A program made the translations under genes and the position numbers. Source: Candidatus Omnitrophota bacterium (lineage in GTDB: Bacteria; Omnitrophota; Gorgyraeia; Zapsychrales; JAHFFX01). Taken from it: a stretch of 32,270 nt of DNA. Location of the stretch: NCBI GenBank assembly GCA_023247705.1, contig JAHFFY010000022.1, forward strand, positions 1 through 32,270, read 5' to 3'. The notes under the pieces are model-generated. The model ran no database searches and had not been told where the DNA came from. It saw only the letters and a list, made by a program, of their open reading frames with translations. Each line of letters starts with the position of its first letter. Position 1 is the first letter of the stretch. Shown here piece after piece: positions 1 through 32,270 of this stretch.

Positions 1-1085
1 TTTTTAAGTTCACCTTTCATGTTTTGAAGGTTTCCTCGGGTCCTGCCAGTAACCGTCACTTGACGAACCTTATCAGCTAACGCCAACGCGCAGGCACTGC
101 CGATATCTCCCGTCCCGCCGACAACCGTTACTTTCAAATCCTTTAGGTCTTTTTCTAAAAGTTGTGCGGCCTTCTCTACTCCTTCAACCGCCAAGGCAGC
201 GGTATATGTATTTCCCGTCGTAACGGGAATATCCACATCTTCATTGATTCTTCTCCCCAGCCTCTCTCCAACAATCGAAGTAAAGCCACCCAAAGTCACA
301 ATTCCCACGCCGGATTTTTCCGCCAACTTGCAGGCACGCACAACTTTTGAATAAACAGCTTCCAAATCGTGAGCAACCATGTCCGGGATAAACGTACAAA
401 GAATAAATTGGCCATGCGTCGTTTCCCCTGTTTTGGATTTAAACTCTTTCATTTCATGCATTGTAAACGAAGGCGTCACGCGAAATAATTCGCTTAAAAA
501 TTCGATGGATGGTATTTTAAAACCAGGGTTCAGCATTTTAAAGCTCTCTACCATATGATTAAAGTTATAAAAATGCCCTAAAACACCGAAACCAGCAATT
601 TTATCCTTATCCCCTTTTCTAAAACTCGCGTACCGTTGGGAGACTAACCTCTGTTCCACAGATTCAAGAATGGCCTCAAAATTTCTGGTCACTAATGGTT
701 TTATGTACTCTGAGGTAAAGGCCTCAATACCAGGGATTCCCACGCTTAAATAAATTTCAACAATAATTTCTGTCCCCTGTGGATGTTCCCTGAATTGCCA
801 ATCCCCCCGAAATTCTTTCAAATCCCCTTCAATGGCTTTAAAATAAATAGAATTTTGATTTAAGGTAATCATATCTTCCTCAACCCAGTTTATGGGGAGA
901 CCATCGACCAGAATACGCCATTTTGTCTTTATGATATTGCGCGTTTTCTCAAGCACATCGACAGCTTTAATGGTCGGGACATACTGGGGGAATTCCCAAA
1001 CCCTTGTGATCATGCGGATGACCCGCCACCGGGAGGCATGAACAACCCTGGAGATTTTAATTTGGAGTAATTTTTCGGTTTGCAT
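1..1085 (-). CDS. START-like (SRPBCC) domain fused to acyl-ACP reductase-like dehydrogenase (3' end off window)
   Basis: The frame stays open from an ATG at 1085 to the window edge, giving 361 visible codons with no stop. Residues 1 to about 145 read as an SRPBCC/polyketide-cyclase (START-like) lipid-binding domain, with a typical N-terminal pattern VHASRWRVIRMI and a later EFRGDWQF strand. From about residue 160 the protein matches my memory of cyanobacterial long-chain acyl-ACP reductase (AAR). The shared landmarks are FGVLGHFYNFNHM, TLGGFTSIVGE, VTTGNTYTAA and a Rossmann loop GGTGDIGSA at 323-331. AAR reduces long-chain acyl-ACP or acyl-CoA to fatty aldehyde with NADPH. Its catalytic Cys lies further C-terminal, outside the window, so activity cannot be judged here. 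The start is one base after the stop of the FadL-like gene, with a poor ribosome site, which suggests translational coupling. The domain calls are good; the substrate is inferred. Confidence 0.8.
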   Translation of the reverse strand, partial: MQTEKLLQIKISRVVHASRWRVIRMITRVWEFPQYVPTIKAVDVLEKTRNIIKTKWRILVDGLPINWVEEDMITLNQNSIYFKAIEGDLKEFRGDWQFREHPQGTEIIVEIYLSVGIPGIEAFTSEYIKPLVTRNFEAILESVEQRLVSQRYASFRKGDKDKIAGFGVLGHFYNFNHMVESFKMLNPGFKIPSIEFLSELFRVTPSFTMHEMKEFKSKTGETTHGQFILCTFIPDMVAHDLEAVYSKVVRACKLAEKSGVGIVTLGGFTSIVGERLGRRINEDVDIPVTTGNTYTAALAVEGVEKAAQLLEKDLKDLKVTVVGGTGDIGSACALALADKVRQVTVTGRTRGNLQNMKGELK

Positions 1086-1086
1086 T

Positions 1087-2388
1087 TTAGAATTTATGTC
1101 CGAATGTCACTAAGACAATATTGACCATATTCTTATAGGTGCCGTCCAGATTTGCCCCCAACGCGTTGCCAAAGGTATTGTCAATTTTGGCATCACTATA
1201 AAACAAGCCAGACCAAGCCAGATCAACCGTTGAATTGCTGGTTACCTGATACCCTGCCCCTAAGCTTGGGCCATACATATTGGATGCCGGCACACTGCTT
1301 TCAAAAGTTGTTTTGGGGATCGGAGATTGATCATAAAACCCTCCAGCCCTCAAAACTAATTTTTCACTCCACTGATATTCCCCTCCAAAACTATACGAAA
1401 AAACACTTTTCCAATCGTGGTCGGATGCCGTTAAAGCGTCCAATATGGATAATCGCGTCGGATCGGATTCATCGGGAAAATCAACATGCTCCCGTTCAAT
1501 ACTTGACCAATCCATCCATTCGACATCAACATTAAACCGCCATTTGTCATTGGGGGTAAGACTATAACCCACGGCCACACTTTGCGGCAATTTTAAATCT
1601 GCCTCAAAGGCCGTTGAATACGATGCCCCTCCAAAAATTGTCATGTAGGGAAGCGTCCCCGCATCGTTTAATCGATCAGCCGTGGCTGTACCTTTGTAAT
1701 GGAGTTCGATCGGACTGCGGTAAATCAATCCCACCTGGTGATGTTCGTTGAACTTGTATAAGGTGGACAATGTGTAACCGACCGCCTCATCTTGGCCCTT
1801 TAACTGGGCATTGGCGTCGCTCCCCGGTAATTGATTGATCTGTTTTTCTTGGCTAAACTTGGAAATATCATAAATAACTCCCGCACCCAAGGAAAAATGT
1901 TCATTGAATTGGTAACTCGCCGTTAACGTATTGTCCACATTTTCCAATTCGCTATTGGTGGCGGAATAGGCGGAAAAACTGTCCTTGTTCCACGTCGAGG
2001 ATAGCCCCCAATTGGATGTTGTCCCAAAACCAAACACCACATGATCAAGACCGAAATCACTGACCGCAAAGATTGCAGGCAAAAGAAATGTTTCCCGCTG
2101 CATTTGAGCTTTATCACCGCTGGGACTGGTATGGCTTGTGATGGGTTGAATAGCGGATCCATCTATTGAGAAATGCGTACTGCCTTTAAGCTGGGTTAAG
2201 CCGGCGGGATTAAAAAAAACGGCTGAAGGGTTATCTGCTTCACCTGTAAAGGCATGCCCCTTCCCAGCCGCTTCAGAATCAATCGCGAAGATCCGAAATG
2301 CCCCTGACCCTGCCGCCATTACCGTTGAAACTGCTGAAAACATGATGAATGCAACAGTGAAGCCGATTTGACTGATTTTTTGTAACAT
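1087..2388 (-). CDS. FadL/TodX-family outer-membrane hydrophobic-substrate channel
   Basis: The 433-residue protein has a signal peptide (residues 1 to about 26, ending VMAAG) and the FadL-family N-terminal signature. That signature runs through SEAAGKGHAFTGEADNPSAV and then FFNPAGLTQLKG (about 38-70). The rest alternates short aromatic strands and turns as in a beta-barrel, and it ends in Phe (VTFGHKF), as outer-membrane proteins often do. FadL proteins carry long-chain fatty acids or other hydrophobic molecules across the outer membrane. The ATG has a good site (AGGAG, about 7 bases upstream). The next gene, one base downstream, carries lipid-binding and acyl-reductase-like domains, so a long-chain acyl substrate is plausible but inferred. 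The usual family size is about 420-450 residues, so this looks complete. Confidence 0.9.
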   Translation of the reverse strand: MLQKISQIGFTVAFIMFSAVSTVMAAGSGAFRIFAIDSEAAGKGHAFTGEADNPSAVFFNPAGLTQLKGSTHFSIDGSAIQPITSHTSPSGDKAQMQRETFLLPAIFAVSDFGLDHVVFGFGTTSNWGLSSTWNKDSFSAYSATNSELENVDNTLTASYQFNEHFSLGAGVIYDISKFSQEKQINQLPGSDANAQLKGQDEAVGYTLSTLYKFNEHHQVGLIYRSPIELHYKGTATADRLNDAGTLPYMTIFGGASYSTAFEADLKLPQSVAVGYSLTPNDKWRFNVDVEWMDWSSIEREHVDFPDESDPTRLSILDALTASDHDWKSVFSYSFGGEYQWSEKLVLRAGGFYDQSPIPKTTFESSVPASNMYGPSLGAGYQVTSNSTVDLAWSGLFYSDAKIDNTFGNALGANLDGTYKNMVNIVLVTFGHKF

Positions 2389-2474
2389 AGGTGTCTCCTC
2401 TTATCCGTTGAAATAACATTTTTAAGCCACCCTCCCATGTTCAAATCTAAGTGAAATCAGTGACCCAAATTTCG

Positions 2475-3245
2475 TTAATCCCGGCTTCTCAGTTTAGCCA
2501 GCAAATTCAGGATTTCCATATACAACCAAATCAGCGTCACCATCAACCCGAAGGCGCAATACCATTCCATGTATTTCGCCGCGCCCTGTCTGGCTCCTTG
2601 TTCAATAAAATCAAAATCCAGGATCAGGTTTAACGCCGCAATCCCCACAACAACCAGGCTGAAACCAATGCCCACGATGCTGTTTTCATACATAAACGGT
2701 AAATTCCGGTGAAAAAATCCCAGGATGAAATTCATGAGATACACAAGGGCAATCGCGCCGGTGGCGGCAAAGACGCCCATCTTAAATTTTTCCGTGGCGC
2801 GGACAATCCCGGTCTTGTAAAGAAAGAGCATCGAAAACAGGGTGCCGAATGTTAAACCCACCGCCTGAATGGCGATCCCGGGAAAACGCATTTCCAAGAC
2901 CGCTGAAATTCCACCGAGGACAAATCCCTGGCAACCCGCGTATACCGGAGCCGCAAAAGAACTCCATTCTTTTTTAAACATCATGATCAAAAAAGCAATA
3001 ATACCAACAACAAACCCGCCCATAATAAATGGGGCAACCGCCGTTAAAGATTGCGAAGACGCCTCTTCGAACGGTCCCGCGGGACGCATCAATTTTCCCC
3101 AGACCCAAAACGCCGACATCAACATAAAAGTCAGTAGAATAAACGCTTTATTAACTGCTCCCTGGACGGTCATCGGTTCCGACACCCCATCGGAACGCGA
3201 TTGACTAAAAACATTTTCATTTAATACAGGATTAGAAGATTTCAT
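2475..3245 (-). CDS. Bax inhibitor-1/YccA-family integral membrane protein
   Basis: The 256-residue protein has a hydrophilic N-terminus of about 28 residues followed by roughly seven membrane segments. The C-terminal stretch is characteristic of the bacterial Bax-inhibitor-1-like family (BaxI_1): LDFDFIEQGARQG, then KYMEWYCAFGLMVTLIWLYM, then EILNLLAKL. Family members are polytopic inner-membrane proteins, some of which behave as pH-sensitive calcium leaks in other organisms. The role here is unknown. A strong ribosome site (AAAGGAGG) precedes the ATG, and a good sigma70-type promoter lies about 30 bases upstream of the start. It is separated from the FadL-like gene by 86 bases, in which I see no clear terminator or promoter. 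Read-through into that gene is therefore possible. Confidence 0.9.
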   Translation of the reverse strand: MKSSNPVLNENVFSQSRSDGVSEPMTVQGAVNKAFILLTFMLMSAFWVWGKLMRPAGPFEEASSQSLTAVAPFIMGGFVVGIIAFLIMMFKKEWSSFAAPVYAGCQGFVLGGISAVLEMRFPGIAIQAVGLTFGTLFSMLFLYKTGIVRATEKFKMGVFAATGAIALVYLMNFILGFFHRNLPFMYENSIVGIGFSLVVVGIAALNLILDFDFIEQGARQGAAKYMEWYCAFGLMVTLIWLYMEILNLLAKLRSRD

Positions 3246-3274
3246 ATCTTGATCCTCCTTTCAAGGCTGGAGCC

Positions 3275-3304
3275 ATTATAAAGTGGTTCGCTAGTGTTTG
3301 GCAA
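3275..3304 (-). promoter_or_regulatory. sigma70-type promoter of the Bax-inhibitor-1 gene
   Basis: On the minus strand, TTGCCA (3299-3304) and TATAAT (3275-3280) are separated by 18 bases. The predicted start is near 3268, about 23 bases before the ATG and upstream of the AAAGGAGG site. An A/T-rich hairpin (arms 3305-3314 and 3319-3327) abuts the -35 box. It could weakly end transcription from the pgpA side but lacks a proper U-tract. Confidence 0.7.
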
Positions 3305-3502
3305 GCAAAAAAGGACAACCTTTTTGCAATACCCGTTTATCGTTGATTGTGTCTCATGGTTCGGCCTTTTTCGATTACAGAAAGGTGAGAATCCGAGGTT
3401 AAAAACGTTTTTTTTGAACTTTCCCCTTTGATATTTTTCAATTTAGACCTTGAAACGATCAGGACAAAAGCGAGTCACGTTAAACAAGCCGCAAGTCACG
3501 AC

Positions 3503-3955
3503 CTATCTCATTGCCACCAAACGAATGGCCAGTTGCATGGTCAAATTTGTATAAATCCCAGCGATGATATCGTCCATCATGATCGCGATTCCTCCAGGCA
3601 TCGTTTCAAATTTATTGACCGGATAAATTTTGAACATATCAAAAGCACGAAACAAAAAGAAGGCAGTCAAAACAACCGGTAGGTTTAACGGCAGCATAAA
3701 GAAGGCGATCATCACCCCCGAAACTTCATCAATGACAATACAGGACGGGTCTTTAGCTCCAACGAGTGTCTCCATCCGTTCGCTCACCCAAAATCCCAGC
3801 CAGGTCACGATCCCGAGGAGTAGAACATAAATCACCAATTGTTCTCGTAAAGCAAAATAAAAAAGCGCCCCAATGATACTCGCGGCACTTCCCGGTGCCA
3901 TTGGAAGGTATCCCACGTAGAAAAAAGTGGCCAATAGTTTCACCCAATTATTCAT
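3503..3955 (-). CDS. pgpA: phosphatidylglycerophosphatase A
   Basis: The 150-residue membrane protein removes the phosphate from phosphatidylglycerophosphate to give phosphatidylglycerol. Family motifs are clear: the N-terminal GYLPMAPGSAAS, the acidic motif DPSCIVIDEVSG, FFLFRAFDMFKIYPVNKFE, and the C-terminal GGIAIMMDDIIAGIYTNL. It overlaps the end of pgsA by 8 bases. PgsA makes its substrate, so two consecutive steps of anionic phospholipid synthesis are translationally coupled. It is the last gene of the rpsO operon; 257 bases without a gene follow before the Bax-inhibitor gene. Confidence 0.93.
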   Translation of the reverse strand: MNNWVKLLATFFYVGYLPMAPGSAASIIGALFYFALREQLVIYVLLLGIVTWLGFWVSERMETLVGAKDPSCIVIDEVSGVMIAFFMLPLNLPVVLTAFFLFRAFDMFKIYPVNKFETMPGGIAIMMDDIIAGIYTNLTMQLAIRLVAMR

Positions 3956-4526
3956 CGAAGATTAACTTCTTGTTCTTCCAGAAATAAGAAAATCCGGATA
4001 CAACCGTCAATCCGACCGTGATCAGCATCAGGATATCGATACCGGCCTTCCCCCACATCTCAAACTCCGGTGTCCAGCGGTCAGAACCATGCAAGGATTG
4101 TTTAACCAAAAGGAAAGCTAGGATAAAAAAGATCACCATCATCTGCGAAACGGTTTTGTGCTTCCCCGCCCGTTCGGCGGACAAAATCTTTCCTTTACTC
4201 ATCGCAAAAAGGCGCAATCCTGTGATCAAAATTTCACGGCCAAAAATAAACAGGACCATCCAGATCTCAACCAGATGCATACGCACAAAGCTCAAAAGGG
4301 CAGCCAAAATAAGAAATTTGTCCGCGATCGGATCCATGAGCTTACCGAAATCGCTGACCAGATGATATTTTTTGGCGATATATCCGTCGCAGAAATCGGT
4401 CACCGCGGCCAGACCAAAAACAATACTGGCCACTGTCACATACACCAGCCTTTCTTGGGAAATAAAATAGATAAAAATAAAGGTGAGGATAATCCTGAGA
4501 ATTGTCAGTTTATTGGGGAGGTTCAC
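3948..4526 (-). CDS. pgsA: CDP-diacylglycerol-glycerol-3-phosphate 3-phosphatidyltransferase
   Basis: The 192-residue, multi-pass CDP-alcohol phosphotransferase condenses CDP-diacylglycerol with glycerol-3-phosphate. The family motif is present with all its acidic residues: D44, D47-G48, A51, G61, D65 and D69. The usual Arg after A51 is Lys52, a conservative change. Translation starts at GTG (4524-4526), not ATG. The start overlaps the rimO stop as GTGA, with a GGAG site inside the end of rimO, so the pair is coupled. pgpA, the next enzyme, follows with an 8-base overlap. The start fits the family (MNLPNKLTILRI). Confidence 0.94.
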   Translation of the reverse strand: MNLPNKLTILRIILTFIFIYFISQERLVYVTVASIVFGLAAVTDFCDGYIAKKYHLVSDFGKLMDPIADKFLILAALLSFVRMHLVEIWMVLFIFGREILITGLRLFAMSKGKILSAERAGKHKTVSQMMVIFFILAFLLVKQSLHGSDRWTPEFEMWGKAGIDILMLITVGLTVVSGFSYFWKNKKLIFDE

Positions 4527-5893
4527 AACAGTTCTCCGGCAAGATCATATTCATAGGTATCGGTAATCTCAACCTGAACAAAATCTCCCGGATAGAGAGC
4601 TTTTCTGGAATGGACATAAACCAATCCATCAACTTCAGGAGCGTCATATTCGCTGCGCGCCAAATAAAGATCTGGTTCATTGTTAGGCTTCTCATCAATC
4701 ATGACCGTCAGCCTTCGTCCTAAAAATTGTTTTTGGGTTTCTAATGAAATCTCTTGCTGTTTCGACATCAAAGCATCTAATCGTTGTTTCTTGATCTTAG
4801 CCGGGACCTGATGGGAAAGATCATAGGCCGGAGTGCCTTCTTCCCTTGAGTAAACAAAAACCCCGGCGCGTTCAAACCGGCTTTGTTCGATAAACCCCAA
4901 AAGCTCGCGGAAATCCGCATCGGTCTCTCCTGGAAATCCGACGATAAATGTCGTCCTAAGACTCGCGGACGGAATGTTCTGACGGATCTTTGTGATTAGA
5001 TTCTTGGTTTGCTGGGTCGTGATGCTGCGATGCATACTGGTCAAAAGATGATCGCTGATGTGCTGCATCGGCATATCGATATAATTGCAGATCTTTTTCT
5101 CGTTGGCGATCACCTCAATCAATTCGTCGGTCACATGCGCCGGAAAGGCATACAATAACCGGATCCATTGAATATTTCGGGTTGCCTGAACGATCTCTTT
5201 CAAAAGCCTCGCCAAACTTTTGGTCCGATAAAGATCCATCCCGTAAGCGGTGATGTCCTGACCGATGATGTTGATCTCTTTCACGCCTCTGCGGTCCAGT
5301 TGTTTGATCTCGCTTAAAATGGATTCAATCGTGCGGGACGAAAATTTTCCCTTGATCCGGGGGATCGCGCAGAAACTGCATTGGTTGAAACAACTCTCGC
5401 AAATTTTGACATAGGCAAAATGCGCAGGGGTCAAAGAATATTGGGAGGGCATACTGTCTTTGGGAAGCGTCGGAGTCCCGATAAAGGCGTCCACCTCCGG
5501 CAGTTCTTTAATTAATTCGCTGCTGTAACGCTGCGCCAAACATCCGGCGACAATCACTTTCTTGAGCTTGCCCTGCTTTTTAAGTTCCAATAACTCCAGA
5601 ATAACATCCACCGATTCTTTCCGGGCATCTTCGATAAACGAACAGGTATTGACGATCGCAATGTCGGCCTGCTCAACCTCAACAATGCGATGACCGTTTT
5701 TTTTCAGCCGGCCTAAAATCATTTGAGAGTCGACGAGATTACGGGCGCAGCCGAGATTGATGACCCCAACCTTATAGCTGGCGCTCTTGCGTTCTTCCAG
5801 AAAATCCTTCGTTGTTCGTGTTCTGGCGAATAAAAGCGATTTGCGCGTTGATTTTACTGACGCGTTTCTTTTATTTTTTAACTGATAAACCAT
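4523..5893 (-). CDS. rimO: ribosomal protein S12 methylthiotransferase RimO
   Basis: This is a radical-SAM methylthiotransferase, predicted to add a methylthio group to an Asp of ribosomal protein S12. With the ATG at 5893 it has 456 residues. Its order is the UPF0004 domain (cluster cysteines C49, C84, C118), the radical-SAM triad C168, C172, C175, and a C-terminal TRAM domain. The motif CAIPRIKGKFSSR after the triad favours RimO over MiaB. About 38 basic residues precede the conserved YKVGVINLGCARN, more than usual. The open frame extends to a GTG at 5923, and neither start has a good ribosome site; I prefer the ATG because it overlaps rodZ by only 23 bases. It overlaps pgsA by 4 bases. Confidence 0.92.
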   Translation of the reverse strand: MVYQLKNKRNASVKSTRKSLLFARTRTTKDFLEERKSASYKVGVINLGCARNLVDSQMILGRLKKNGHRIVEVEQADIAIVNTCSFIEDARKESVDVILELLELKKQGKLKKVIVAGCLAQRYSSELIKELPEVDAFIGTPTLPKDSMPSQYSLTPAHFAYVKICESCFNQCSFCAIPRIKGKFSSRTIESILSEIKQLDRRGVKEINIIGQDITAYGMDLYRTKSLARLLKEIVQATRNIQWIRLLYAFPAHVTDELIEVIANEKKICNYIDMPMQHISDHLLTSMHRSITTQQTKNLITKIRQNIPSASLRTTFIVGFPGETDADFRELLGFIEQSRFERAGVFVYSREEGTPAYDLSHQVPAKIKKQRLDALMSKQQEISLETQKQFLGRRLTVMIDEKPNNEPDLYLARSEYDAPEVDGLVYVHSRKALYPGDFVQVEITDTYEYDLAGELL

Positions 5894-6824
5894 TTTTATT
5901 GATGACCACTTTCTTGGCGCCACGGCCGTCCCGGCCTAAGACACCGATCATTTTTCCGTTCACTTCAAATTCTAACTGATCGATATTTTTTCCGGAGAGT
6001 TCAATCTCTTTGTCAGCTGACCAGGTTTTGGTCACACCTTTTTTAAAAATAGCCTGAAAAACCACAGCACCATCCACCTTGACTAAGAGCCAGTTGTTCT
6101 TTTTGGCCCTGATAGAGACTTGGATACTCTTTTGTAAGGACTGATCCCCAACAGAACTCATTGCGGATGGCAGGGCAGCGCCGGATTCGGTTTGTTGATC
6201 CACCACACCTGCATCGGTGATGTCCGGTTTGGATTCGACAGACGAGACGACCTGTGAGACGGCCTTGGGAGATGAGACAACCGGAATGGATTCTTTAACA
6301 ATTTTTTCTATTTTCGGTTTGCGCGTATCTTTGGCAACGTTGATTTTTTCCACCTTCTCAACCGGCGCTTTTTTCTTTTGTAAGGACATATGCTGTTTAA
6401 CACAGCCGACGAATTTAATCATAAACAAAGAGATGACCAGAACACCGATGACCTTTCCAGCTAGCAGTAACCGTTCCGGGGTCACATACTTTTCTAATTT
6501 TTTCTGAAATTGATATTGATCTGGATGGACGATGGTATTTTCATCCGGCGAATCGTGAGGGACTTTTTTACCGAGAACATTCTGAGGCATATATTCTTCG
6601 CCTAAGATCTCCTTTAAATCCATTTCAAGATACTGGGCGTAGATTTTGAGAAATCCTTTCTGGTAAAACGGAGACAACGTCCGGGTGGTATAGCCCTCTT
6701 CCAGGGCACGCAGGGCATCGATGGGAATCTTGGTGCCTTCATGAATGGTTTCAAGAGACAGCCCCTTGGCCTCCCGGGTCTTTTTTAGCAACAATCCTTT
6801 GGGAAAAATCTGTTCGTTATCCAT
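5871..6824 (-). CDS. rodZ: RodZ-like membrane protein: N-terminal HTH, one TM helix, C-terminal DUF4115
   Basis: The 317-residue protein has an N-terminal HTH_25 domain (about 8-75; GLLLKKTREAKGLSLETI and QKGFLKIYAQYLEMDL). One membrane helix follows (about 119-142), then a low-complexity Lys/Pro/Val/Ser linker and a beta-rich DUF4115-type extracytoplasmic domain (about 234-310). In model bacteria RodZ links MreB filaments to the cell-wall elongation machinery, with the HTH binding MreB rather than DNA. It overlaps the end of ftsK by 8 bases and the start of rimO. An HTH/RodZ gene near ftsK and pgsA is also known in Firmicutes, which supports the call. The symbol is by architecture. Confidence 0.85.
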   Translation of the reverse strand: MDNEQIFPKGLLLKKTREAKGLSLETIHEGTKIPIDALRALEEGYTTRTLSPFYQKGFLKIYAQYLEMDLKEILGEEYMPQNVLGKKVPHDSPDENTIVHPDQYQFQKKLEKYVTPERLLLAGKVIGVLVISLFMIKFVGCVKQHMSLQKKKAPVEKVEKINVAKDTRKPKIEKIVKESIPVVSSPKAVSQVVSSVESKPDITDAGVVDQQTESGAALPSAMSSVGDQSLQKSIQVSIRAKKNNWLLVKVDGAVVFQAIFKKGVTKTWSADKEIELSGKNIDQLEFEVNGKMIGVLGRDGRGAKKVVINKNGLSVKK

Positions 6825-9120
6825 TTTCTTTGGGATTCATATGCTGCACGAGCCACTCTTCACGGTCGACTAAAATATCCCGCGGTTTGCTTCCGCAATA
6901 CGGGCCGACAATACCGTTTTGTTCCATGAGATCGATCAGCCTGGCCGCACGCGTATAACCTAAACGCATCCGTCTTTGAAGAATCGACACCGAGGCCTGG
7001 TTCGTTTCGATGACCAGTTTAACCGCCTCGTCATACAATTCATCTTTTTCGCCTTCCGCCCCTCCTGCTGAACCGGGCTGTTGTTTAAGGATCGTATCGT
7101 CATAGGTTGGGTCTTGCTGGGTCTTGATAAAATCAATAACTTTCTGAATCTCGCTGTCCGAGACAAAACCGCATTGTCCGCGCGTTGGTTTCGGGTCTCC
7201 GGGTTTCATAAATAACATATCGCCTTTTCCCAAAAGATTTTCCGCCCCGTTCATATCCAGAACCGTGCGGGAATCCACTTTGGAAGCAACTTTGAACGAA
7301 ATCCTCGCCGGAAAATTTGCTTTGATGACACCGGTGATGACATCCACCGACGGCCGTTGCGTGGCCAAAATCAGATGAATACCGACCGCGCGAGAAAGCT
7401 GAGCCAGCCTGGTGATCGCACTCTCGATCGTCTTGGCCGAGACCTGCATCAAGTCCGCCAATTCATCAATAATGATGACAATATAAGGCATCTTATGCCC
7501 TTTGGCATGATATCCCTTGATATTTCTCACCCCTGACTTGGCCAGCTGTGAATAGCGCGACTCCATCTCCCCCACCACCCAATTGAGCGCGGCCGAAACT
7601 TTTTTAGGGTCCGTCACCACCGGACAAAGAGAATGCGGCAGGGCGTTATATTGGGTCAACTCGACCATCTTGGGATCGACCATCAAAAATTTGACTTCGT
7701 CCGGTGACGCGTTAAAAAGCATCGACATGATGATACTGTTGACGCAAACCGTTTTGCCTGCTCCGGTCGTCCCGGCAATCAAAAGATGCGGCATTTCGCT
7801 TAAGTCGGCGACCATCGGTTTTCCAGAAATATCTTTACCCAGAGCTAGCATCAGTTGCTGACTCGAACCTCTGAATTTACTTTGAATCAACACATCTTTT
7901 AAATAAACAGCACTCGTGGCGCCATTAGGAACTTCGATCCCGACCCGATTTTTTCCCGGGATCGGAGCGACGATTCTCACGGTCTGCGCGCGCATCGCCA
8001 ACGCGATATCATCGGACAGCGTCGTAATTTTCTGGACCTTAACTCCAGGCGCCGGTTCCAATTCATAGCGGGTAATCACCGGACCCCGCTCAATATCCGC
8101 AACCCGCGCGCTCACGCCAAAATCCGACAAGGTTTCTTCAAGCACCTTGGCGCCGCTGACCAAATCTTCCTGCATTTTTTTGGAGGAAACCACCGGTGAG
8201 GTTTCCAATAAATCCAATGGTGGGATATGATACTCACCGACAATTTTGGGTTTTTCATTCTCCAGCGCGGGCTTTCCTGTTTTTTCTTCCGGGTTCGCGA
8301 TACGGATCTGGGGTTTCGCAGGCGCCGGCTTCTGTTCTTCTTTAATTCCTTTGGCTTCAATTTTATTTTCCGGTTTCTTCGCTTCAATTTTTTCGTTGTC
8401 TTTATCCGGTTTTGATGGAGACTCTTCGTCATCGATTTCTTTCACAGCGGCTGATCTTTTGATCAGTTCCCGAATACGCTCTTCTTTATTTAGTTCGGGC
8501 GTCGGTTGCTGAGCTTTCTTGGCGACAACCGGTTTGACATTAACGATTTTTTGTTTTTTAGCGAATATTTTCTTCCGGGCAACAATCAAGAAATCTTTCA
8601 CCTGTTCGACAATTCTGAAAATAAAAGGTGACACCAAAAATTCGCCGATCAGGATTAAGGTCATAGTTCCTAATGCGAAAAGGATAATGTAGCTTCCGGT
8701 CCGCCCCAGATACTGGATAAGGAAATTCGAAAAAACAAGCCCGATCAATCCACCGCGTTCAAAACGCTCGGCTGAACTCTGCGGTCCGGTCATGGCAAAG
8801 AGTGCGCCGAGAACGGAAAACAAGACGCTGAAACTGACAAATTTGGCGAAAGAAAAACTCAAATTTCGGGAAGAAAATTTATTCCAGCTCCAGAAAAAAA
8901 GAAAAAGGACAATAAAAAAAGCACTGTATCCGATGATAAAAAACAAAGAACCGGCGACATAGGCGCCGACGATTCTTATTAAATTTTTTGCTGGGATATT
9001 AGGTTGGGAAGTATACCAGGAAAGATCTTCCGGGATAAATGATACAAGACTGGCCAGTAGGATCATTGCCCCTGAAAGAACAATAATGGCCTTGATCTCA
9101 TCAATATATTGACGTTTCAT
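6817..9120 (-). CDS. ftsK: FtsK/SpoIIIE DNA translocase
   Basis: The 767-residue chromosome pump acts at the division septum. It has four or so N-terminal membrane segments (about 10-165). A charged Lys/Glu/Pro linker (about 180-290) is short compared with E. coli FtsK. The motor domain shows Walker A GTTGAGKT (about residue 450) and Walker B IVIIIDELADLM. The C-terminal winged-helix gamma domain (last ~65 residues; ILQRRMRLGYTRAARLIDLM) normally reads the polar KOPS-type sequences. It starts as ATGA, overlapping the pnp stop, and overlaps rodZ by 8 bases. It appears complete. Confidence 0.96.
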   Translation of the reverse strand: MKRQYIDEIKAIIVLSGAMILLASLVSFIPEDLSWYTSQPNIPAKNLIRIVGAYVAGSLFFIIGYSAFFIVLFLFFWSWNKFSSRNLSFSFAKFVSFSVLFSVLGALFAMTGPQSSAERFERGGLIGLVFSNFLIQYLGRTGSYIILFALGTMTLILIGEFLVSPFIFRIVEQVKDFLIVARKKIFAKKQKIVNVKPVVAKKAQQPTPELNKEERIRELIKRSAAVKEIDDEESPSKPDKDNEKIEAKKPENKIEAKGIKEEQKPAPAKPQIRIANPEEKTGKPALENEKPKIVGEYHIPPLDLLETSPVVSSKKMQEDLVSGAKVLEETLSDFGVSARVADIERGPVITRYELEPAPGVKVQKITTLSDDIALAMRAQTVRIVAPIPGKNRVGIEVPNGATSAVYLKDVLIQSKFRGSSQQLMLALGKDISGKPMVADLSEMPHLLIAGTTGAGKTVCVNSIIMSMLFNASPDEVKFLMVDPKMVELTQYNALPHSLCPVVTDPKKVSAALNWVVGEMESRYSQLAKSGVRNIKGYHAKGHKMPYIVIIIDELADLMQVSAKTIESAITRLAQLSRAVGIHLILATQRPSVDVITGVIKANFPARISFKVASKVDSRTVLDMNGAENLLGKGDMLFMKPGDPKPTRGQCGFVSDSEIQKVIDFIKTQQDPTYDDTILKQQPGSAGGAEGEKDELYDEAVKLVIETNQASVSILQRRMRLGYTRAARLIDLMEQNGIVGPYCGSKPRDILVDREEWLVQHMNPKENG

Positions 9121-11216
9121 TCGGCTTGTTTCTTGCTTAAATTCAAACGTTTCATTTGATCTATTTCAATCAGTTTGACTTTAAATTCATCTCCTACTTT
9201 AACAACAGCATTAACGTCCTTGACGTACTCTTTGGACAACTCAGACACATGCACGAGACCTTCTTTGCCCGGTAAAAACTCGACAAAGGCACCAAAGTTC
9301 ATGATGCGTTTTACTTTTCCCATATAGATTTTACCAACCTCAGGGACCTCGACCATCCCGCTGATAAACCTTACCGCTTTATCCATCGCTTCTTTGTTGG
9401 CGGAAGAAACCAATACGGTTCCATCATCTTCGATATCAATCGCGGTGACACCCGTTTCTTCGATGATCTTACGGATGGTCTTTCCCCCCGGACCGATGAT
9501 CTCTCCGATATTTTCCTGACCGACATGGAGGGTCGTAATACGCGGGGCGTAGCTGGAAAGCTCCTGGCGCGGCAAAGCAATCGCCGCATGCATTTTATCT
9601 AATATAAAAAACCGGGCGTCTTTCGCTTGATTAATGGCTTTCCCCATCAGATCAAGATTAATGCCCTGAATCTTCAAATCCAATTGAATGGCGGTAATCC
9701 CTTTACGCGTGCCGGCGATTTTAAAATCCATATCGCCAAAATGATCTTCCAAGCCCATGATATCGGTTAAAAGAACGGATTCTTTCTCTCCGGTGATGAG
9801 TCCCACCGAAACTCCTGCCACCGCGGCCTTGATCGGGACACCGGCGTCCATCAAACACAACGTTCCGGCGCAAACGGTCGCCATACTCGAGGAACCATTC
9901 GATTCTAAAATTTCTGAAACCACTCTGATCGTATAAGGAAATTCTTCTTTTAAGGGAAGAACGGGACGGATCGCCTTCTCGGCCAAGGCGCCATGTCCGA
10001 TTTCCCGTCGGCCCGGTCCGCGCATGGGTTTTGTTTCCCCAACGCTGAAGGACGGAAAATTGTAATGCAGCATGAATGTTTTGTACGATTTCCCTTCCAA
10101 CGCCTCAATCATCTGCTCATCGGTACGGGTCCCTAATGTCGCGACCGACAAACTCTGCGTTTGACCCCGCGTAAACAGACTGGAACCGTGTGTTCTCGGA
10201 AGAACATTCACCTCGCAGGAAATGGGACGAATATCTTTATAACCCCGACCGTCGGCCCGGCGTTTTTCCTCAAAGATAACGCGGCGCATTTCGTCATATT
10301 CTATTTGTTCCAAGGCCGCTTTAATATCATTAACCGTCACTTCGCGGTCATTGGTTTTATAAGTCTCAAATGGACTCAAATCTTTGGTTAAATCTTTTAA
10401 TAATTTGTTAAATCCATTCTTTCGTTCTTCTTTGTCGGCAATGCGGTAGATCTCGGCAAGCTTGGGCAAGGTTAATTCTTTCACTTTCTTGAGAAGACCC
10501 GGATGAGAAACATACATCTCAACTTGTGCCTTCTTCTTTCCAACCGATTTAGCCAATTCTAACTGAATCTTCCGGACCGCTTGAAGAGATTCAAATCCAA
10601 AACAAAGAGCATCAATCACCTTGTCTTCCGGTAATTCATGCGCTTCCCCCTCGATCATAATCACGCCATCCTTTAACCCAACTAAAATCAGATCCAACGG
10701 GCTTTGTTCCCGCTGCTGATAACTCGGATTAATCACATATTGCCCATCGACAATCGCAAGACGAACAACCCCGATCGGTCCTTCAAACGGAATATCAGAC
10801 ACGGTCAACGCGGCGGACGCACCAATGGAAGCCAACACATCAGGATCATATTCGCCATCACTGCTCAAAACGGAGGCAACAATCTGAACTTCATTAAAAA
10901 AGCCTGCGGGAAATAACGGTCGGATAGGACGATCAATCAATCGTGCGGAAAGTATTTCCTTTTCAGTCGGACGGCCTTCTCGTTTAAAAAAACCTCCCGG
11001 AATACGTCCCGCTGCATATGTTTTTTCTTGATATTCGACCATGAGAGGGAAAAAATCGGTCCCCTCTTTAACATCTTTTGACATACACGTTGTGACTAAA
11101 ACAATCGTTCCACCATACGTAACTGTTACAGCGCCATTCGCCTGTTTGGCAAATTTTCCACTTTCAATAATTAAATTCTGGGCACCATAGGGTATTTCAA
11201 TTCGCCCTAGATTCAT
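9117..11216 (-). CDS. pnp: polyribonucleotide nucleotidyltransferase (PNPase)
   Basis: The 699-residue protein is a phosphorolytic 3'-to-5' exoribonuclease that also synthesises RNA tails. It has two RNase PH domains (about 12-145 and 325-460) around a helical domain. The KH domain shows IGPGGKTIRKIIEETG (about 560-610), and the S1 domain shows GKVKRIMNFGAFVEFLPGKE (about 620-690). The active-site region GRREIGHGALAEKA is intact. The ATG has a GAGGAA site and lies 10 bases after rpsO, the classical rpsO-pnp pair. In E. coli, PNPase represses its own mRNA after RNase III cleavage of the leader. Whether that applies here cannot be seen, since the gap is too short for a leader hairpin. Confidence 0.97.
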   Translation of the reverse strand: MNLGRIEIPYGAQNLIIESGKFAKQANGAVTVTYGGTIVLVTTCMSKDVKEGTDFFPLMVEYQEKTYAAGRIPGGFFKREGRPTEKEILSARLIDRPIRPLFPAGFFNEVQIVASVLSSDGEYDPDVLASIGASAALTVSDIPFEGPIGVVRLAIVDGQYVINPSYQQREQSPLDLILVGLKDGVIMIEGEAHELPEDKVIDALCFGFESLQAVRKIQLELAKSVGKKKAQVEMYVSHPGLLKKVKELTLPKLAEIYRIADKEERKNGFNKLLKDLTKDLSPFETYKTNDREVTVNDIKAALEQIEYDEMRRVIFEEKRRADGRGYKDIRPISCEVNVLPRTHGSSLFTRGQTQSLSVATLGTRTDEQMIEALEGKSYKTFMLHYNFPSFSVGETKPMRGPGRREIGHGALAEKAIRPVLPLKEEFPYTIRVVSEILESNGSSSMATVCAGTLCLMDAGVPIKAAVAGVSVGLITGEKESVLLTDIMGLEDHFGDMDFKIAGTRKGITAIQLDLKIQGINLDLMGKAINQAKDARFFILDKMHAAIALPRQELSSYAPRITTLHVGQENIGEIIGPGGKTIRKIIEETGVTAIDIEDDGTVLVSSANKEAMDKAVRFISGMVEVPEVGKIYMGKVKRIMNFGAFVEFLPGKEGLVHVSELSKEYVKDVNAVVKVGDEFKVKLIEIDQMKRLNLSKKQAE

Positions 11217-11226
11217 AAGTTTTTCC

Positions 11227-11496
11227 TCATTTACGTAAATTGAGTTTATTTAAGATTTCTTCGTACTTTTTGGGGTCTGCTTTTTTCAGGTAGGTTAAAA
11301 GACGTCTTCTTTTACCAATCATCATCAATAGACCTCGGCGAGAATGAAAATCTTTGTGATGAACTTTAAAATGTTCGCTTAGATAATTGATTTTCTCTGT
11401 CAAAAGTGCAATCTGCACAGAGGGCGATCCCGTATCTTTACTATGAACTTTAAAGTTATCAATAACTTCGTTTTTCTTTTCCTTAACTAATACCAA
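11227..11496 (-). CDS. rpsO: 30S ribosomal protein S15, TTG start
   Basis: The 89-residue S15 has family landmarks [35 protein letters not shown] and [19 protein letters not shown]15 binds the 16S rRNA central domain early in 30S assembly. The start codon is TTG (11494-11496), placed 4-5 bases after a very strong ribosome site (AAGGAGGA, 11501-11508). The resulting N-terminus, [12 protein letters not shown], matches the family start, so the TTG is credible. It is the first gene of a seven-gene operon. A leader of about 230 bases with alternative hairpins lies upstream and may serve S15 autoregulation, as known with unrelated structures in several bacteria. Confidence 0.97.
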
Positions 11497-11727
11497 TTTA
11501 TCCTCCTTAACCTATACTTAAGCTGTTTATGATTTGCTTTCTGCTGAGCTTTCTTTTCGATAAAATCACAAGGCCATTGGATGTGTCATTTAACTTACTG
11601 TGAAAAAGCTCAAAAACCCGAAAACGCATAGCCATGAATCAAGCAAGGACACACATCATGCAAATTTTTTCCGCCCGAAGGGGCAAAAGATGAGATTCAA
11701 TGCGATTACATCTTTTGGGTTCAAACG
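11497..11727 (-). promoter_or_regulatory. long structured 5' leader of the rpsO operon
   Basis: From the predicted transcription start near 11727 to the rpsO TTG there are about 230 non-coding bases. Two stems are visible and overlap. The first is a 9-base inverted repeat (CATCTTTTG/CAAAAGATG, arms 11684-11692 and 11709-11717, 16-base loop). The second is a compact GCCC-loop-GGGC hairpin (arms 11673-11676 and 11681-11684) sharing base 11684 with the first. No U-tract follows either, so this is not an obvious terminator. I see no known riboswitch consensus. A regulatory role, for instance S15 binding, is inferred. Confidence 0.45.
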
Positions 11728-11733
11728 TGGGTT

Positions 11734-11763
11734 ATTATACTATTAGCCTGCGCTATAAGTCAA
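11734..11763 (-). promoter_or_regulatory. sigma70-type promoter of the rpsO-pnp-ftsK-rodZ-rimO-pgsA-pgpA operon
   Basis: TTGACT (11758-11763) and a perfect TATAAT (11734-11739) lie on the minus strand with an 18-base spacer. The predicted start is near 11727. The remaining gap, 11764-11928, lies between the preceding gene's stop and this promoter. It shows no convincing terminator, only short open fragments. Confidence 0.8.
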
Positions 11764-11928
11764 GACTAAAGATCGGACTTTATAGCCGAATATCCTCGAT
11801 CATCTTAATTTCCTTATCCGTAATGATGACAAATTTGTAAAGTATATAGTCGATATAGAAATCTGGCAAGAATTAGTTTCCTGGCTCATCCGCTTCCTTC
11901 CGGCATCAAAAACCTTCCTCCCTTTATT

Positions 11929-13677
11929 TTAAGGATGATCTGTATTGCGTTTGAGCTGATAGATCCGCGCGGTCTTCGTTTCCTTTTTCACATGATAATG
12001 CAATTGGATATAATCCACAACCGCATCATAAAACTCCTTATTCTTCGGTCTTTTGAAGTAAACACTAAAAAAATTTTCCGGAAGATTTTTGGTCAGGACC
12101 GCATAATTCGGTCTTTGGCGGATCAAATCACGCAACAACTCTTGATGCCAATCATCGTTGAACCAGGAGAGTGTCACGACCGGAAAACGCCCCACAAAGG
12201 GCCGATCCACCATAAAGCTATAGACGCCCAGTTCCGGAAACATAAAAACCTTCTCGCCGGGTGCGGTGTGTTCTTGGATGAATGTGGTGATTGTTTCGAC
12301 TTCTTGGGCCTGTTCCAAAGGCACCGTCATCCCCCTGGCTCTGGCCAAAGTCAATTGTTTGGTCTTGATCTGGGACAAAGGAATCAATTTTCCCGTATTC
12401 TTCCCGAAGAGACGATAACAGGCATATTGAAAAGGAAAAAACCGTTTGTTATACCGCTGAATAGCGTAACCTAAAGAAGAACATATTAAAACAATCAAAA
12501 AAATATTTCCAAATGGGATGCGCACGGCTCTTGGTTTTATGTTCTGACGAAAAGAATTGGCCCAGACGGTCATTGCATCATACAAAGAGTTTAAAGACAA
12601 CACCTGCTCTGGCCTCTTCCATAAACAAATCTCCTCAAAGACCCAAAAAAGCAAAATCTTTTCCGGCTGCAAGGCCATCTCAAATTGAGAAGCCCAAATA
12701 TTCCGGAAAGCGCTAACATACAGGACCACCCCATAACCCGCCAAACAAACAACACTCAAATGATCTTTCGAAAATTGCCTCTTCTTAACCCTATAGATCA
12801 GATAAACGATCATCATCAAATAAAAATAGGCTGGTGTCAGGTGCTTAAAATTATCATGCGCTGGGTTCAGCATCACACCGAGAGCTTCTAAAATGTTCCT
12901 GGGCATAGGAACCACCTGATGGATATCCATAACCGTTTGCATCTTCGTTAATACAACATAAACTGAACGCATATAGTCCATTAAAGAGTTGGTCTCAATC
13001 ATATAAAAAATATACGGGATAGAAAAAGTAAGCATCCCCAAGAAATAAATCGTCGAAGCCTTCTGGATAAGCCGTTGATCATGAATCTTCATCAGGTAAG
13101 AAATGAGCAAAGCGATGCTAATCCCGGTGATCGCACAGACACCGATCTCAACACTGGTAAAAAAGCAGAGGCCAGACAACAAACCAGCTCCCCAGATCCA
13201 GAGAAATCGTTCCTTTTTTAAAAATCGAATCGCCATCCATATAACCATCAAGCCCAAACCATAACGAAACCCTCCCCAATAAGTAAAAACCACTCTGGGA
13301 AAAGTTCTCGCGATGAGAACAGGAACCATAATGTATAGAATTAATCTGCTGCGATAAATTTGCATCGCAATGAAAACACAGATTAATAACGTCAAGACCG
13401 TCCCGACATAAAAATAAACGGACAAAACCGTGATATTTTCTCCCCAAATGGACATCAAAAAAGCCGGGACATATATTTCGCCCGGCCCTCTTAGATAAAA
13501 AAAATCTCGATATGGAATAGCGCCGTGCAAGACGGCATCAATGGCGGGTAAATAAAGCCCTAATTCATCAAATTTAATCTCTCCATAAAGGAAATAAGGA
13601 TGGAAGGTAATTAAAATGGTAAAAAAAGACAAAAAAATACCGTCGAAAAACGAGACACGATTGTTTTTCAATGGCAT
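11929..13677 (-). CDS. polytopic membrane protein, GT-C (family 39-like) glycosyltransferase candidate
   Basis: The 582-residue protein has about ten membrane helices and then a soluble C-terminal domain of about 150 residues. The first extracytoplasmic loop carries acidic residues in the context FDELGLYLPAIDAVLHG followed by IPYRDFFYLRGPGE. This resembles the catalytic-loop region of GT-C enzymes, which move sugars from polyprenyl-phosphate donors. The C-terminal part (EKVFMFPELGVYSFMVDRP and later) resembles the ends of family-39-like bacterial proteins. The start is ATG with a weak GAG-type site. A divergent small gene begins about 100 bases away. The stop is followed by an intergenic stretch and then the rpsO promoter, so this gene probably stands alone. 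The specific sugar and acceptor are unknown. Confidence 0.65.
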   Translation of the reverse strand: MPLKNNRVSFFDGIFLSFFTILITFHPYFLYGEIKFDELGLYLPAIDAVLHGAIPYRDFFYLRGPGEIYVPAFLMSIWGENITVLSVYFYVGTVLTLLICVFIAMQIYRSRLILYIMVPVLIARTFPRVVFTYWGGFRYGLGLMVIWMAIRFLKKERFLWIWGAGLLSGLCFFTSVEIGVCAITGISIALLISYLMKIHDQRLIQKASTIYFLGMLTFSIPYIFYMIETNSLMDYMRSVYVVLTKMQTVMDIHQVVPMPRNILEALGVMLNPAHDNFKHLTPAYFYLMMIVYLIYRVKKRQFSKDHLSVVCLAGYGVVLYVSAFRNIWASQFEMALQPEKILLFWVFEEICLWKRPEQVLSLNSLYDAMTVWANSFRQNIKPRAVRIPFGNIFLIVLICSSLGYAIQRYNKRFFPFQYACYRLFGKNTGKLIPLSQIKTKQLTLARARGMTVPLEQAQEVETITTFIQEHTAPGEKVFMFPELGVYSFMVDRPFVGRFPVVTLSWFNDDWHQELLRDLIRQRPNYAVLTKNLPENFFSVYFKRPKNKEFYDAVVDYIQLHYHVKKETKTARIYQLKRNTDHP

Positions 13678-13741
13678 CTCTGCTCTTTCATAGAGTCTAC
13701 GAATTTGTCTCGGAGGGAAAAATTTTGGGAGAACATTTCAA

Positions 13742-13770
13742 TTGCTCAAAAGATTTTTTACAACTATACT
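13742..13770 (+). promoter_or_regulatory. sigma70-type promoter for the small plus-strand gene
   Basis: TTGCTC (13742-13747) and TATACT (13765-13770) are separated by exactly 17 bases. The predicted start, near 13777, is only about two bases before the ATG at 13779. The message would then be leaderless, which agrees with the absence of any ribosome site. Confidence 0.55.
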
Positions 13771-13778
13771 TGATTTTG

Positions 13779-14000
13779 ATGAATAATCTTTTTATCATTA
13801 TAGTTATCATACTAGGTGTCGCGTGGGGCGCTTCGTTTTTTCTAGGCGTCGTTAAAAAAAGCTTCAAGAACTCTCCCTCTTCTTCTATCCAATCCGAACA
13901 GCTTCAAACCCAACAAAAAAAAATGGCCCAAGACACCGAAGATCAACGAAAACGGCTCATGGAAAACTATAAACAACGGATCGAAGATTCCCAAAGATAG
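13779..14000 (+). CDS. small single-pass membrane protein with charged coiled-coil-like tail
   Basis: A 73-residue protein begins MNNLFIIIVIILGVAWGASF. One membrane helix (about 3-24) is followed by a basic stop (VVKKSFKN), a Ser-rich linker and a hydrophilic, Gln/Lys/Glu-rich helical tail (about 40-73). The family is not recognised. The open frame extends upstream to 13671, but that would run into the start of the opposite-strand gene. The internal ATG sits directly after a promoter-like sequence, so I use it. This is the only plus-strand gene I accept in the window. It converges on the 14012-14467 gene with 11 bases between stops. The tail could mediate oligomerisation or partner binding; the function is unknown. 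Confidence 0.6.
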   Translation: MNNLFIIIVIILGVAWGASFFLGVVKKSFKNSPSSSIQSEQLQTQQKKMAQDTEDQRKRLMENYKQRIEDSQR

Positions 14001-14011
14001 ACCTCATGCTT

Positions 14012-14467
14012 CTAATGTTCTTTCGCTTGAAGAATACGCGTCGTCATTTCCTCTTCATAAAGAGATTGTATCAATTGTATTTTTTTCTTCCCCAAAAAAA
14101 ATCCGATTGCTTCTTCAATCGCCGATAAACGATTGGACAAATAAACGTAATTTGGATGCGGTAATCCTAAAATCGCATCCCGAAATTTGCTTTGTTTGAA
14201 ATCCCCCTCTTTTTTCTTCATATACTCTTTAAAATCATCGATCAATCCCTGATAAGACGACTTGATCTGAGGCTCCACCTGCGCTTTCGCTATACGTTTT
14301 AATATATACTCATCAACCATCAACTGAGTAAACTTGCGGTCAATCCGATCGAGTTCTTCTTTGGTGGTTTTGTAGCACCAGATCAAATACCGTTGGATCA
14401 AATTCTTTTCCGCGGGACCGATTTTCCTTTGACTGGATAGATTCCTGTTATTTTTGGAATTTTTCAT
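14012..14467 (-). CDS. uncharacterised charged, helical protein
   Basis: A 151-residue protein starts at an internal ATG (MKNSKNNRNLSSQRK). The longer open frame to 14587 would run backwards through the neighbouring pilin gene and gives a His/Arg-rich artefact. The protein has no signal peptide or membrane helix. It is rich in Lys, Glu, Gln and Ile and looks mostly helical, with phrases such as EEAIGFFLGKKKIQLIQSLY and LGLPHPNYVYLSNRL. I do not recognise a family. It lies 31 bases after the Flp-like pilin stop, with only a weak ribosome site, so the two are probably cotranscribed. A cytoplasmic role connected with the pilin is possible but unsupported. Confidence 0.6.
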   Translation of the reverse strand: MKNSKNNRNLSSQRKIGPAEKNLIQRYLIWCYKTTKEELDRIDRKFTQLMVDEYILKRIAKAQVEPQIKSSYQGLIDDFKEYMKKKEGDFKQSKFRDAILGLPHPNYVYLSNRLSAIEEAIGFFLGKKKIQLIQSLYEEEMTTRILQAKEH

Positions 14468-14498
14468 AAAGGATCCACTTGAACGATCATAATAATTT

Positions 14499-14762
14499 TT
14501 ATTCAGTTGGACTAACTGACGGTGGTGGAGGCGGTAGTGGAGGCGGTGGTGGTGGCCCTCCTCCCCCTGCTCCAACAGGGGGAGCAACAGGAAGAGGCGA
14601 ATTAGCCAAAGCCTCTAGCTCCTCAACGGGCGCATTCATGACCCTTTGAACCTTATTCCGTACAGGACCAAAAGGATTTAAGACAACAATGAAAACAGCA
14701 ATCGCTGCTGTCATAAAAAGAAGATATTCAATAACGCTTTGTCCGGGTTTTTTGTTATTCAT
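14499..14762 (-). CDS. Flp/class III-type prepilin with Pro/Gly-rich tail
   Basis: The 87-residue protein begins MNNKKPGQSVIEYLLFM. It fits the Flp prepilin rule G/XXXXEY: cleavage after Gly7 would leave Glu at mature position 5, followed by Tyr and a hydrophobic helix (about 8-30). The remainder is short and ends in a low-complexity Gly4-Pro-rich run (about 65-85), unusual for a pilin. Flp pilins are processed by TadV/FppA-type prepilin peptidases and assembled by Tad machinery, none of which is in this window. A pseudopilin or minor envelope protein is the alternative. The ribosome site is weak. A possible promoter lies 90-115 bases upstream. Confidence 0.7.
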   Translation of the reverse strand: MNNKKPGQSVIEYLLFMTAAIAVFIVVLNPFGPVRNKVQRVMNAPVEELEALANSPLPVAPPVGAGGGGPPPPPPLPPPPPSVSPTE

Positions 14763-14848
14763 TGCTCTGCGACTTTAAATTGTTTTTAAAAAACATGTAA
14801 CTGGAAGGGACATCTTAATTTTACTAAACCATATATTGTCACCTTAAA

Positions 14849-14877
14849 AATATAACATATTGCTCCAAACTACACAA
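14849..14877 (-). promoter_or_regulatory. possible promoter of the pilin-like gene
   Basis: TTGTGT (14872-14877) and TATATT (14849-14854) are separated by 17 bases on the minus strand. Only the TTG of the -35 box matches consensus, but the region is intergenic (14763-14955) and A/T-rich. No other feature is seen in that gap. Confidence 0.35.
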
Positions 14878-14955
14878 TCAAAATACCGGAAAGAAAATTG
14901 CAAAGAAAAATTATGGAACCCCACAGCCATGTTCATGGTACAAAAAGAATTCCAT

Positions 14956-15534
14956 CTAAATTACTTTATATACCTTATCTCCCACTTTCGCCGGTTTAGC
15001 CAATTTCAAACCAACCAGTTGATTTTTCCGCGCAACGGAGACATCACAACTCTCAATTTGTAACGATTCGGCCTTTTGGCTAAACTGATGATCCTTCCCC
15101 ATAATCAAGATTTGATCCCCCAATCTTAGTTGATCCCGATCCATCCGAACGACCCCCACCTGAATTTTTGAAAAGAAATGAGTGATTTCTCCTAGACAAA
15201 TCTGGGGCTTGTCCACGGGCAACGGCTTTTTTGGTTTAGGGCTAACCTGGGAACCATTTGGGAAAGATAATTGCGCAGATCGGAATCGCCGATTCTTGCC
15301 GGAACTTGCGGCACGGTTCTTTTTTCCGTTGGATGCCGATCGCTTGGCGATTTTTTTTCGTTTGGGAGATGTTTTTCTTTTTTTCGATGCAAATATTAAA
15401 GAAACTCTTTTTCTCTTATGCGTTTTCGTTTGCCGACGCGTCCTGTAAGAAATTTTCTTTTTACGAGAGGAAGGGCTCTTCTTCCCGAAGAATATTTTCT
15501 TCAAGACACGAATGACCTTTCTTAGAATTGCCAT
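14956..15534 (-). CDS. Lys/Arg-rich protein with C-terminal EF-Tu domain II-like beta-barrel
   Basis: In this 192-residue protein, residues 1 to about 105 are extremely basic (runs such as RKKKISYRTRRQTKTHKRKR) and probably disordered, like a histone tail. Residues about 110-192 form a domain reminiscent of translation-factor domain II as found in stand-alone 'EF-like' proteins and at the C-terminus of U32 peptidases. Its sequence includes LGEITHFFSKIQVGVVRM, LRLGDQILIMG, and ends LAKPAKVGDKVYKV. There is no GTPase domain. A role in binding RNA, ribosomes or DNA is suggested by charge only. It starts 8 bases after the DUF4870 gene stop, with no ribosome site of its own, so re-initiation is likely. 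No clear terminator follows. Confidence 0.75.
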   Translation of the reverse strand: MAILRKVIRVLKKIFFGKKSPSSRKKKISYRTRRQTKTHKRKRVSLIFASKKRKTSPKRKKIAKRSASNGKKNRAASSGKNRRFRSAQLSFPNGSQVSPKPKKPLPVDKPQICLGEITHFFSKIQVGVVRMDRDQLRLGDQILIMGKDHQFSQKAESLQIESCDVSVARKNQLVGLKLAKPAKVGDKVYKVI

Positions 15535-15542
15535 AAAAGATA

Positions 15543-15866
15543 TTAGAGGGTGATTTTATCTGCGATATCGGAGATGAGCGGGAGTTTTACATACTGGCCT
15601 CTTAAGGCCTCGATCATCCCCCACAAAGAAAGGATCCCCAGCACAAATATAAACGGCCGGAAAATAATTTCAATAATAACGCTGATGACAAACACAGCCA
15701 CTTCGGCAACAAAAAGAACAAGCCCTTGCTTGGCGTGGGATAAAACGAAATTATTTTCTTTTTTGAAGATCAACGGAATAATGCAAAAAATTGAAATATA
15801 GGATAGGACTGCAAAAATTTTTCCTTCTAAAACTTGAGTTTCGTTTTGTTTCTCACTTGTGGCCAT
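15543..15866 (-). CDS. DUF4870-type small membrane protein
   Basis: The 107-residue protein has a short polar N-terminus and three to four hydrophobic segments. The phrases VLSYISIFCIIPLIFKKENN and FVLSHAKQGLVLFVAEVAVF are typical of the DUF4870/Tic20-like family. It ends GMIEALRGQYVKLPLISDIA, also family-typical. The function of the family is not established. It overlaps the end of the ParA-CBM48 gene by 14 bases, with a GAGGT ribosome site inside that gene. It is followed after 8 bases by the basic EF-Tu-II-like gene. Tight spacing implies coordinated synthesis with the ParA fusion. A membrane partner for it is an inference from position. Confidence 0.85.
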   Translation of the reverse strand: MATSEKQNETQVLEGKIFAVLSYISIFCIIPLIFKKENNFVLSHAKQGLVLFVAEVAVFVISVIIEIIFRPFIFVLGILSLWGMIEALRGQYVKLPLISDIADKITL

Positions 15867-16953
15867 TCGATTTGACCTCGATCAAGGAATTGACGTCTCC
15901 GAAAGAATTTCTCTCCTGAGCCGGATTAAGCGGGTCTTCTCTCCATTTTCCGTCGACAATAAACTGATATTTGTAGATCCCGGGATTTAAAACGACCTGA
16001 ACTTCCCAGCGACCGTTTTGTTTATTCATCCGATATGCTTCCTCAAGGGCCCAATCATTAAAACTTCCGGTAACATAAACCGAACTGGCTTCCGGGGCCT
16101 CCAGACTAAAAGATGTTTGCAGAATGTTTTTGGTCTCTTCTTTCACCAATTGCTTCATCTTGGCAGAAAGACCGGTTCCGACGGTCGTCTTTTCTCCTGT
16201 TTCCGCAATGATGATTTCCCGTGATAACGAAAAATAATCTTTCGCTCCTCGACAGTATTTGTCATACGTCACAACCGTTTCACCCAAAACCGCTGATTCT
16301 TTTAGCTTCACATTGACATGTATGATTGTGTCAAAAAGAATATCTGCGAATTGTTCTTTAATCTTGGATAACATCGAAAAAGAATGGCGTAAACGAGAAT
16401 CAAACATCGTGATTAAGACACGGGAGGTCACCGGGTGGTTCAACCGGTCTTTGATCAAATTAACGATGTCCATGAGATGTTCAACCCCCTGCAGGGAAAA
16501 GCGACTGGTTTCGACTGGAATGATGACTTCCTGGCTTGCCCGGATCGCGTTGACCGTAAGAAATCCTAAACTGGGCGGACAATCAATCAGGATGTATTCG
16601 TATTTCCCTTTCTGGGTTGATATAATCTCGGTCAGTTTCAATTCCCGGCCGATTTCATCGGCCAATTCTTGTTCGAGCGTTCCAACCAGGATGTTGGAGG
16701 GAACAATATCAAACTTTCCTTCGACGGTAGTAATGATATCGTCTAATTTTAATTTTCTGGGGGTCAGTTTTGAAATAACGTTATAAATACTGTTCGGGGA
16801 ATTGATATTTAAACCCAGAGACGCGTGGGCCTGAGGATCGAGATCGATCAATAAAGTCTTTTTGCCATTAATGGCTAAGGCACAAGCTAAATTAATTGCC
16901 GTTGTTGTTTTACCACATCCACCCTTTTGGTTTGCTATTGAGATAACTCTCAT
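15853..16953 (-). CDS. ParA-family ATPase fused to CBM48/AMPK-beta-like glycogen-binding domain
   Basis: The protein has 366 residues. Residues 1 to about 255 are a ParA/MinD-type ATPase with the deviant Walker A KGGCGKTT (10-17, signature Lys10 and Lys15), DLDPQAHAS (38-45) and Walker B IDCPP (D124). Such ATPases dimerise on ATP and position cargo on the nucleoid or membrane. Residues about 280-360 match the AMPK-beta/CBM48 fold. They keep equivalents of the sugar-contacting residues: W301 in GSFNDW, K328 in YKYQF, W337 in DGKW and N355 in FGDVN. A glycogen- or glucan-directed positioning ATPase is the natural inference. The ATG has an AAGGAGG site. It overlaps the DUF4870 gene, and no ParB-like gene is seen nearby. 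Confidence 0.92.
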   Translation of the reverse strand: MRVISIANQKGGCGKTTTAINLACALAINGKKTLLIDLDPQAHASLGLNINSPNSIYNVISKLTPRKLKLDDIITTVEGKFDIVPSNILVGTLEQELADEIGRELKLTEIISTQKGKYEYILIDCPPSLGFLTVNAIRASQEVIIPVETSRFSLQGVEHLMDIVNLIKDRLNHPVTSRVLITMFDSRLRHSFSMLSKIKEQFADILFDTIIHVNVKLKESAVLGETVVTYDKYCRGAKDYFSLSREIIIAETGEKTTVGTGLSAKMKQLVKEETKNILQTSFSLEAPEASSVYVTGSFNDWALEEAYRMNKQNGRWEVQVVLNPGIYKYQFIVDGKWREDPLNPAQERNSFGDVNSLIEVKSNGHK

Positions 16954-17028
16954 CGTTTATTCCCCCTCCTTACTCTGGTCTTAGTTATCAATCCCTCAAC
17001 AGGACAACTCTCCTGTTTCCATCAGTGT

Positions 17029-17604
17029 TTATCGAGAGAAACAAATATTATCGACTAAAACAATTCCTCTTTTTTTCTCAACATTCCAGGCTTCTAGAAT
17101 AAAAGAAACATCCGTCAGATTTGTCCAATCCGATATCTGAGTAAATTCATTTAAAGGAATATTTAATTCCTGCCACTTTAATCTTACATCTTTGATGTAA
17201 TACGAGGCCGTTTCATTCTTGCTATTCTTCAATATCAGTTTAACCACACCCGGGAAACCTTCCTCTAGCCCGCGAATAGAAAATTTTAATTTATCGTATT
17301 TAACAGCATTTAATGTCGGGATGGCTAAGGAAAAAGTTTTGACCTGCGGATAAGGTTCGCGTAAATCATACGCGATACGGACAGGTCCGTTATTGAGGGC
17401 AAAAATGACACTCCGTTTGGAATACTCGCCCCGGTTTGTCAAAAAAGCGGTCAACCCATAAACAACACTCACCAGGATCACAGTCATGAGGATAATATTG
17501 ATCACTAACCATGCGTTGAACTTTTGTTTCTTTTTTTCCTCAACCTTGGCGCGTTTGCCTAAATAGACCTGGGCTAAATGATCGTAAATTTCATCTCGTG
17601 TCAT
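17029..17604 (-). CDS. single-pass membrane protein with extracytoplasmic beta-sandwich (CBM11/CIA30-like) domain
   Basis: The protein has 191 residues. Residues 1-30 are cytoplasmic and charged (MTRDEIYDHLAQVYLGKRAK). One membrane helix spans about 31-54. Residues about 62-191 look like a galactose-binding-type beta-sandwich: alternating strands, with the pattern KLKFSIRGLE, a WQELNIPL strand and a final VLVDNICF. That pattern recalls CBM11/CIA30-like carbohydrate-binding modules. It is the first gene of the ParA-CBM48 cluster, 75 bases upstream of it. That gap holds a 7-base hairpin (arms 16998-17004 and 17011-17017) with no U-tract. The short cytoplasmic segment could contact the ATPase, but nothing in the sequence proves this. 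The function is unknown. Confidence 0.7.
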   Translation of the reverse strand: MTRDEIYDHLAQVYLGKRAKVEEKKKQKFNAWLVINIILMTVILVSVVYGLTAFLTNRGEYSKRSVIFALNNGPVRIAYDLREPYPQVKTFSLAIPTLNAVKYDKLKFSIRGLEEGFPGVVKLILKNSKNETASYYIKDVRLKWQELNIPLNEFTQISDWTNLTDVSFILEAWNVEKKRGIVLVDNICFSR

Positions 17605-17880
17605 CGACGATATTTATCTCCATTAAACGACTAGATCTTAACTACCAAATATTTTTAAAATGATTTAAAAAACCGGGGATCGAATTTTCTCGTGAATGAT
17701 TATTATGATATCAAAGAAATATAAAAATTAAAGCACAATATTTATTTTTTTCAGAATCAATCGTATTAAATGTGTAATTTAAGAAGTTTACGACTTAGAT
17801 CAAAAAAAATTTTCCAAGAGATATGATTATATTTCGGTCATGATTTTAGGACGGTCGACTGGAGGGGATCGAAACTAAAA
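17605..17880. other. A/T-rich intergenic region upstream of the ParA-CBM48 cluster
   Basis: About 276 bases lie between the first gene of the cluster and the porin terminator. I find no open frame, RNA gene or convincing promoter pair, although the cluster promoter must lie here unless it is read through from the porin. A 10-base direct repeat, TTCGATCCCC on the minus strand, occurs near 17676-17685 and again near 17864-17873. Its meaning is unknown. Confidence 0.4.
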
Positions 17881-17914
17881 ACCCTTGCCGCTTTTGACAG
17901 CGGCAAGGGTTTTG
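17877..17914 (-). terminator. strong Rho-independent terminator of the porin-like gene (bidirectional form)
   Basis: A perfect 12-base inverted repeat has arms 17881-17892 (ACCCTTGCCGCT) and 17899-17910, with a 6-base loop. On the minus strand it is followed by TTTT at 17880-17877. On the plus strand it also ends in TTTT, so it could stop transcription both ways. It lies 27 bases beyond the stop of the porin-like gene and isolates it from the ParA-CBM48 cluster. Confidence 0.93.
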
Positions 17915-17936
17915 TATAAACCAATGTTACCTTTAA

Positions 17937-19334
17937 TTAGAAAGCAACATTAACATTAACAAGTGCTTGAGATGCAGTTGAGTCATTAGAAGCGGCAAAA
18001 GAATCGCCAGGAATAAACCAACCTAAATTAGCGCCGATTTGAACATCTTCGGTGTAATCATAGGTTAAACCTGCATCGATTTCTTGACCGATTTCAGATT
18101 CATCTGCGATCGCACTAAGTGAATTATTTGTGCTGCTATCATCAGATCTTCTCAAAGAATAGCTCGGAGAGCTTCCCTGAAATTCACGATCTAACCACAT
18201 CCCAGTCCAAGTCACCTTGGCGGTCACATCTTCCATCGGATTAACCTGCACACCGGTGGAATAGATGTGGGCGTTGGTTAAATCAAACATCGTGTTATAA
18301 ATTGTACCACTTGCTTGATTCTCAAACATCGGATCCCAAGCCGTCCACTTATTGGCGGAAGCTTGTTTTGAATAATTCACGTCACCGGCATTTTTATCAC
18401 CAGAGACATAGGTATAAACGCCAGTCACGACCGGATTCCATTGTTTTGTCGCTTCTAAAGGAACCTGGTAATTGGCGATGGCTTGAGCGCCCATAGCCTC
18501 TCTTCTGATGTTTTGGCCTGTTGAGGTGGTAGAAACAACCTTATTACCAGCCTGCCAAGCCACTTCTCCTTGGACATTCAATCCTTTGATCGGATTGGTG
18601 CTAGCTCTTAACCCAGGGGTGTAAATGGTATCGGCTTTATTTTGCTTGTTGGCTGCGGCACTACCGGTACCTTTATCAATCTTGGCAAAGAAATAAGCTT
18701 CCACTTCGGTCTGCTTATCATCACCTAATTTATAATTAAAGTTGGTTCCATACAGATCGACATCATCGTCATCATCTGCGGCAGCATTTACACTTCTGGA
18801 ATCCACTTTGGCAAAAAACGTATCAATCGTTAATGGATTATAGTCCAAAACCGCGCGAACCGCGTCCAAAGCGCTTCTCTGGGTTAAATCCTGAGCGATT
18901 GAGGATAAAGCACCAGTTGCCTGGTTATTGGGACCGGTAGTATCAAAAACAAAACTGTTACCATGTGCCCAAGACTGACGACCAACCATAACAGTTAAAG
19001 GAGAATAAAGCATTTCCTTTAACGTGACATAAGCCAGGTTGATGTCAATATCGGCGTTGGTATCTGATGCATCTTCAACTCCCCATGCTCTTTCGTTGAT
19101 GAGCTTAACCACTGCGCTGACATTATCGGTTAACTCAGCATCAACTTTTAAGCTGACCTGGGAAATCATGACGTCTTGGATTTCATCGCCGATCACATTC
19201 TTACCTAAATCAAAGTTCTCGCGATGAATGTAGGTGTTATCCACAGAACCACCTACTTTAATATTCTGTACACTAGCAAAAGCTGGCATGGCAACTAGGG
19301 CGACCATGGCCAATGCGACTAGTATCTTTTTCAT
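17937..19334 (-). CDS. porin-like outer-membrane beta-barrel protein
   Basis: The 465-residue protein has a clear signal peptide, MKKILVALAMVALVAMPAFA, cleaved before SVQN. The mature part is a chain of amphipathic strands with Asp/Asn-rich turns (for example ADDDDDVD) and aromatic strand ends. It finishes VNVNVAF with the C-terminal Phe typical of outer-membrane barrels. Phrases such as TVMVGRQSWAHGN and KWTAWDPMF resemble alginate-export or carbohydrate-porin-like barrels, but I cannot assign a substrate. A strong GGAAGGAG site, two promoter candidates in a 480-base upstream region and a dedicated strong terminator suggest high expression as a monocistronic message. A major general porin is likely. 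Confidence 0.82.
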   Translation of the reverse strand: MKKILVALAMVALVAMPAFASVQNIKVGGSVDNTYIHRENFDLGKNVIGDEIQDVMISQVSLKVDAELTDNVSAVVKLINERAWGVEDASDTNADIDINLAYVTLKEMLYSPLTVMVGRQSWAHGNSFVFDTTGPNNQATGALSSIAQDLTQRSALDAVRAVLDYNPLTIDTFFAKVDSRSVNAAADDDDDVDLYGTNFNYKLGDDKQTEVEAYFFAKIDKGTGSAAANKQNKADTIYTPGLRASTNPIKGLNVQGEVAWQAGNKVVSTTSTGQNIRREAMGAQAIANYQVPLEATKQWNPVVTGVYTYVSGDKNAGDVNYSKQASANKWTAWDPMFENQASGTIYNTMFDLTNAHIYSTGVQVNPMEDVTAKVTWTGMWLDREFQGSSPSYSLRRSDDSSTNNSLSAIADESEIGQEIDAGLTYDYTEDVQIGANLGWFIPGDSFAASNDSTASQALVNVNVAF

Positions 19335-19414
19335 TTCTTTTCTCCTTCCTTTTTTAAAAGGAAATTGACTACTTCTATGGTTATCTAGGTTTTATACCTA
19401 CGGAATCTATCGTA

Positions 19415-19423
19415 ATTATACCA
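19415..19423 (-). promoter_or_regulatory. extended -10 promoter candidate, proximal to the porin-like gene
   Basis: TGGTATAAT on the minus strand is a perfect extended -10 element (TGN-TATAAT) about 80 bases upstream of the ATG. No good -35 box is visible at the usual distance, as is common for this class. An A/T stem (TTCCTTTT/AAAAGGAA) lies just before the ribosome site, between about 19342 and 19365, and partly covers it. Confidence 0.45.
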
Positions 19424-19512
19424 GCTCATTGACGATTCCCGACCTTCAACTAGAGTGCATCCCTCCTTTCTCAGTCAGATTAAAATCATCTCTGGGTTCA
19501 AAGAATGGTGGC

Positions 19513-19541
19513 ATTGTTACATAGCAAGTAAAGGCTGTCAA
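19513..19541 (-). promoter_or_regulatory. distal sigma70-type promoter of the porin-like gene
   Basis: A perfect TTGACA (19536-19541) is followed after 17 bases by AACAAT (19513-19518, four of six matches). Transcription from here would give a leader of about 170 bases to the porin start. Confidence 0.55.
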
Positions 19542-19820
19542 GTTTTTTTCAATATTTTTTTAGGGAAGCTTTTTTTGCTAAATACTTCGCGATGGAGAGG
19601 ATAGACGAGCTAATTTTAGACTACTCTTCGTCAAATATTCATCGTAATTGGCTTCGCCGGGGGCAAATTTCCTCTTTTAGGGCTAACAAGAAGCCAAAGC
19701 CAGTTGAATTTTAATCACAATAATCTTCTTTCGAAGCCTAAGATGCCTGGAGGAAGAATTCCCCCGTCTTCCTTAATAATAAGTATTCTTTTGATAAAAA
19801 GCGGGAGAACGGTCTAGATA
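19542..19820. other. intergenic region between tRNA-Arg and the porin promoter
   Basis: About 280 bases hold no gene I can support. A 33-codon open stretch on the minus strand (19578-19676) reads like protein but has no start codon and is bounded by stops. A GGAAGA/TCTTCC inverted repeat sits near 19752-19775 and could end the tRNA transcript, but it lacks a U-run. Confidence 0.4.
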
Positions 19821-19896
19821 TGCGCCTGGACCGATTCGAACGGTCGACGCCGGCCTTAGGAGAGCCGCGCTCTATCCAAGTCTGAGCTACAGGCGC
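19821..19896 (-). tRNA. tRNA-Arg, anticodon CCT
   Basis: A 76-base cloverleaf reads on the minus strand. The acceptor is GCGCCTG/CAGGCGC and the D stem is GCTC/GAGC. The anticodon loop is CTCCTAA, giving anticodon CCT for AGG codons, and the T arm is GACCG-TTCGAAT-CGGTC. The discriminator base is A. The CCA end is not encoded, so a CCA-adding enzyme is required. Confidence 0.95.
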
Positions 19897-19956
19897 ATGA
19901 TTAAACATCATCAATTAAACCCAAGAAAAATGGACTCAATGGGCCAACGGGCGTTT

Positions 19957-22413
19957 TCAGCCCGCCTTGCGGTAACGTTCCAGCTCTTTTAAGTATTCCG
20001 CAGGGGCATCATACCCCAAACTCCTGGCCAAATCACAATGAAAGACCGCTTTATCAAAATCACCCGTACGGAAATACAAGATAGACAAATTGACATGAGC
20101 ATTCATATGGTCCGGTTTAGCTTCAACCGTGCTTTTATAAGCCTGAATCGCTTTCTGATTTAACCCTAGACTCGCATAAACATTACCTAGATTATAGTAC
20201 GCTTCAGCGTGCTTAGGCTCGATTTGGGTCGCTTTTTCATAGTTTTCAATCGCTTTAGGAAGATCAGCGCTGATCTCATAGATAAATCCCAGGTTGAAAT
20301 ACGCATTGGCAAAATCCGGATTCACTTTGATCGCTTTTTGGTAAAGCTCAATCGCTTTAGGGTAATTGTTTAACAGCCCATAAACTATTCCCAAGTTTAA
20401 ATAAGCATCCGCATATTTGGGATCCGCGGCAATGACTTGCTCATAAAGGGCGATCGCTTGATGAACCTCTCCCAGCTGTTCATAGGTGTTGCCCAGATTA
20501 TATAAAACAGGCAGATAGCCCGAATTTATATCCAAAGCGACTTCATAAGCGGCTTTGGCGTTCTCATAATCCCCCATATCAGAGTAAAGATACCCGAGAT
20601 TAAAATAAAAAACCGCGCTTTCCTTATATTTATCCTGACCGCCTAACGTGCGGTAAGCCTCCAGGGTTTTCGCTCTTTCCGCTTTATAATGGATGTCATC
20701 CTGCACTTTAAGCGCTTTAGTATAAGCTTTAATAATATTGATATAGACATCGGGATTATTCTGATTTCTTTTGAGAAGATCCTGAAAGACCATAATCGCT
20801 TTCTCTCGCTCTCCTATCTCCTGGTAAAGACAGCCGAGACTAAAAGAGGCGTCTTTATAAAGCGGATCGATCGCGAGTGTTTTTTGATAAAGATTAATGG
20901 CTTCGGGCCATCGTCCTATATCTTGATTCAATTTCGCCCAGTTATAGTACGCATCGACGTATTCCGGATTTAAAAAAGCGGCCTTTTGATAAAGCTGAAT
21001 CAAAAACTCCACTTTTCGATCGATCTCTTTTTTATTCTGAAGGATCATCCCATTGTGGCTGGCATTGGAAAGGATCTTGTATTGCTTTTTGACCTTCTCA
21101 AAATAAGGTAATTCTTGATACGCATTGGCGAGATTATTGATCGCAATCGTTTCTTCAGGATAAAATAAAATCTGATATCGCCACAGCGTGAAACTGTTTT
21201 TCCAGATCTGTTCTTGGACTATGGTGCGAAAAGCGAAAATAACCAGAATCAAGATCAAGCTGAAATTCAATAACCTTCCCATGATGAGCGATCGATCATT
21301 TTTCAGCCACTGTCCCATCTGTTGCCATCCCCAACCCAGGGCCAGACAAAATCCAAGGCTCGGTAAATACATAAACCGGTCGGCGACGATATTGACGTCT
21401 GCCTGATCATCAAACCGCAAAAGGAAAAATATCGATAAAAGATAAAACAGAAAAGCAAAAATGATCAGCCGTTGCTGCCGGAAACGCCACAGCGTCATTA
21501 ACAACAATACAAAAACCACCAGCGCAACGATATATTCCAGGGAAAAAATAGTAATCGGACGAGGCAGATGATAAACCGGCAACAAAATCCCCGGGAAGAC
21601 AAACTGTCGGATATAAAAAACAAACGTCCACATCCAAATCAGCCCGGCCTCAAAAATTTTGTGGCCTGGAATTCGGACATGTTCCGAATACGTGAGCCAA
21701 CCAATGGCACAGATCACGACCAAGAATGGAATTTTCTCAATTAAAACGTTTTTCTTCAATGGACGCCCCAAGAACCAATCACTCAAAAGAAAAATTAATG
21801 GCAGACTAATCGCCATCGGCTTGGCCAGGACGCTAAGGGTTCCTAAAATAACAACGGCCCCCAAAAAAATTATCTTCTGGTTGATGATATATCTCCAATA
21901 TAAAAACAAAGCCGCGACGTAAAAAAACGAATAAAGAACATCTTTGCGCTCCGTTACCCATACGACGGACTCGACATGCAACGGGTGCAAACCAAAAAGC
22001 AAAGCGGCAATACCCGCTCCCTCGATTGATACACCGATCATCCTGGCCAAAATAAACGCAAAAGCCGTAATGAACAGATGCAATAATAAATTGTCTAAAT
22101 GATAAAAAAATGGGTTTTGACCAAAAAATTTATTTTCCAAGGCAAAGGAAAGTGTAGTTAACGGAATATAAGTTTTATTGACCTTCTGTTGAAACATATT
22201 TTGAACATGCTCAGGATCCAGTTGAAGGATCGTCTGATTTTCCAATAAATGGGAGTTATCATCCCAATTGACAAATTGATTGTTTAAAGAGGGCAAATAA
22301 CAGATCAATACCGCTAATAAAACTCCGCCTAAAACAATCCACCCCCGGGACTTTTTCGTTGCGCCCAAAGGCAATTTAGCAGAAACATAATTTTGTTTAT
22401 TCTGAGCAATCAT
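19957..22413 (-). CDS. TMTC-like GT-C membrane protein with C-terminal TPR array
   Basis: The 818-residue protein has about ten N-terminal membrane helices, then about nine tetratricopeptide repeats (about 490-800; for example AYFNLGFIYEISADLPKAIE). Loop motifs match the TMTC/O-mannosyltransferase-like family: FVNWDD (W50, D51, D52), HLDNLLLHL, GLHPLHVESVVWVTERKDVL (141-160) and DADVN-type VVADRFMYLPS further on. Such GT-C enzymes transfer sugars from a lipid-linked donor to proteins in the periplasm, and the TPRs may hold acceptors. It starts 5 bases after a shorter paralogue, so the pair is cotranscribed. The stop codon lies inside a small hairpin (19948-19964). Enzyme activity is inferred; its substrates are unknown. 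Confidence 0.85.
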   Translation of the reverse strand: MIAQNKQNYVSAKLPLGATKKSRGWIVLGGVLLAVLICYLPSLNNQFVNWDDNSHLLENQTILQLDPEHVQNMFQQKVNKTYIPLTTLSFALENKFFGQNPFFYHLDNLLLHLFITAFAFILARMIGVSIEGAGIAALLFGLHPLHVESVVWVTERKDVLYSFFYVAALFLYWRYIINQKIIFLGAVVILGTLSVLAKPMAISLPLIFLLSDWFLGRPLKKNVLIEKIPFLVVICAIGWLTYSEHVRIPGHKIFEAGLIWMWTFVFYIRQFVFPGILLPVYHLPRPITIFSLEYIVALVVFVLLLMTLWRFRQQRLIIFAFLFYLLSIFFLLRFDDQADVNIVADRFMYLPSLGFCLALGWGWQQMGQWLKNDRSLIMGRLLNFSLILILVIFAFRTIVQEQIWKNSFTLWRYQILFYPEETIAINNLANAYQELPYFEKVKKQYKILSNASHNGMILQNKKEIDRKVEFLIQLYQKAAFLNPEYVDAYYNWAKLNQDIGRWPEAINLYQKTLAIDPLYKDASFSLGCLYQEIGEREKAIMVFQDLLKRNQNNPDVYINIIKAYTKALKVQDDIHYKAERAKTLEAYRTLGGQDKYKESAVFYFNLGYLYSDMGDYENAKAAYEVALDINSGYLPVLYNLGNTYEQLGEVHQAIALYEQVIAADPKYADAYLNLGIVYGLLNNYPKAIELYQKAIKVNPDFANAYFNLGFIYEISADLPKAIENYEKATQIEPKHAEAYYNLGNVYASLGLNQKAIQAYKSTVEAKPDHMNAHVNLSILYFRTGDFDKAVFHCDLARSLGYDAPAEYLKELERYRKAG

Positions 22414-22418
22414 AATTT

Positions 22419-24221
22419 TTATTTTCGGTGAATTAAATACTGTGTAAATGCCATCGAGATCTTCCGATAAGCTTCTTTATAAACCTCTCTCTTGTCACTC
22501 GAAGCGTTGAAAAGAGCCATATTCAAATCGGCCATAATATTTTTATACAAACCTTCATACTCCGGATAAACCGCAAGGGCTTTCCAGTACGTCGCAACCG
22601 CCTGACCGGCGTCACCCAACTGTTCATACGTTTTGGCGATCGCTAGATACGCGTCGATATAACGGGGATTAATGCGAATGGCCGCCTGATAAAGACGCCC
22701 GGCCGTTTGCGGCATGTCCATTTCTCCATAAAGACGCCCCAGATTATAGTACGCCTCATCATAATCCGGCTTGATTTTGATCGCTCTTTTATAAAGAAGC
22801 ATAACGCGTTGTATTTTCTCTATCACGTTGCGATCGGTTGTTCCTAAAAGAATTTGCTTAGAAGCAAATCTCTTGAGACTTCCGCGATGCGCGTTCACCA
22901 GGCGTTTAAAACCTGTCTCTTCGCTATACGCTGCGGCGAGTTTATTATAGACCAAAGCCTCTGCCACCGCCGGTCTATATTTTAACTGATGTTCCCACAG
23001 AGTTATCCCATTTCTCCATACGCGAATTTGGGAAGATGTTTCAATAAATAATCCGATCAAGACGGCTAAGATTATACTGTGAATCGCGGCGATGGTAAAC
23101 CGACTTTTATAAAAACCTTTATTCAGTTTCTCAAGCCTCGGGAAATCAATCAATATCGCTTCGTAAGCAACGCCAAGCAATAAACAAAATCCTACACTCG
23201 GGATATACATAAACCGATCCGCAACGACATTCGCGTCGGACGCATTATCGAAACGCAGGACAAAAAAGATCGAGGCGGCATAAAAAGCGAAAGCAAAAAT
23301 CAGCCAGCGCAACCGATGAAAATTAAATAAAGCCCAGAGGACTAAGATAAAAATTACGGCCGCTTCCCCATATGAAAAATTACTAATTAAAATTGGTTTG
23401 GGTAGTTTATAAAGCAGAAAAAAATCGTACGGGATAAAAAATTTTTTGATATAAAAAATAAAACACCACACCCAGACCAACACACTTTCCATCACGGAAG
23501 ATCCCGGCAGACGGACATGAGATAGATATGTCATCCAAACCACCGGGCTCAAGATAATCCCCAGATAAAGTTTTTCGAAAATCACTCTTCGGTTTAAATA
23601 CCGTTGAAAAAAATAATCACAGACCAACAAGACCAGTGGCAGGCTTAGCGCCATCGGTTTGGCTAAAACGCTTAAGAGCGACAAAAGGATCACCGCGAAG
23701 AAAAGGATTGTCCGTTTGGAACGCAAATAATGGATATAAAAACATAGTGCGGCCAGATAAAAAAAAGAACAAAGGACGTCCTTTCTCTCGGTGACCCAGG
23801 CCACCGATTCCACATGAATCGGATGCAAACCAAAGACCATGGCCGCGAACAACGCCCCTCGTTGGGTCAGTCCGCATAGTGAAGCGAACCAAAAAACTAA
23901 AAGAACAACCCCAAGATGGAGGATCAAATTATCGAAATGATAAACAAACGGATCAAAATGAAAGAATTGATACTCGATGGCAAAGGTTAAGGTCGTCAAC
24001 GGCACATAAATCTTATTAACGGTCTGCAAAAAAATCTGTCGGACATTGTCCCAATGCAAAGATCGGAGAGCCTCATTTTTCAGAAGATGGACATCATCAT
24101 CCCAGTTGACAAAGTCATGATTCAAACAAGGGACATAAGCCAAAAAAACGACCATCGCGAGCAGAGTTATTAAAAAAAAATTGGAAAATTTTGATGGAAA
24201 TGACGGGGGGAGACTCAACAT
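22419..24221 (-). CDS. TMTC-like GT-C membrane protein, short TPR paralogue
   Basis: The 600-residue paralogue of the neighbouring 818-residue protein shares the same membrane-domain motifs: FVNWDDDVHLL (W40, D41, D42), YHFDNLILHL, GLHPIHVESVAWVTERKDVL and VVADRFMYIPSVG. After the membrane part it has only about three TPRs (for example AYYNLGRLYGEMDMPQTAGR and AYLAIAKTYEQLGDAGQAVA). The size difference from its partner is therefore almost entirely in the repeat array. The ATG lacks a ribosome site. It lies 64 bases after apt and 5 bases before the longer copy. Tandem duplication followed by loss or gain of repeats is the simplest history. The pair could recognise different acceptors. Confidence 0.84.
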   Translation of the reverse strand: MLSLPPSFPSKFSNFFLITLLAMVVFLAYVPCLNHDFVNWDDDVHLLKNEALRSLHWDNVRQIFLQTVNKIYVPLTTLTFAIEYQFFHFDPFVYHFDNLILHLGVVLLVFWFASLCGLTQRGALFAAMVFGLHPIHVESVAWVTERKDVLCSFFYLAALCFYIHYLRSKRTILFFAVILLSLLSVLAKPMALSLPLVLLVCDYFFQRYLNRRVIFEKLYLGIILSPVVWMTYLSHVRLPGSSVMESVLVWVWCFIFYIKKFFIPYDFFLLYKLPKPILISNFSYGEAAVIFILVLWALFNFHRLRWLIFAFAFYAASIFFVLRFDNASDANVVADRFMYIPSVGFCLLLGVAYEAILIDFPRLEKLNKGFYKSRFTIAAIHSIILAVLIGLFIETSSQIRVWRNGITLWEHQLKYRPAVAEALVYNKLAAAYSEETGFKRLVNAHRGSLKRFASKQILLGTTDRNVIEKIQRVMLLYKRAIKIKPDYDEAYYNLGRLYGEMDMPQTAGRLYQAAIRINPRYIDAYLAIAKTYEQLGDAGQAVATYWKALAVYPEYEGLYKNIMADLNMALFNASSDKREVYKEAYRKISMAFTQYLIHRK

Positions 24222-24285
24222 GAATATGAAAAAGAAAATTTTTTGATCATGCGTTTAGTGAAGATGGTGAACAAACTCCAGATAA

Positions 24286-24819
24286 TCAATACTGAATAAT
24301 CGAATAGATAGGAAAATCTTTTAACTTTTCTTTCCCTTTGAGAAAACTCAATTCAACCAGAAAAGCCAAGCCGATAATATTTCCTTTCTGACCTTTCACG
24401 AGGTCAGTGACCGCTTTGACGGTCCCTCCGGTGGCCAAGAGATCATCAACGATCAAAACCCGGCTTCCCGGCGCAATGGCATCTTCATGGACCTCGAGAG
24501 TATCCGTACCGTATTCAAGCTGATAGGTCACGCTCTTTGTTTTGTAAGGCAGCTTCCCTTTCTTGCGCACCGGAACAAAACCACACTTCAGTTTATAGGC
24601 CAATGTGGCACCAAAGATAAAACCGCGGGCTTCTACCCCCACGATAAGGTCGATATTTTCTTTCTTGAATTTGCGGGCAAGAAGATCAACCGATTTTCTG
24701 AAAGCGTCTTTGTTTTGTAATAAAGTCGATAAATCTTTAAAGATAATCCCTTTTTTTGGGAAATTTGGAATATCCCGAATACAATTTTTAAGCTCGGAAC
24801 GTTTCAGTTTCGTCGCCAT
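24286..24819 (-). CDS. apt: adenine phosphoribosyltransferase
   Basis: The 177-residue type I phosphoribosyltransferase makes AMP from adenine and PRPP. The PRPP-binding motif VLIVDDLLATGGTVKAV (about 120-136) is intact. The N-terminal IRDIPNFPKKGIIFKDLSTL and the VGVEARGFIFGATLAYKL stretch are diagnostic for Apt. Length is normal. The ATG follows AAAGGA, and a good promoter lies about 45 bases upstream. The TMTC-like pair follows 64 bases later with no terminator between, so the salvage gene may share its transcript with them. Confidence 0.96.
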   Translation of the reverse strand: MATKLKRSELKNCIRDIPNFPKKGIIFKDLSTLLQNKDAFRKSVDLLARKFKKENIDLIVGVEARGFIFGATLAYKLKCGFVPVRKKGKLPYKTKSVTYQLEYGTDTLEVHEDAIAPGSRVLIVDDLLATGGTVKAVTDLVKGQKGNIIGLAFLVELSFLKGKEKLKDFPIYSIIQY

Positions 24820-24864
24820 AGATCAATCCTTTCGACACTTTTATCAACTGTCATTTCAGAAAAT

Positions 24865-24894
24865 ATTATCGTTTGGACTCAAATACTTTGTCAA
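24865..24894 (-). promoter_or_regulatory. sigma70-type promoter of apt
   Basis: A perfect TTGACA (24889-24894) and GATAAT (24865-24870) lie 18 bases apart on the minus strand, in the 177-base gap upstream of apt. The predicted leader is about 40 bases. Confidence 0.7.
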
Positions 24895-24996
24895 ATAAGT
24901 TTTTAATAGTTGTCCCTCTATCCTTTATAAGAAAATCAAATATTAAAAACAAAACTGACAAAGTACTAACCCAACATAAAGGTCCCGATAACTCTC

Positions 24997-25857
24997 TTAG
25001 TTCAATTGCTCTGTAGAATTTCGCTCTATAAATTCGGTGGCTAATAAAATCTTTACCGGCAGTCTCGCCTGGCCATGGGTGATTTGATAAAGATTCTCAA
25101 CGCCCAAACGGCCCATTTCAACGAGAGGCTGATTCACCGTGGTCAATTTTATTGAATTATTAAAGCTGATGGGATTATTATCGAATCCGATGATGGAGAG
25201 ATCTTCCGGGATCCGGATGTTAAAACTTCTGGCCACATCAATCAGTTCTAACGCCATCACATCGGAGGCGGCGAAAATGGCGGTCGGCCTGTCCGCGAGA
25301 TTTAAAAGTTTTTCTGCTGATTTTCTCGCCGGAGTACGGAGAAAATCGCCAAACGCAATATAACGTTTTTGAATCTTGATATTATGGGATTCTAGGGCTT
25401 CCTTATAACCGTCTAAACGCATCAACCCGGATTGAGTCGTCTGATCACCGGCAATTGTCGCGATTTGGGTATGTCCTAAATTAACAAAATGTTCGGTCAC
25501 GTCAAACGCGGCTTGTTTATTGTCGACGGCAATATAGTTGATCGGTTCGGCGATCATGTTATTCAAAACGATACAGGGAATTCCGGAGCGGATCGCTTTC
25601 TTGACAACCTGTAAATCGTTATCAATATCGGCAAAAATAATACCGCTGATATATTGCCGATTCAACAGAGTGGAATCAAGCCATCCGCGATGGTCGAAAC
25701 GGTCGGTGATATGCAAAAGAATATCCACGTTTAAACGGCTCGAGGCCAACCCGACTCCTTTCAAGATCTCTGAAGCATAAAAAGAATGGAAGATATCTTC
25801 AAATCTGGGAATGACTAAAACGAAAATTTGTTTTGCTTTTTTAACTCTCATCGACAT
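24997..25857 (-). CDS. LacI/GalR-type ligand-binding protein lacking the DNA-binding domain
   Basis: The 286-residue protein is a periplasmic-binding-protein-like sensor domain of the LacI/GalR family almost from its first residue (KAKQIFVLVIPRFEDIFHSF). Landmarks are NYIAVDNKQAAFDVTEHFVN, HTQIATIAGDQTTQSGLMRL, AIFAASDVMALELIDVA and EDLSIIGFDNNPIS. The usual 50-60-residue helix-turn-helix plus hinge is missing. It cannot hide upstream, because the first 17 bases overlap the sigma-factor gene. There is no signal peptide, so it should be cytoplasmic. It may sense a sugar or nucleoside and act through protein contacts, but this is inference. The site AAGGA lies inside the sigma gene. An alternative ATG two codons downstream exists. 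Confidence 0.85.
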   Translation of the reverse strand: MSMRVKKAKQIFVLVIPRFEDIFHSFYASEILKGVGLASSRLNVDILLHITDRFDHRGWLDSTLLNRQYISGIIFADIDNDLQVVKKAIRSGIPCIVLNNMIAEPINYIAVDNKQAAFDVTEHFVNLGHTQIATIAGDQTTQSGLMRLDGYKEALESHNIKIQKRYIAFGDFLRTPARKSAEKLLNLADRPTAIFAASDVMALELIDVARSFNIRIPEDLSIIGFDNNPISFNNSIKLTTVNQPLVEMGRLGVENLYQITHGQARLPVKILLATEFIERNSTEQLN

Positions 25858-26665
25858 GATGCCTGTCCTTCTTTTTGAGTAAACGTCTTATTTTTTTTAG
25901 AGTAGATGCTTCGACCTGCCGGATGCGTTCGCGCGAGACACCCATTTTAGCCGCAATCTCGGCCAAGGTGTGCGTGTTTCCATCAGTTAAACCAAACCGC
26001 AAATCGATGATTTTTTTCTCGCGTTCAGTGAGCATCTCCAGAATCTCCAATGCCCGCTCTTTATTCAAAAACGTCTCCAGTTCGTCTTCCGGACTGACTA
26101 AACTTTGATCCTCGATAAGATCTTTCACCTGTCCATCCCCGTCTTCGCCGATCGGGGCATCCAGGCTGGACATCTTGGTGATACATTGATCCAATTCCCG
26201 AACCTTTTCAACGCTCATTTGCAATCTCTTCGCCACTTCCCCGACACTGGGTTTCCGTTTTAATTTATGCGACAAGGTCTCCGTGACTTTTTTATATTTT
26301 AGAATCTCTTCGTTGACATAAACGGGCACTCGGATCATCTTGCCTTGATCGATAATCGCCCGGGAAATCCCTTGTTTGATCCACCATGCGGCGTACGTCG
26401 AGAAACGAAAACCCCTCTCAGGATCGAATTTCTCAACCGCCTTCATCAAACCGATATTTCCCTCTTCAATCAAGTCGCTCAACGGAACACCAAGATTGCT
26501 GTACTTCTTGGCGATGCTGATGACCAGGCGCAGGTTGGAACGGATCATCTGCTCACGGGCGGCTTTATCCCCTTTTCTAATACGACGGGCCACTTCCAAT
26601 TCTTTCTCCGCCGTCAAAAGCGGAATAGGCCGAACATCTTTAAGGTAGGCTTTGATGGGATCCAT
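25841..26665 (-). CDS. RpoD/SigA-like sigma-70 family RNA polymerase sigma factor, short form
   Basis: The 274-residue protein has region 1.2 (DPIKAYLKDVRPIPLLTAEKE), then region 2 with NLRLVISIAKKY, DLIEEGNIGLMKAVEKFDPE and FSTYAAWWIKQGISRAI. Region 3 follows, then region 4 with TLAEIAAKMGVSRERIRQVE. It lacks region 1.1 and the long non-conserved insertion of primary sigmas, so a group 2 (RpoS-like) factor is as likely as the housekeeping one. No ribosome site precedes the ATG (26663-26665); a purine-rich stretch lies about 55 bases upstream at the end of ppdK. The 3' end overlaps the HTH-less LacI-type gene by 17 bases, so the two are made together. Confidence 0.93.
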   Translation of the reverse strand: MDPIKAYLKDVRPIPLLTAEKELEVARRIRKGDKAAREQMIRSNLRLVISIAKKYSNLGVPLSDLIEEGNIGLMKAVEKFDPERGFRFSTYAAWWIKQGISRAIIDQGKMIRVPVYVNEEILKYKKVTETLSHKLKRKPSVGEVAKRLQMSVEKVRELDQCITKMSSLDAPIGEDGDGQVKDLIEDQSLVSPEDELETFLNKERALEILEMLTEREKKIIDLRFGLTDGNTHTLAEIAAKMGVSRERIRQVEASTLKKIRRLLKKKDRHHVDES

Positions 26666-26724
26666 ATTTAATTTAATCGAAAATTTACGGCGGTCCTAGA
26701 ATCTTGCTGCAATTCCTTCGTAAA

Positions 26725-29490
26725 CTATCTCCTTTTTCCTTTCTTTCCTTGGCTCTTTTTCTGGACTCCTGCATTCAACGCGGCCTGCGCGGCGGCTAAT
26801 CGGGCAATCGGAACACGGAAAGGAGAACAGCTCACATAATTCATTCCCACCCGGTAACAAAAATCAATCGAGGCCGGATCTCCGCCGTGTTCACCGCAAA
26901 TCCCGATCTTTAAATCCTTTTTCACCGAACGGCCCTTTTGGATCGCGATCGAAATCAATTGCCCGATCCCCTGGAGGTCGATGCTTTGAAACGGATCTTC
27001 GGGTAAAATCCGTTTTTCGATATAATCAATCAAGAATCCGCCGATATCATCGCGTGAGAAACCAAAACCCATCTGTGTCAAATCGTTGGTCCCGAATGAG
27101 AAGAATTCCGCTTCGGTGGCGATCTGGTCCGCGGTCAACGCCGCACGAGGAACTTCAATCATCGTTCCAAACAAATGAGGGATCTGCTTAAGATTGTACT
27201 GTGCGCAGACCTCTTTGTAAATCTGTTTAGCAATATCCGATTGATGCTTTAATTCCGTGACAACTCCTACAACGGGGATCATGATTTCTGGAAAAACCTT
27301 TTTCCCTTCTTTTAAAAGTTCCGCAGCCGATTCAAAGATCGCGCGGATCTGCATGTCCGTGACTTCCGGATAGGTAATCCCTAAACGAACGCCGCGATGC
27401 CCCATCATCGGATTGCTTTCCCTCAGCGACATGGCTCTTTTCTCCAATGCTTCCAGGCTGATCCCCAGACTATCGGCCAATTCTTTTAATTGCTCTTCAT
27501 TATGAGGAACGAATTCATGCAGCGGCGGATCCAGCAAACGGATCGTCACCGGAAAACCGCTCATCGCCTCCAGTGTTCCCTTGATATCTTTCTTCACGTG
27601 CGGAAAGAGTTCGGCCAAGGCCTTTTTGCGCTCGGCGGTATCTTGGGACACGATCATTTTTCTTAATTTAAAAAGAGGTTCTTCCGATCCCTTGCCGTAG
27701 AACATATGTTCGGTTCTAAACAACCCGATCCCCTCGGCACCGAAACTGCGCGCTTTCGCGGCGTCTTGCGGGGTATCGGCGTTGGTGCGGATATTCAACG
27801 TGCGGATCGAATCACAAAGTTTCAAAAAATCGTTGAATAATTTATTCTCTTCCGTGGCGTCGATCATGGATAAACGCTTGGCATAAAATTTGCCTTTGGT
27901 TCCATTCAGGGTGATCCAATCGCCTTCTTTGAGTGAAACACTGCCGACTTTCATCACCTTTTGGGCGAGATCAATTTCCATATCGGAACAGCCGACAATA
28001 CAGCATTTACCCCAACCGCGGGCGACGAGTGCCGCATGAGAGGTCATTCCGCCGCGGGCGGTCAAAATCGCTTCCGAGGCACGCATCCCTTCGACGTCTT
28101 CGGGGTTTGTCTCTTCACGGACCAAAATCACCTGCTTCCCGCTCTTGCGCCAGTTGACGGCGTCTTCGGCGGTAAACACAATTTGACCGGTGGCGCCGCC
28201 TGGACCGGCGGGCAACCCTTTGCCCAGCGGTTTCGCAGCGCTTTCTTCTTTCGGGTCAATGATCGGATGCAACAGTTCATCCAATTGGGATGGAGTGACA
28301 CGCTGGACGGCAATTTCTTTGGTGATCAGCTTTTCCTTGACCATGTCCATCGCCATGCGGACAGCAGCGGGGCCGTTGCGTTTTCCCGATCGGCACTGCA
28401 GCATAAAAAGCGTTCCTTCTTCCACGGTAAACTCGATGTCCTGCATATCGCGGTAATGCTTTTCCAACCGGCTGCGGATCTCTTCGAGTTGTTTATAAAT
28501 TTTAGAATCCGATTTGGAAAGAATGGCTAAATTTTTATTATGATCACTCTGAGAATATTCGTTGATCGGGGCAGGGGTTCTGATGCCAGCGACCACGTCT
28601 TCACCCTGTGCGTTGACGAGATATTCGCCGTAAAACTGGTTCTCGCCGTTGCCGGGATTTCGGGTGAAGGCCACACCGGTGCTCGAGTTATTGCCCATGT
28701 TTCCGAACGCCATACTTTGCACGTTGACGGCGGTCCCCCATTCATCCGGGATCCCTTCAATCCGTCGGTAAGAAATCGCACGCTTTCCGTTCCAAGAACT
28801 AAAGACCGCGCCGATGCCGCCCCAAAGCTGCTCGGCCGGATCATCGGGAAAATCTTTCCCCAAGACTTCCCGGATCTTCTCTTTGTACATGGCGCATAAT
28901 TTCTTCAGATCTTCCGTGCTGATATCTGCGTCGTTGTTGATTTTCTTCTCTTCTTTAAGATGATGCAAAATCTTTTCCAGTTGAAAACGAACCCCTTTAC
29001 CGTCTTTAGGTTCGATCCCCGCCGCTTTCTCCATGACGACATCCGAATACATCGTGATCAACCGTCGATACGCGTCATAAACAAAACGGGCGTTGCCGGT
29101 TTTTTTGATGAGTCCTTGAATGGTTTTCTCGGTCAACCCGACGTTTAAAATCGTTTCCATCATGCCGGGCATGGATTTCCGCGCGCCGGAACGCACCGAG
29201 ACCAAAAGCGGGTTGCTCGGATCGCCGAATTTCTTACCCATCAGATGCTCGACTTTTTTCATCGCTTTATTGACTTCTTCTTTGAGGCCGGCAGGATATT
29301 TGCGGCCGTTGGTATAGTAATAAGTGCAAACCTCGGTGGTGATCGTGAATCCCGGTGGTACCGGTAAACGCAAATTTTTATGCCCGGCCATTTCGGCCAA
29401 GTTGGCGCCTTTCCCGCCTAAGAGATTTTTCATCTCCGCTTTGCCGTCCGCTTTCCCCCCACCAAAAGAATAAACATATTTCTTCGCCAT
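26725..29490 (-). CDS. ppdK: pyruvate, phosphate dikinase
   Basis: The 921-residue protein interconverts pyruvate, ATP and phosphate with PEP, AMP and PPi. It has an N-terminal ATP-grasp half (GGKGANLAEMAG and FGNMGNNSSTGVAFTRNPG). The phosphohistidine domain carries GGMTSHAAL (catalytic His485). The C-terminal PEP/pyruvate barrel has the GICGEHGGDP motif and Cys888 in YVSCSPFRVP. Length is slightly above the usual 875-900, mostly from a basic tail (KKSQGKKGKRR). In anaerobes PPDK often serves pyrophosphate-linked glycolysis or gluconeogenesis. The ATG has a GGGAG site. It lies 72 bases after glyS and 59 before the sigma gene. Confidence 0.97.
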   Translation of the reverse strand: MAKKYVYSFGGGKADGKAEMKNLLGGKGANLAEMAGHKNLRLPVPPGFTITTEVCTYYYTNGRKYPAGLKEEVNKAMKKVEHLMGKKFGDPSNPLLVSVRSGARKSMPGMMETILNVGLTEKTIQGLIKKTGNARFVYDAYRRLITMYSDVVMEKAAGIEPKDGKGVRFQLEKILHHLKEEKKINNDADISTEDLKKLCAMYKEKIREVLGKDFPDDPAEQLWGGIGAVFSSWNGKRAISYRRIEGIPDEWGTAVNVQSMAFGNMGNNSSTGVAFTRNPGNGENQFYGEYLVNAQGEDVVAGIRTPAPINEYSQSDHNKNLAILSKSDSKIYKQLEEIRSRLEKHYRDMQDIEFTVEEGTLFMLQCRSGKRNGPAAVRMAMDMVKEKLITKEIAVQRVTPSQLDELLHPIIDPKEESAAKPLGKGLPAGPGGATGQIVFTAEDAVNWRKSGKQVILVREETNPEDVEGMRASEAILTARGGMTSHAALVARGWGKCCIVGCSDMEIDLAQKVMKVGSVSLKEGDWITLNGTKGKFYAKRLSMIDATEENKLFNDFLKLCDSIRTLNIRTNADTPQDAAKARSFGAEGIGLFRTEHMFYGKGSEEPLFKLRKMIVSQDTAERKKALAELFPHVKKDIKGTLEAMSGFPVTIRLLDPPLHEFVPHNEEQLKELADSLGISLEALEKRAMSLRESNPMMGHRGVRLGITYPEVTDMQIRAIFESAAELLKEGKKVFPEIMIPVVGVVTELKHQSDIAKQIYKEVCAQYNLKQIPHLFGTMIEVPRAALTADQIATEAEFFSFGTNDLTQMGFGFSRDDIGGFLIDYIEKRILPEDPFQSIDLQGIGQLISIAIQKGRSVKKDLKIGICGEHGGDPASIDFCYRVGMNYVSCSPFRVPIARLAAAQAALNAGVQKKSQGKKGKRR

Positions 29491-29562
29491 CTTGAACTGC
29501 TCCCTTCTTTGAGTTATCGAGTTAGAACTATCTGCTAAATTTCTTTTCAGCTGACCGAAAAA

Positions 29563-30909
29563 CTAATTCAATAATTTTTCCACCAAATATTTTTTTAACC
29601 CCGCCACCGGAATCCGCTCTTGCTGCATCGTATCGCGGTCCCGGACGGTGACCTGCTGGTCTTCCAGGGACTGAACATCCACCGTCACACAAAAAAATGT
29701 TCCCACCTCATCCTGCCGGCGATAAAGTTTACCGATCGCCGCGGTATCATCATAGACCGTCGTGAATTCTTTTTGTAAATCCTCTTTAATCTTTTTGGCC
29801 AGCACAACGATCCCGTCGTTCTTCTTTAACAAAGGCAGTACCGCGACTTTGATCGGCGCCAACGCAGCCCCCAATTTTAAAACGACGCGCATGTCTTCCT
29901 GAACCATTTCTTCCTGATACGCATCGACCAAAAACGCCAACAGGGCGCGGTCGACTCCACCGGAAGGTTCAATAATAAACGGAAAAAACTTTTCCTGGGT
30001 CACGTTATCTTTATACTGAAGATCTTTCCCGGAAAATTGCGTATGTTGTTTAAGATCGTAATCGGTCCGGTTGGCGATCCCTTCGAGTTCGGACCAGCCA
30101 AAAGGAAAATAATATTCGATATCCGTGCAGCCCGCCGCATAGTGCGCCAGCTCATCGTCACCGTGCTTGCGTAAACGTAATTTTTCTTTTCTAATCCCTA
30201 AATCCAGATACCAGTTCAAACGGTCTTTGATCCATCGTTCATGACAGGCGTTGGCTTCATCCGGTTTTGTGAAATATTCGATCTCCATCTGCTCAAATTC
30301 GCGGGTGCGGAAGATAAAATTGCCGGGTGTAATTTCATTACGAAAAGATTTCCCAATTTGGGCGATCCCGAAGGGTAATTTTTTCCGGGAAGTATCGAGC
30401 ACATTGATGAAATTCGCGAAAATCCCCTGTGCGGTTTCCGGCCGTAAATAAGTAACACTCGCTTCGTCTTCCACCGCGCCTAAATGCGTTTTAAGCATCA
30501 AATTAAAAGCGCGTCCCTCGGTGAAATCATTGGCCCCGCAATTGGGGCATTTGCCTTCGACCTTGTCTTTACGAAATCGTTTCTTACATTTCTTACAATC
30601 GACCAGGATGTCGGTGAAATTTTCAGTGTGTCCGGAGGCCTTCCAAACCGTCGGGTGCATCAGGATACTGCAATCCAATCCCACCACATCATCACGGTCA
30701 TGGACAACCGCCTTCCACCAGGCGTTTTTGATATTTCGCTTTAATTCAACGCCCAGCGGACCATAATCCCAAGCGCTGCCCAACCCACCGTAAATCTCAG
30801 AAGATTGAAAAATAAAGCCTCTCCTTTTACACAAGGAGACAATTTTTTCCATTAAATCAGATGCTGGTTGAGCCGGGATCGTCATGGTCGACTTGCTGTT
30901 TTTTTGCAT
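29563..30909 (-). CDS. glyS: glycyl-tRNA synthetase, single-chain (alpha2) type
   Basis: The 448-residue class II synthetase is of the eukaryote/archaea-like homodimeric type. Family motifs are IYGGLGSAWDYGPLGVELK, the zinc ribbon CKKC...CPNC (about 105-126), motif 2 FRNEITPGNFIFRTREFEQM, and motif 3 PSGGVDRALLAFL. The C-terminal anticodon-binding domain runs from about 350 (PIKVAVLPLLKK). The ATG at 30909 has no ribosome site and lies only 3-4 bases after the expected transcription start. Either the message is nearly leaderless, or translation begins at ATG 30885 or 30852. The latter gives MEKIVSLCKRRGF, close to the family start. No T-box leader is present. Confidence 0.95.
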   Translation of the reverse strand: MQKNSKSTMTIPAQPASDLMEKIVSLCKRRGFIFQSSEIYGGLGSAWDYGPLGVELKRNIKNAWWKAVVHDRDDVVGLDCSILMHPTVWKASGHTENFTDILVDCKKCKKRFRKDKVEGKCPNCGANDFTEGRAFNLMLKTHLGAVEDEASVTYLRPETAQGIFANFINVLDTSRKKLPFGIAQIGKSFRNEITPGNFIFRTREFEQMEIEYFTKPDEANACHERWIKDRLNWYLDLGIRKEKLRLRKHGDDELAHYAAGCTDIEYYFPFGWSELEGIANRTDYDLKQHTQFSGKDLQYKDNVTQEKFFPFIIEPSGGVDRALLAFLVDAYQEEMVQEDMRVVLKLGAALAPIKVAVLPLLKKNDGIVVLAKKIKEDLQKEFTTVYDDTAAIGKLYRRQDEVGTFFCVTVDVQSLEDQQVTVRDRDTMQQERIPVAGLKKYLVEKLLN

Positions 30910-30918
30910 GAGGGGCTT

Positions 30919-30947
30919 ATTTTATCGAAAAGTATTTTAAAAAGCAA
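30919..30947 (-). promoter_or_regulatory. sigma70-type promoter of glyS
   Basis: TTGCTT (30942-30947) and TAAAAT (30919-30924) are separated by 17 bases on the minus strand. The expected start is near 30912, immediately before the first glyS ATG. Confidence 0.6.
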
Positions 30948-30966
30948 GGAATTTGTCTCCCGTATT

Positions 30967-31308
30967 TTAGAATATTCCGCCCAGCCCCATCGAATCAAAC
31001 TGCTGATGCATCTGTTGTAATAAATGCTGAAGAACTTTGATCAAAACATAGGTTGCCCCCGCTACAACGATCGTAATCACAATCTTTTTTAACTTACTGT
31101 ACTCCGGATTACACCAGACTAAAGGCAGCATCAGTGGGCCGATAAAAAGAAAACTAATAATCAAAGATGATTTATTGAAATACCAGGGAGAAAATTTAGC
31201 CGGTTGAGATGATTCCTGCCGCGGTCTCCCATCCAAAAATTCTCCGCAATAACGGCATTTAATCGCTTCTTCCTGGATTTCTTCCGCGCAAAAAGGGCAT
31301 TTTTTCAT
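30967..31308 (-). CDS. zinc-ribbon membrane protein
   Basis: The 113-residue protein starts at the ATG that follows a GGGAG site ([20 protein letters not shown]). The frame extends 11 codons further to 31341, but without support. An N-terminal zinc ribbon with two CxxC pairs (CPFC and CRYC, residues 4-23) is followed by a Pro/Ser linker, then two hydrophobic segments (about 43-64 and 76-96). The ending is Gln/His/Met-rich. Proteins with this layout are widespread and uncharacterised. It follows panB by 40 bases and is probably cotranscribed with it. A 57-base gap with the glyS promoter comes next. Confidence 0.75.
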
Positions 31309-31348
31309 ATTGATCACTCCCTCAATAAGTTTAATACTCAAAAACTAG

Positions 31349-32200
31349 TCACTTGATCCCTAACTGCTTTTTTAATTGATCTAATTCTTCCGGTGAGATT
31401 TTGAAACTGTGCGCTTCGTCCGGAAACTGTCCGGATTGAACTTCCTTCTTGTATTGCAAAACCGCTTGGGAAATCAAGGAACTTAGATTGGCGTACTGTT
31501 TGACAAATTTCGGATGATACCCGTCGAACAACCCCAGGAGATCATAAGTCACTAAAACCTGTCCGTCGCAGTGCACGCCTCCTCCGATCCCGATCGTCGG
31601 GATGCGCAATTGCTTGGTAATCAACTGGGCGAGTTTGTCCGGAATACATTCCAGGACAATGGCGAAACATCCCGCCACTTGAAGAGCAATCGATTCTTCC
31701 ACCAATTTCTTGGCGGATTTCACTTCACGCCCCTGAACTTTGAGTCCTCCGAGCTGGTCCGCGGTCTGCGGGGTCAAACCGATATGCCCCATCACGGGAA
31801 TACCGGATTGAATGATTTTTTGGGTCGTTTCCACGCATTGATCGAACCATTCCAGTTTGACCGCGCCGCAACCCGCTTCTTCGATAAAACGTTTGGCGTT
31901 ACGCACCGCTTCCTGCGGATGGTCATGATACGCGACAAACGGCATATCGCCGATGACCAGAGCGTTCTTAACCGCACGGCACACCGCCTTGGCATGATGG
32001 ATCATCTCATTCATGCCGACTTCTTTGGTCGACTCTAAACCCAAAACAACATTGGCCAACGAATCGCCCACCAAAACAATATCAATCCCGGCTTGGTCGA
32101 TCAGAGAAGCTAAAGGATAATCATAGGCGGTGAGCATCGTGATCTTCTCGCCGCGTTCTTTTTTGCTCAAAATATTTTGAATTTTTTTATCCTTTAACAT
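31349..32200 (-). CDS. panB: 3-methyl-2-oxobutanoate hydroxymethyltransferase
   Basis: The 283-residue enzyme makes ketopantoate from 2-oxoisovalerate and methylene-tetrahydrofolate, the first committed step of pantothenate and CoA synthesis. Motifs are ITMLTAYDYPLASLIDQAG, VGDSLANVVLG (metal-binding Asp), VIGDMPFVAYHD, GAVKLEW, GHIGLTPQTADQLGG and the catalytic-Glu region IVLECIP. The frame opens at a TTG at 32227. The ATG at 32200 fits the family better (MLKDKKIQNILSKKERG) and follows GGGAG. The start overlaps the upstream gene's stop by 14 bases. Confidence 0.95.
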   Translation of the reverse strand: MLKDKKIQNILSKKERGEKITMLTAYDYPLASLIDQAGIDIVLVGDSLANVVLGLESTKEVGMNEMIHHAKAVCRAVKNALVIGDMPFVAYHDHPQEAVRNAKRFIEEAGCGAVKLEWFDQCVETTQKIIQSGIPVMGHIGLTPQTADQLGGLKVQGREVKSAKKLVEESIALQVAGCFAIVLECIPDKLAQLITKQLRIPTIGIGGGVHCDGQVLVTYDLLGLFDGYHPKFVKQYANLSSLISQAVLQYKKEVQSGQFPDEAHSFKISPEELDQLKKQLGIK

Positions 32201-32270
32201 CGCGTACTTTTCTCCCGATCGAGTCAATCGCTAAAATCGCCACCAGATAACAAACAGCGGCTAACTCCAA
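32187..32270 (-). CDS. C-terminal fragment of a membrane protein (5' part off window)
   Basis: In the frame ending TAA at 32187-32189, the last 27 codons are open to the window edge. They encode a hydrophobic helix followed by a basic end: AAVCYLVAILAIDSIGRKVR, then DVKG. A terminal helix with Ser-x-Arg/Lys-x-Arg recalls the ends of ABC-transporter permeases, but 27 residues cannot settle it. It overlaps the panB start by 14 bases and carries the panB ribosome site, so it belongs to the same operon. Confidence 0.5.
   Translation of the reverse strand: MELAAVCYLVAILAIDSIGRKVRDVKG

Follow-up and report, generated by a model that had tools for sequence, protein, structure and literature searches.

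A fusion of SRPBCC and acyl-ACP reductase domains in Omnitrophota is encoded next to 7TM sensor kinases in a candidate lipid-signal cassette

The window, i.e., the whole stretch of DNA analysed here, comprises all 32,270 bases of contig C16 from an Omnitrophota genome of 2.42 Mb, whose nearest named relatives are Omnitrophota MAGs; the contigs themselves represent a MAG with gaps, and the starts of open reading frames were assigned mechanically. At the beginning of the window, the minus strand carries the 5' 361 codons of a gene (3..1085) coding for an SRPBCC domain fused to an acyl-ACP reductase (AAR), the frame of which starts with an ATG at position 1085 and runs off the contig edge at position 3, where the 3' end of the gene is cut. 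The SRPBCC or START-like domain comprises residues about 1-150 (636..1085, minus strand; boundary approximate) and is followed by the N-terminal and NADPH-binding part of the AAR domain at residues about 166-361 (3..590, minus strand). The latter includes a GGTGDIG dinucleotide-recognition loop (99..119, minus strand), corresponding to 162-GATGDIG-168 of the AAR from S. elongatus (SeAAR; loop definition in PMC7089970). Directly upstream lies a gene for an outer-membrane lipid transporter of the FadL/TodX type (1087..2388, minus strand; PF03349, E 1.4e-63), with a single base separating its stop codon from the start codon of the fusion gene. Two other minus-strand genes of the window may be noted. 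One of them (15853-16953) codes for an ATPase of the ParA/Soj type (AAA_31) that is joined to an AMPK-like glycogen-recognition domain (AMPK1_CBM, E 1.2e-17), the other (24997-25857) for a protein with a LacI-type sugar-binding domain and no DNA-binding domain as judged by Pfam; its start and the end of a sigma-70-like gene (25841-26665) overlap.

The missing part of the fusion gene has been located on a second contig of this genome, C12 (G000:C12:2-388), the first 388 bases of which contain the only other strong AAR match of the window genome and code for the motif CYGCFCE. Alignment on a complete relative, L007, yields identities of 76% and 83% for the pieces on C16 and C12, respectively, and indicates that about 32 codons are missing between them; the complete relatives are 517-523 amino acids long. 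On C12, the fusion gene is followed by genes for an HpnA-type SDR, a protein with a formyltransferase domain, a histidine kinase of the HisKA_7TM-GAF type, a receiver protein, and a pair of ketosynthases. If C16 and C12 are joined, the resulting order is the same as that on a single contig of L043, a relative from the same taxonomic order (FadL > SRPBCC-AAR > HpnA > FMT > 7TM kinase), which supports the presence of one gene split over the two contigs. Two separate gene copies are disfavoured by this joined order in L043 and by the fact that only two complementary fragments at contig ends are found.

That the 361 visible residues join an SRPBCC domain to an AAR domain, as proposed in the initial annotation, is borne out by matches to Pfam, TIGRFAM, and PDB entries. 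PF03364 (Polyketide_cyc) matches residues 24-129 with an E value of 8.8e-12 and 45.8 bits, compared to a Pfam cutoff of 23.4, and the domain also matches TTHA0849 (2d4r) with an E value of 1.7e-10. An AlphaFold model of L007, which is based on a 43-row alignment and has a mean pLDDT of 91.8, contains an N-terminal domain with TM-scores (by target) of 0.93 to TTHA0849 and 0.83 to TcmN-type aromatase/cyclases. The domain thus shares the helix-grip fold with these proteins, but differs from them in being fused to an AAR, and a cyclase activity is not implied by the likeness.

The AAR part of the window matches positions 2-201 of the 339 positions of TIGR04058 (E 2.2e-27) and the PDB entry 6jzz for AAR (E 1.3e-19), while the complete fusion of L007 extends the match to positions 2-335 with an E value of 1.5e-50 and aligns with SeAAR and the N-terminal domain of PigE across their reductase domains. 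The full-length L007 protein scores 172.4 bits, which is below the NCBIfam equivalog cutoff of 449.7 for TIGR04058. In the structural model, the best Foldseek matches in the PDB are the AAR-ADO complexes 6jzy and 6jzu, with TM-scores to AAR of 0.84-0.86 by target. Glutamyl-tRNA reductase and shikimate dehydrogenase, which had been named as competing family assignments, are ruled out by this fold and by the scores, AAR being far ahead of the hemA profile with its E value of 1.6e-7. The catalytic cysteine, lying beyond the visible part of the window gene, is conserved as well: C450 of L007 follows the first loop glycine by 132 residues and aligns with C294 of SeAAR, on which the acyl-enzyme is formed (PMC7089970, PMC8187606). 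The equivalent residue is a cysteine in 39 of 41 SRPBCC fusions and a serine in L056 and L057, the loop glycines (GXGXXG) are retained in all 41, and the equivalent of Y247 is mostly retained. This set excludes two proteins first included because of their length, L042 16641-18227 and L080 9652-11253, neither of which contains an SRPBCC domain. As judged from this homology, the fusion enzyme probably forms fatty aldehydes from fatty acids, an assignment of the enzymology that may be regarded as well supported.

The absence of an aldehyde-deformylating oxygenase (ADO) from the window, as stated in the initial annotation, likewise proved correct, and extends further: PF11266 was absent from the window and from all 384 Omnitrophota genomes, while the S. 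elongatus control was found. Alkane synthesis is rejected as the function of these enzymes, as this sample of the phylum contains no ADO. Of the residues at the ADO-docking positions, R73 and R79, which SeAAR needs for ADO binding (PMC7089970), are mostly replaced in the fusions by D and S, respectively, and K80 is kept. Some loci additionally code for stand-alone AAR paralogues in which the catalytic cysteine is replaced by serine or alanine (L051 6522-7598, L057 5325-6353, L058 4959-5972, L085 3-974, and L090 1981-2970). Their genes are located upstream of a PlsC gene and beside fusions which mostly keep the cysteine, and they are perhaps non-catalytic partners. In L056, a minus-strand gene for a LuxD-like acyltransferase joined to a methyltransferase (6095-7795) adjoins the fusion with serine in the position of the catalytic cysteine.

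The fusion was detected (E <= 1e-100) in 61 of 384 genomes sampled across the Omnitrophota, in 35 of 384 genomes of a class sample, and in only 5 of 81 genomes from the order of the window genome, indicating a widespread but patchy distribution within the Omnitrophota genomes covered by these counts. In a tree of the AAR domains spanning more than one class, the main fusion group forms one branch with a support of 96, outside of which are placed the stand-alone AARs and another SRPBCC-AAR group of greater divergence (L070-L072). A search of plasmids yielded no SRPBCC-AAR fusion. No publication linking AAR to SRPBCC domains, Omnitrophota, or quorum sensing was found in the literature searched, which was partly covered at the level of titles and abstracts.

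A view on about 60 loci shows that the gene neighbourhood of the fusion is well conserved. In 36 of 38 informative loci, one of the first three genes downstream of the fusion codes for a sensor histidine kinase, usually with a 7TM domain; L053 and L054 are the true exceptions, and three further loci run out at contig edges. The first downstream kinase is recognisable by sequence comparison as a 7TM kinase in 32 loci; the window genome codes for only four HisKA_7TM kinases in total. Genes for receiver-only regulators, a PF12147 methyltransferase, another kinase, and HD-GYP proteins are often found further downstream, and an aldehyde dehydrogenase family gene, followed by a second 7TM kinase, is present a few genes 3' of the fusion in L044 (3430-5019), L045, and L050. 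The initial annotation had considered wax, ether lipid, or another product. While its assignments of the fusion, the AAR family, the catalytic cysteine, and the missing ADO have all stood, a wax or ether lipid finds no support as the principal interpretation, since the conserved neighbours indicate a dedicated and variably tailored lipid made beside a sensor kinase.

Several of the neighbouring genes are connected with lipids. A PlsC-type acyltransferase is encoded directly upstream in 21 of 43 AAR loci, and FadL takes this position in the clade of the window genome (also in L007, L008, L043, and L089). In L007, plsX-fabH-fabD are located upstream, with two other open reading frames between these genes and FadL, whereas fabH-fabD-fabG adjoin the fusion in L008 and KS/KS/ACP/FabZ sets are found in other loci. 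The two ketosynthases of the window genome (L010 5030-6262 and 6289-7527) form a pair, the first of which lacks the active-site cysteine and both histidines present in the second and, by its sequence, looks like a chain-length-factor partner. The PlsC genes and KS/KS/ACP/FabZ sets resemble a lipid-building pathway and are compatible with a product that is not a signal but a lipid for structural use or secretion, such as a fatty alcohol, an ester, an amide, or a glycolipid of the envelope. In this case, the kinase would regulate the operon by sensing the envelope or an unrelated cue; the co-variation of the sensors described below makes this explanation somewhat unlikely. A further alternative is a catabolic function, in which FadL would import exogenous lipids, GMC oxidoreductases, aldehyde dehydrogenases, and SDRs would act on alcohols and aldehydes, AAR would run in reverse from aldehyde to acyl thioester, PlsC would use the resulting acyl chain for phospholipid formation, and the imported compound would be sensed by the kinase. 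FadL adjoining the AAR gene in the clade of the window genome and the GMC and aldehyde dehydrogenase genes of some loci would fit such a pathway, but many copies of the fusion gene are adjoined by chain-building genes (a KS pair, ACP, FabZ, FabG, or plsX-fabH-fabD), and some of the genes next to the kinase code for aminotransferases together with N-acyl or N-formyl transferases, which are anabolic in their known relatives. The catabolic reading as a whole is considered improbable.

The position between the fusion and the kinase constitutes a variable slot for potential tailoring enzymes. Among 50 loci, it is empty in 32, which would also be in line with a structural lipid, and contains SDRs of the HpnA and related types in eight, a class III aminotransferase in four, and a GMC oxidoreductase in three cases; a B12-radical SAM protein, a LuxD-methyltransferase, and a small protein of no known type were found once each. 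The slot of the window genome contains the HpnA-type SDR and the formyltransferase. A separate gene for a PigE-type aminotransferase directly after the fusion is confined to L060, L065, L095, and L103, and the enzyme of L060 matches the aminotransferase domain of the PigE model with 481 bits. The next gene codes for a GNAT acyltransferase in L060, L095, and, by position, L103, and for a formyltransferase in L065. In PigE and TamH, AAR-like thioester reduction feeds a transamination (PMC8341465, PMC9594044), and this coupling of reductase and transaminase, together with the occurrence of aminotransferases in the slot, supports an aldehyde as the product of the AAR.

The contents of the slot co-vary with the sensor domain of the adjacent kinase. 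The identity of the kinase cores tracks that of the AARs (r 0.84), whereas the identity of the 7TM domains does so weakly (r 0.28). Conversely, 14 of 15 tailored loci share their tailoring class with the nearest neighbour by 7TM domain (mean of the permutations 1.5; a value of 14 was reached in none of 5,000 label shuffles), compared to 6 of 15 by GAF domain, none of 15 by kinase core, and 4 of 14 by AAR. The tailoring labels require 8 changes on the sensor tree, but 14 on the AAR tree and 17 on the kinase tree. The sensors of the aminotransferase loci and those of the GMC loci each form one clade with a support of 98, and a single aminotransferase clade is rejected for the kinase cores (p-AU 0.03). 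The SDR loci occur in more than one sensor clade (three changes; single clade rejected with p-AU 6e-6), L085 being an exception. In several loci, among them those of the window genome and the L061 group, the switch between the two relationships is located near residue 240 of the kinase, where the 7TM domain ends. For the window genome, the closest 7TM domain is that of L043 (56% identity), both loci containing HpnA and FMT, while the closest kinase core is that of L007, which has an empty slot and shows an identity of 31% in the 7TM domain, rising to 58-87% past residue 240. It should be noted that the 50 loci used to measure the association include the 33 on which it had first been seen, and this overlap means that the pattern is not independently confirmed.

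This co-variation (14 of 15 compared to 0 of 15) is what would be expected if receptor specificity were tied to the chemistry of the synthase, but it is correlational, and adjacency may be its cause. Since the tailoring genes are located directly upstream of the segment coding for the 7TM domain, transfer of a block that starts at the 3' end of the AAR gene and extends into that of the kinase could have moved both without any functional tie. Such hitchhiking would fit the gene order, but would explain less readily why the switch coincides in several loci with the point where the 7TM domain ends, or the similarity of SDR-class sensors across two classes of the phylum, and is regarded as unlikely. 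A structural lipid alone would fail to predict that only the 7TM domain tracks the tailoring class, with the kinase core tracking the AAR; a catabolic pathway likewise predicts sensor-tailoring co-variation.

Taken together, we slightly favour the interpretation that the cassette both produces and senses an aldehyde-derived lipid, representing a self-sensing lipid-signal system. The domain identities, catalytic residues, fold, conserved operon, and sensor-tailoring co-variation have been established by sequence analysis and computation, and the sensing of the cassette's own product is what we infer from them. In the proposed mechanism, an acyl chain would be transferred from ACP (or CoA) to the AAR cysteine and be reduced with NADPH to the fatty aldehyde, while the SRPBCC domain probably serves to keep hold of the hydrophobic chain or aldehyde before passing it on. 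The enzymes of the slot (an SDR, a GMC oxidoreductase, or an aminotransferase followed by a GNAT or formyltransferase) would convert the aldehyde to the final lipid. The product would be released from the cell, for which the upstream FadL may serve as a port in the window genome, and the 7TM domain of the adjacent kinase would recognise either the aldehyde or the tailored product, ligand binding being assumed to involve residues 1-240. The kinase would in turn signal to the receiver-only regulators and the HD-GYP and methyltransferase partners, and the locus would then work in the manner of the Phc, DSF, and Lqs systems of fatty acid-derived quorum sensing, with AAR as the signal-forming enzyme. 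More tentatively, these cassettes may serve lipid communication among Omnitrophota, with SRPBCC-AAR providing the aldehyde precursor, an interchangeable tailoring enzyme setting the chemistry of the signal, and an interchangeable 7TM domain acting as the matching receptor, the latter two being exchanged together. The pattern suggests an undescribed family of lipid-based chemical communication systems.

AAR is known chiefly from cyanobacterial alkane synthesis and from pathways for pyrrole antibiotics. In the Omnitrophota, the reductase is present in about one in six of the genomes sampled, where the oxygenase is lacking and the enzyme is joined to a putative lipid-holding domain and linked to a sensor kinase. 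If self-sensing holds true, the cassettes would provide a testable chemical language for an uncultured phylum, and the matched variation of tailoring enzymes and 7TM domains would offer ready-made pairs of ligands and receptors for the poorly understood HisKA_7TM sensors.

Compared to the cyanobacterial AARs (S. elongatus, PDB 6jzq-6jzz, TIGR04058), the fusion shares the fold, the NADPH-binding loop, and the acyl-accepting cysteine at an identity of about 28-29%, but contains the additional N-terminal SRPBCC domain, and neither the partner ADO (in the Omnitrophota sample) nor R73 and R79 are conserved. PigE and TamH from prodigiosin and tambjamine biosynthesis contain a homologous reductase with the same cysteine that delivers the aldehyde to a class III aminotransferase. 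There, the reductase is fused to the aminotransferase, whereas the Omnitrophota reductase is fused to SRPBCC instead and the aminotransferase is encoded separately in some loci. With the Phc, DSF/Rpf, and Lqs systems, the Omnitrophota loci share a lipid-making enzyme encoded beside a membrane histidine kinase and receiver-only regulators, and an HD-GYP partner is also part of DSF/Rpf. In Paraburkholderia graminis, the gene for a homologue of the PF12147 methyltransferase precedes those for an ATP-binding protein and two response regulators, and this order (methyltransferase-kinase-receiver-receiver) resembles phcB-phcS-phcR-phcQ (PMC8578825), the likeness being one of gene order. Unlike all of these signalling systems, the Omnitrophota loci combine an AAR as putative signal-forming enzyme with a variable tailoring slot and a 7TM-GAF kinase with an exchanged sensor domain.
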